Shown: in pieces, positions 1 to 47,262 of the stretch
Layout of the letters: the number at the start of each line of letters is the position of its first letter
How positions within the stretch are numbered: the first letter of the stretch is position 1
NCBI GenBank assembly: GCA_039804165.1
Contig: JBDRZZ010000013.1
Coordinates: forward strand, 1-47,262
Length of the DNA stretch: 47,262 nucleotides
From: a candidate division WOR-3 bacterium
GTDB lineage: Bacteria > Hydrothermota > UBA3072
Reading direction: 5' to 3'
Position numbers and translations under genes: made by a program
The notes under the pieces: generated by a model
Told to the model about the DNA's origin: nothing
The model's database searches: none
The model's input: only the letters and a program-made list of their open reading frames with translations

Positions 1-643
1 GTTTTTCTTTCGAGAAAACCTTAATGGCATAGATTAACATAACCAGAGAAGAAATTAACCAGACCAGAACTTTATAAATATATGCTCCTCCTCTTACGAG
101 ATAGTTGGGTAAAAGGAGGGAGAGAAGGATAAGAAGGAGCAAAACCAGCCCTTTCCGCTCGATGATTGTCTTTTTTTGTGTTTCTTCCGTAGTGGTTATA
201 GATTCTTTTCTTTCTCCTCGAAAGACAAAACTCATCACCCAGCCGACAATAAAAGCCATAAAAAGAGCAGCTACAATTCTTGAAATAACCATTCCTCCGC
301 CGAGGATGTTTCCAGTGTAGGTCAGAGCAAGGATATTAGCGGCAGGTGCAACCCAGAGAACAATAAAGGCAACTCCAATTCCTGCACCTCCGTAGTAAAG
401 ACCACTCGCAACAGGGATAACAGTGCAGGAGCAAGCTGCAAGAAAGAAACTCGAAATACTCGCAAGAGGAAAAGACCTGCTCTTCCTTGTTTCTTCGCCA
501 AGATGCTCTAAAATAGCATTGCGATTAATGAATGTTACAATTGCCCCTGCAAGAAGAAATGCCGGAACAAGACAGGTCAGAATATGTGTGGCAGCATAGT
601 CCTTTAACGCTAAAAATCCAGATTTTATTATTTCCAAAAACAT
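1..643 (-). CDS. Permease of the ArsP/YraQ (DUF318) family, partial
   Basis: This minus-strand frame starts with ATG at 643 and stays open to the window edge, so about 214 N-terminal residues are visible and the C-terminus is missing. The protein is very hydrophobic and carries the signature of this permease family: a first helix, then SFFLAACSCTVIPVASGL, then GGAGIGVAFIVLWVAPAANI. Such permeases export organoarsenicals or soft metal ions, and the CSC pair in a helix is a plausible metal site. A GGAG ribosome-binding site lies in the last codons of the upstream ArsR-type gene, 4 bases away, so the two are almost certainly one operon. The substrate cannot be told from sequence; arsenic species, copper or zinc are all possible. 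Confidence 0.85.
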   Translation of the reverse strand, partial: MFLEIIKSGFLALKDYAATHILTCLVPAFLLAGAIVTFINRNAILEHLGEETRKSRSFPLASISSFFLAACSCTVIPVASGLYYGGAGIGVAFIVLWVAPAANILALTYTGNILGGGMVISRIVAALFMAFIVGWVMSFVFRGERKESITTTEETQKKTIIERKGLVLLLLILLSLLLPNYLVRGGAYIYKVLVWLISSLVMLIYAIKVFSKEK

Positions 644-647
644 TGTT

Positions 648-977
648 TTACTCCTTCTTCCTGATTTCTTTTTTTCTGCATCTTTTCAGATTTTTCAAAT
701 CTTCCGGAGAAAGAACCACCTCTTTTTTCAATTCATCAATCAATTTACTTTTGCATATCCCCGGATTTGCAGAATAAATAATCCGTTGGCCTTCTCTTTT
801 ATTCTCAATCAACCCCGCCTCCTTTAAGATTCTCAAACAATGTGAAATTCTCGGTTGTTTCATATTGAGAATATTCATCAATTCACAAACACAAAGCTCG
901 CTCCGGGTAAGCAAAAGAAAAATCCTCAACCTCGTCTCGTCCGAAAGAGCATTAAAAATTTTCAAAAATTTCTCCAT
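648..977 (-). CDS. ArsR/SmtB-family metal-sensing repressor
   Basis: A 109-residue winged-helix regulator. Residues 5-25 carry the family start (FNALSDETRLRIFLLL). Residues 27-33 read ELCVCEL, the Cys-Val-Cys metal-binding motif on the DNA-binding side known from As(III)/Sb(III) sensors of the ArsR type. QPRISHCLRILKEAGLIENKREGQRIIY then supplies the recognition helix and wing. In this family, binding of the inducer releases the repressor from its operator. A strong ribosome-binding site (AAGGAG) precedes the ATG. The promoter carries a perfect palindrome, consistent with autorepression. It lies just upstream of the permease it probably controls. The inducer is likely a trivalent metalloid or soft metal, inferred from the CVC motif. 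Confidence 0.88.
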   Translation of the reverse strand: MEKFLKIFNALSDETRLRIFLLLTRSELCVCELMNILNMKQPRISHCLRILKEAGLIENKREGQRIIYSANPGICKSKLIDELKKEVVLSPEDLKNLKRCRKKEIRKKE

Positions 978-1014
978 CTTTTTCTCCTTTTAATTTAAAT
1001 ATATTAAAATATTG

Positions 1015-1032
1015 TAATATATTAATATATTA
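1015..1032. promoter_or_regulatory. Perfect 18-bp palindrome, probable ArsR operator
   Basis: TAATATATTAATATATTA reads identically on both strands. It covers the -10 box and part of the spacer of the regulator's own promoter, the usual place for an autorepressing ArsR operator. A second imperfect inverted repeat (ATATTA at 1001-1006 with TAATAT at 1015-1020) sits next to it. Confidence 0.6.
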
Positions 1033-1046
1033 TCCGTTTTTGTCAA
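1019..1046 (-). promoter_or_regulatory. Promoter of the arsR-permease operon
   Basis: On the minus strand, TTGACA (1046-1041), a 16-bp spacer and TAATAT (1024-1019) form a strong sigma-70-type promoter. Transcription should start near 1012, leaving a leader of about 35 bases that contains the ribosome-binding site. Confidence 0.65.
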
Positions 1047-1147
1047 GTGGGTTAGTATCCGAAATTTACGATTTTTGTTTAAAAACATAATGAAATATTT
1101 TAAGGGATTGCAATTTTAAAATCGTTAGATTCCTGAAAGTGTGCCTC

Positions 1148-1176
1148 TTGACAACATAATTGAATTTTTGTAAAAT
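1148..1176 (+). promoter_or_regulatory. Sigma-70-type promoter facing the exported-protein gene
   Basis: TTGACA at 1148-1153, a 17-bp spacer and TAAAAT at 1171-1176. It points right, towards the gene starting at 1308, and would give a leader of about 125 bases. Together with the arsR promoter it accounts for the 978-1307 gap between divergent genes. Confidence 0.6.
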
Positions 1177-1209
1177 TAAAAAAGTACGAAAAAGGGAAAA
1201 TAAAAATCT

Positions 1210-1311
1210 ATGAGATTTAATGATTCATCGAAGAGATTGTTGGTTAAAAGAATCAGCTATTTGGGGCTAACGATAGTTCAAATTTCAGGTTATTCTTATT
1301 TAATATTATGA
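1210..1311 (+). CDS. Possible 33-codon leader ORF coupled to the next gene
   Basis: An ATG at 1210 opens a 33-residue frame whose TGA stop (1309-1311) overlaps the ATG of the next gene at 1308, an ATGA junction typical of translational coupling. The peptide has a basic start (KRLLVKR) and a hydrophobic end. Its own ribosome-binding site is poor, since AAGGG lies well upstream. It could be a real leader peptide. It could equally be the true N-terminus of the downstream exported protein separated by a frameshift, or chance. Confidence 0.25.
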   Translation: MRFNDSSKRLLVKRISYLGLTIVQISGYSYLIL

Positions 1312-2216
1312 TAAATCTATTCGTTTTTGTTATATTTGTATACTTTCCGCCTATAGGTGGTATACCTCTTGAAAATCCGGAACCTGGAGATATAACCTCT
1401 AAATTTCTCCTACAGGGTGTATACCAGAAATGGAACATTCAATCATTAGACTACAAAGATCCGCAAAAAGATTTATCTTATAATTATTATGTTTTCATAC
1501 CGGAGAGATTATACATTTCTTTTGGGTGTAAGTCTTTTAATATTATTGGAGGATTAGAGAAAAGTTGCTCTTTCGCTTTCAAAGGAAATTATATAATTAA
1601 GGACAATTTTTATCCTTTCTTTTTTGGTGTTTATACAAATAACTTTTTGCTACGATTCTCTGGAGCGTATGGCGGTTTGTCCAGCAGTGACGAAACAGTA
1701 AATTTTATGCAGGCAGGCAGTGAATTTTTATTCTTTTCTCAAGATAACAACAACCGGCGTATTAATTTCGTTTCTCTTGGACTTAAAATGTTACGTTCTG
1801 GACTTTCAGATAAAATTTATGTGGTAGGTTCTTTAATATTGGGTGATGAATTTCCTCTTTTGTCAGGGATTAATCTTAATTCCTCTTTCGAAACAGGACT
1901 TAAGCCTTACATATTTAGTTATAATATCTACAATCCCGAACAAGGTATATGGGTTAGATATTCGTTTTTCGCGGAATTAGGAATAAGAGAAAGAGAAGAA
2001 AATTACTTATGGGGTATTTCATTAGCAAAAAAAGACCTGTTGACTACAGGGAATATAGTTGGCTTTTCAATTGGTGGCATAGAAATTAAAGGAATTTATG
2101 AATTTTTCTTAAGAGATTGGGGGACAGGTATTTCACTTTCTTATTATTTTGGAGGAGATAAAAAGGTGGTAAAAGGTAACATAATGGAGATAGGATTAAA
2201 ATTATGCAGAAAATAA
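1308..2216 (+). CDS. Unrecognised exported protein, possibly outer-membrane beta-barrel
   Basis: A 302-residue protein I do not recognise. It opens with a short hydrophobic stretch (FVFVIFVYF) that may be a signal peptide. The body is rich in aromatic and polar residues in alternating beta-strand-like segments (SGAYGGLSSSDETVNF, YIFSYNIYNPEQGIWVRYSFFAELG, GISLSYYFGGDKKV), as in outer-membrane barrels. No enzyme motif is visible. The ATG at 1308 lacks a clear ribosome-binding site, so the N-terminus is uncertain (see the 33-codon frame upstream). The last codons overlap the following lipoprotein gene by 13 bases, implying one operon. The barrel assignment is only an inference from composition. 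Confidence 0.55.
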   Translation: MINLFVFVIFVYFPPIGGIPLENPEPGDITSKFLLQGVYQKWNIQSLDYKDPQKDLSYNYYVFIPERLYISFGCKSFNIIGGLEKSCSFAFKGNYIIKDNFYPFFFGVYTNNFLLRFSGAYGGLSSSDETVNFMQAGSEFLFFSQDNNNRRINFVSLGLKMLRSGLSDKIYVVGSLILGDEFPLLSGINLNSSFETGLKPYIFSYNIYNPEQGIWVRYSFFAELGIREREENYLWGISLAKKDLLTTGNIVGFSIGGIEIKGIYEFFLRDWGTGISLSYYFGGDKKVVKGNIMEIGLKLCRK

Positions 2217-2659
2217 GTAACATTCTTTTATCTCTGCTTCTTTTGTCGTGTTCTCGAACTGTCTATCAGGTCACCTATTCCAATGTATGTGGCTCCAAAG
2301 AGAATTTCATTTATACTTCTAAAGAAACAGATTTATCTTGTCAAACTTTCAATTTTTTGGGTGGTTATTACGAAGGGTCAAATCCCCCTCAAAGGAGGGC
2401 AATAGTAGGAATAAACATTCAGACCAATTTTGAAGAGGAAATTTATTTGTTTAGAGAGCCACCTCAAGGCACATGGGGTTCACTGGATGTTTCGAATGAC
2501 CTCAAGAAAATTGCCGTAGTATTAAATGATACCCTCTGCATAATTTCAAGAGAAAGTGAGGAAATAATTGCCAAAATAGTAGAAGGAAGAAATCCCTGTT
2601 TTTTCCCTTCTGCTGATAGTCTCCTCTATGCCTATTTGGGGTCAGGTCTTGAATTTTGA
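2204..2659 (+). pseudogene. Truncated lipoprotein with a PD40/TolB-like start
   Basis: The 151-residue frame begins with a textbook lipoprotein signal (LSLLLLSC, cleavage before Cys at about residue 16). Its later part resembles one or two beta-propeller blades (DVSNDLKKIAVVLNDTLCII, then PSADSLLYAYLGSG), as in PD40/TolB-like periplasmic proteins. It stops after only about one and a half blades, whereas such propellers need six or more. The last seven codons (LGSGLEF) and the stop are read from the REP-like motif at 2634-2660, so the real C-terminus appears to have been cut off by insertion or rearrangement. The start overlaps the upstream gene. It may still be expressed as a short lipoprotein, but I judge it a truncated remnant. 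Confidence 0.55.
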
Positions 2660-2660
2660 A
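2634..2660 (+). repeat. REP-like motif, copy A
   Basis: The minus strand reads TCAAGACCTGACCCCAA within this interval. The same 17-base core, with matching flanks and one substitution in about 26 bases, occurs in the opposite orientation at 6966-6993. I recall this core as common beside REP-associated tyrosine (IS200-like) transposases in other genomes; no such transposase is present here. The truncated lipoprotein gene ends inside the motif. Confidence 0.6.
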
Positions 2661-3046
2661 TTTAATTAACGCTTCTTTTTAAGGGATTTACTCCACCCAA
2701 TTTCTATTATAATTATAACAAAAAACAAACAGGTCAATATAAAAACTCTTAAGAGAAAACGCAAAATTAGTAAAACCGAAAAAGATAAATTTCTCTATTA
2801 CAGAATTGGACTTTTTGAAATAAAGGTGCTTGCTCTTATATTTGTTCTGGAATTAAATAAAAACAAAATTCCGCTCAAAAATTCAAAAAGAGACCTTGCC
2901 CCAAATTTTTAGGAAGTGGTTTTAATAACCCTTGAGAGAATACAAGCTCTTTATTCTACAAGGATAAATATCACATTCTCCACGGAGAAATCGGTAATAT
3001 TTTGTAAACGGTATTCTTGAACCCGTTGCGAGAGACAAAAACTGCT
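2661..3046. other. Degenerate non-coding stretch
   Basis: No intact gene. A plus-strand frame without a start codon runs from about 2700 to 2912 and encodes a Lys/Ile-rich peptide ending RDLAPNF, with its end lying in a degenerate REP-like copy (2877-2910). The rest is featureless. I take the stretch to be decayed mobile-element or gene debris. Confidence 0.4.
2877..2910 (-). repeat. Degenerate REP-like copy C
   Basis: The plus strand reads AAAATTCAA, four extra bases, then AGACCTTGCCCCAAATTT. This is recognisably the REP-like motif (AAAATTCAAGACCTGACCCC) with a small insertion and one change, in inverted orientation to copy A about 240 bases away. The match is imperfect, so confidence is low. 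Confidence 0.35.
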
Positions 3047-3406
3047 ATGATGTTCGCTTTAATTTCGGGCATTCACGGAAATCTAGAATCTCTTTTTGCC
3101 ATGGTTCTGTATCTTGAAAATTATGAAGAAAAGATAGATAAGTCTTGAAGACATTGTTGGTTATGGATCTGACCATGGGGAGTGCATAAATATTACCAGA
3201 GAAATTTCCGATGTTATTCTTGCCGGCAATTATGATTTTGTGGGTTACTAAGAGATATAGAAAGACTTCAATAGCTATGCGAAGAAAGCGGCTTCCTGGG
3301 GTATAGATGCTCTTGACGAAGCCGAGATAAATTTTCTGAAAGTCCTGCCACTAAAATATTAAAAAAAAAAATAGATTTGTTCATTCTTCATTGCATTGCC
3401 ATCTAA
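3047..3406 (+). pseudogene. Decayed YfcE/ApaH-like metallophosphoesterase
   Basis: Conceptual translation across frames recovers a calcineurin-like phosphoesterase. It begins MMFALISGIHGNLESLFA (the family's SDIHGN, with Asp lost), continues in the next frame as LEDIVGYGSDHGECINI (family LGDIVGYGPDPNEC), then DVILAGNYDFVGY (family GNHD, with His changed to Tyr) and DFNSYAKKAASWGIDAL. A third frame ends in DLFILHCIAI. At least two frameshifts, including one in the A-tract at 3361-3371, and three in-frame stops interrupt it, and several metal ligands are substituted. It is clearly dead. It lies between two REP-like motifs beside a truncated lipoprotein gene, in a locally decaying region. Confidence 0.75.
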
Positions 3407-3527
3407 GATACGAACCATCGGCCTTAAGTCTAGAGTCAAAATAAGTAAAACATTATTTTCTACTGGCTTTGTGTTTAATATTACTGCCAATTATTTTTAA
3501 ACTCCTGACTCGTAACTTGCCTAGGTA

Positions 3528-3556
3528 TTGACAAATATTAATAACTCTCCTAATAT
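3528..3556 (+). promoter_or_regulatory. Promoter of the GH9 glucanase gene
   Basis: TTGACA (3528-3533), 17 bp, TAATAT (3551-3556). Transcription should start near 3563, giving a leader of about 170 bases. The remainder of 3407-3736 holds nothing recognisable apart from a possible tail of the phosphoesterase remnant. Confidence 0.65.
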
Positions 3557-3736
3557 TACACATATATTCAGGATTTTCTCGGGGAGAAAATAAAAAACGA
3601 GTCTAGAAAAACGTCAAAGTTTTAGGCGTATATAGCCAGACTCAAAAAGCAGGAAAAGTCTAGAGGTGTACTTATTTTATAAAAGACAGAAAAGAGTTTA
3701 TAAGTACAAAAAATGAGTCTTATAAAAGGGGGAGTT

Positions 3737-6340
3737 ATGAAATCTTTTAAAAATTTATTGTTTATTTTGGTCACAATGTTTACATTGTTAAGGTCTTTAC
3801 TTTCTTATGCAATCCCACCTCCACCTCAAGAACCAACCATTGTCGAAGTTCGAACTGCTGCGCCCGGAGTGATTGCTGTTATTGTCCAAACAGGTCCACA
3901 CGGCAGTGATTATGTTAATCCTATTGATAAATCTACATCTTCTTATAAAGTTGATGGACAGAATCCTGTTGCGGTTTACCTTTATTCGGTTCCCTACGAT
4001 GAGCTTCCTTACGATTGGGGGGACCCCCAACGCGATTACTGGGTAACGGTTCGTCACCGTATATATCTGGATATTGGTAAGGCTTTCGAGAATAATCATC
4101 TTTATTCAATCTCAACACCTTATGGAGATACAACTCTAATTTACAATGATCGAACAACATTGTGCGAGGCAATTAAGGTAAATCAGGTTGGTTATCACAA
4201 GGACAGCCGTGTTCGTTATGCGGTATTGGGAGTGTTTCTTGGGGACGGTGGTTCACGGGAGTTTGAGACTTTGCCAACTTATGAGGTAATAAGAGAGTCA
4301 GATGGAGCTATTGTAAAGTCCGGGACTGCTGTTTTCATTAAGGCTGATACTGCAATCATTAGATATCCTGCTACTTGTGGAGAATTTGTTTACAGGTTAG
4401 ATTTGAGAGGGATTCCGGAAGGAGGTCCTTACTATGTATCAATTCCCGGTTTTGGTAGGTCCTGGCCATTTGGAGTAGGGACGGATTACACAAGATTTAT
4501 TGCATATACATATATGAGAGGTATGTATCACCAAAGATGCGGAATTGCTCTTGAACAACCATTTACCGAATACACAAGAGCAATTTGTCATACACATGCG
4601 GAAGATATTAGATATCCACTTGAAGGAAACGATAAGATACCAATTTTCGATTATGATAAGCCAATATTCGAAATTAGAGGAGGTTACCACGATGCTGGAG
4701 ATTATGACCGTCGTCCTCTTCATGTAGATATGCCTATTTTTATGCTTGGTTATTACGAGGCTTTCAAGAACCATTTTATTGATGGACAGTACAATATTCC
4801 GGAGTCAGGTAATGGTATTCCCGATATATTCGATGAAGCAATGTGGGGAGCTCTTGTTTGGGAATATCTTCAGGTAACTGACCCAACTGACCCAGACTAT
4901 GGTGGAGTAAGAAGCGGAACTGAAATGGACGGATATACAGGTTACGGTTGGGCTAGTGCAGCTACAGAAGAAACTGTCCTGGGGCTTATTTACGGTACAT
5001 GGGAAGTAACAATAGACGTAACATCAAAATCCTGCGGTTTGTTTGCGCAGATTTCAAGACTCCTAACAGAAGGAGGGTGGTTACCTGAGAAGGCTGCAGA
5101 TTTAAGAACAAGAGCGGAACTGGCTTGGCAATATTTAGAGCGCAAACTTGATATTAATGCTGTAACTAGTCATCGTTATGGTTTCACCTATGCGGCTCTT
5201 CAAATGTATCTTTTAACAGGTGAAGAGAAGTATCATAACATCTTTAAGGTTGCTGCGGACCATTGTTTTATTAATCCGGATACACTTGCAGCAAAATATC
5301 CTGAGTGTTGGGGAGGTGGTAATCCATATACCCATGCAGGGACTTCACATTTTATCAGTTATCTTCTCCCCCAGAAATACCCGATTGACGAGACAACTGC
5401 TCAAGGACTTAAAAATATAATTTTTAAAGCTGTGGATCGTGGTGGATATATGAAATTTTTCCCTGAAAATGAATCCTATCCAAGCGGATGTATGCAATCT
5501 ATTGGATGGGGAGCAGCAACCTGTCAGGGTATCTACGCAGATATTTATGTATTCGCTTACCTTTTAACAAACGATGCTGAGAAGAAACAACAATACTTTG
5601 ATATCATAAGTCAGTTTGCAGATTACGCCATCGGATTAAATCCACTTGGTATGTCGTTTGTAACAGGATTAGGTTTTGTTCAACCTGTTTGTCCCACTCA
5701 TGATGATTCTTACTACACAAAGAACGGACTTTCAGACGGGGTAACATCTGATCACGTCGGGAAACCGAAAGGTAATGTTCCAGGCCTTCTGATTTTTGGT
5801 ACTGCATGGGGATATAGTTCAAACCCAAGTAGTCAAAGGGTTGCAACCAAGCTATACCCAAGTTGGGAGAGTTTACCTTATTATAAGCGTTGGGCAGATG
5901 GATGGTCGTTCTTTTCTTGCGATGAGGTTGGAACAGATAAAACCTTATGGAACGCACTTATGTATGCGTTTCTTTACAATGCATCCGAAGACCCAAATGC
6001 CGACAATTTTACCAACCCAAACCCTCCTGATAACTGGCCACCTTCTCCGCCTATCGGTTTATATTTTCTGTTGTCCCCTCCTCACCCGAATCCTTTTAAT
6101 GAAACCACTACTATTAATTTTACTGTAGGAGGGGGAGGAAAAGTTAAACTTGCGATATACGATTTAGTTGGTAGAGAAATCAAAGTTCTACTTAATGAAT
6201 ATCTTTCGGAGGGCAGTTATCCTAAGACCTGGGACGGGACAGATGAAAGTGGGAATAAGGTTGCAAGTGGTATATATTTCTGCCGACTCAGCGGAGAAAG
6301 AAGAGAATCCCTTTCTGAGAAGGTGATATTCTTGAAATAA
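3737..6340 (+). CDS. Secreted GH9 glucanase with C-terminal sorting domain
   Basis: An endo-acting glycoside hydrolase family 9 enzyme, 867 residues from the ATG at 3737. GGGGGAG lies just ahead of that ATG; an in-frame ATG at 3713 lacks a ribosome-binding site. Order: signal peptide about 1-25 (cleavage near SYA), an unrecognised N-terminal region to about 140, a CelD-type Ig-like domain starting at IKVNQVGYHK, the (alpha/alpha)6 catalytic domain about 250-760, a Pro-rich linker, and an 85-residue domain starting PNPFN and ending in GIYFCRL. Catalytic residues are visible: Asp319 and Asp322 in GGYHDAGDYD and Glu730 in CDEVGTDKTLWNAL. The last domain resembles FlgD-Ig/type IX sorting domains, suggesting export through the outer membrane. 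The substrate is probably cellulose, mixed-linkage glucan or xyloglucan. The gene is intact although the flanks are decayed. Confidence 0.93.
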   Translation: MKSFKNLLFILVTMFTLLRSLLSYAIPPPPQEPTIVEVRTAAPGVIAVIVQTGPHGSDYVNPIDKSTSSYKVDGQNPVAVYLYSVPYDELPYDWGDPQRDYWVTVRHRIYLDIGKAFENNHLYSISTPYGDTTLIYNDRTTLCEAIKVNQVGYHKDSRVRYAVLGVFLGDGGSREFETLPTYEVIRESDGAIVKSGTAVFIKADTAIIRYPATCGEFVYRLDLRGIPEGGPYYVSIPGFGRSWPFGVGTDYTRFIAYTYMRGMYHQRCGIALEQPFTEYTRAICHTHAEDIRYPLEGNDKIPIFDYDKPIFEIRGGYHDAGDYDRRPLHVDMPIFMLGYYEAFKNHFIDGQYNIPESGNGIPDIFDEAMWGALVWEYLQVTDPTDPDYGGVRSGTEMDGYTGYGWASAATEETVLGLIYGTWEVTIDVTSKSCGLFAQISRLLTEGGWLPEKAADLRTRAELAWQYLERKLDINAVTSHRYGFTYAALQMYLLTGEEKYHNIFKVAADHCFINPDTLAAKYPECWGGGNPYTHAGTSHFISYLLPQKYPIDETTAQGLKNIIFKAVDRGGYMKFFPENESYPSGCMQSIGWGAATCQGIYADIYVFAYLLTNDAEKKQQYFDIISQFADYAIGLNPLGMSFVTGLGFVQPVCPTHDDSYYTKNGLSDGVTSDHVGKPKGNVPGLLIFGTAWGYSSNPSSQRVATKLYPSWESLPYYKRWADGWSFFSCDEVGTDKTLWNALMYAFLYNASEDPNADNFTNPNPPDNWPPSPPIGLYFLLSPPHPNPFNETTTINFTVGGGGKVKLAIYDLVGREIKVLLNEYLSEGSYPKTWDGTDESGNKVASGIYFCRLSGERRESLSEKVIFLK

Positions 6341-6793
6341 AAAAATCTAACCCAAATTTACTAAAAATTTCTATAACATACCGGAAACAAGGGCCTTGAC
6401 CTTTCAGAATTACAGGTTCTAAATTTTTGTTCTTTTTGCCTCAATTGAGCTAGAATTTCAAATATTTTTTAAATAATGAAAAGCATTCTTCTACATTTAA
6501 AAAAGAGTATATAATTATCCAACTCCTAATAACTTTCATTTTTCTTTGGTAATTTAGTATTTCCTAAATTAAGCACAGCCCTATCCGTTACCTCTCTCCG
6601 TTAGGTAAGAGGCCATAAGAGAAGACAACGGAGGATCCAAAATTAAACAAAAACCCTTTAACTTTATATATTTTGGAAAACACAAAAATAGAATTTATAG
6701 AGGTATTCGCTTAACTTTTTTACTTTCAAAGAAAACTCGCTTTTAACATTTGCAAATACTAGATATATGGGTATAAAATTTTTCAGAGAGCAG

Positions 6794-6970
6794 TTAGTTG
6801 TTTTCTCGGAGAAATGGCAAACCTGGGTTAGACCAAAAATACACTCTACCTATGCTGTAGAAAGATAAAAATTCACCTCCTATTCTAGAATAGACTGTAG
6901 CGATAAAGTCTCTCTCACCCCATCCATTTAGACCTATCGGAAACCATCTCGAATAATCAGAGTTGTTCAA
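6794..6970 (-). pseudogene. Orphan coding fragment next to REP-like copy B
   Basis: This minus-strand frame has protein-like composition for 58 codons (YSRWFPIGLNGWGERDF, then SFYSIGRVYFWSNPGLPFL) and ends in TAA at 6796-6794, but has no start codon signal. Upstream it runs straight into the REP-like motif, where a TGA closes the frame. It looks like the C-terminal end of an exported protein whose front was removed. I cannot name the family. Confidence 0.35.
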
Positions 6971-6993
6971 AAATCAAGACCTGACCCCAATTT
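6966..6993 (-). repeat. REP-like motif, copy B
   Basis: The plus strand reads TCAAGACCTGACCCCAA with flanks matching copy A (2634-2660) in inverted orientation, one mismatch in about 26 bases. A tandem TTTGGCAA repeat follows at 6991-7005. Copies A and B bracket the phosphoesterase remnant and the GH9 gene. Confidence 0.6.
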
Positions 6994-7095
6994 GGCAATT
7001 TGGCAAAACACCGCTCGAACAAAAACAAATTAAGAATAAAAATAAATTTCTTCTCAAAAGTTTAGAGCACCTACACTATCTCCTCATAATACCCC

Positions 7096-7123
7096 TTGAC
7101 ATTATTTTAAATTTGATTATAAT
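7096..7123 (+). promoter_or_regulatory. Promoter of perR, predicted leaderless
   Basis: TTGACA (7096-7101), 16 bp, perfect TATAAT (7118-7123). Only six bases separate the -10 box from the GTG at 7130, so transcription should begin at or beside the start codon. No ribosome-binding site is present. Confidence 0.7.
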
Positions 7124-7131
7124 TATTATGT
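7117..7131. promoter_or_regulatory. Per box over the perR -10 element
   Basis: TTATAATTATTATGT matches the Bacillus Per box TTATAATnATTATAA at 12 of 14 defined positions. It covers the -10 box and transcription start, so PerR would repress its own transcript, and probably that of the superoxide reductase downstream. Confidence 0.6.
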
Positions 7132-7585
7132 GATTGAAATGATTTCAAGTTTAAAACAAATAAAAGATATTTTAAAAGAAGCAGGTTTAAGACCAACCTA
7201 CCAGCGGATAAGAATAATCGAGACTATTTACAAATATCGTTATGAACATCCAAGTGTTGAAACAATTTACAATGAACTTAAAAACGAACTACCTATTATT
7301 TCAATGACTACAGTATATAATACGATGAATGCAATGTTAAATAAAAAACTCCTTCAAGCCTTAACCATTACAGGAATAGACACCCATTACGATCCAAACT
7401 TATCTCTCCATCACCATTTCTATTGTAATAATTGTCATAAAATTTACGACATTAAAATCAAATGCCCTTTTGGTAACGAGAAAAAGAAAACTATTGAGGG
7501 TCATAAAATTGATGAGGTGCATGGATATTTTAAAGGAATTTGTAAAAATTGTTTAGAGACCACTAAAAAAGAAACAAAAGAATAA
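7130..7585 (+). CDS. perR: Peroxide-sensing Fur-family repressor PerR
   Basis: A 151-residue Fur-family regulator. Counting from the GTG at 7130, the regulatory metal ligands His40, Asp88, His94, His96 and Asp107 sit exactly three positions after the Bacillus subtilis PerR ligands (37, 85, 91, 93, 104). The structural zinc site is Cys99-x2-Cys102 and Cys138-x2-Cys141. Asp at the last regulatory position, where Fur has Glu, favours PerR. With iron bound, PerR senses H2O2 by histidine oxidation and releases DNA. A Per box overlaps its own -10. It heads an oxidative-defence operon, with the superoxide reductase gene 31 bases downstream. The start is probably the leaderless GTG; ATG at 7139 is the alternative. 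Confidence 0.88.
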   Translation: MIEMISSLKQIKDILKEAGLRPTYQRIRIIETIYKYRYEHPSVETIYNELKNELPIISMTTVYNTMNAMLNKKLLQALTITGIDTHYDPNLSLHHHFYCNNCHKIYDIKIKCPFGNEKKKTIEGHKIDEVHGYFKGICKNCLETTKKETKE

Positions 7586-7616
7586 ATAATGGTAAAGTTA
7601 ATAAAAAGGAGGATTT

Positions 7617-8012
7617 ATGATGAACCTTAATAATATATTCCAAACTGCGGATTGGAAAAAAGAAAAACATACACCAGTGATTGAAGCACCTTTAAAGGCA
7701 AAAAAAGGAGAAAATTTTAAAGTGACAGTTTGTGTTGGAAAAGAGATTCCTCATCCCAATACAACAGAACATCATATTGTTTGGATTGATTTATACTTCC
7801 ACCCCGAAGCCGAAAAATTTCCTTATCATATTGGGAGATTTGAATTTCTATCTCATGGAGCCTCGACAAATGGCCCAAATACAAGCACGGTCTACACTCA
7901 TCCAGAAGTAACCCTGACATTTAAGACAGAAAAGCCTGGAACTATTATTGCATTCTCTTATTGTAATATCCATGGACTTTGGCAAAACTCCCAAGAGATA
8001 AAGGTAGAATAA
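7617..8012 (+). CDS. Superoxide reductase, neelaredoxin type
   Basis: A 131-residue one-iron superoxide reductase that reduces superoxide to hydrogen peroxide without releasing oxygen, the usual choice of anaerobes. Visible features: the substrate-attracting Glu16-Lys17 next to ligand His18 (EKHTP), the HPNTTEHH segment with further His ligands, and Cys116/His119 in SYCNIHGLW for the square-pyramidal Fe(His)4Cys centre. The N-terminal desulforedoxin domain of two-iron enzymes is absent. A strong GGAGG site precedes two adjacent ATG codons (7617, 7620). It sits 31 bases behind perR and ahead of the peroxiredoxin, which would remove the peroxide it makes. Confidence 0.92.
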   Translation: MMNLNNIFQTADWKKEKHTPVIEAPLKAKKGENFKVTVCVGKEIPHPNTTEHHIVWIDLYFHPEAEKFPYHIGRFEFLSHGASTNGPNTSTVYTHPEVTLTFKTEKPGTIIAFSYCNIHGLWQNSQEIKVE

Positions 8013-8223
8013 CTTTAAGCGAGAGCAATCGTTCTTTTGAAGAGGGCGGATGCCACAAATAATACACAAAATTTAGAATTTTATAAAATGGAAAAAGCGT
8101 AGAAAAAACTATAACTCCTATCACTTAAAACAGAAAAATTCATATAAAAATGTATAAAGAAATGTAAGGATACTTATGGAGCACCAAACAATAAATTTAG
8201 CAAGTTTTAAAAAGGAGGAATTT

Positions 8224-8910
8224 GTGGACAAAATAACAGAAAAAAGAATGCCCCTTTTGGGAGACAATTTCCCAGAGATAGAAGTGCAGACAACCCTTGG
8301 TGTTATGAAATTACCAAAGACCTTCTATGGCAAATGGTTTGTCCTTTTCAGCCATCCGGCGGATTTTACTCCAGTATGCACAACTGAGTTTGTTGCTTTT
8401 CAGAAAAGATATGAAAAATTCAGAGCATTGAATTGTGAACTCATAGGACTTAGCGTTGATCAGGTCTTTTCTCATATCAAATGGGAAGAATGGATAAAAG
8501 AGAAATTAGGTATTGAGATTCAATTTCCAATTATTGCCGATACAGGTGCGGTAGCTGAGACTCTTGGTCTTATTCATCCTGGTAAAGGAACGAATACTGT
8601 CAGGGCGGTCTTCATTGTAGATGACAAAGGCAAAATAAGAATAATTCTTTACTATCCCCAAGAACTTGGTAGGAATATAGATGAGATTTTAAGAGCTCTT
8701 GAGGCGATGCAGATTTCCGATAAATATGGGGTTGCAATGCCCGCAAATTGGCCAAACAATGAAATTGTAAAAGACCATGTGATTGTTCCTCCTCCAAAGG
8801 ATGTTAAAACAGCAAAAGATAGAGTTAAAAAGGCAAAAATTGGTGAATTTGAGTGTTTTGATTGGTGGCTCTGTCATAAGAAACTAAAAATAAACGAAAA
8901 AAGAAGATGA
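8224..8910 (+). CDS. Prx6-type peroxiredoxin
   Basis: A thiol peroxidase reducing H2O2 and organic peroxides, 228 residues from the GTG at 8224. I prefer that start because AAAGGAGG lies five bases before it; an in-frame ATG at 8176 (AAGGA, five bases) would add 16 residues. The peroxidatic cysteine is Cys52 in [12 protein letters not shown]. Two C-terminal cysteines, six apart in ECFDWWLC, match the arrangement of archaeal Prx6 enzymes such as the Aeropyrum thioredoxin peroxidase, where they form the resolving disulfide. The thioredoxin fold is followed by the long Prx6 C-terminal domain (MPANWPNNE). It completes the perR and superoxide reductase group; no clear Per box of its own was found. 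Confidence 0.9.
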
Positions 8911-8925
8911 CAAAAGGTAAAGTTG

Positions 8926-8967
8926 AAAATATGGGGTATCAGATTAATTTCTGGTACCCCATATTTT
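8926..8967 (+). terminator. Strong hairpin terminator after the peroxiredoxin gene
   Basis: AAAATATGGGGTATCAGA (8926-8943) pairs with TCTGGTACCCCATATTTT (8950-8967): 18 base pairs with one G-U and a six-base loop. The 3' side runs into a T-rich tail. It separates the stress cluster from the ZIP gene. Confidence 0.85.
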
Positions 8968-8976
8968 ACTTTTTAA

Positions 8977-9005
8977 TTGTTGAAATAATAATTTTGATGT
9001 AAATT
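8977..9005 (+). promoter_or_regulatory. Possible leaderless promoter of the ZIP gene
   Basis: TTGTTG (8977-8982), 17 bp, TAAATT (9000-9005), with the ATG seven bases after the -10 box and no ribosome-binding site. The boxes are weak, but the geometry matches perR, alr and apgM. Confidence 0.4.
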
Positions 9006-9012
9006 AATAAAA

Positions 9013-9828
9013 ATGGAAATGAGTATTCAGAAACTTCACCCTCTCATATTAGCTCTTCTAGCTGGTTGTTTCACCTGGGGCCTAACTGCTATTGGCTCTA
9101 TGCTTGTATTTTTAACAAAAGAAGTAAGTCAAAAGTTTTTTGATAGCATGTTGGGTTTTGCTGGTGGGGTTATGATTGCAGCAAGCTTTTGGTCTCTTCT
9201 TGCGCCAGCAATTGAAATATCAAAAAAAACTACTCCTAATCTCTCCTGGTTACCACCCACGGTTGGATTTATATTAGGTGCAGTCTCATTAAGAATCATA
9301 GACATAATATTACCTCATCTTCATCTAGGCTTTCCTATTATAGAATCAGAAGGGATAAAAACCTCTTGGCATCGAAGTGTTTTGTTGGTTTTGGCAATTA
9401 CACTTCACAATATTCCTGAAGGGCTTGCTGTAGGAGTGGCTTTTGGCTCTGTTACCAAAGACCTTCCAGAAGCAACATTAAGAGGAGCAACCGCATTGAT
9501 GTTAGGGATAGGAATTCAGAATATTCCTGAAGGTTTTGCAGTTTCAATCTCTCTTTACCGTGAAAAATTAACAAGATTTAAAAGTTTCTGGTTTGGTCAA
9601 CTTTCAGGTGTTGTAGAACCAATCTCTGCAGTTATTGGTTGTTTTACAGTGTTATGGGCACATTTCCTTTTACCTTATGCATTGAGTTTTGCAGCAGGTG
9701 CTATGATTTTCGTGGTTGTGGAAGAGGTAATACCTGAATCACAACGAAATGGTAATGTAGAATTTGCTACGGGTGGCACAATTATCGGATTTTTAATTAT
9801 GATGATCTTGGATGTTACCTTCGGATAA
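9013..9828 (+). CDS. ZIP-family divalent metal transporter (ZupT/GufA-like)
   Basis: A 271-residue inner-membrane protein with about eight hydrophobic helices that imports Zn, Fe or Mn. The two binuclear-site helices are clear: HNIPEGLAVG at 132-141 and QNIPEGFAVS at 169-178, plus the Glu-rich EEVIPES near the end. Length and the missing His-rich loop match bacterial GufA/ZupT members. It stands alone behind a terminator but lies next to the PerR cluster, so iron or manganese uptake linked to stress control is a reasonable guess; no Per box is visible. The start is ATG 9013; ATG 9019 is possible. Confidence 0.88.
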   Translation: MEMSIQKLHPLILALLAGCFTWGLTAIGSMLVFLTKEVSQKFFDSMLGFAGGVMIAASFWSLLAPAIEISKKTTPNLSWLPPTVGFILGAVSLRIIDIILPHLHLGFPIIESEGIKTSWHRSVLLVLAITLHNIPEGLAVGVAFGSVTKDLPEATLRGATALMLGIGIQNIPEGFAVSISLYREKLTRFKSFWFGQLSGVVEPISAVIGCFTVLWAHFLLPYALSFAAGAMIFVVVEEVIPESQRNGNVEFATGGTIIGFLIMMILDVTFG

Positions 9829-9891
9829 AAAAGCTTTTGGGGACTAAAGAATGTAAAATAAAAAGTTGCTTTCCCTTGACTTTCTCCTAAT

Positions 9892-11451
9892 CTATTCCAA
9901 TTCAAACATCACTATAGATTTTGGGGGTAAACTTACTATTAGTCTATCATCTTCTAATTTGAATTTTTCAAAAGGCTTTATATTGACCTCCTCGGTCTTC
10001 CCAAAGTCGTTAAAAGCATTCATTCTTTCAGCAGTAATTATCTCGGCGGAACCCTTTTCTACGTTACTTCCAAGAATCTTACATTCAAGTTCCTTAACAT
10101 TATTAGGATCAAGATTTACTATACTAATGTGAATTTTCCCATCTTTATCTCTTGAGGCTGATACATTTAAAGACTTAATCTTCTCTTCACCATATGAATA
10201 TTCCTCACACTCCAGCTTAGTCGGCAATAATGTAGCATCTTGGTGAACCGAGAACATTTTGAATACATAATACGTCGGTGTTAACACTATCTGTTCATCT
10301 TTTGTTATAATTACAGATTGGAGAACATTTACTAATTGAGCAAGATTTGCCATCTTCACTCGGTCGCAGTGATTATTGAAAATATTAAGGCTTATTGCCG
10401 CAACTATTGCATCGCGAAGAGAATTCTGTTGATATAAGAAAGCCGGATTAACCCCAGGTTCTACATCATACCAAGTCCCCCATTCATCTACTACAAGTCC
10501 AATCCTCTTCTCTGGATCATATCTATCCATTATCTCTGAATGTTTTTTTATTAATTCATCTAAATAGAGAGCCTTTTGCAATATTATAAACCATTCTTTT
10601 TCAGTGAAGTTTATTGCAGACCCCTTTTTGTTCCAGTCTATTACTGTATAATAATGCAAAGAATAACCACTCATATAATCCTGAAGCCAAGTATCCGTAT
10701 TTTTCCATTTCTTCATTATTATCTCAGTCCAGTTAAAGTCTTCTGGAAGTCCACTTGAGGCAATTTTGTATAATTTCGTCTCCCCATAATTCTTCATAAA
10801 AAAAGAATATCTTGATAAAACATTAGCATAGTAATCCGCAGACATAATTCCACCGCAACCCCATGTTTCGTTGCCGATTCCCCAGAATTTCACATTCCAT
10901 GGCTTTAATCTACCATTTTTGTGTCTTAACTTAACCATTGGTATATCATAAGTAGAATTTACATATTCAACCCACTCACTTGCTTCTCTTACCGTGCCAC
11001 TTCCAACATTAACCGAAATGTAAGGTTCAGCACCAAGTAACTCACAAAATTCCAAAAATTCGTGAGTTCCAAAACTATTGTCTTCAACAACTCCACCCCA
11101 AGTTGTATTCACGATTCTCGGTCTTTTACTGTATGGACCAATTCCTTCCTTCCAGTGATAAGTATCTGCAAAACAACCACCGGGCCAACGAATAACAGGA
11201 ACATGAATAGCCTTAAGAGCAGTAAGGACGTCTTTTCTATATCCCCGAATGTTAGGAATTTTTGAATTTCTCCCAACCCATATACCACCATATATACAAC
11301 GTCCAAGGTGCTCCGCAAAATGCCCATATATAAACTTGCTAATTTTTTGTTCGGCCGAGTCCGCTCTTACGACCAACTTATTAATTGGACGTTGAGCGAA
11401 AACATTTAACGCAAAAAATAACACCAAACAAATTATAAAATATCTCTTCAT
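9892..11451 (-). CDS. Exported GH51 alpha-L-arabinofuranosidase
   Basis: A 519-residue retaining glycosidase that removes arabinose side chains from arabinoxylan and arabinan. The acid/base Glu195 lies in GIGNETWGCGG and the nucleophile Glu323 in VVDEWGTWY, both diagnostic for GH51. YGHFAEHLGRCIYGG and RWPGGCFADTYHW are further family landmarks. Most GH51 enzymes are cytoplasmic, but this one has a clean signal peptide (MKRYFIICLVLFFALNVFAQ, cleavage after FAQ), so it acts in the periplasm or outside. AGGAGG precedes the ATG. It lies downstream of the xylanase and esterase genes but has its own promoter, and it debranches the polymer for the GH11 enzymes. It is convergent with the ZIP gene. 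Confidence 0.94.
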   Translation of the reverse strand: MKRYFIICLVLFFALNVFAQRPINKLVVRADSAEQKISKFIYGHFAEHLGRCIYGGIWVGRNSKIPNIRGYRKDVLTALKAIHVPVIRWPGGCFADTYHWKEGIGPYSKRPRIVNTTWGGVVEDNSFGTHEFLEFCELLGAEPYISVNVGSGTVREASEWVEYVNSTYDIPMVKLRHKNGRLKPWNVKFWGIGNETWGCGGIMSADYYANVLSRYSFFMKNYGETKLYKIASSGLPEDFNWTEIIMKKWKNTDTWLQDYMSGYSLHYYTVIDWNKKGSAINFTEKEWFIILQKALYLDELIKKHSEIMDRYDPEKRIGLVVDEWGTWYDVEPGVNPAFLYQQNSLRDAIVAAISLNIFNNHCDRVKMANLAQLVNVLQSVIITKDEQIVLTPTYYVFKMFSVHQDATLLPTKLECEEYSYGEEKIKSLNVSASRDKDGKIHISIVNLDPNNVKELECKILGSNVEKGSAEIITAERMNAFNDFGKTEEVNIKPFEKFKLEDDRLIVSLPPKSIVMFELE

Positions 11452-11519
11452 TTTTAACCTCCTAATTTAAAAATTCCTTTTAAACTATCTTTCTAAAGCC
11501 GTCTTAATTCTTATTTGTA

Positions 11520-11548
11520 ATTATAAAATAAAAAATAAAAGAGGTCAA
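11520..11548 (-). promoter_or_regulatory. Promoter of the GH51 gene
   Basis: Minus strand: TTGACC (11548-11543), 17 bp, TATAAT (11525-11520). The leader would be about 60 bases with a good ribosome-binding site. Confidence 0.65.
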
Positions 11549-11648
11549 GACTAAAAGATCTTCTTATTTAGAAAGCAAAAATTTATCTAAGATTTCTAAT
11601 TCCACAAAATTTAATATTATAAACGTTTTACTTTTATTTACCAAATCC

Positions 11649-12134
11649 TCAACCCATTTTCCATATTGCAAAATTTAAAACCGAAGCAAAGCTCACCCAA
11701 AGAATATAAGGAATCAACAATATACCTGCTACTTTAGACAAAGAATAAAAAAGAATAATTGTCATAAGTATGGCTATCCATAAAAATATAATTTCAACAA
11801 AAGCTAAAAAAGGAGACCTTAACCCAAAAAACAAAAAAGACCATAATATATTAAAAGCAAGTTGTAAAATAAAAACCATAATTGCTATTCTTACATTCTT
11901 ATCACTTAATCCAATCCTTAAAATAAAATATAAAGAGATCCCCATTAATAAAAACAAAATTGTCCAAACTGGCGCAAAGACCCAGTTTGGAGGAGTGAAT
12001 GAAGGCTTATTTATATTTGCATACCAACCTGGAATTGAAGGGGTTGTAAATAAAGAACCAATAAGACCTGCAAATTGACAAATTATTATACTTATAAAAA
12101 AATTTAAAATCTCATTTATTTTACTTCTGTACAT
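11649..12134 (-). CDS. tspO: TspO/MBR-family membrane protein
   Basis: A 161-residue protein with five hydrophobic helices and the family's aromatic signature: PGWYANINKPSFTPPNWVF near 35-53, the NILWSFLFFG helix near 95-104 and a final FAIWKMG. TspO proteins bind porphyrins and related hydrophobic ligands and are tied to stress and tetrapyrrole handling in bacteria; the exact function is unsettled. The helices LSFxxLNxxxW-like near the end (VSFASVLNFAIW) support the call. AGGAGG precedes the ATG. Its place between a glycosidase and a propeller lipoprotein shows no obvious pathway link and may be incidental. Confidence 0.88.
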   Translation of the reverse strand: MYRSKINEILNFFISIIICQFAGLIGSLFTTPSIPGWYANINKPSFTPPNWVFAPVWTILFLLMGISLYFILRIGLSDKNVRIAIMVFILQLAFNILWSFLFFGLRSPFLAFVEIIFLWIAILMTIILFYSLSKVAGILLIPYILWVSFASVLNFAIWKMG

Positions 12135-12229
12135 TTTCCTCCTTAAATATCCCCACCAAAGAATGACAGAGGGGGTTAGACCAGCTTATTAAAAATAAAA
12201 AGTTTTTTAAAAACTAAAAATAGAAAAAA

Positions 12230-13732
12230 TCACTTTTTCTCTTGTTGCTCCTGTTTTTTTCTCTCACAAGGTTTACATCCCTTTGTCTCTTTACCCACAA
12301 TAGATTCTACTAACCAACCAATTCTCTCCTCCGATTTTTCAACTTTACCGTCGCTTTTAGGATAAGATAATCTGCACCGAAGGAGCCAACCTGGAATGCT
12401 GCTTTCAGCCAGGTATTCCACTCCCTCTTCTCTAAAAATCGGTTTGAACACATTAGTATAATTAGGCCCTTCTTTACCATCCAAAACAACAAACCATCTG
12501 TTATCTTTTTTCGCCCTAAAAGTAAAGTGCTTGCTGTCAGGACTGAACTGAACATAACCAATCTCATCATATTTCTCTGACACTACACTTCCATCAAGCA
12601 CAACGAACCATTTCTCCCCTTCCCTTGCTCCGTAAATAAGATGTTTACCACAAGGACTAAATATCGGGGTACGAACTAAGATATCATCATATTCAGGACC
12701 TTCCTTTCCATTTGTTACAACAAACCACTTTTGACCTCTATTTGCAACATAAGCAAAACTTTTACCGTCAGGAGAAAGAGTAATACTCTCGCCATTACCT
12801 CCAATAGCATCGTATTCAGGACCCTCTTTACCATTTACAACCACAACCCACTTTTCCCCTTTCATCACCGCATATGCAATCCTGTTGTCCTTAGGTCCAA
12901 ATTTAACAGGATGTATGGTTGTGTACATTTCATACTTGGGACTTTCTTTCCCATCAATCACTACAATGTGTTTTCCGTCCTTCATTGCACTATAGGCAAT
13001 ATGCTTTCCATCAGGACTAAAAACAGGATTATCTACCCAATCATATTTTTTCCCTTCCTTCTCATCCCAAACCACACATTGTAAATTATTACTGTCTGTT
13101 GCAACATATGCGATGTGTTCGCCACAAGGGCTAATTATTGGTTCAGAAACAAAGTTATACTCTTTACCAGCCTTTCCATCAAAGACAATACATTGTTTAT
13201 TCCCTTTTCTTGCCATATAAGCAAAGTGTTCGTTATCAGGACTAAAAGTGCAATAACCTACAAAATCATGCCCTCCCTGAGGCATAACTACCCCATCAAG
13301 CACAACAAACCATCTATTTCCCAATTGTGCACCAAAAGCAAAGTGTTCACTACTTGGACTAAAGGTAAGAGAGCTCATATTAATATCTTCAAAACCAGGG
13401 AATGCTCTAAAACCTGGATTTACCACACCATCCACAACTATTGACCATTTTTCTCCACCTTTCGTGGTATAAGCTATTCTCTTCCCATCCCCACTAAACA
13501 CAATAGCTCCTATATTGTCATATTCAATAGAATCAACTTTTCCGTCTATTACCATCACCAACTTACCATCCTCCCTTCGCTCAGCCCAAGCTACATGTAA
13601 TTCATCTTGACTACGTGCCACTATAGCTATCTTTTCTTCTTCAGCTTTAGAAACCCCTTTTTTGCATCCGATCATTAAGCCTAATAGAATGACCACTATA
13701 ACAAACAATGCATCTCTTCTTTTTCTTTCCAT
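12230..13732 (-). CDS. PD40 beta-propeller lipoprotein
   Basis: A 500-residue lipoprotein (signal LLGLMIGC, lipidated Cys at about 23) made of ten consecutive repeats of about 40 residues. The unit is roughly FSPDGKHIAYxAxxGxKWFVVxDGKEGPEYD, the PD40/WD40-like blade seen in TolB. A degenerate eleventh unit and a charged Lys/Glu tail with a CKPC motif follow. The high similarity between blades implies recent internal duplication. Propellers of this kind mediate protein-protein or glycan contacts in the periplasm or at the cell surface; no catalytic residue is evident. AAGGAG precedes the ATG. Placement downstream of the GH11 genes suggests a structural or sensing part in glycan use, which is inference only. 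Confidence 0.8.
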   Translation of the reverse strand: MERKRRDALFVIVVILLGLMIGCKKGVSKAEEEKIAIVARSQDELHVAWAERREDGKLVMVIDGKVDSIEYDNIGAIVFSGDGKRIAYTTKGGEKWSIVVDGVVNPGFRAFPGFEDINMSSLTFSPSSEHFAFGAQLGNRWFVVLDGVVMPQGGHDFVGYCTFSPDNEHFAYMARKGNKQCIVFDGKAGKEYNFVSEPIISPCGEHIAYVATDSNNLQCVVWDEKEGKKYDWVDNPVFSPDGKHIAYSAMKDGKHIVVIDGKESPKYEMYTTIHPVKFGPKDNRIAYAVMKGEKWVVVVNGKEGPEYDAIGGNGESITLSPDGKSFAYVANRGQKWFVVTNGKEGPEYDDILVRTPIFSPCGKHLIYGAREGEKWFVVLDGSVVSEKYDEIGYVQFSPDSKHFTFRAKKDNRWFVVLDGKEGPNYTNVFKPIFREEGVEYLAESSIPGWLLRCRLSYPKSDGKVEKSEERIGWLVESIVGKETKGCKPCERKKQEQQEKK

Positions 13733-13773
13733 AACAAAAGCTCCTTCTTACCTTTATTTGTTTCAGTAAAGTT

Positions 13774-13804
13774 CTGCCCGGTCCCTATATTTGGAACCGG
13801 GCAG
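13774..13804 (-). terminator. GC-rich hairpin after the first GH11 gene
   Basis: CTGCCCGGT (13774-13782) pairs with ACCGGGCAG (13796-13804), nine perfect pairs plus partial extension. The minus-strand tail is not T-rich, so it may be a weak terminator, a pause or an mRNA-protecting stem ahead of the PD40 gene. Its arms share CTGCCCGG with the terminator at 15355-15389. Confidence 0.5.
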
Positions 13805-13826
13805 CAGATAAATTTATCTTCTTTGC

Positions 13827-14924
13827 TTACTTCGCCTCAAAGTGGCTCCAGGAATAATTACCAACATATTTAATAATCCACGCTCCATTTATCTTTGCTG
13901 GCATCTGACTGGCTGAAACATATTTATTTGTGAGATCAACTCCGTTCACATTGAGTTCCTGTAGATTCCAGGAGTTAATGTAGTTGCAGGAAGTCAAAGA
14001 CCAGCAGAAAGTTCCTGAGCCATCTTTTGTGAATGGCGCACTTATTGAAGTCGGATTACTGCAGGGTGCAGTTCCACCTCCACTTGTCGTCGTCGTTGTT
14101 CCACTTGTAGTCGTAGTTGTTGTTGTGCCGCTTGTAGTAGTTGTTGTGCTTGGCCACCACCACCACCATCCACTGGTTGTAGTTGTTGAACCACTTGTCG
14201 TGGTGGTAGTTGAAGTGCTAGTGGTAGTAGCGCTTGTTGTTGTGGTAGTTGAAGTGCTAGTGGTTGTCGAACCACCTCCACCACAAGTAAAGGTAGCTGT
14301 TCCAGATCCAACCCAATGAGTATACCACTCACTATTAGGAACAGAGACAGTAGCACTACCACTACCTGAACTCCAAGATTCCACTGCTACCACTTGATAG
14401 TTATTGCTACCCACACTTAATCCCAGGCTTTTCCACCCATTATAATGACAGTTCATATCTATAGGTTGACTACCTCCACTAGCAAAATACTGAGTAAAAG
14501 TCGCAGTACCCTCAATAGAAGGTTGATTCACCCTCTGCTCTGTCCCCACTGTCCAAGTTGTCCCACTACAAGTATAAGAACCTTTTGTTGAGCCTCCACT
14601 CCTTGGGATATAATATTCTACCAGCGGGTTTTGAAGCCAACCATAAACCCCTGGTCCCCAATTACAACCGCTGCAACTACCAGAGTAACTTATGGTTCTT
14701 GTTGAACCAGTGCTCCAACCTAAACCTGTAACAAAATTAGCACTACTGAAAGTAACCTTAAAACTCCCAGCGGTGCAGCTACCTGATGAATAGTCATCTC
14801 TCGTCTTACCAGATCCTACATCCATTTTTGACGGAGCTGTTGGATGATTTTGACATCCCCAGATGAAGACTATTGCTGCTAAAACAATTGTTCCAATTAT
14901 TATTAATAAACGCCTTAAATTCAT
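13827..14924 (-). CDS. GH11 endo-1,4-beta-xylanase lipoprotein with C-terminal module
   Basis: A 365-residue surface xylanase. The lipoprotein signal ends at FIWGC. The GH11 jelly roll covers about 45-215, with GVYGWLQNPLVEYYI (nucleophile Glu103), RVNQPSIEGTATFTQY (the thumb-region signature) and QVVAVESW (acid/base Glu182). A Thr/Ser linker with five consecutive Trp follows (SGWWWWWPS). A C-terminal domain of about 80 residues (CWSLTSCNYINSWNLQELNVNG) looks like a carbohydrate-binding module of a kind I cannot name with certainty. AAAGGAGG precedes the ATG. The catalytic part is a paralogue of the next gene upstream (15422-16486), while the C-terminal module is unrelated to it. It cuts internal xylan bonds at the cell surface. 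Confidence 0.92.
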   Translation of the reverse strand: MNLRRLLIIIGTIVLAAIVFIWGCQNHPTAPSKMDVGSGKTRDDYSSGSCTAGSFKVTFSSANFVTGLGWSTGSTRTISYSGSCSGCNWGPGVYGWLQNPLVEYYIPRSGGSTKGSYTCSGTTWTVGTEQRVNQPSIEGTATFTQYFASGGSQPIDMNCHYNGWKSLGLSVGSNNYQVVAVESWSSGSGSATVSVPNSEWYTHWVGSGTATFTCGGGGSTTTSTSTTTTTSATTTSTSTTTTTSGSTTTTSGWWWWWPSTTTTTSGTTTTTTTSGTTTTTSGGGTAPCSNPTSISAPFTKDGSGTFCWSLTSCNYINSWNLQELNVNGVDLTNKYVSASQMPAKINGAWIIKYVGNYSWSHFEAK

Positions 14925-15010
14925 TTATTCCTCCTTTAACATCTAAATTTAAAAACTTCTAAATAAAAACACCTCTAATTTCCTTCACCCCCTTTCCTTT
15001 CCCAAATCTT
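14925..15010 (-). repeat. Duplicated 5' region of the GH11 genes, copy 1
   Basis: About 80 bases directly upstream of the first GH11 gene are almost identical to 16487-16570 ahead of the second, including the ribosome-binding site and a pyrimidine-rich block. The duplication that produced the two genes therefore included the leader. Confidence 0.75.
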
Positions 15011-15040
15011 CTTTCTAAAATAACTTGGAAAGGAAGGGGG
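14988..15040 (-). promoter_or_regulatory. Long-loop inverted repeat in the GH11-1 leader
   Basis: CCCCCTTTCCTTTCC (14988-15002) faces GGAAAGGAAGGGGG (15027-15040), with one unpaired base and a loop of about 24. It lies between the predicted promoter and the ribosome-binding site, so it would be an mRNA hairpin. An equivalent hairpin precedes the second GH11 gene. Confidence 0.55.
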
Positions 15041-15114
15041 CTAGTCAAATAAACTTATTTCTTAAAATTAAATACCAGTACCTAAACGTTTCTCCCCCTT
15101 TAATTATTGTTTAA

Positions 15115-15143
15115 TAAATAAATTGATAAAAACAAAAAGTCAA
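15115..15143 (-). promoter_or_regulatory. Probable promoter of the first GH11 gene
   Basis: Minus strand: TTGACT (15143-15138), 17 bp, TATTTA (15120-15115). It resembles the TTGACT promoters of the second GH11 gene and the SUMF1 gene. With the leader hairpin and the terminator at 15355 it accounts for most of the 497-base gap; nothing else is visible in it. Confidence 0.45.
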
Positions 15144-15354
15144 TAAGAGCAATTTCCTTACTTTTGAATAAGCAAATGGATTACTTAAGATATAGTCTTC
15201 TCATTAAAATTTATGATAATCAGTTAATTTTTCCAACAATTTTCTCATTACCTTTTTATCAACAAAAATAAAGCTTCACTTCTTGTTGCTATAAAAATGC
15301 TTTCTTAACTCTATAAAATTAAATTTTACAAACGTTTAAATCTCCCTTAATTTT

Positions 15355-15389
15355 AAGAAAACTGCCCGGAAAAACCGGGCAGTTTTCTT
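15355..15389 (-). terminator. Perfect bidirectional-type terminator after the second GH11 gene
   Basis: AAGAAAACTGCCCGG (15355-15369) pairs perfectly with CCGGGCAGTTTTCTT (15375-15389) around a five-base loop. The A/T-flanked GC stem can terminate in either direction; here it follows the minus-strand GH11 gene ending at 15422. Confidence 0.85.
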
Positions 15390-15421
15390 CGGAATTACAA
15401 CTACAGTTTACTTACCCTCAA

Positions 15422-16486
15422 CTAAATGTCACCGTAACCAATGCAACCATTGCAATGTAACCACTCGCAGTAGCTCTTGCCGCACTTATTATTTGAACTA
15501 TCCCAGCATCCTGTATTGTAGCTCTGGTTTTCTGACTGACGGGTTGAGCCATTCACCTGAATATAATCTACCTGAACATCCCTACCACTTCCATCATTGG
15601 TAAAGCATACATTAGTTCCACCACTTCTTGTAGTAGTAGCAGTATAATTTGACATACTCGTTGATAAAGTCCAGGTAGCAACTGTGCTTCCACCTACTGT
15701 CAACTGAATCTGCTCGCTCCCAGATGTTCCTCTTGCCCTCACTACAATGGTTTTTGAGCCACCACTAGTTGTAGTGGTTGTTCCACTTGTCGTTGTAGTT
15801 GTTGTTGAGCCACTTGTAGTCGTAGTTGTTGTTGAGCCACTACTACCGCAAGAATAAGATACTGAACCAGATTCAGACCAAACTGAATACCAGTTCGCAC
15901 CACTAACTGTCATAGTAGCACTTCCAGTATTCCCACTCCAACCTTCTGCCAACACTATCTGATAATTCTGACTTCCTACAGAAGCTCCAAGATTCCTCCA
16001 AGCGTTAAAGTGACAACCCATATCAACAGGGCTTGCTGTACTTCCACTGCAGTTATACTGCTGGAAAGTCTTAGTTCCTTCAATGGAAGGCGCATTGTTT
16101 CGGGTAGTTATCTGCAGGGTATATGAACGACCATTGCAGGAATAAGAACCTTTGCTTGACCCTCCACTCTTCCCAATATAATATTCTACAAGTGGGTTCT
16201 GCAACCATCCATAAACACCAAGACCCCAGCTGCAACCACTACAGCTACCGGACCAGCTTATAGTTCTAGAGGCTCCTGAACTCCACCCTTGACCAGCAGT
16301 AAAAACTGCATTTTGGAAAGTAACTTTAAAAGTTCCGGAACAGCTACCTGAACTATATCCTCTCACTTTGGTTCCTGCATCTATCTTTGACTCAGGAGCT
16401 GTTGGATGATTCTGACATCCCCAGATGAAGACTATTGCTGCTAAAACAATTGTTCCAAATATTATTAATAAACGCCTTAAACTCAT
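15422..16486 (-). CDS. GH11 endo-1,4-beta-xylanase lipoprotein with CBM60-like module
   Basis: A 354-residue paralogue of the neighbouring xylanase. The lipoprotein signal again ends in FIWGC. GH11 motifs are GVYGWLQNPLVEYYI (nucleophile Glu101), NAPSIEGTKTFQQY and QIVLAEGW (acid/base Glu181). A Thr-rich linker leads to a CBM36/60-type calcium-dependent xylan-binding module: TIVVRARGTSGSEQIQL, then GRDVQVDYIQVNG, then EWLHCNGCIGYGD. This arrangement recalls Cellvibrio-type xylanases. The N-terminal 40 residues, catalytic domain and leader match the other GH11 gene, but the binding module does not. AAAGGAGG precedes the ATG. A perfect terminator follows. It probably anchors on the outer membrane and binds xylan directly. 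Confidence 0.94.
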   Translation of the reverse strand: MSLRRLLIIFGTIVLAAIVFIWGCQNHPTAPESKIDAGTKVRGYSSGSCSGTFKVTFQNAVFTAGQGWSSGASRTISWSGSCSGCSWGLGVYGWLQNPLVEYYIGKSGGSSKGSYSCNGRSYTLQITTRNNAPSIEGTKTFQQYNCSGSTASPVDMGCHFNAWRNLGASVGSQNYQIVLAEGWSGNTGSATMTVSGANWYSVWSESGSVSYSCGSSGSTTTTTTSGSTTTTTTSGTTTTTSGGSKTIVVRARGTSGSEQIQLTVGGSTVATWTLSTSMSNYTATTTRSGGTNVCFTNDGSGRDVQVDYIQVNGSTRQSENQSYNTGCWDSSNNKCGKSYCEWLHCNGCIGYGDI

Positions 16487-16570
16487 TTATCCTCCTTTTA
16501 ACATCTAAATTTAAAAACTTCTAAATAAAAACACCTCTAATTTCCTTTGCCCCCTTTCCTTTCCAAATCT
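16487..16570 (-). repeat. Duplicated 5' region of the GH11 genes, copy 2
   Basis: Nearly identical to 14925-15010, with a few substitutions and single-base indels. It covers the ribosome-binding site and the pyrimidine-rich arm of the leader hairpin. Confidence 0.75.
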
Positions 16571-16611
16571 CCCTTTCCTTCTAACCTAAGTAATTTAGGA
16601 AAGGAAAGGGG
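16550..16611 (-). promoter_or_regulatory. Long-loop inverted repeat in the GH11-2 leader
   Basis: CCCCCTTTCCTTTCC (16550-16564) pairs with GGAAAGGAAAGGGG (16598-16611), 14 perfect pairs. The loop sequence has diverged from the other copy while the arms have kept pairing; here they pair better than in copy 1. Confidence 0.55.
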
Positions 16612-16738
16612 TAATTAAATAAATTTATTCTTCTCCAATAAATGAAACTCAACTTCTTTTGATCTTTTTACTTCAACTAAAAACCAAAATCTAACCATTT
16701 TTCACCCCTAAATAATTTTTATCTTAATTTCTACTCTT

Positions 16739-16766
16739 ATTTTAATTAAAATATTTAAAAAGTCAA
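16739..16766 (-). promoter_or_regulatory. Probable promoter of the second GH11 gene
   Basis: Minus strand: TTGACT (16766-16761), 16 bp, TAAAAT (16744-16739). It implies a leader of about 245 bases containing the hairpin. It occupies the 342-base gap before the SUMF1 gene, which otherwise shows nothing. Confidence 0.5.
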
Positions 16767-16828
16767 TTTAGGAAAATTCCTTATCTTTGAGGGGGTATTT
16801 GGATTATAATTACAATTGCCTATCTTAT

Positions 16829-17653
16829 TTACTTACTTCGGCATACTCGAAAACCCTGATCAGGACCCTTACCGCTTGCTTCAAAGCTACCTCTAAAAGA
16901 AGACTCACAGCAATACTCAGCACCCATCCAACCCCCACCTCTCCAAACCCTTTCCTTAGATTCTGTTCTATCGCCCTCATACCATTCCCAGCACCATTCT
17001 CTTACATTACCTGATAGATCATAAAGCCCAAGTTCATTCGGCTTCTTAAGACCCACAGGTTTTGTTTTATTATTATTATTCTCTATAATAGGCCAAGACC
17101 AATATCCTTTTAGGTATTCATCTCCAGAATTCCTCCAATACCAAGCAACTTTATCCACATTATTGCTTCCGCTATATGTATAATTTTTGCTTTTCTGCCC
17201 TCCACTTGCAGCATATTCCCACTCCACCTCTCGGGGTAGGCGGTAACCATTTGCGTTCGGATTGATTGTCACTATCCATTTTATAGTATCAATATCATTA
17301 TTGTTTTCCGGATCTTTTTTTGTTTTATCTATATTATAATAGGGTTCCAAGCCTTCTTTTATACTCCTCTTATTACAATATTCAATACAATCATACCAAC
17401 TTACCATTTCTACTGGTAAATTATCTCCTTTGAATTTTGAAGGATTATTACCCATTACCTCAACCCACTCTTTTTGGGTAACCTCGTATCTACCAATATA
17501 AAAATCCGAGATTATTACGTTTTTTCCATAATAGTTGGATTTCGTATTCTTAAAAGGCCCACCTTTTACAAGAACAAGATCTCCAGGCTTTCCTCGTGAA
17601 CAAGAACTTGTAATAGCTAAAAATGACAAAAGAAGAAATAAATTTTTCCTCAT
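16829..17653 (-). CDS. SUMF1/FGE-fold lipoprotein of unknown activity
   Basis: A 274-residue lipoprotein (signal ending ITSSC) with the formylglycine-generating-enzyme fold: YIGRYEVTQKEWVEVMG near 52, LPVEMVSWYDCIEYCN, YRLPREVEWEYAASGG, LGLYDLSGNVREWCWEW and a final RGGGWMGAEYCCESSFRGSF leading to QGFRVCRSK. True FGE enzymes need two cysteines at fixed places in that last segment. By eye those positions are Ala and Glu here, with Cys-Cys shifted, so sulfatase activation is doubtful. Many lipoproteins with this fold have ligand-binding or unknown roles. AAAGGAGG precedes the ATG and a clear promoter lies upstream. No sulfatase gene is in the window; neighbours are xylan enzymes. Confidence 0.85.
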   Translation of the reverse strand: MRKNLFLLLSFLAITSSCSRGKPGDLVLVKGGPFKNTKSNYYGKNVIISDFYIGRYEVTQKEWVEVMGNNPSKFKGDNLPVEMVSWYDCIEYCNKRSIKEGLEPYYNIDKTKKDPENNNDIDTIKWIVTINPNANGYRLPREVEWEYAASGGQKSKNYTYSGSNNVDKVAWYWRNSGDEYLKGYWSWPIIENNNNKTKPVGLKKPNELGLYDLSGNVREWCWEWYEGDRTESKERVWRGGGWMGAEYCCESSFRGSFEASGKGPDQGFRVCRSK

Positions 17654-17735
17654 TAAATACCTCCTTTGAGAAACTTTTTATATTACCCTTTTTCTAATTA
17701 ATAAACGGTTTTTTACCCTAATCCTACTACAATCA

Positions 17736-17763
17736 ATATTAATTAATAATCCCAGAAAGTCAA
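17736..17763 (-). promoter_or_regulatory. Promoter of the SUMF1-fold lipoprotein gene
   Basis: Minus strand: TTGACT (17763-17758), 16 bp, TAATAT (17741-17736). It lies in the 121-base gap after the esterase gene. Confidence 0.6.
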
Positions 17764-17774
17764 GTCGCCAAAAA

Positions 17775-19796
17775 TCAATCTTCCCAATCATCTGTCCTAA
17801 AAGGAGAAGCTGGAAGGCCTTCTTTATTGAAAAGACTCGCTTCCGAGCCATCCGTAAAGGCGTATCTAACAGCCACAGGCTCATAGACCTCTTTACTATA
17901 AACAATAACAGTATTATCTTTAATATAAGCTTCAGCATCCACAAATACCCTATCTTCTCCTGCAATTTTAAATCCTTTAAGTTTCTCCTCTTTTGAAACC
18001 AAGCCGCTACCAATATAATCAAAGTAAAGGATTATTTTACTCCCTTTTTTAACCATACTTTTAAAAATAGGGCCAGAACACACAACGTTTTCTCTCCCAT
18101 AACTCTTGTTAAGAGCCCATAAAGCGAGCCTTTTCCCCACATCAACTTTGTTCGAAGGATGAATGTTATTCAAATCTCCTATATCCAGAGTTACAACCAT
18201 TCCTGTATTCGGGACAGTTAACATACTAACCAATTGAGCTTCCCTAAGTTTAGCGGAAGTAGTGGAGTTTTCTCCTTCATACAAATAAGGGGCAATTTGA
18301 ACAAAATAAAAAGGAAAAGCACCCTCTCCCCAACTTTCTCTCCATCCTTCTATTAAGGCAGGGAAAAGTTCTTTATATTGTCTTTCTCTACCAACATTTG
18401 ATTCTCCTTGATACCATATTACTCCTTTAATCCCATATGGAATCAAAGGATTAACCATCGCATTAAACAAAACTGTAGGAGTATTTTGTGTAATTCCTTT
18501 AAACTTAGGTCTGTTTTTATAAAAGTCGTTTTTCTTTACCCCAAACACGTAAAAATTTCCCTCTCTATACTCGGCAACAGGCAGATACTTCCACTCTCCA
18601 GAAAGCTTAATAAAGTTTTCTTCTTCATCAATAGGATAAATCTTCATCTGCGACTCTTTTCCATAAAGACCTCCGCCTCCTTGAAGATCTATAACTCTCA
18701 CGGCAATCAAATTCTCCCCTCTTTTAACAATTTCTTTAGGAATTTTATATTTCCGTTCAACCGTCCAAAAACCCATACCTTCATAACCTCCAACCTTTTC
18801 CCCATTAAAATAGGTTATATCTATATCATCAATCGGTCCAAGCTCCAAAATTAAATCCTTATTCATCCACTCAGTAGGCAATTTGACTTTCTTTCTAAAC
18901 CAAACAACCCCATCAAAAACTCCCAATTCACTATTCTCCCACTGTGTTGGAAGAGACATCCTTCTCCAATAAGAATCTTTAAACTCTGGAAGGTGACAAT
19001 TCTTATCATCAAAAGATACATTCTTTCCTGCTTTCTCCTCTTCTTTTTCTGGAGTAATTACAGGATGAGAATTAAGCCATTTTACATATTCTTCTTCAAG
19101 AGAAGAAAGCTTATCAAAGTTTTCTATAAAATCTGAAAACCCTTCAACTTTTTTAATATAAGAGAATGGAGTCCAAGCCTCTGCTTGAGTCCCACCCCAG
19201 CTTGTATGAATTAACCCTATGGGAGCCCCAAGTTCTTTATGAAGTTCTCTTCCAAAAAAATATGCCACCGCACTAAAATTTTTCGCTCGCTCCGGAGAAC
19301 ATTCTTCCCAAAAACCCTTACAATTTTCTCTTGGCTTAAGAGAAATTCCTTTTGAAACAGTAAAGAGGCGAATCTCAGGATAATTGGCATTCTTTATTTC
19401 TTCTTCGGAATTCTTTATAGTATCTCGTGGAGGCCAACCCATAAGGGGCATCTCCATATTAGACTGTCCAGAACAAACCCAAACTTCTCCTATAAGAACA
19501 TTTTGAAATACAATTTCTCTATTTTCCCCCTTTATTTTTACTTCGTAAGGTCCCCCTCGTTTAGGAGTCCTAAGTTTTATCATCCATTTCCCAGTAGAAT
19601 CAGCTTCCCCAATTGCCTTTTCCCCCCAACTTGAAATAACTTCTACAATCTCAAAAGGTTTTGCTTTCCCCCAGATTGGAACTTCCATTTCTTGTTGAAG
19701 AACCATATTATCTCCAAAAATCGAAGGTATCTCAAGGGCCCTTAAGTTTAAAGTAAAGATTCCTATAAAAAATAAAAAGAAGAGAGATTGCTTCAT
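17775..19796 (-). CDS. SASA-family carbohydrate O-acetylesterase
   Basis: A 673-residue exported esterase of the sialate O-acetylesterase/SGNH type. The signal peptide ends near NLRALE. After an N-terminal beta domain (IFGDNMVLQQ, a family hallmark) comes the nucleophile Ser112 in CSGQSNMEMPL. HTSWGGTQAEAW supplies oxyanion-type residues, GVIWYQGESNV is conserved in the family, and DLNNIHPSNK carries the Asp541 to His546 catalytic pair. A jelly-roll-like insertion (about 290-400) is usual in long members. Beside two xylanases and an arabinofuranosidase its most likely substrate is acetylated xylan, though the family also acts on sialic acids. AAAGGAGG precedes the ATG. It is the first gene of the minus-strand glycan locus. 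Confidence 0.9.
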   Translation of the reverse strand: MKQSLFFLFFIGIFTLNLRALEIPSIFGDNMVLQQEMEVPIWGKAKPFEIVEVISSWGEKAIGEADSTGKWMIKLRTPKRGGPYEVKIKGENREIVFQNVLIGEVWVCSGQSNMEMPLMGWPPRDTIKNSEEEIKNANYPEIRLFTVSKGISLKPRENCKGFWEECSPERAKNFSAVAYFFGRELHKELGAPIGLIHTSWGGTQAEAWTPFSYIKKVEGFSDFIENFDKLSSLEEEYVKWLNSHPVITPEKEEEKAGKNVSFDDKNCHLPEFKDSYWRRMSLPTQWENSELGVFDGVVWFRKKVKLPTEWMNKDLILELGPIDDIDITYFNGEKVGGYEGMGFWTVERKYKIPKEIVKRGENLIAVRVIDLQGGGGLYGKESQMKIYPIDEEENFIKLSGEWKYLPVAEYREGNFYVFGVKKNDFYKNRPKFKGITQNTPTVLFNAMVNPLIPYGIKGVIWYQGESNVGRERQYKELFPALIEGWRESWGEGAFPFYFVQIAPYLYEGENSTTSAKLREAQLVSMLTVPNTGMVVTLDIGDLNNIHPSNKVDVGKRLALWALNKSYGRENVVCSGPIFKSMVKKGSKIILYFDYIGSGLVSKEEKLKGFKIAGEDRVFVDAEAYIKDNTVIVYSKEVYEPVAVRYAFTDGSEASLFNKEGLPASPFRTDDWED

Positions 19797-19889
19797 AAAA
19801 TTCCTCCTTTATTTTTGGTTAATTTATATTATTTCTTCTTTAAAATCAAGAGATAAAATATATTATCCCCTTAGGTTAAAAGTTTCCTC

Positions 19890-19917
19890 TTGACTTAAGA
19901 AATTTCTTTGTTATTTT
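19890..19917 (+). promoter_or_regulatory. Possible promoter of the NifU-like gene
   Basis: TTGACT (19890-19895), 16 bp, TATTTT (19912-19917). Transcription would begin only a few bases before the GAGGA ribosome-binding site. Confidence 0.4.
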
Positions 19918-19934
19918 TTAAATAAGAGGAAATT

Positions 19935-20156
19935 TTGGAAGAGAAAATAAAAAGAGTTTTAGAGAAAGAGATAAAACCGTATTTAAAAAGTCACGGTGGA
20001 GACGTGAAATTAATAAGCGTCTCTGAAGATGGAATAGTAAAATTGAAACTTATAGGAGCCTGTGGTGGATGCCCAATGGCAGAAATGACTTTAAGAGGAT
20101 TTGTAGAAAGAGCTCTAAAAAGTAAAGTGCCTGAAATAAAAAAAGTTATATCTTAA
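19935..20156 (+). CDS. NifU C-terminal-domain iron-sulfur protein
   Basis: A 73-residue stand-alone NifU-like (Nfu) domain. It starts at TTG with GAGGA four bases ahead. The SHGGDVKL segment and Cys43-x2-Cys46 in GACGGCPM are the family signature; paired domains hold a 4Fe-4S cluster and deliver it to target proteins. No nif or suf genes are nearby, so this is general iron-sulfur assembly and not nitrogen fixation. The stop codon overlaps that of the convergent TPR gene by four bases. Confidence 0.9.
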   Translation: MEEKIKRVLEKEIKPYLKSHGGDVKLISVSEDGIVKLKLIGACGGCPMAEMTLRGFVERALKSKVPEIKKVIS

Positions 20157-21193
20157 TTTTTATTTATACATCTTTTCCATATCTGGGAAAAAATTCGAGC
20201 AGAGTCACTTTTACCTTCTTTCTCGTAAATATCTGACAAAATTTTATATGGATCGCAATTGGTAGAATCAATCTTTAAAGCTTCCTTTAAAGCTGAAATT
20301 GCTTCTTGATATTTCTCCCCATAAAATTCCCCTAATCCAAGAAGAATGTAAGCATCAGCTCTTTTAGTTGAGTTAAGAGGCAAAGAAAGAATTCTCTCAG
20401 CTATATTTTTCAAACGAGTATAATCTTCTTTTTCCAAATAAGCATATCCGAGACTATAAAGCACTTCTGGATCATCTTCTCTAATAGAGAGCGCTTTCTC
20501 TAAAGCGTCTATACTAAGATTGTATTGCCCAAGCTTTAGGTAATTCCTCCCGAGTAACTTATTCACTTCAAAATTTTCTGAATTAACAAATTTAGCTTTT
20601 TTAAGATGAAAAATGGCTTTTTCATTCTCTCCCTTATCTGTATAGATCTCTCCTAAGGCAAGATGGGCTTCAAAATTTAGAGAATCCCATTCAAAAATTG
20701 TAGAAATACAATTAACTGCTTCTTCCTCTTTCCCCTCTCTAATTAATGCTTTCCCTTTAAGAAGATAAGCTTGAATTTTTTGATAAGAAAGAAGTTCAAG
20801 TTCTTCCAATTTTTCTAACATTTCCAAAACTTTCTCATTCTCCCCATCCAAAAAGAAAGACTCCGCCCCATTATAGAAAACCGAAAAACCATAACCTGAG
20901 ATTCCTAACAGTTCTTCATAATATTTTATACCTTCTTCTGTTGAATCCTTATTAATATCAAAAGCTTTCTTTAAGTATTCCGCAGAATTTTTATAATCTT
21001 TTTTCATATAATAAGGGACAGATAGAGAAACATAAGCTTGGGGATTCTCAGGCTCTATTTCTATCCAATTCTTAAATTGGACAATCGCCTTTTCATATTG
21101 TTCACTTTTAATAAAAAGATCCCCTCTTAACTTACATTCCTTTTCACAACCCCAAAAAAGAAAAAGTATTACTATATTAAATATTCTTTTAAT
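20153..21193 (-). CDS. TPR-repeat lipoprotein with probable AUU start
   Basis: An unnamed tetratricopeptide protein with at least five TPR units (AHLALGEIYTDKGENEKAIFHLKKA, then LLGRNYLKLGQYNLSIDALEKAL, then SLGYAYLEKEDY). Such arrays scaffold protein complexes. The first NTG start in frame is ATG at 21007, but coding continues upstream without a stop through QYEKAIVQFKNWIEIEPENP (another TPR) to a lipoprotein signal, KRIFNIVILFLFWGC. AAGGAGG (21204-21198) sits four bases before the codon that would start this signal, which is ATT (21193-21191). A promoter lies at the right distance. The full protein would be 346 residues. A sequencing error turning ATG into ATT would explain it equally well. 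Confidence 0.72.
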   Translation of the reverse strand: MKRIFNIVILFLFWGCEKECKLRGDLFIKSEQYEKAIVQFKNWIEIEPENPQAYVSLSVPYYMKKDYKNSAEYLKKAFDINKDSTEEGIKYYEELLGISGYGFSVFYNGAESFFLDGENEKVLEMLEKLEELELLSYQKIQAYLLKGKALIREGKEEEAVNCISTIFEWDSLNFEAHLALGEIYTDKGENEKAIFHLKKAKFVNSENFEVNKLLGRNYLKLGQYNLSIDALEKALSIREDDPEVLYSLGYAYLEKEDYTRLKNIAERILSLPLNSTKRADAYILLGLGEFYGEKYQEAISALKEALKIDSTNCDPYKILSDIYEKEGKSDSARIFSQIWKRCINKN

Positions 21194-21218
21194 TTTTCCT
21201 CCTTCATTATAGTTGGAT

Positions 21219-21246
21219 ATATTAAGTTAAATTTCTCAACTGTCAA
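21219..21246 (-). promoter_or_regulatory. Promoter of the TPR lipoprotein gene
   Basis: Minus strand: TTGACA (21246-21241), 16 bp, TAATAT (21224-21219). Transcription should start near 21212, ahead of the AAGGAGG site, supporting a translation start near 21193 and not 21007. Confidence 0.65.
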
Positions 21247-21255
21247 GTTAGAGAC

Positions 21256-21283
21256 TTGAAAAAAATAAACTATTTGTTATAAT
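21256..21283 (+). promoter_or_regulatory. Leaderless promoter of alr
   Basis: TTGAAA (21256-21261), 16 bp, perfect TATAAT (21278-21283), then six bases and the ATG. There is no room for a ribosome-binding site. It is back to back with the TPR promoter; nine bases separate the two -35 boxes. Confidence 0.7.
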
Positions 21284-21289
21284 CCATTT

Positions 21290-22381
21290 ATGCGACCTTC
21301 CAGAGTTGAAATAAACTTAAGAAATTTGGAAAATAATATAAGGATAGCGAAAGAGAAATTAGGGAATCAAAAAAAACTTCTTGCTGTTGTAAAAGCAGAT
21401 GCGTATGGACATGGAGCAATTGCTATCTCCTCCAGAGCTATTGCCATGGGGGTGGATTTTCTTGGGGTAGGAATAGTAGAAGAAGGTATTGAGTTAAGAA
21501 ATGCAGGGATACAAGCAAATATTGTAATTTTATCCCAAGAATTAAAAGAAAGAGCAGAAGAAATTCTACTTTTTAACCTTATACCAACTGTTTGCTCGAG
21601 AGATTTCTTAGAAAGCCTTGAAAAAGAAGGAGAGAGACAAAAAAAAGAAGTCCCAATATTCCTTAAGGTAGACACAGGAATGGGAAGATTTGGAGTTTCT
21701 CCTGATGAATTTATATATTTTATAAAACTTATCAAAAATTTTAAATTTGTAAAACTTATAGGTGCATTCTCACATTTCCCAAGTGCTGATTCGGATGAAA
21801 TTTTTACAAGAGAGCAACTCAAAAATTTTAAAGAATTAATAAGGGTTGCCTCTAATCTTGGAATAGAAATTCCAATAAAAAGCATTGCAAATTCTGCGGC
21901 TTTTCTACTTTATAAAGACTCTTTATTCAATATGGTAAGACTCGGCCTTTTATTATACGGAATTTCACCTATTGAGGATTTCCCCCTACTGGATTATAAA
22001 CCTGTAATGAGTGTAAAAAGTAAGATTTCTTTTATCAAAACTATTCCTCCAGGGCATTCTGTAAGTTATGGTAGAACATTTATAGCCCAAAAACCCACAA
22101 CAGTCGCTACAGTTCCTATTGGGTATGCGGATGGCTATGACAGATCTCTTTCAAATAAGGGCTGGATGATAGTTAAAGGGGAAAAAGCTCCAGTTATTGG
22201 AAATGTTACAATGGACACAACAATGATAGATATCTCTCACATTGAAGGAGTAAAGATTGGAGATGAAGTAATAGTCATGAATGAGAAAATAACTGCTTGG
22301 GATATTGCTAAGGCTAGTGGAACAATCCCTTACGAAATCATTTCAAGGATGGGGAAAAGACTTCCAAGATTATATGTCTAA
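21290..22381 (+). CDS. alr: Alanine racemase
   Basis: A PLP enzyme converting L- to D-alanine for peptidoglycan, 363 residues, a normal length. PLP binds Lys35 in AVVKADAYGHG; the second catalytic base is Tyr260 in GHSVSYGRTF. VDTGMGRFG, GYADGYDR and GNVTMDTTMID are further family blocks. The gene stands alone with a leaderless promoter and ends six bases from the convergent HEAT-protein gene. Confidence 0.96.
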   Translation: MRPSRVEINLRNLENNIRIAKEKLGNQKKLLAVVKADAYGHGAIAISSRAIAMGVDFLGVGIVEEGIELRNAGIQANIVILSQELKERAEEILLFNLIPTVCSRDFLESLEKEGERQKKEVPIFLKVDTGMGRFGVSPDEFIYFIKLIKNFKFVKLIGAFSHFPSADSDEIFTREQLKNFKELIRVASNLGIEIPIKSIANSAAFLLYKDSLFNMVRLGLLLYGISPIEDFPLLDYKPVMSVKSKISFIKTIPPGHSVSYGRTFIAQKPTTVATVPIGYADGYDRSLSNKGWMIVKGEKAPVIGNVTMDTTMIDISHIEGVKIGDEVIVMNEKITAWDIAKASGTIPYEIISRMGKRLPRLYV

Positions 22382-22387
22382 ATTTTA

Positions 22388-25135
22388 TTAACCCTTAGAT
22401 AAGCTTTCTAAAACCAAAGTCCTTATCTTTTTAGAGTAATCCTTTGTCAAAGATTTAAGAATTTCTTCGGCTTTTACCCCTCCTATTTCAGCTACAGCTT
22501 TAGTAGCTTTATACCTTAGATCTTCTGGAAATTCCGGAATTCCAAACACCTTTTTTGCTCTTATTATTTGAGATAAAGCATCTATTGATTCACTATTACC
22601 TTTTATTGCAAGTATATCGCAAATAAGCTTCTTTATCTCTATTTCCCATTCCCTGGGAAAAGTGTTTAAAAGTAATCTTCTATTTAAAGCCTTTAACCCT
22701 TCTTCAGAAATAATTCCTTGAAGTGTAGAAAGAACGTATTGCTGAACCTCAGGATAAGCCGAATCTAAAAAAGGTAATAAATAAGATTCTGCATCTTCTT
22801 TCAAAATATGCTTTAGTACTCTCACAATCTCTATTTGAACTTTTGGGTGGTCATCTTTTAGTGCATATATTTCATCTAAAACTTCTCTTCCTCCAATACT
22901 ACCTATAATTAAAACGGCATTCCTTCTTACATACCATCTCGGGTCATGCAAGTATTTCCTTACAAAATCAACAGCAGGTTTACCAATACCTCTTATTATC
23001 TTTAAAAGTGAAAATCTAACTTCTTTATCCTCCGAGTCTTTAAGCAATTCCATTAAATAAGGGACAGAATCCACGCCAAACTCATTAACCTCTTTTAACA
23101 CAATCTCTCTTAAATCTTTTTCCCATAAAAGAGAAAGCAAAACATTTATAGCTTCTTTAGAATTAAATTTCACAAGATATGGAACAATAACTTTCGCTTT
23201 CTCTACACTACTCACTTCTCCCGCAAAAAATGAAACAACATTATTTGATAAAAAAGAATACTCCATTGTTATACTTTTAATTCCTATTTCACTTAGAAGT
23301 TTTATATATTCCTCATAAATCTCTTTCTCTTCTTCCTTCCGCGAATACTCAATTAATTTCTCTACAATATTCCGGATAATAATTGTCTTTCCTCCTTTAA
23401 AAAACTGCTCTATAAGCTCCCTAATATTTCCTAAGGAGCTTAACTTAACTTCCTTAGATTCTGCTTCAAGATTTTTATAAATAGAATCAAGTAAAGCCTT
23501 CACATCTCCTAATTCCATACTCGTTTTCAATTTATCTTTAAGACGAGTATAAGCTGTTCTACTAACTCCTCCAATCGGCCTTATCTTTTCAGGAGGATGG
23601 GTCAACTTCTCCCAAAACTTAGAAAAAAGTTCGTCTTTAATTCCTTTTTTACCCACTTCCTTTCTTAAAATTTCTTTAATAAAATCTAACCTATCCGAAG
23701 AAAGAGAAGACAAAAAGCCTTCTAAGCCTTCCCTTTCTCCCTCTTCAACCAAGTGAATAAGAAGGGAAACAACACTTTCATCATCCATAATTGGCAATAA
23801 AATCTTTGCCATTGTAAGTTTTAAGGGACTATCACTTTTTATAATTCTAAAAAACACCTCTTTTCTAACACTTAAAGGAACCTCTTTCATAGCCTTTCTA
23901 ATTTTCAAAGATTGAAGAAATAGTTTATCCTCTCCAAATTGTCTTACAAATTCTCTTATAAAATTCTCAAAACCTATATAAACCTTTTCCTTATCTTCCT
24001 CCTCTCCTTTTTTAATTAGAAAAACCGATTCAAAAAAATTTGCAATTTCCGAAGTTCCATAATCTTCTTCCTTTACCTCGGAAAAATTTTTTATGAAATC
24101 GGAAAGCTCACTTAAGGCACCCTCCTTTGCAGAAATTCTCTCTTCAGGACCTTTTCCCTTCTCAATTTTCTCTTTCACTCTTTTCTCAAGTTCTATTATA
24201 TATTTCTCTTCCACATCCATTAATTTTAAATTTTCCTTTATTTGTGGCAAAATTCTATCCAACCTCTCTGGAGTAAGATTTATAAGTAAATCTTCTGCAT
24301 CAGCCAATCCTAAGGCTTTAACTCTACTAACAAAAATCTCTACTATCTCCTCATCCGAAAAACTCATTATTATAGACTTTATTATTGAGGAAATCTGTTT
24401 AAGTTTAATTTTATCCTGAATTATAAATCTCTTTACCTCGGGAGGTATTGAGCTCATAACTTTCTCAAAAATAGCCTTTCGTGTTCCAATTCCTTTTTCA
24501 CCAGGAAAAGAGGAAATCTTGTCGTATAAATTAACGAGACCCTTTGTAATTTTTTCTGCTTCTTCAATAGGAGAATCCTCCTTTTTTATTCCACAAATAT
24601 TTTCAAAAAATTCCTTTAGATTAAATTCTTCTTCCTTAGAAATTGATTTCTCCTCTTTCCCTTCAACCATCCCCTCTAAACCAATCGGGACTTCCTCTCC
24701 TTTTGCCTTTATCCGAAATTCCACTGTATTGAAATAGATATTATCAACTTTCCTTTCTATTAAAAGAGTGTTTACATCATCATATAATCGGATATCTTTT
24801 GGAGGATGGGCTAAAATATCCAGAAATCCTCCCACATCCATCTCATTACAGCTCGTATCAAAAGTTAAGCTTTCAACATTTAATCGGGTTAACCTCTTTA
24901 CAAATATTTCAATACTCGGGAAGCCTGAGATATCAACATTTAAATCTTCCATTATCACATTATCCCCTAAAAAGACAATCGAGATTTCATTTGTTTCTTC
25001 CGCGAAAGTATTAAGTAAATCTATGATCTTCCTTTCTTGTTCTTTTACAATAGGATGATCCCCAGGATAGGCAATTTTATAATTTACTCCAAGAGCAAGC
25101 TCTTTAAGAAAATTAATTAATTTTTCTTTTTCTAT
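22388..25135 (-). CDS. Large HEAT-repeat protein with probable AUA start
   Basis: A cytoplasmic protein of about 915 residues, not assigned to a named family. The N-terminal 130 residues (INFLKELALGVNYKIAYPGDHPIVKEQERKI) resemble the YPxxHP domain that often precedes HEAT arrays. The middle is charged and helical. The last third holds HEAT/PBS-lyase-like repeats (VRFSLLKIIRGIGKPAVDFV, DPRWYVRRNAVLIIGSIGG), a scaffold fold. An ATG at 25174 is in frame, but the gene's promoter spans it, so that ATG should not be transcribed. TGGAGGAGG (25147-25139) instead precedes ATA at 25135, followed by EKEKLINFL. The next in-frame NTG codon lies far downstream. The start is therefore probably AUA, or a miscalled ATG. 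Confidence 0.72.
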   Translation of the reverse strand: MEKEKLINFLKELALGVNYKIAYPGDHPIVKEQERKIIDLLNTFAEETNEISIVFLGDNVIMEDLNVDISGFPSIEIFVKRLTRLNVESLTFDTSCNEMDVGGFLDILAHPPKDIRLYDDVNTLLIERKVDNIYFNTVEFRIKAKGEEVPIGLEGMVEGKEEKSISKEEEFNLKEFFENICGIKKEDSPIEEAEKITKGLVNLYDKISSFPGEKGIGTRKAIFEKVMSSIPPEVKRFIIQDKIKLKQISSIIKSIIMSFSDEEIVEIFVSRVKALGLADAEDLLINLTPERLDRILPQIKENLKLMDVEEKYIIELEKRVKEKIEKGKGPEERISAKEGALSELSDFIKNFSEVKEEDYGTSEIANFFESVFLIKKGEEEDKEKVYIGFENFIREFVRQFGEDKLFLQSLKIRKAMKEVPLSVRKEVFFRIIKSDSPLKLTMAKILLPIMDDESVVSLLIHLVEEGEREGLEGFLSSLSSDRLDFIKEILRKEVGKKGIKDELFSKFWEKLTHPPEKIRPIGGVSRTAYTRLKDKLKTSMELGDVKALLDSIYKNLEAESKEVKLSSLGNIRELIEQFFKGGKTIIIRNIVEKLIEYSRKEEEKEIYEEYIKLLSEIGIKSITMEYSFLSNNVVSFFAGEVSSVEKAKVIVPYLVKFNSKEAINVLLSLLWEKDLREIVLKEVNEFGVDSVPYLMELLKDSEDKEVRFSLLKIIRGIGKPAVDFVRKYLHDPRWYVRRNAVLIIGSIGGREVLDEIYALKDDHPKVQIEIVRVLKHILKEDAESYLLPFLDSAYPEVQQYVLSTLQGIISEEGLKALNRRLLLNTFPREWEIEIKKLICDILAIKGNSESIDALSQIIRAKKVFGIPEFPEDLRYKATKAVAEIGGVKAEEILKSLTKDYSKKIRTLVLESLSKG

Positions 25136-25156
25136 TTTCCTCCTCCAATAAATAAA

Positions 25157-25184
25157 ATTATAACAATTTCTCATAATTTTTCAA
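25157..25184 (-). promoter_or_regulatory. Promoter of the HEAT-protein gene
   Basis: Minus strand: TTGAAA (25184-25179), 16 bp, perfect TATAAT (25162-25157). Transcription should begin near 25150, inside the frame opened by the ATG at 25174 and just ahead of the TGGAGGAGG site. Confidence 0.65.
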
Positions 25185-25198
25185 GACACTTGAAAAAT
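25176..25198. promoter_or_regulatory. Palindrome joining two divergent -35 boxes
   Basis: ATTTTTCAAG (25176-25185) and CTTGAAAAAT (25189-25198) form a perfect 10-bp inverted repeat around ACA. Each arm contains one TTGAAA -35 box, one facing the HEAT gene and one facing apgM. It may simply reflect symmetric promoters or be a shared operator. Confidence 0.5.
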
Positions 25199-25217
25199 AG
25201 ACATAAAAAGTTAAATT
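25190..25217 (+). promoter_or_regulatory. Leaderless promoter of apgM
   Basis: TTGAAA (25190-25195), 16 bp, TAAATT (25212-25217), then eight bases to the ATG with no ribosome-binding site. Confidence 0.55.
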
Positions 25218-25225
25218 AAAAAATT

Positions 25226-26428
25226 ATGAAATATCTTGTTTTTTTGGCAGATGGAATGGCTGATGAACCCATTCCTGAACTAGGAGGAAAAACACCCCTT
25301 GAGGTTGCAAATACACCTTCCTTAAATTTCCTTGCAAGAAATGGTGCTCAAGGAACTCTAATAACCATTCCCAATCCCTTTCCTACCTCAAGCGATGCAG
25401 CAAACTTATCTGTCTTGGGATATGACCTTGAAAAAGACTATTGTGGAAGAGGTCCTATTGAAGCTGCAAGCAGAGGGATCCAACTAAAAGAAGACGAAAT
25501 AGCATTCCGATGTAATTTAATTACTATTAATGGAGATATCCTCGAAGATTATTCAGCTGGACAAATCACTCAGGATAGTGCAGAGGAGCTCATAGATTTA
25601 TTAAACAAAGAATTAGGGAATGAAAAAATTAAATTTTATTCTGGGGTTAGTTATAGAAATCTCTTAATTCTTAAAGGAAAAGAATTCTCAGACAAGATTG
25701 GTTATTATAAACCTGATTCAAATCAAGGAAAGAAATGGAAAGAACTTTTACCATACCCAGGAACCGAAGAAGGAAAAGAAACTGCGGATTTACTAAGAGA
25801 TTTGATTGAAAAAAGCATTAAGATTTTGAAAGAAGCTCCCACAAATTTAACTCTTATAAAAAACAGAAACAAACCTGCAAATTGTATTTGGCCTTGGAGT
25901 CCCGGGAGAAAACCGCACTTTGAACCTTTTGAAAAAAAATACCAAAAAAAGGGTGCTGTTATTTCAGCAGTAGACGTTATCCTTGGAATTGGGAAATTAA
26001 CAAATATGGAAGTAATAAAACCAGAAGGGGCAACCGGATTTATAGACACAAATTATGAAAACAAAGTTAAAGCCACCCTTTCTGCTTTAGACCGAAACGA
26101 TTTTGTCTATCTTCATTTTGAAGCAATTGACGAATGTTCCCATATGGGAGACCTTAATCTAAAGATAAAAACCATAGAAGAGTTTGATAAAAGATTGGTA
26201 AAACCAATTATTGAAAAAATTAATAAAAATGTTACAGTTGCAGTTCTCTCAGATCATCCAGTTCCAGTAAAACTAAAAAAACATACAAGAACACCAGTTC
26301 CATTTCTCATATCTGGAGAAACTGTTCCAAAGGACGGAAACACAAAATTTACAGAGAGAACAGCTTTAAAAGGGAAATTTGGGCGTTTGGAAAAATACAC
26401 ATTCTTAAAAACGCTCTTCAAATATTAA
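25226..26428 (+). CDS. apgM: Archaeal-type cofactor-independent phosphoglycerate mutase
   Basis: A 400-residue alkaline-phosphatase-superfamily enzyme interconverting 3- and 2-phosphoglycerate in glycolysis and gluconeogenesis. FLADGMADEPI near the start carries a metal ligand, and TSSDAANLSVLGYD supplies the Ser that is phosphorylated. CGRGPIEAASRGI, HFEAIDECSHMGD and LSDHPVPV give the remaining metal and substrate ligands. Length and motifs match the ApgM family of archaea and some deep bacteria, not the 510-residue bacterial GpmI. Related proteins have been called homoserine kinase by annotation. The gene is predicted leaderless. Its 3' end overlaps the convergent PHP gene by 11 bases. Confidence 0.92.
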   Translation: MKYLVFLADGMADEPIPELGGKTPLEVANTPSLNFLARNGAQGTLITIPNPFPTSSDAANLSVLGYDLEKDYCGRGPIEAASRGIQLKEDEIAFRCNLITINGDILEDYSAGQITQDSAEELIDLLNKELGNEKIKFYSGVSYRNLLILKGKEFSDKIGYYKPDSNQGKKWKELLPYPGTEEGKETADLLRDLIEKSIKILKEAPTNLTLIKNRNKPANCIWPWSPGRKPHFEPFEKKYQKKGAVISAVDVILGIGKLTNMEVIKPEGATGFIDTNYENKVKATLSALDRNDFVYLHFEAIDECSHMGDLNLKIKTIEEFDKRLVKPIIEKINKNVTVAVLSDHPVPVKLKKHTRTPVPFLISGETVPKDGNTKFTERTALKGKFGRLEKYTFLKTLFKY

Positions 26429-27278
26429 GACCTTCTTTCGAAAAAGAACAAGCTCTTCCTTTCCCTTTAGTAAGAATATACAATTCTTTATACCCAATAG
26501 AGTTAAGAATAGAAGCTGCTTCTTTAAATTTAGCAGTAATCTGTTCGGGACTATGAGCATCAGAGCACAAAGTTATAGAAATTCCCCTTCTATAACACTC
26601 TTCAAGAATCCATAAACTTGGATATAGGGAATCTGTCTTTCCTCTTGCAATTCCTCCTGTATTTACCTCTAATATTAAATTTTTATTTGCAATTATCTCT
26701 AAGGTCTCGAAAACAGCTTTTCTATACCAATCTTCTTTCTCAGAAAAGTATTTCTCACCTTTATTATTCATCTTTATCAAATCAAGATGTCCAACTATAT
26801 CTAACTTCTCCTTTTGGGCCATTCTCTTTATTAGTTCATAATAATCCTCCACCGCCCTTCTTATATCACCCTTATAAATTTCGGTTATTCCTCTTTCAAA
26901 CTCCTCTTCCGTCTCATCAATTACCCAGGCTTTATCTCTGCTAAAGAAGTTTACAAAATGAACAGAACCAATTACAAAATCTAAAACGGATAAATTAATC
27001 TCTTTATAAAAAGAATCATACCTTGGGAGAAAATCAACCTCAAGTCCTAGCAATATCTCAATTTTATCCTTGTATTTTTCCGAAAGCTTTTTAATTACTC
27101 CGCAGTAATTCTTATAATTTTCTCTTTTTAAAGTCCAACCTACATTAAAAGGAAGAAAATTATGGGAACTAAAGCCAAGGATACGAACATTCTGATTTAA
27201 AGCCTCTTTTACGTATTCCAGAGGAGAAACCTTCCCATCATCAAAATTAGAATGAGTATGAAAATTAGCCCAGCTCAT
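26418..27278 (-). CDS. PHP-family histidinol-phosphatase-like enzyme
   Basis: A 286-residue metal-dependent phosphoesterase of the polymerase-and-histidinol-phosphatase superfamily. Ligand motifs appear in order: FHTHSNFDDG (His7, His9), SSHN, GLEVDFLP, GSVHF, VGHLDLIK and the final CSDAHSPEQ. The layout is that of HisK-type histidinol phosphatase, which makes histidinol from its phosphate in histidine synthesis. No other his genes are present, so a different sugar or amino-alcohol phosphate is possible. It starts eight bases after ychF with an AGGGGTG site and appears to be the last gene of the long leftward unit. Confidence 0.85.
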   Translation of the reverse strand: MSWANFHTHSNFDDGKVSPLEYVKEALNQNVRILGFSSHNFLPFNVGWTLKRENYKNYCGVIKKLSEKYKDKIEILLGLEVDFLPRYDSFYKEINLSVLDFVIGSVHFVNFFSRDKAWVIDETEEEFERGITEIYKGDIRRAVEDYYELIKRMAQKEKLDIVGHLDLIKMNNKGEKYFSEKEDWYRKAVFETLEIIANKNLILEVNTGGIARGKTDSLYPSLWILEECYRRGISITLCSDAHSPEQITAKFKEAASILNSIGYKELYILTKGKGRACSFSKEGLNI

Positions 27279-27286
27279 TTACACCC

Positions 27287-28393
27287 CTACACTTTAAAAT
27301 GGAAGAAAATAACATCTCCATCTTTAACTTCATAATCTTTACCTTCAAACCTCAACTTTCCATGATTTTTTATTTCCGCCTTCGATCCATATTTAAATAA
27401 ATCCTCACAATGATATACCTCTGCTTTAATAAACCCTATCTGAAAATCACTATGAATAACCCCACTAGCCTCCGGAGCCTTTGTCCCTTCTCTAATCATC
27501 CAAGCACGAACTTCTTTACCATTTTCCGTAAAAAAGGTCCTAAGACCTAAAAGACGAGCGGCCTCTTTTACAAGTTTATTTAAAGCTGGTTCTTTAAGGC
27601 CAAAAAGCTCCATTAATTCTTTTCTTTCGAAGACATCTTCAATTAAAGCGAGCTCCCTTTCTACCTTTCCGCAAACCTCAATAACAGGAACATTCTCTCC
27701 TACATAATCCTTAACTCTCTTTGTAAATTCACTTCCAATTTTTATACTCTTTTCATCTATATTACAAACATAAATCACTTTTTTATTTGTAAGTAGATTT
27801 AATTCTTTTATATAATGTCTTTCTTCTTCTTTAAAATCCATTCTATTAACTGGAATCCCTTCTCTTAAACCATCTTCTATTTTCAAAAGCAAAGGCTCTG
27901 CCCACATAGCATTTTTCTGAATCAATTTATCTTGGCTTTTAAGCAACTTTTTGTTCTTCTGTATCCTATTTTCCACCGTATTAAGATCCGCAAGCATCAA
28001 TTCCATATTGATTACATCTATATCACGTTCTGGATTAATATCTGGATAAGGATGAGAAACATCCGGATCTTGGAAACATCTAACCACATGTATTATAATA
28101 CCAACTTCTCTTATATGACTTAGAAATTGATTTCCAAGACCTTCTCCCTTAGAGGCTCCCTCAACAAGTCCTGCTATATCAACAAACTCTATTGTGCCTG
28201 GAATCTTCTTCTCTATCTTAAGTATCTCAGCTATTCTTGACAACCTCTCATCAGGAATTTCCACAACACCTATATTAGGATCCACAGTAGAAAAAGGATA
28301 ATTTTCTACTTTTACCAAAAGAGAAGTTAAAGCAGAAAATAGAGTAGATTTACCCACATTTGGGAGCCCAACAATTCCACAATTTAAGCTCAT
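27287..28393 (-). CDS. ychF: YchF/OLA1 P-loop ATPase
   Basis: A 368-residue Obg-family protein that hydrolyses ATP in preference to GTP and associates with ribosomes. The P-loop GLPNVGKS is at 9-16, the switch region holds YPFSTVDPNIGVV, and DIAGLVEGASKGEGLGNQFL is G3. The altered G4 motif NIDE, in place of NKxD, explains the ATP preference. A coiled coil and a C-terminal TGS domain follow (VRAWMIREGTKAPEASGVIHSDF). It lies nine bases after valS without a recognisable ribosome-binding site, which may mean coupling or a promoter inside the end of valS. A ribosome-linked role suits its position. Confidence 0.95.
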   Translation of the reverse strand: MSLNCGIVGLPNVGKSTLFSALTSLLVKVENYPFSTVDPNIGVVEIPDERLSRIAEILKIEKKIPGTIEFVDIAGLVEGASKGEGLGNQFLSHIREVGIIIHVVRCFQDPDVSHPYPDINPERDIDVINMELMLADLNTVENRIQKNKKLLKSQDKLIQKNAMWAEPLLLKIEDGLREGIPVNRMDFKEEERHYIKELNLLTNKKVIYVCNIDEKSIKIGSEFTKRVKDYVGENVPVIEVCGKVERELALIEDVFERKELMELFGLKEPALNKLVKEAARLLGLRTFFTENGKEVRAWMIREGTKAPEASGVIHSDFQIGFIKAEVYHCEDLFKYGSKAEIKNHGKLRFEGKDYEVKDGDVIFFHFKV

Positions 28394-28402
28394 TTTAAAG
28401 AA

Positions 28403-31018
28403 TTAAGAAATTCTTTTTAAATTCTCAATTAGTTTCTTATGCTTTTCCTTAAGCCTTTCTTGCTTCTCCTTAGTCTTTTTAACAACTTCTGGAGGTGCTT
28501 TTGTGAGAAAATCTTTTCTTAGGAGTTGTTCTTCTAACTCTTTGATTAATCCTTCAAGACTTTCAATTTCCTTTTTTAATCTCTCTCTTTCTCTTTCAAA
28601 ATCAATTAACCCCACAAGAGGAATAAACACATCCATTCCCTTCAAATGGAAGAAAGCAGCATTCGAAATTTTTTCTCCTTTTTTAAGCTCTTTAATACCT
28701 CCAAGCTTTAAAATCCACTCTTCTTCCTCCTTAAGGAGATTAAAAAAATCCTCCTTACAGTCAACAACTACCTCTAATTCTAAATCTGGGGAAAGGTTAA
28801 GTTCACCTCTTAAATTTCTAATATTAAAAACGAATTCCCTTAGTAAATCCATTTCCCTTTCTAGATCTAAATCCCTATAATTCTCCCTATAAGTTGGCCA
28901 CTCCGAATTAATTAAAAGAGAACTCGTATAAGGAAGCATCCCATAGATTTCTTCAGTTATATGGGGAATAAAAGGATGCATTAATTTAAGGTATTGTTCA
29001 AAAGCCCATAAAGCAACGGAAATTGCATTTTTTCTTTTTGTTTCGTCTTTTGAGTAAATTCGAGGCTTTATCATCTCAAGATACCAATCACAAAAATCAT
29101 CCCAGAAACGCAAAGAAATTAATCTACTTGCCTCACTTATTTTAAAGGAATCAATCATTTCTTCCAACTCTCTAATAACTCCCATAACTTTTGATATAAT
29201 CCATTTATCCATCTTAGTTAAGCTTATATTCTCTATCTCTCCTTTATCTCCCTCCTTACAATTTGCCATTAAAAATCTTGCAACATTCCACACTTTATTT
29301 AAAAAATTCCTCCCTTGAGCGATACTTTCTTCCTTATATATAACATCTTTACCCTCTGGAGTAATTCTCAAAATACCGATTCTTAAAGCATCTGCCCCAT
29401 AAACAGCTATTAAATCAAGAGGGTCTGGAGAATTCCCTAAAGATTTAGAAAGCGGTCTCCTTTTTGAATCCCGAATCATCCCTGTGAAATAAACTTTCTT
29501 AAAAGGAACTTCTCCCATAAACTCAAGAGAAGCCATGATCATCCTTGCAACCCACAAAAAGATTATATCCCATCCTGTTACAAGAGTAGTGGAAGGGAAA
29601 AACACCTCTAATTCCTTCGTCTTTTCTGGCCACCCAAAAGGAGCAAAAGGCCAAAGCCAAGAAGAAAACCAGGTGTCAAGAACATCCTCTTCTTGAGAGA
29701 TCTTCTTACTTCCACATTTTGAACATTCCGAGGGAGCTTCTCTACAAACCATAATTTCTTCGCAATCTCCACAATAATAAACTGGAATCCTGTGACCCCA
29801 CCAAAGCTGTCTTGAAATAACCCAAGGACGAATATTACTAAGCCAATGATTGTATACTTTCTCCCATCTTGGAAGATAAAATTTCACCCTACCATCTTCC
29901 ACAGCCTTCTTTGCCTTTTCTGCCATCTCCTCCATTCTTACAAACCATTGCTTTGAGATGTAAGGCTCCACAATTGTCTTGCATCTTGAACAATGTCCCA
30001 CAGAATGTGTATAATTTTCGACCTTTTCTAAAAGTCCAAAAGAAGTTAGATCTTCTACAATCTTCTCCCGAGCCTCAAATCTACTCATCCCCTTATACTT
30101 TCCACCATTCTCATTAATAAATCCCTTTCTGTCAAGAATATTTATAGGTAAAAGATTATGTTCTCTACCAATCTCAAAGTCCACTGGATCATGGGCAGGT
30201 GTTATCTTAACAACTCCTGTTCCAAAATTCTTATCAACTCTTAAATCTGAAATTACAGGGATCTCCCTCTCCACCAAAGGAAGCACCACTACCTCTCCAA
30301 TAAATTTTTCATATCTTTCATCAAGGGGGTTAACTGCAACACCTGTATCTCCAAGCATTGTTTCAGGTCTAGTTGTAGCGACTGTAAGTTTTCCGCCTTT
30401 TTTTAAAGGGTAATTAATATAATAAAGTTTCCCTTCAATTTCCTTATCTTCAACTTCTTCGTTAGAAATTACAGTCTCACAACGAGGACAATAATTTACT
30501 ATATATTCATCTCTATAAATATAGCCTTTTTCAAACAACCTTATAAAAGCTTCCTCAACAGCCTTAGAGAAGCTTTCATCAAGGGTAAATGTTTCTCTAC
30601 TCCAATCACAACCGAGCCCAAGAGACTTCATCTGAGAAACAATCCTACCATGATACTCCTCTTTCCACTTCCATACCTCTTCCACAAATTTTTCTCTTCC
30701 AAGATCAAATCTTGAAAGCCCCTTTTGAGCAAGCCTTCTCTCAACAACATTTTGTGTAGCAATTCCAGCATGGTCGGTCCCAGGGAGCCATAATACCTCA
30801 AAACCTCGCATTTTATAAATTCTGATAAAGACATCTTGAATTGTCATATTTAATACGTGCCCAAGATGTAAAATACCGGTAACATTAGGAGGAGGCAATA
30901 GAATTATATAAAGAGGTTTATCTGTATTAACATCTGCAATAAAAATTTTTTCTTCCTCCCATCTCTTTTGCCATTTACTTTCTACAATCTTTGGATCATA
31001 CTTTTTAGAAAGTATCAT
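28403..31018 (-). CDS. valS: Valyl-tRNA synthetase
   Basis: A class I synthetase charging tRNA-Val, 871 residues, a normal length. PPPNVTGILHLGH (42-54) is the HIGH site. The editing domain carries TTRPETMLGDTGVAVNP. A cysteine-rich insertion (CGDCEEIMVCREAPSECSKCG) probably binds zinc. The KMSKS equivalent is LSKSLGNSPDPLDL near residue 525. The anticodon-binding domain and a C-terminal coiled coil (DFERERERLKKEIESLEGLIKEL) end the protein. AAGGGGG lies six bases before the ATG, and the gene begins only three bases after the cyclase-like gene, so it is cotranscribed with the ribosomal cluster. Confidence 0.97.
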   Translation of the reverse strand: MILSKKYDPKIVESKWQKRWEEEKIFIADVNTDKPLYIILLPPPNVTGILHLGHVLNMTIQDVFIRIYKMRGFEVLWLPGTDHAGIATQNVVERRLAQKGLSRFDLGREKFVEEVWKWKEEYHGRIVSQMKSLGLGCDWSRETFTLDESFSKAVEEAFIRLFEKGYIYRDEYIVNYCPRCETVISNEEVEDKEIEGKLYYINYPLKKGGKLTVATTRPETMLGDTGVAVNPLDERYEKFIGEVVVLPLVEREIPVISDLRVDKNFGTGVVKITPAHDPVDFEIGREHNLLPINILDRKGFINENGGKYKGMSRFEAREKIVEDLTSFGLLEKVENYTHSVGHCSRCKTIVEPYISKQWFVRMEEMAEKAKKAVEDGRVKFYLPRWEKVYNHWLSNIRPWVISRQLWWGHRIPVYYCGDCEEIMVCREAPSECSKCGSKKISQEEDVLDTWFSSWLWPFAPFGWPEKTKELEVFFPSTTLVTGWDIIFLWVARMIMASLEFMGEVPFKKVYFTGMIRDSKRRPLSKSLGNSPDPLDLIAVYGADALRIGILRITPEGKDVIYKEESIAQGRNFLNKVWNVARFLMANCKEGDKGEIENISLTKMDKWIISKVMGVIRELEEMIDSFKISEASRLISLRFWDDFCDWYLEMIKPRIYSKDETKRKNAISVALWAFEQYLKLMHPFIPHITEEIYGMLPYTSSLLINSEWPTYRENYRDLDLEREMDLLREFVFNIRNLRGELNLSPDLELEVVVDCKEDFFNLLKEEEEWILKLGGIKELKKGEKISNAAFFHLKGMDVFIPLVGLIDFERERERLKKEIESLEGLIKELEEQLLRKDFLTKAPPEVVKKTKEKQERLKEKHKKLIENLKRIS

Positions 31019-31021
31019 CTT

Positions 31022-33226
31022 CTACCCCCTTTTTACCGGTATAATCTCATAAAGAACTCTCTCTTCCATTGTCTTTGTATCATAAAAAGGTCGCTCTTTT
31101 CTAATACCAATTGATGCCTCGGGCACCTCCACCTTTCCCACATTTCCTTTCTCATCGAGAAGATAATCAATCCTCTTTAAAGCAACTTTATAAGCATCAA
31201 TAAAATAACCTCCAGGGATTCCTTTCATCCAACGGATAATTTCCTCTCTCAATTGTTCAGTAGGTAAAGAATAATCATCTCCTATTCTCTCTCCCTCTTC
31301 AAGAGGTTTGAAAGATTCTACTTGGAGTAAAAAGTTACACATTGTAGAAGTTTCCACAAGGATTACCGAGCGATCTGGATGATGAACCGTAGAATAAATA
31401 TGAGCCCTTCGAACAAGATTTCCAGTAAGATCAAGTTGCCCCAGTATATTTACACCCAAAAAAACCTCTTCGTTTGGTTTGCCAGAAGCAATCCCAATAC
31501 CAATTTGGAATATTTTCCTATATTCTGGTGGGAGTTTCTCATAAGTTATTCCTCCAAAATCCAATTTTTTTTCTTCAAATTCTCTAAACCACTCTTTGTA
31601 TCTTTTCAAATTTTTTCTAACAAAACCCTCAGAATATTCAAGCATTCTACTAGCACATCTTATAGCTCTAACTGCAGCATCTGGAGAAGCTTTGAGCTCA
31701 AGTTTGGAAGAATCTAAGCCCTTTTTCTCACTTTTTGAACTTGAAATCTGTCTAAAATATAAATCTCTGCTTTCTTCCGAGAATAAAACAATTCCTCCAT
31801 CTCCAGTATCTTTTACAAAAAAACCTCCCGTTTCTTCTACCGCCTTAGATAGCTCCAACTGAAATTCATTTCTAATCCTATCTTCCATTTCTGCATTCAT
31901 TAATTTCTCCCCCATTATAGAAGACCCCCTAATATCATATACCATTACTGAAACCACCTCAAGATAATCTCTAATTAATCTCTCTTTCTCAGAAGGAACT
32001 CTCTCTATCTCTGGAATAAAATAAACATTAAAAGGGTCTTCCTTTCTTGCAAGAAGTCCTACCCATCTTGCCTCTTCTAAGGAATCATTTTCCGACTCAG
32101 GGAAAATCTTTATCACTTCTTCAAAAATAAGTTCTAAAATGGTTGGGATGAATAACTCATCATAATTTTTAACAAACCAATCTATAATCCCTTCATAATT
32201 TGGTTTTCTCCCCAAAAAACCTTGAGATAAAAAAGAAGAAGGAACTTTATCTAACTTATTTACAAGTAAAGACACTGAAGTATTAATATTATCCTGAACT
32301 TTCTTTGTAAGGCTATAATCAAAATATCTAAGAATTGGAGGAAGTTTTATTTCTTCAGCTTGAGAAAGCTCCATCATTTTAAACAATTGATTCTTAAAAA
32401 CCCTAACTTTTGACTCCCCAGCTTTTATATATTTCGCAATCTCTTCAATCTCATCGTAAATCTCTACATCACTTAAACTATCAATTTTACCCAAAAGTGC
32501 TACAATCCTATTTTTCGCCTCTCCCTTAACCAAAGCCTGAGTATTCTTTATCTTCTCTTTTAGCTCTTCACAGTCAAATCTTGGAACTTCAAGCTTTGGT
32601 TGAGTTATAAAATAATCAGCAAAAATCCTAAGGACATTAGAGAAGAAATCGCCATCTTCTATAAATTCAGAAAAGTGATCTAAATTGACCTCATTTAAAG
32701 AAACCGGGATTGGTAGAACATCTTCCAAAACATCTAAAATCCTTTTCCCAATTTTAACTTTATTAAGTTCCCTTTTTGTGAAAAACCTTAAAGAAAGATT
32801 CACTTTTTTATAAAATAAACTTGGAGTTCCTAGTGGAATTTGTTTTTTTAACCATCTTTTTAAGGCCAATTCTATCAAAACTGGAGGAATTCCAGCTTTT
32901 ACCCCATCTTCAAAAATCTTACCTAAAGTTTGAGTAAACTCATTTAACTGACTTGTCAAATATTCCTTTTCACCTTCACTTAAAAAAGATTTCATTGTCT
33001 TTAATCCTTTTTGTAATTGCTTTTGATTCTCCTCGGAAAAAACGAGATAAATTAAGAATTCTTTATCCATTAAAAATTTTATTTCTGAAGGATCAAATAC
33101 CTTGAGTAGTAATCCTTTTAGAAAATCCAGGTATAATTTCCTACCGAATTTGCTTTTAAGGATTTCGGCGAATTTTGATTCTTCTTCTATTTTTCTCTCT
33201 AAGGAAGATTTCTCTTCATCAATCAC
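31022..33226 (-). CDS. Class III nucleotidyl-cyclase-like protein of unknown role
   Basis: A 734-residue soluble protein. Residues 1-420 are helical, charged and unrecognised. The C-terminal part contains a class III cyclase homology domain: VMVYDIRGSS with metal-ligand Asp431 and, 45 residues later, KDTGDGGIVLF with Asp476, the spacing and context of the two metal Asps. A charged insertion of about 80 residues follows, then IGIGIASGKP and GNLVRRAHIYS. In active enzymes the last segment usually reads VNxAxR, with transition-state Asn and Arg; here Arg and Ile appear to replace them, so activity is uncertain. GTG at 33226 is two bases after rplQ and valS follows three bases on, so it is made with ribosomal proteins. 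It may make a nucleotide signal or have become a nucleotide sensor. Confidence 0.7.
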   Translation of the reverse strand: MIDEEKSSLERKIEEESKFAEILKSKFGRKLYLDFLKGLLLKVFDPSEIKFLMDKEFLIYLVFSEENQKQLQKGLKTMKSFLSEGEKEYLTSQLNEFTQTLGKIFEDGVKAGIPPVLIELALKRWLKKQIPLGTPSLFYKKVNLSLRFFTKRELNKVKIGKRILDVLEDVLPIPVSLNEVNLDHFSEFIEDGDFFSNVLRIFADYFITQPKLEVPRFDCEELKEKIKNTQALVKGEAKNRIVALLGKIDSLSDVEIYDEIEEIAKYIKAGESKVRVFKNQLFKMMELSQAEEIKLPPILRYFDYSLTKKVQDNINTSVSLLVNKLDKVPSSFLSQGFLGRKPNYEGIIDWFVKNYDELFIPTILELIFEEVIKIFPESENDSLEEARWVGLLARKEDPFNVYFIPEIERVPSEKERLIRDYLEVVSVMVYDIRGSSIMGEKLMNAEMEDRIRNEFQLELSKAVEETGGFFVKDTGDGGIVLFSEESRDLYFRQISSSKSEKKGLDSSKLELKASPDAAVRAIRCASRMLEYSEGFVRKNLKRYKEWFREFEEKKLDFGGITYEKLPPEYRKIFQIGIGIASGKPNEEVFLGVNILGQLDLTGNLVRRAHIYSTVHHPDRSVILVETSTMCNFLLQVESFKPLEEGERIGDDYSLPTEQLREEIIRWMKGIPGGYFIDAYKVALKRIDYLLDEKGNVGKVEVPEASIGIRKERPFYDTKTMEERVLYEIIPVKRG

Positions 33227-33228
33227 TT

Positions 33229-33582
33229 TTAGACAAACTCTACTAAGCTCTCAGGGGCCCCATCTCCTCTCCGAGTTAAAGAAAGATCGGTAATACGAAT
33301 ATATCCACCCTTTTTATCTTTATACTGAGGAACTATTGTTTCAAAAAGTTTATAATAAGCTTGTCTCGAACCAAGAGTGCTTTTAAGTTTTCTTTTCACA
33401 TTAAGGTCTGCCTTAAGAGCTCTTGCTATTTCTTTTTCAGCATACCTTTTTAAAGCCACAGCTTTAGCTCTTGTAGTCCTTATTGACTCATTTAATATAA
33501 GAGCACAAAAGAGGTTATTTAGAGTTGCCTCTCTATGGGCTTTAGTTCTACCTAATTTTTTAATCTTTTTCCCGTGTCTCAT
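33229..33582 (-). CDS. rplQ: Ribosomal protein L17
   Basis: A 117-residue large-subunit protein near the peptide exit tunnel. The start MRHGKKIKKLGRTKAHREATL and LRTTRAKA-like IRTTRAKAVALKRYAEKEI are canonical. The end GGYIRITDLSLTRRGDGAPESLVEFV is the usual L17 tail. GGAG precedes the ATG. It is the last ribosomal gene of the alpha cluster, one base after rpoA, and is followed by the unexpected cyclase-like gene. Confidence 0.97.
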   Translation of the reverse strand: MRHGKKIKKLGRTKAHREATLNNLFCALILNESIRTTRAKAVALKRYAEKEIARALKADLNVKRKLKSTLGSRQAYYKLFETIVPQYKDKKGGYIRITDLSLTRRGDGAPESLVEFV

Positions 33583-33583
33583 T

Positions 33584-34543
33584 TCACTTCTCCAAAGCTT
33601 TTAAGTCCATATTTAAAGTAAGATTAAATTGGGCTAATTTATCTTTTACTTCTTTCAATGAAACTTTCCCAAAATTAGGAAACTTTAGAAGGTCTTCTTC
33701 TGAATACTTAACAAGGTCTCTTATTTTAGTAATATTTTTGCTTTTCAAAACGTTGCTCACTCTATTTCCTACATCTAATTCTTCTATTGATAAATCTAAA
33801 ATCCTCCTCTTTTCTTCTTTTTCAAGAGAGAGTTCTTCCGCTTCAAACATTTCCTCTTTTCCTATAAACAAGTTAATGTGATCTCTTATAATCTTTGCTG
33901 CAAGAGACAATGCTTCATCCGGATAAATAGAACCATCTGTCCACACTTCCATAACTAGCTCTTCAAAGTCTGTTCTTTGCCCCACTCTAACATTATTAAC
34001 CTCATACTTAACCCTTCTTACCGGAGAAAAATTGGTATCTAAGTAAATCGTTCCTTCTCCCATCTTAGAATCCTTAAAATATTCTCTGGGTTTAAACCCT
34101 TTATCAACATCCACTCTCAAAGTAGCTTTTATCTCTCCTCCCTCTTCTAAAGTAGCAATATGTTGGTCTGGGGTACTTATTTCTAAACCTGGGGTTAACT
34201 TTATAGAAGAAGCTTTCACTTCCCCTGGACCTTTTTCTTCAAGAATAACATATTGAGGAATCTCTTGGCTATTACATCTAAATCTCACCTTCTTAAGATT
34301 CAACACAATCTGAGAAACATCCTCCTTAACATTCTCTATTGTTGAAAACTCATGCATTACTCCTTCTATCTTCACAGCTGTAATCGCAGCGCCTTGAATT
34401 GAAGAAATCAACATTCTTCTTAAAGCATGGCCAATAGTAACTCCATATCCCCTTTCAAGAGGAGATAAAGAAAACTTTCCATAACTTTCATTTTTTCGAA
34501 GAACATTTATTCCTTCTGGCATAACCAATGATCTAATCTTCAA
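33584..34543 (-). CDS. rpoA: RNA polymerase alpha subunit
   Basis: A 319-residue scaffold for RNA polymerase assembly. The N-terminal domain carries GYGVTIGHALRRMLISSIQGAAITAVKIEG and VDVDKGF. A Glu-rich linker leads to the C-terminal domain (LDLSIEELDVGNRVSNVLKSKNI, then FPNFGKVSLKEVKDKL), which contacts upstream DNA and activators. The start is TTG with GGAGG six bases ahead. It lies 20 bases after rpsD, the usual alpha-operon order. Confidence 0.97.
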   Translation of the reverse strand: MKIRSLVMPEGINVLRKNESYGKFSLSPLERGYGVTIGHALRRMLISSIQGAAITAVKIEGVMHEFSTIENVKEDVSQIVLNLKKVRFRCNSQEIPQYVILEEKGPGEVKASSIKLTPGLEISTPDQHIATLEEGGEIKATLRVDVDKGFKPREYFKDSKMGEGTIYLDTNFSPVRRVKYEVNNVRVGQRTDFEELVMEVWTDGSIYPDEALSLAAKIIRDHINLFIGKEEMFEAEELSLEKEEKRRILDLSIEELDVGNRVSNVLKSKNITKIRDLVKYSEEDLLKFPNFGKVSLKEVKDKLAQFNLTLNMDLKALEK

Positions 34544-34563
34544 TTTTTACCTCCCTTACCAAC

Positions 34564-35193
34564 TTACTTAGAATACAACTCAACAATTAAATTCTCCTTA
34601 ATAGGATACTCAATATCTGCTCTTGTAGGTTCTCCTACCACCTTCCCTTCCATCTTTTCTCTATCAAGAGATAACCACTCCTTAACTTCCACCTCATGAG
34701 CCAAAGCAGTGGTAAATAAAGACAAATTCTTACTTTTCTCATCAATTGAAATAACATCACCTACAGAAACCTCATAAGAAGGAATATCTACCTTCTTACC
34801 ATTTACTCTTATATGTCTATGGCGAATAACCTGTCTTGCCTGATTTCTCGAAGTGGTAAAACCCAAACGATATACGACATTATCCAACCTTTTTTCTAAA
34901 AATTTTAAGAGTTCCTCTCCTGTTATTCCACCCTTCACCTTCAAAGCTCTTTCAAAAAGATTCCTAAATTGTTTCTCTCTTAATCCATAGATTGTTTTAA
35001 CTCTTTGTTTTTCTCTAAGTTGTATTCCATAAGAAGACTCTCCACCAAACCATCTCTTTGGAGGTTCGCCAGGACTTTTTATATAATCCCCTTTAATAGG
35101 ACATTTATCAGAGTAGCATCTATCTCCTTTCAAATATAATTTCATCGCAAGCCTTCTGCATCTTCTACACTTCGGTCCAGTATATCTACCCAT
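34564..35193 (-). CDS. rpsD: Ribosomal protein S4, zinc type
   Basis: A 209-residue small-subunit assembly protein. Cys9, Cys12, Cys26 and Cys31 sit exactly as in the zinc-binding S4 of Thermus. The S4 RNA-binding domain follows (LEKRLDNVVYRLGF, SRNQARQVIRHRHIRVNGKKV). S4 often represses its own operon by binding the leader; no such site was recognised here. Its ATG shares one base with the rpsK stop codon. Confidence 0.97.
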   Translation of the reverse strand: MGRYTGPKCRRCRRLAMKLYLKGDRCYSDKCPIKGDYIKSPGEPPKRWFGGESSYGIQLREKQRVKTIYGLREKQFRNLFERALKVKGGITGEELLKFLEKRLDNVVYRLGFTTSRNQARQVIRHRHIRVNGKKVDIPSYEVSVGDVISIDEKSKNLSLFTTALAHEVEVKEWLSLDREKMEGKVVGEPTRADIEYPIKENLIVELYSK

Positions 35194-35582
35194 TACACTC
35201 TCCTTTTCTTAGGCGGTCTGCAACCATTATGTGGAAGAGGAGTTACATCTTTAATAGCAGTAACATTCATACCAACAGCCTGAACAGTCCTAATAGCGGA
35301 TTCCCTTCCCCTTCCAGGTCCGTTAACCCAAACTTCCGCATTTTTCATCCCAAGTTCAAGAGCTTTCTGAACAGCAGCCTCAGTCGCTTTTGTAGCAGCA
35401 TATGGAGTTCCCTTACGAGTGCCCTTATATCCGATTGTGCCGGCAGAAGCCCACAGTAGAGTATTCCCATTTTTATCGGTCACAGTAACAATAGTGTTAT
35501 TAAAAGTAGAATGTATATGGATAATCCCAGACTCAGGAGCTCTAAATTTCTTTTTTCCAGTACCTTTACTTCTTTTAGCCAC
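35193..35582 (-). CDS. rpsK: Ribosomal protein S11
   Basis: A 129-residue platform protein of the 30S subunit. [39 protein letters not shown] and the basic tail [11 protein letters not shown]-like [17 protein letters not shown] are diagnostic. The start is GTG with GAGGT ahead. It overlaps rpsD by one base. Confidence 0.97.
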
Positions 35583-35592
35583 TTTTTACCTC

Positions 35593-35976
35593 TTACTTTT
35601 TAATTTCTCTTTTCTTAAGGGCAATTGCGCCCTTCCTTGGTCCTTTCCTTGTTCTTGCATTAGTCCTTGTTCTCTGACCCCTTACAGGTAAGCCTTTCAT
35701 ATGTCTAATTCCTCTATAACATTTTATATCTTTTAAACGATTTATGTTCTGCCTTATTTCAGATTTTAATTCTCCTTCTATTTTATATTCATTTTCAATT
35801 ATATGCCTTATCTTATCAATCTCTTCGTCTGTTAAATCTTTAACCCTTTTACCTTTATCCACATTCACTCTCTCAAGAATCTTCAAAGAGGTAGATCTTC
35901 CAATACCAAAAATGGCTGTAAGTCCAATAAAAACAGGTTTATTTAGAGGTAAATCAACCCCAGCTATTCTTGGCAT
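35593..35976 (-). CDS. rpsM: Ribosomal protein S13
   Basis: A 127-residue protein of the 30S head that contacts the P-site tRNA and 50S. It starts [14 protein letters not shown] and contains [12 protein letters not shown] and the C-terminal [26 protein letters not shown] precedes the ATG. It lies ten bases before rpsK and nine after rpmJ. Confidence 0.97.
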
Positions 35977-35985
35977 TCAAACCTC

Positions 35986-36099
35986 CTAATTTTGTCGTTG
36001 CTTATGTTTTGGATTCTTACAAACCACATAAATCCTACCTTTACGTCTCACTATTTTACAATCTTTACACAATCTTTTAACGGATGCTCTAACTTTCAT
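35986..36099 (-). CDS. rpmJ: Ribosomal protein L36, zinc type
   Basis: A 37-residue protein, [19 protein letters not shown] onward, with the zinc ligands Cys11, Cys14 and Cys27 and His32 ([11 protein letters not shown]). It fills the gap between infA and rpsM in the standard order. AGGAGG precedes the ATG. L36 is a small zinc ribbon of the large subunit. Confidence 0.95.
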
Positions 36100-36108
36100 C
36101 TTTTCCTC

Positions 36109-36333
36109 CTAAGAATTTCTATAAACGACCCTACCTTTTGTAAGATCATATGGTGAAAGTTCTATATCCACAACATCCCCCACATCAATTTTTATATAAT
36201 TCATTCTCATTTTACCCGACAAATAAGCAAGAACAACAGGTTCTCCTTCTACATCAAGCTTTACCCTGAATTTAAAATCTGGTAATTTCTCAATCACTTG
36301 TCCCTTAACCTTTATTACTTCCTTCTTAGCCAA
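36109..36333 (-). CDS. infA: Translation initiation factor IF-1
   Basis: A 74-residue OB-fold protein that binds the ribosomal A site during initiation. It reads [19 protein letters not shown], then [19 protein letters not shown], then [13 protein letters not shown]. The TTG start lies inside the end of adk (8-base overlap) with AAGGG six bases ahead. The methionine aminopeptidase gene often found between adk and infA is absent. Confidence 0.96.
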
Positions 36334-36973
36334 TTCTTAACCCTTCTCTGATCCTACCCGCAATATCAGAAAGTTCTCCCTCTGCAGCTACTTCTATCAA
36401 GATTTCTCGTTTCTTATAATAATCTTTTAAAGGTTTAAACTCTTTTTCAAAAATTGCAATTCTCTTCTTTATTGTCTCCTCTTTATCATCTTCTCTCTGA
36501 ATCAAAGCTCCACCGCATCTATCACAAATATTATCTTTCTTGGGTGGATTATTTACAATATTAAAAATCGCTCCGCATTCTGAACAAACTCTTCTATTAG
36601 ACAAGCGAGTAATAAGAGTCTCCATAGAAGCATAAAGATAAATTGCATAATCTAATTCCTCTCCTCTACTATCTAAAAAATTATCTAATAATTCAGCTTG
36701 GTTTCTATTCCGAGGATAACCATCCAAAAGCCAACCTTCTTTATTCTTACTATCAGAAAGCACCTTCTTGACAGTCTCAAACACAATATTGTCAGGGACA
36801 AGACTCCCTGAAACAATATACTTTCTAAGCTCGTCTCTTAAAGGAGAAGGGCTTTTCAAAATCTCTCTAAAAATATCCCCAGTAGAATAATGAGGAATAC
36901 CTAGATCTTTTGCCAGAAGACTTGCATGAGTTCCTTTCCCAACACCTGGGGGGCCAAGGAAAACTATTCTCAT
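36326..36973 (-). CDS. adk: Adenylate kinase, zinc-lid type
   Basis: A 215-residue kinase that equilibrates AMP, ADP and ATP. The P-loop GPPGVGKGT is at 7-15; [13 protein letters not shown] is the AMP-site signature. The LID domain carries two cysteine pairs (CSECG and CDRCGG) that bind zinc, as in Gram-positive and thermophilic enzymes. The ATG overlaps the secY stop by four bases. Confidence 0.97.
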
Positions 36974-38283
36974 CTCCTCCTCCCTCTAATTCTTCCAGTC
37001 TTCATAAAACCTTCATAATGTCTCATAAGAAGATGAGACTCAAGTTGACTTGCAGTATCAAGGGCAACCCCCACAACAATAATTATTGAAGTTCCTCCAA
37101 AATAAAAAGGGAAGTTCCATTTCACAGCAAAGAATATAGGGACAATAGCCACAAAAGCAAAGAATAAAGCTCCAGGGAGTGTTATTCTTGAAAGAACACG
37201 ATCAATATGCTCAGCAGTGGCTCTACCTGGTCTTACTCCCGGGATAAACCCTCCATATTTTTTAAGATTTGAGGCAAGTTCTTGTGGGTTTATTACAATT
37301 GCAGTATAAACATAAGCAAAAACTACAATCAATAACACAAAAAGAAAATTATATAAGAACCCACTTGGCGAAAAGATATTAACAAGCCAATCAGCCCAAG
37401 CCTGACCCCTAAAGAAACCTGCGAAAGTTGGAAGAATCATTAAAGCTGATTGAGCAAATATTATAGGAATTACACCAGCAGTATTAACATTTAATGGAAG
37501 ATGTGTCGCTTGTCCACCATATATTTTTCTCCCTTTCACTCTTTTAGCATACTGAACTGGTATTCTCCTCTGAGCTTGGGTAACAAGAACCACTGCAGCA
37601 ATAATTAAAACAGCTACGACCGCAAAAATTATAGAAGCAATCAAACTTAATGTTCCAGCCTTTATACTACGCAATAATTGAATAACTTGTGCAGGTCCCC
37701 TTGCAAGAATACTAAACATAATGAGAAGCGAAACACCATTACCTATCCCATTTTCTGTAACAAGTTCTCCAAGCCACATTAAGAAAATAGTGCCAGCTGT
37801 CATCGTTATAACTATTGAAAATTTTACAAAAAAACTTGGGTTCGGTAAAACAGGCACCCCATTTACAGAAAGATTCTGCAAAAAAATCGCGAATGATATC
37901 GAATTAAAAGCAGCTATACCCACAGTGAGATACCTTATATGTTGCGTCATCTTCCTTCTACCTTCCTCGCCTTCCTGTGACAATCTCTGATAATATGGTA
38001 TCGTCGCTCCTAAAATCTGTAAAATAATTGAAGCACTAATATAAGGCATAATGCCAAGAGCAAAAATAGTAGCCCTACTTAAATTCCCTCCAACAAATAG
38101 ATCAAATAAACCCAAAACAGAACCACTCATTCTCTCAAAATACGCAGAAAGAACTCCAATGTTTACCCCAGGAGCTGGAATATGGCTACCAAGACGATAA
38201 ATAGCTAAAAGAAGGATTGTATTTAATATCCTTCTTCTTATATCTCCAATTCTCCAGATATTTCTAAAAGCATCAAGAGCCAT
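36970..38283 (-). CDS. secY: Protein translocase subunit SecY
   Basis: A 437-residue channel of the Sec pathway with ten transmembrane helices. Landmarks are YRLGSHIPAPGVN, FALGIMPYISASIILQ (plug and lateral gate), the loop QAQRRIPVQYAKRVKGRK, and GGFIPGVRPGRATAEHIDRVLSRIT. It overlaps rplO by 11 bases and adk by four. It exports the many lipoproteins and glycosidases encoded elsewhere in the window. Confidence 0.97.
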   Translation of the reverse strand: MALDAFRNIWRIGDIRRRILNTILLLAIYRLGSHIPAPGVNIGVLSAYFERMSGSVLGLFDLFVGGNLSRATIFALGIMPYISASIILQILGATIPYYQRLSQEGEEGRRKMTQHIRYLTVGIAAFNSISFAIFLQNLSVNGVPVLPNPSFFVKFSIVITMTAGTIFLMWLGELVTENGIGNGVSLLIMFSILARGPAQVIQLLRSIKAGTLSLIASIIFAVVAVLIIAAVVLVTQAQRRIPVQYAKRVKGRKIYGGQATHLPLNVNTAGVIPIIFAQSALMILPTFAGFFRGQAWADWLVNIFSPSGFLYNFLFVLLIVVFAYVYTAIVINPQELASNLKKYGGFIPGVRPGRATAEHIDRVLSRITLPGALFFAFVAIVPIFFAVKWNFPFYFGGTSIIIVVGVALDTASQLESHLLMRHYEGFMKTGRIRGRRR

Positions 38284-38725
38284 TTATAATTACCTTTCCT
38301 CCTAATTTTTCAATCTTTTCTTTTGCGGATTTAGAAATCATATTAGTATGAACAATTAACTTTTTATCTATCTCGCCCTTGCCAAGAATTTTAACTTTTT
38401 CTCTTTTCCCAACCAAACCTTCTTCTCTTAATTTATCAATCGTCACTTCATCTCCTTCTTTAAAAATCTTACTTAAAGTAACCAGATTAACAATTGCAAT
38501 TTTCTCCTCTTCTCTTTTACTAAAACCCCTCTTAGGAATCCTCTTTGTAAGAGGTGTTTGCCCTCCTTCAAAACCCAACCTAGGGCCCCTACCACTTCTT
38601 GCATTCTGCCCTTTTATTCCTCTTGTTGAATAGGTTCCCATTCCGGAACCTGGTCCACGACCAACTCTTTTTCTCTTCTCTCTGCTTCCTCTTGGAGGTT
38701 TCAACCTGCTTAGCTCAATTCCCAT
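38273..38725 (-). CDS. rplO: Ribosomal protein L15
   Basis: A 150-residue large-subunit assembly protein. The basic N-terminus ([21 protein letters not shown]), [21 protein letters not shown] and the C-terminal fold ([17 protein letters not shown]) are typical. It overlaps secY and rpmD by 11 bases each. Confidence 0.97.
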
Positions 38726-38897
38726 TAATTTCCTCCACTTCTACAAGATGAGAAACTTTCTTAATCATTCCTCTTATGCTAGGAGTATCTTTATGAACAA
38801 CCACATCGTTAATCTTTTTTAACCCAAGAGCTTTTAATGTGGCTTTTTGTCTCTTATTTGAACCTATCTTACTTCTAATTTGCTTAATTCGAAGCAT
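38715..38897 (-). CDS. rpmD: Ribosomal protein L30
   Basis: A 60-residue protein: [20 protein letters not shown], then [21 protein letters not shown]. This is the short bacterial form. It overlaps rpsE by 14 bases. Confidence 0.95.
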
Positions 38898-39420
38898 CTT
38901 TTATCACCTCAATTCTCCTTCTACCTTTCAACATCTCCTCTATTGACTTTCCCCTAAGTTCTGCAAACTCTTCAGGAGTTCTCATCCTAAGCAAGGCGTT
39001 ATAAACAGCAATTATGTTATTAAATGGATTATTTGAACCAAGGCATTTTGTAAGAACATCTTTATACCCTCCAAGTTCAAATATAGCCCTAAGTTTATCA
39101 TTTGCAATAATACCTGTTCCAGGAGTTGCTGGCTTTATCAAAACTTTTGCCGATTTATACTTTGTGATTAAAGAATAAGGAATCGAAGTCCCAACAATAG
39201 GAACTCTTATTAATCTACCTCTTGCATCTTTAATCGCCTTTTGAATTGCCGCTGGAACTTCATCAGCCTTACCATGCCCATACCCAACAATACCCGCTCG
39301 GTTTCCTACTACAACCCATACGGAGTATCTGAATTTCTTCCCTCCTTTCACAACCTTCGAAACACGGTTAATGCTAATAACCTTCTCTTCAAATTCATAC
39401 TCCCGAGGATCTATTTTCAA
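38884..39420 (-). CDS. rpsE: Ribosomal protein S5
   Basis: A small-subunit protein important for decoding accuracy, at least 178 residues. The double-stranded-RNA-binding domain ([21 protein letters not shown], then [20 protein letters not shown]) and the S5 C-terminal domain ([22 protein letters not shown]) are clear. The first NTG codon is TTG at 39420, which has no ribosome-binding site. Nine codons upstream, ATT at 39447 stands six bases after GGAGG (39458-39454) in the end of rplR and would add MLSEFVKSR. The start may therefore be AUU; if so the gene runs to 39447. Confidence 0.95.
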
Positions 39421-39440
39421 CCGAGATTTTACAAACTCAC

Positions 39441-39809
39441 TTAAAATTTTAAACCTCCTTCTCTCGCACCTTCAGCGAGACTTTTAACACAACCATGGTA
39501 AGCAAATCTACCTTTATCAAAAACCACCTTTTCTATATTTTCTTTCTTACATCTCTCAGCTAAAAAGATACCAATTTCTTTTGCCTTTTCTTTTAATGTC
39601 TTCCCTTTTAATTTCTCTCTTATTTCCTTATCCAAAGTGCTTGCCTGAACCAAAGTATGACCTTTAAAATCATCAATCACTTGAGCGTATATATGTTTGT
39701 TCGTCCTCACAACTGATAAACGAGGCCTCTCTGAAGTTCCAAAAATCTTACTTCTTACCCTCAACTTCCTCCTCTGTCTTCTTATTTTAGTCCTTTCAAC
39801 CTCTCCCAT
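39441..39809 (-). CDS. rplR: Ribosomal protein L18
   Basis: A 122-residue 5S-rRNA-binding protein. [38 protein letters not shown] and the C-terminal [26 protein letters not shown] are characteristic. The last codons contain the AAGGAGG that probably serves rpsE. It overlaps rplF by one base. Confidence 0.97.
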
Positions 39810-40342
39810 TAGAGACCTCTCTTTCCTTCTTTCCGGATCACGTATTCACCTTCATATTTTATTCCCTTACCCGTGTAAACATTACAAGGACGCAAAGCTC
39901 TAATCTCAGCAGCTTGTTCTCCAACCAAAGCCTTATCAATTCCACTAACTATTATTTTATTCTCTTCAACCTTAAATTCAATCCCCTTTTTAGGAGAAAC
40001 CTTTATTGTATGAGTAAAACCAAGATCAAGTTCCAAATCTTTTCCTTTCAGAATTGCCTTATATTCTCTTCCATTAACTTCAAGCGTTTTTGTAAAACCC
40101 TGAGTTACACCTATCACCATATTATTCAAAACAGACCGAGTTACACCCCAAAGAGGGCTTAACTCTTTTGGATCTCCTTTTGGAGACACCACAATCTTCC
40201 CATCACTAACCTCCACAGCTATTCCTTCAGGAATAATACTTTCTAACTCACCCTTCTTCCCTTTAACTATTACTTTTTTTCCCTCTATCTTAACTTCCAC
40301 TCCTTCTGGTAAAACAATTGGTTTCTTCCCTATTCTTGACAT
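39809..40342 (-). CDS. rplF: Ribosomal protein L6
   Basis: A 177-residue protein of the factor-binding region. Two L6 repeats are present; [16 protein letters not shown] starts the first, and [33 protein letters not shown] is the C-terminal signature. AAGGAGG precedes the ATG. Confidence 0.97.
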
Positions 40343-40351
40343 TTTGCCTCC

Positions 40352-40747
40352 TTACCACACTTCCAAAAGAACCTCACCACCAACACCTAAAGCTCTTGCC
40401 CTAGCGTCACTTACCACACCTTTGGGAGTAGATAAAATCGCAACACCAAATCCTCTTTGAACAAGAGGAATTTCATCTTTACCAACATAAACCCTTCTTG
40501 AAGGCTTTGAGATTCTTTTAATCTCGTGAATTGGAGACTCATTTTTTATATATTTGAGAGTTAGTCTTATTACCCCTTGTTTTTTCTCATTTTCAATAAT
40601 TTCAAAATTCCCAATATATCCTTCTTCTAAAAGAATTCTTGTTATTTCCTTAGCCATATTAGAAGAAGGCACTTCTACATGTCTATGTCTTGCCTTAACT
40701 GCATTTCTGATTCTTGTAATCATATCAGCAATAGGATCTGTTAACAA
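40352..40747 (-). CDS. rpsH: Ribosomal protein S8
   Basis: A 131-residue 16S-rRNA-binding protein. It starts at TTG with AGGAGG five bases ahead. TDPIADMITRIRNAVKARH and GFGVAILSTPKGVVSDARARALGVGGEVL are diagnostic. In other bacteria S8 represses its own operon; no leader site was recognised. Confidence 0.97.
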   Translation of the reverse strand: MLTDPIADMITRIRNAVKARHRHVEVPSSNMAKEITRILLEEGYIGNFEIIENEKKQGVIRLTLKYIKNESPIHEIKRISKPSRRVYVGKDEIPLVQRGFGVAILSTPKGVVSDARARALGVGGEVLLEVW

Positions 40748-40756
40748 ACTAACCTC

Positions 40757-40942
40757 CTACCAAGAAGCTTTTCTAATCCCAGGGATTTCGCCTTTAAGTG
40801 CAAGTTCTCTAAAACAAATCCTACACAAACCGAAATCCCTTAAATAACTACGACTTCTTCCGCATCTAAAACACCTATTTCTCTTCCTAACCTTATACTT
40901 TGGGGGTCTTTTCCACTTTTCAATTAATGCTTTTCTCGCCAT
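40757..40942 (-). CDS. rpsN: Ribosomal protein S14, zinc type
   Basis: A 61-residue short S14 with Cys24-x2-Cys27 and Cys40-x2-Cys43 (CFRCGRS, CRIC), the zinc-binding form. It ends in [15 protein letters not shown] as usual. The ATG shares one base with the rplE stop codon. Confidence 0.97.
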
Positions 40943-41496
40943 TATCCACCCTTTCTAATCCTAAAAGGAAAACCAAATCTTTTAAGCAATTCTAAGCCCT
41001 CCTCATCATTTTTAGCAGTGGTTGTAATTGTAATATCCATTCCTATAACCTCTTTAACTTTATTATAATCTATCTCGGGAAAAATGAATTGCTCTGAGAT
41101 ACCAAAGGTATAATTTCCTCTACCGTCAAAAGAGTCTGGGCTCAAACCTCTAAAATCACGAATTCTCGGAATTGCCACATTCACAAGTCTATCAAGAAAC
41201 TCATACATTCTATTTCCTCTTAAAGTAACTTTTAAACCAACAGGGTCTCCTTCCCTCAGATAGAAAGCAGAAATTGACTTCTTGGCACGGGTTGTAACAG
41301 GCTTTTGGCCTGTTATCTCTTTCAAACTTTCAACAGCAGATTCAAAGATAGCTCGCTCTTTACCTCTTTTACCCAAACCACAATTAATAACTATCTTCTG
41401 AAGTTTCGGCACTCTCATAGGATTTCCGTATTTTTCTGTAAGCTCTTTATTAATCACCTCTTCGTAATATTTCCTTAATCTTGGAATGTAACCCAT
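40942..41496 (-). CDS. rplE: Ribosomal protein L5
   Basis: A 5S-rRNA-binding protein of 184 residues. The correct start is ATG 41496 ([13 protein letters not shown]), seven bases after GGAG; the frame continues upstream but only in the reading shadow of rplX. Motifs include [28 protein letters not shown], and [17 protein letters not shown]. Confidence 0.96.
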
Positions 41497-41497
41497 T

Positions 41498-41812
41498 TTA
41501 CTTCTCCACAACTTCATTACACTTTCTACAATAACGAACCTTTTTCTTATCCTCAAGAAACTTAAAACCAACCCTTACTGCCTCTCCACAAGAAGGGCAT
41601 ATAAATTTAACATTAGAAATAGAAATTGGTAGCTCTTTCTCAATAATACCACCCGGCTCTCCTGTTCTTCTTGGCTTTTTATGAACTTTTTTCTTGTTTA
41701 TTCCCTCTACAATCAATCTATTTTCCTTAGGAATCACTTCTATTACTTTCCCCTTTTTCCCTTTATAATTACCAGATATAACTAAGACAGTATCTCCTTT
41801 TTTAATCTTCAT
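41498..41812 (-). CDS. rplX: Ribosomal protein L24
   Basis: A 104-residue assembly initiator with the KOW motif [20 protein letters not shown] and a C-terminal zinc ribbon ([11 protein letters not shown], then [10 protein letters not shown]). The start is ATG 41812, seven bases after GGAGG; a GTG three bases earlier is possible. It overlaps the rplN stop codon by one base. Confidence 0.96.
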
Positions 41813-42180
41813 CACTGAACCTCCGAAGCAAGAGAAATTAACCTCATAAACCCTTTATCTCTCAATTCTTCAGCCACAGGCCCAAAAATTCTTGTCCCAA
41901 TTGGTTCCTTATTTGCATCAAGTAAAACACAAGCATTATCATCAAATCTCACTATAATTCCATCCTTTCTTTTTACCTCTTTCTTCACCCGAACAATCAC
42001 TGCCTTCTGGACACTACCCTTTTCTATCGTAGAATCAGGTGTAGCTTTAGTTATATTCACAACAATAATATCACCCAAGGTGCCATATTTCTTCGCTGAG
42101 CCTCCTAATACTCTTATACAAGAGGCTTCTTTAGCACCAGTATTATCTACTATCTTCAGAATTGTCTCTTGCTGTATCAC
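41812..42180 (-). CDS. rplN: Ribosomal protein L14
   Basis: A protein of the intersubunit bridge, 122 residues, the standard length, when started at GTG 42180 ([18 protein letters not shown]) with GAGG six bases ahead. A TTG at 42192 is less likely. The signature [22 protein letters not shown] is present. It overlaps the end of rpsQ by 38 bases, long for this operon. Confidence 0.96.
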
Positions 42181-42430
42181 TTTTACCCTCAACTGCTTTT
42201 TCTATTATTCTTTCAAGTCTCCATCTTTTTAACTTAGATAAAGGTCTTGTAGAAATTATACTAACCACATCTCCCACAGAAGCTTCCTCATGTTCATCAT
42301 GTGCATAAAATTTCTTTCTTTTTTTAATATACTTTTTATAAATAGGATGCTGAACAATCCTTTCTACTAAAACCACAATGGTTTTAGCTGGAGCATTAGA
42401 AACGACCCTTCCAATTTTCCTAGTTTTCAC
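42143..42430 (-). CDS. rpsQ: Ribosomal protein S17
   Basis: A 95-residue 16S-rRNA-binding protein from GTG 42430 ([19 protein letters not shown]), eight bases after GAGGAG. An in-frame ATG at 42451 lacks a ribosome-binding site. [21 protein letters not shown] is the S17 core. About 19 tail residues ([19 protein letters not shown]) are encoded mostly in the overlap with rplN and look non-conserved. Confidence 0.95.
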
Positions 42431-42626
42431 TCTTACTTCTCCTCTTTTCATTTAAGACTGTCAAAACTCTCGCAATTTCCTTTCTCAACTGCTTAAACCT
42501 CGCCGGATTAGTCAACTTTCCTCTTGCCTTATCAAATCTTAAAGTAAATAACTCTTCTTTCAAATCATGCAAAACCGAATTTAATTCCACTTCCGTCATT
42601 TCTCTAAGTTCTTTAGCCTTCATCAT
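42420..42626 (-). CDS. rpmC: Ribosomal protein L29
   Basis: A 68-residue helical hairpin at the tunnel exit: MKAKELREMTEVELNSVL, then FTLRFDKARGKLTNPARFKQLRKEIARVLTVLNE. The start is ATG 42626 or the adjacent 42623. AAGGAG lies rather far upstream, about 11 bases. It overlaps rpsQ by 11 bases. Confidence 0.96.
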   Translation of the reverse strand: MMKAKELREMTEVELNSVLHDLKEELFTLRFDKARGKLTNPARFKQLRKEIARVLTVLNEKRRSKSEN

Positions 42627-42641
42627 ACAACACCAAGCTCC

Positions 42642-43061
42642 TTATATAACTCCTTCTCTTTTTATAAATCTGGTTTTAATAGGGAGTTTTGCACTGGCTC
42701 TTTTAAGAGCTTCCCTTGCTTGCTCCTCAGAAACACCTTCCAATTCTATCAAAATTCTCCCTTTCCTACAAGGGAATACCCAATGACTTGGTTCTCCCTT
42801 TCCCTTTCCCATTCTCGTTTCTGCTGGTTTTTTTGTAACAGGTTTATCAGGGAAAATCCGTAACCACACCTTTCCAGCTCTTTTTAAATAATGTGTTACA
42901 GTAATTCGCATCGCTTCTATCTGCTGAGCAGTAATCCATCCTGATTCAAGAGCTCTTAGACCAAAATCCCCAAAATCAAGCTTCACTGCTGAAGAAGTTT
43001 CTTTCCCTTTAAGCTTGCCTCTTTGACTCTTTCTATATTTAACCCTCTTAGGCATTAACAT
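42642..43061 (-). CDS. rplP: Ribosomal protein L16
   Basis: A 139-residue protein near the peptidyl-transferase centre. [40 protein letters not shown] and [24 protein letters not shown] are diagnostic. AGGAG in the end of rpsC serves the ATG at 43061. Confidence 0.97.
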
Positions 43062-43064
43062 AGT

Positions 43065-43679
43065 TTAACTCCTATTAATCCAAACCTTAACCCCTATAAC
43101 ACCTGACTTTGTAATAGCATTTTCTTCAGCATAATCAATATCAGCATCTATTGTGTGCAAAGGAACTCTTCCCTCAAGATACCATTCTTTTCTTGCAATT
43201 TCTGCCCCACCAAGTCTACCCTTACATTGAATCCTGATTCCGCTTGCTCCCATTTTTATTGCTTCTTCTACAGCCCTTTTCATAGCTCTACGCTGCAAAA
43301 CTCTTTTCTCTATCTGCCTTGCCACTGATTGTGCAACAAGAGAAGCGTTAAGCTCTGGCATTTTACATTCCTTTATATCAACATAAACGCTCTTACCAAC
43401 TAGTTCTGTCAATTTATCTCTTACCTTCTTAATCTCTTCTCCTCCCTTTCCAATTATCATTCCAGGTCTTGCTGTCTCTATTATAACCCTTACATTCTCT
43501 GGTGTTCTCTCAATCTCTATATCAGCTATCCAGGCGTCTTTAAACTCATTCTTTAAATATTTCCTAATCTCAATATCTTCTATTAATGGCTCTCTAAATT
43601 TCTTGCCGAAGAACCATCTTGACTTCCAATCTTTATTAATACCTACTCTAAAACCAATTGGATGTGTTTTCTGCCCCAT
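43065..43679 (-). CDS. rpsC: Ribosomal protein S3
   Basis: A 204-residue protein lining the mRNA entry tunnel. It starts [20 protein letters not shown], has the type II KH motif [14 protein letters not shown], and ends with [22 protein letters not shown]. Its ATG shares one base with the rplV stop. Confidence 0.97.
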
Positions 43680-44029
43680 TATTTCTCTCCAAGTTTATCA
43701 ACTATAACTGTGATATGAGAAAATCTTCTTCTAATAATTCCTGCTCTCCCAAAAGACATAGGGACATACCTCTTCAATTTTTGTCCTTCTTCAATTATAA
43801 CAGACTTAACAAATAAGTCTTCCTCTTTCAAATCTACCTCTCCTGCTTTATCCAAATAGTTACTTGCAGCGGTATGAATACACTTTTTAAGAATCCTGGC
43901 GGCCGCCTGTGGCATAAAATCTAACCTCATCTTAGCTTCAACAACAGGTTTTCCTTTAACCACAGGAATAAGCCTTCTTGCTTTTTTGGCTGATACTGGA
44001 ACATTTCTCTGCACAGTTTTAGCTTCCAT
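43679..44029 (-). CDS. rplV: Ribosomal protein L22
   Basis: A 116-residue protein whose loop lines the exit tunnel. [18 protein letters not shown] and the tail [17 protein letters not shown] identify it. It overlaps rpsS by 11 bases and rpsC by one. Confidence 0.96.
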
Positions 44030-44291
44030 CTCTTCTTACAACTCCCTCTTTCTGTCCGCCATGTTTTATAAATTTCCGAGTGGGAGCAAACTCTCCCAAT
44101 TTATGTCCTATCATTTCCGGTCTAATATAAACCGAAATAAAATCCTTTCCATTATGTATCCCAATTGTATGCCCTACAAATTCTTTCGTAATTGTAGAAT
44201 TGCGGCTATAAGTCTTAATCTGAGGATCCCCCTCTTTCCAATTTTTTATTTTTTTCAACAATTTCTCATCCACGTATTTTCCTTTAGACAT
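44019..44291 (-). CDS. rpsS: Ribosomal protein S19
   Basis: A 90-residue protein of the 30S head: [19 protein letters not shown], then [23 protein letters not shown], then [14 protein letters not shown]. Canonical order follows, two bases after rplB. Confidence 0.97.
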
Positions 44292-44293
44292 AT

Positions 44294-45133
44294 TTAAATT
44301 TTCCTCTTAGATTTTCTTCTCTTAATTATAAATTTTGAAGAAATCTTCTTAGGATCTCTCGTCCTATAACCTTTCGCTGGAACTCCTGTGGCAGAAACGG
44401 GATGTCTACCTCCTGATGTCTTTCCCTCTCCACCCCCAAGAGGATGATCAATAGGATTCATTGCGACTCCTCGAGTTCTCGGCCTCCATCCTCTCCATCT
44501 ACTTCTTCCTGCCTTACCATCTGATATTGTATCAAAAGAAACATTTCCCACCCTCCCAATTGTTGCACTACAGGAAGAAAGTATCAATCTAACTTCCCCA
44601 GAAGGCAATCTAATATGAGCATATTTACCTTCCTTTGCAAGTATCTGAGCAGCAGTTCCTGCTCCTCTTACAAGAGTTCCACCTTCCCCAGGTTCAAGCT
44701 CAATATTATGAATAAAAGTCCCAGCAGGAATCTCTGAAAGGGGGAGAGAATTTCCTATCACTAAAGGAGAACCAGGCCCTGATTGAATAACATCTCCAAC
44801 TTTTATCCCCTCTGGAGCAATAATATATCTTTTCTCTCCATCCTCATATGTAACAAGAGCAATCCGAGCATTTCTATTAGGATCATATTCAATAGCTGTT
44901 ATCTTTCCTTTTATCCCGAACTTATCTCTCTTAAAATCTATTATTCTATACTTCCGCCTTGCTCCCCCACCTCTATGCTTAGCAGTAATTCTACCTTCTG
45001 AATTTCTACCTCCCTTTTTATGCAAGCTTTTTGTTAATCTCTTTTCACTTTCCTTCTTTGTAATATCAGAAAAGTCTTGAGGTATATAAAATCTGCTACT
45101 TGGAGTTACAGGACGAGTTTTCTGTTCTACCAT
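44294..45133 (-). CDS. rplB: Ribosomal protein L2
   Basis: A 279-residue core protein needed for subunit association and peptidyl transfer. [20 protein letters not shown] and the catalytic-loop signature [26 protein letters not shown] are present. It lies two bases after rplW. Confidence 0.98.
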
Positions 45134-45135
45134 AA

Positions 45136-45429
45136 TTACGCTCCTTCAAATAAAGGAATAGATTCCCCTTCCCTTAGGGAAACGATAGCCTTTTTCCAAT
45201 CTTTTTTCTTTCCCAAGGATCTTCCAAAACCCCTCCGTTTACCCTTAACAATCACAGTATTCACCTCTTCCACATGAACCTTGAAAAGCTCTTCCACTGC
45301 TTTTTTTATTTCATGTTTATTGGAATCCATAGCAACTTCAAAAACATATTTCCCTAAAGACATAGCTAAATTCGCTCTTTCTGTGATAATAGGTCTTATT
45401 ACAATATCTCTATAATCCTTACTCCTCAT
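45136..45429 (-). CDS. rplW: Ribosomal protein L23
   Basis: A 97-residue protein at the tunnel exit and a docking point for trigger factor and [28 protein letters not shown] and [21 protein letters not shown] are characteristic. It overlaps rplD by four bases. Confidence 0.96.
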
Positions 45430-46055
45430 TTAAAAACCTCCACAAGAGTTCCGAGAGCATCTTTAGTTAGAACTAACCAATCATTCTCTAAAACCTTATA
45501 AGCATTAACGAGACTCGCCGGGATAATATCTACACCTTCTATATTTCTGCAAGACTTATAGAAATTCTCATTTTCACCTTTATAAAGCAATAAAATTTTC
45601 TCTCCATAAATTCCAATTGCCTTTAGGGTATCAGCCATCTTCTTCGTTGATGGCTTATCAAACCTTTCTTCTTCAATTACTATAAAATGTCCATCAGATA
45701 CTCTTTTAGAAATTGCTGATTTAAGAGCTTTTCTTTTAATCTTTTTATTAATTTTAAAATTTACCTCTCTTGGTCGTGGACCAAAAACAACACCTCCTCC
45801 CACCCAAAGCGGAGATCTTCGTGAACCGGCTCTAGCCCTACCCGTTCCCTTTTGTCTCCAGGGTTTCCTCCCACTTCCAGCAACTTCTCCCCTATTCTTT
45901 ACCTTAGCAGTGAACTGCCTCTGTTTTGCAAGATAATCCAAAACAGCATAATAAACAGCAGTTTCATCAAACTTTGACTCAAAAAGTTCTCCTTCTAAGG
46001 TAATTCTTTCCTCTTCTTTACCTATCTTATTATAACATTTTACCTCAACTGGCAT
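45426..46055 (-). CDS. rplD: Ribosomal protein L4
   Basis: A 209-residue protein with a loop in the exit tunnel: [33 protein letters not shown], then the globular Rossmann-like part. In enterobacteria L4 also represses this operon; no such leader can be seen in the window. It overlaps rplC by 11 bases. Confidence 0.97.
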
Positions 46056-46818
46056 CTTTATTTTCTCCTTTAGATGTAGGCTCTTCCTTTAAAGCTTCCT
46101 CTTTTTTCTTTTCTTCCTTCTCTTTAGCTTCTATTTTCTTCTCTTCCTTTCTTTTCTTCTCATTCTCTTCTTTTGCCATTTTCTTTCTCTCCGCCACATC
46201 AATATTTTCTTTCATTTTAACAAGAACTATTCCATTTCTTGCTCCAGGAACAGCTCCTTTAACTCCAAGAAGACCATTTTCTTCATCCAAAATTGCTACC
46301 TCAAGATTCTTTACTGTAACTCTTTCATTACCCATTCTTCCAGGATATCTCTTACCTTTTATAACCCTTGCCGGAAACGTATGAGCTCCTGCTGAACCTG
46401 GGGCTCTATGAAAACGAGAACCTCGGGAAGCAGGACCTCCTGCAAAACCCCATCTCTTAACAACTCCCTGGAATCCTCTTCCTTTTGTCCATCCCACAAC
46501 GTCCACCCTATCCCCTTTTTGCAGAATAGATACGGGCACCTCTTCTCCAACCTCAAAAGAAGAAATGTCTTTAACTCTAAACTCTTTAATAACTTCAACA
46601 GGGGAAACCCCTGCCTTTTTACACAAACCCAAGATTGGTTTTTTTACATTCTTCTCTTTTTTCCTTCCAAAACCTAAAACAAAGGCTTCATAACCATCTT
46701 TTTCTTTTGTCCTTTTATCAAGAACAAAGCAAGGAGAAGTTTTTATAACAGTCACTGGAATAGGCTCACCCTCTTCTGTAAAAACCCTTGTCATTCCTAA
46801 TTTTCTTCCTATTAACAT
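46045..46818 (-). CDS. rplC: Ribosomal protein L3 with charged C-terminal extension
   Basis: A 257-residue L3, about 45 longer than usual. The normal protein spans to about 208: MLIGRKLGMTRVF at the start, and the tip GFQGVVKRWGFAGGPASRGSRFHRAPGSAG that reaches the peptidyl-transferase centre. After KMKENIDVAE comes a Lys/Glu-rich helical tail (KKRKEEKKIEAKEKEEKKKEE, then [15 protein letters not shown]) with no counterpart in standard L3. The tail overlaps the start of rplD only in its last codons. Similar low-complexity tails occur now and then in ribosomal proteins; the role is unknown. Confidence 0.95.
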   Translation of the reverse strand: MLIGRKLGMTRVFTEEGEPIPVTVIKTSPCFVLDKRTKEKDGYEAFVLGFGRKKEKNVKKPILGLCKKAGVSPVEVIKEFRVKDISSFEVGEEVPVSILQKGDRVDVVGWTKGRGFQGVVKRWGFAGGPASRGSRFHRAPGSAGAHTFPARVIKGKRYPGRMGNERVTVKNLEVAILDEENGLLGVKGAVPGARNGIVLVKMKENIDVAERKKMAKEENEKKRKEEKKIEAKEKEEKKKEEALKEEPTSKGENKDAS

Positions 46819-46830
46819 CTTATTCCTCTT

Positions 46831-47136
46831 TCAATACTTAATTTCAACCTCAACCCTTGCAGGTAAATCCATCTTTGTTAAAGCTTCTATTGTCTGCTGG
46901 GATGGTTTATTTAAATCAATAAGTCTATTATGAATTCTTATCTCAAATTGTTCTCTTGATTTCTTATCAACATGAGGAGAACGAAGGACTGTATAGACTC
47001 TTCTTTTAGTAGGAAGAGGAATCGGTCCAACAACTTCGGCTCCAGTTCGCTCTGCCACTTCTACAATCTCTCTCATAGCTTCATCCAATATTTTATGATC
47101 GTATGATCTCATTCTTATTCTAATACGTTTAGACAT
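46831..47136 (-). CDS. rpsJ: Ribosomal protein S10
   Basis: A 101-residue protein of the 30S head that in other bacteria also serves in transcription antitermination as Nus[22 protein letters not shown] and [37 protein letters not shown] identify it. Its ATG follows the tuf stop codon without a gap. Confidence 0.97.
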
Positions 47137-47262
47137 TTACTCCTCAATTGCTGTTACAACACCAGCACCAACAGTTTTTCCACCTTCTCTTATAGCAAAA
47201 CGAAGCTCCTTCTCCATAGCAACAGGATATATCAACTCTACATCCATCTCTACATGATCTCC
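47137..47262 (-). CDS. tuf: Elongation factor Tu, C-terminal end only
   Basis: The last 41 codons before TAA (47139-47137) read [20 protein letters not shown], then [21 protein letters not shown], the conserved end of EF-Tu domain 3. The gene continues beyond the window edge. GAGGAG in its final codons is the ribosome-binding site of rpsJ. This is the usual str-S10 junction. Confidence 0.95.

Follow-up and report, generated by a model that had tools for sequence, protein, structure and literature searches.

The question raised by this locus is whether a gene for a TPR-repeat protein, probably of the cell envelope, found in a window of 47,262 nucleotides (the whole stretch of DNA analysed here) from a candidate division WOR-3 bacterium, is translated from an AUU codon, and which other genes of the family share that kind of start. 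The features of the start region, each with its support in brackets, are the following.

21219..21246, minus strand: sigma-70-like promoter, TTGACA-16-TAATAT (motif match; TTGACA also upstream in the congener G003)
21198..21204, minus strand: Shine-Dalgarno sequence AAGGAGG (sequence)
21191..21193, minus strand: proposed AUU start codon, 4 nt 3' of the Shine-Dalgarno sequence (ATT in G003 too)
20153..21193, minus strand: TPR-repeat protein gene, 346 residues from the AUU (Pfam TPR matches, congener ortholog)
21290..22381, plus strand: alr (alanine racemase), divergent neighbour of the TPR gene (NCBIfam TIGR00492; same layout in G003)

Read along the minus strand, TTGACA (21246-21241), 16 nt and TAATAT (21224-21219) are followed by the Shine-Dalgarno (SD) sequence AAGGAGG (21204-21198), an AAAA spacer and ATT (21193-21191), and the frame from ATT reads I/M-KRIFNIVILFLFWGCEKEC, the residues after the ATT being K R I F N I V I L F L F W G C. 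This agrees with an earlier sequence-only reading, which had placed ATT four bases past AAGGAGG and in frame with the TPR open reading frame (ORF), and its further claim that no NTG codon occurs until 62 codons later was exact, as the stop-to-stop ORF spans 20153-21226 and its first ATG, GTG or TTG is the ATG at 21007, exactly 62 codons past the ATT and with no SD 5' of it. The same reading had proposed the promoter, whose elements are indeed present at 21246-21219, but shuffled sequence yields such matches at least as often (3 found against 4.7 expected), so that the promoter match is not significant by itself; TTGACA is present upstream of the counterpart in G003 as well. An 11-residue ORF in another frame, MKEEKLKEYLI (window 21172-21207, minus strand), was also noticed, which overlaps the SD and AUU of the TPR gene and begins a few bases past the predicted transcription start; G003 has no ATG there.

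The TPR protein matched the Pfam profile TPR_2 above the curated cut-off (E=6.9e-27), and its N-terminus carries KR and then a hydrophobic stretch ending in Cys, with a putative lipobox, FWGC (CIAC in G003), that departs from the strict [LVI][ASTVI][GAS]C. Matches to the protein were found in all six family genomes, four of which match only a paralogue, and this paralogue, an ATG-starting gene present as a second copy in the window genome and G003, was set aside as uninformative on the start of the window gene. The true counterpart was found in the same genus (G003:C44, 46-47% protein identity), where it is divergent to alr as in the window, alr itself being 78.5% identical between the two. 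Homologues were compared for this one congener, and its gene also has SD-ATT at the N-terminus with no usable NTG: the start reads AAAAGGAGATACA-ATT-AAA-AAA, with AAAGGAG-ATACA-ATT as SD, spacer and start, the frame holds no NTG from the stop upstream as far as this ATT, and the earliest ones after it are codons 10-11, inside the hydrophobic signal and lacking an SD. The signal is 1 or 2 residues longer in G003, so that the two starts, whose conservation is a matter of two genomes, correspond as N-terminus and not residue by residue in an ungapped alignment. Elsewhere in the window, 13827-14924 and 15422-16486 (minus strand) hold two related lipoprotein-like genes, whose N-termini are nearly identical and whose linkers are rich in Ser and Thr.

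Two other accounts of the TPR gene have to be weighed against an AUU start. The ATT could be an assembly or consensus error, or the base of a minor strain, with ATG as the real codon, since ATG is one base away and a beginning MKRIF would be typical of a signal; yet SD-ATT is also read in the congener, where the flanking bases differ, and the occurrence of SD and ATT at the N-terminus in two separately assembled genomes is a strong argument against a base error. The ATT of rpsE, described below, is read in six assemblies. We hold this account to be very improbable. Alternatively, translation may begin at ATG 21007, the first in-frame NTG of the ORF, to give a shorter cytoplasmic TPR protein from which the upstream frame is left untranslated. 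Such a start would delete the signal and a TPR unit, as the sequence-only reading had stated and as confirmed by the position of both upstream of ATG 21007; it would leave the strong SD at 21204-21198 without a gene and would itself use an ATG preceded by no SD, and the congener has counterparts of the signal-like segment and first TPR unit that it discards (KLRGDLFIKSEQYEKAIVQF / KLSGDLFIKTGEYEKAVVQY). We give it hardly any credence. The AUU at 21193 is very probably the true start of the TPR gene.

According to the sequence-only reading, two more genes in the window show the same arrangement, which we assume to be rpsE and a HEAT-repeat gene. This stood for rpsE (ATT at 39447), and the HEAT-repeat gene (25135) is alike except that its codon is ATA, not ATT.

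39445..39447, minus strand: AUU proposed as the start of rpsE; it overlaps the stop of rplR in ATTTTAA (ATT in six of six family genomes)
38884..39447, minus strand: rpsE, ribosomal protein S5 (TIGR01021 above cut-off)
25133..25135, minus strand: AUA proposed as the start of the HEAT-repeat gene, 3' of AGGAGG-AAA (ATA, ATC, ATC and GTA in relatives; ATG in the sister family)
22388..25135, minus strand: HEAT-repeat protein gene (Pfam HEAT_2)

The rpsE product scored 201.7 bits against TIGR01021 (cut-off 164), and its start region, AAGGAGGT, has AAGGAGG, six bases and then ATT (39447-39445, minus strand). ATT is found at this place in all six family genomes, which represent five genera. In G002 and G005 the stretch from the in-frame stop upstream to the S5 core is free of NTG; in G001 the sole NTG is an internal GTG, eight codons short of the core; and the remaining family genomes have an NTG at codon 10 (39420 in the window) that lacks an SD. 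The first nine codons spell I-L-x-x-x-x-K-x-R, a peptide conserved among the family genomes while the codons change synonymously, which indicates that they are translated. The SD and ATT (39445-39460, minus strand) are encoded within the conserved L18 C-terminus of rplR (R-E-G-G-L-K-F-stop), and their invariance is partly forced because both sit in this conserved 3' end. Outside the family, ATG, GTG or TTG is available for rpsE in the other families of the phylum sample with the exception of G034, which reads AAGGAGG-GTTAAA-ATT with no NTG. S5 loci from many phyla were scored as well, and the TA06 member was the only one of the 62 without an NTG. The nearest named relatives of the S5 protein are MAGs of candidate division WOR-3, TA06 and Candidatus Stahlbacteria. 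An AUU on a ribosomal-protein gene, kept across the family, is the most surprising component of these results.

As rpsE lies in the -1 frame relative to rplR, whose stop codon comes right after a slippery T TTA AAA in the window, S5 might be made by -1 frameshifting out of rplR and not by initiation at AUU. The heptamer is absent in G001, G002 and G004, where SD-ATT is kept, and this leaves frameshifting with next to no chance of being correct.

The start of the HEAT-repeat gene is non-NTG in five of five family genomes, being ATA in the window and in G003, ATC in G002 and G001, and GTA in G004. No NTG with a usable SD was found at this start in the five, and the next NTG comes at codon 29 or beyond in three of them; in the sister family the aligned codon is ATG. 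The GTA of G004 (G004:C521:5639) follows GGGAGG-CACTC, and no NTG occurs there for 52 codons.

To see how common ATH starts are, 844 kb (43% of the genome, 714 gene models) were surveyed with strict filters, as SD-like words inside genes make a plain search for SD and codon noisy. Of 163 gene models with a 7-base SD near the ORF start, 138 carry an NTG in frame at a spacing of 3-9 nt, and the remainder included four real ATH cases, the others having an evident NTG elsewhere; the arrangement is therefore no product of chance. In all, five of the 714 models have convincing ATH starts with a strong SD (TPR, HEAT, rpsE, infC and a FeoA-like gene), a small number that came from a filter on SD strength and hence cannot show that such starts have stronger-than-average SDs. 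The ATH starts are a small gene set and not a general relaxation of start choice. The suggestion of a lineage trait made in the sequence-only reading thus held for rpsE and the HEAT-repeat gene, for which no family genome offers a usable canonical start, but it applies to about five genes per 43% of the genome. In the FeoA-like small ORF (G000:C6:22411-22656, minus strand) ATA comes after a perfect AAGGAGGTGA, and no NTG is well placed; this ORF was rejected as a conserved case, the aligned codon being ATG in G003.

The gene for initiation factor IF3, infC, classically starts on AUU, AUC or AUA and is autoregulated by IF3. It is present in six of six family genomes, and IF3 was found in all genomes searched. 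Its start is ATT after AGGAGGTAGGTT in the window genome, ATT in G003 and ATA in the other four family genomes, and in many other families of the phylum infC apparently starts on ATA, ATT or ATC. An altered initiator tRNA was considered as a cause of the unusual starts and rejected, the tRNA being ordinary in all six family genomes, with a normal CAU anticodon and a GGG/CCC stem (GGGCTCATAACCC in every one). The family IF3 has changes at R99 (to Y/F), R129 (to W), E159 (to Q) and R168 (to a non-basic residue; E. coli numbering), which fall mostly at positions variable elsewhere in the phylum and are at most a hint of relaxed start-codon checking.

The view that AUU initiation is well known only for infC, also part of the sequence-only reading, is not borne out by the literature, in which AUU, AUA and GUC starts are documented for cvfC1, ccpN and sigR, and ATC for rnhC. 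In S. aureus, retapamulin profiling and reporters established the starts of cvfC1 (AUU) and ccpN (AUA), which follow an extended SD and are conserved across species; AUU and AUA starts with such an SD gave about 10% of the output of AUG (PMC13009471). The new S. aureus examples are not ribosomal-protein genes (PMC13009471). The window genes resemble them in having AUU or AUA after an extended SD conserved across species, their starts being read from the sequence. Streptomyces sigR has a GTC start that is repressed by IF3 (PMC5472188); it is likewise a non-infC gene with a non-canonical start and an extended SD conserved in its lineage, and its drift between GTC and GTT parallels that of the HEAT-repeat gene among ATA, ATC and GTA, although repression by IF3 is proven in Streptomyces and inferred here, and the gene functions are unrelated (PMC5472188). 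For Listeria monocytogenes, in another phylum, fixed non-canonical starts are described in six genes, e.g., infC (ATT) and rnhC (ATC), a similar handful of conserved cases per genome (PMC13068326). The AUU of the TPR gene joins this known kind of non-canonical start, beyond infC. Like infC, which is itself on ATT in the window genome, the window genes have a conserved non-NTG start after a strong SD; unlike infC, the TPR, HEAT and rpsE genes do not encode IF3, and control through their starts would hit other genes with no self-feedback.

The AUU starts reported here are based on sequence, conservation and the absence of canonical alternatives. In the mechanism that we infer as the simplest, the ordinary initiator tRNA (anticodon CAU) would place fMet on the AUU of the TPR gene, the poor match at the third position being offset by the near-perfect SD. 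As a weak start of low efficiency, the AUU is expected to be rejected often by IF3, so that little TPR protein would be made, and more of it whenever IF3 runs short. The TPR gene would then be one of the few family genes on non-canonical starts, together with infC, rpsE, the HEAT-repeat gene and perhaps the FeoA-like gene. For rpsE, the overlap of the AUU with the rplR stop makes translational coupling probable, and ribosomes would be supplied by translation of rplR; re-initiation in E. coli is IF3-sensitive (PMC2268962).

Sensitivity of the TPR start to IF3 is a somewhat favoured prediction of this mechanism. What competes with it, and not with the AUU start itself, is the idea that AUU-type starts arose by drift and are tolerated, with no regulation and no sensing by IF3, a strong SD or coupling being enough for initiation whatever the codon. 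The ATA of the FeoA-like gene in one genome only, the partial fixation of the rpsE ATT by rplR coding and the lack of any known benefit of a weak start to the TPR gene all point that way; against it, the HEAT start has shifted among ATA, ATC and GTA in five genomes and never back to NTG. Mere drift keeps a real chance, although we consider it rather unlikely. The broadest version of IF3 sensing, in which infC, rpsE, HEAT and TPR on AUU, AUA or AUC (or GUA) form an IF3 regulon defined by start-codon identity in this WOR-3-lineage family, with synthesis tracking free IF3, is speculative, and we regard it as doubtful.

For annotation, gene finders that assume ATG, GTG or TTG truncate such proteins, and the TPR protein would lose its signal and a TPR unit. 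The HEAT start, changing yet never NTG, provides a clean case on selection and on the sensing of weak starts by IF3. A family-wide AUU on the gene of the core ribosomal protein S5, for which some species have no canonical alternative, calls into question the idea that highly expressed essential genes avoid AUU, and if the regulon reading were true, control of rpsE would act on the supply of 30S subunits, and ribosome production in this family would be tied to the level of an initiation factor.
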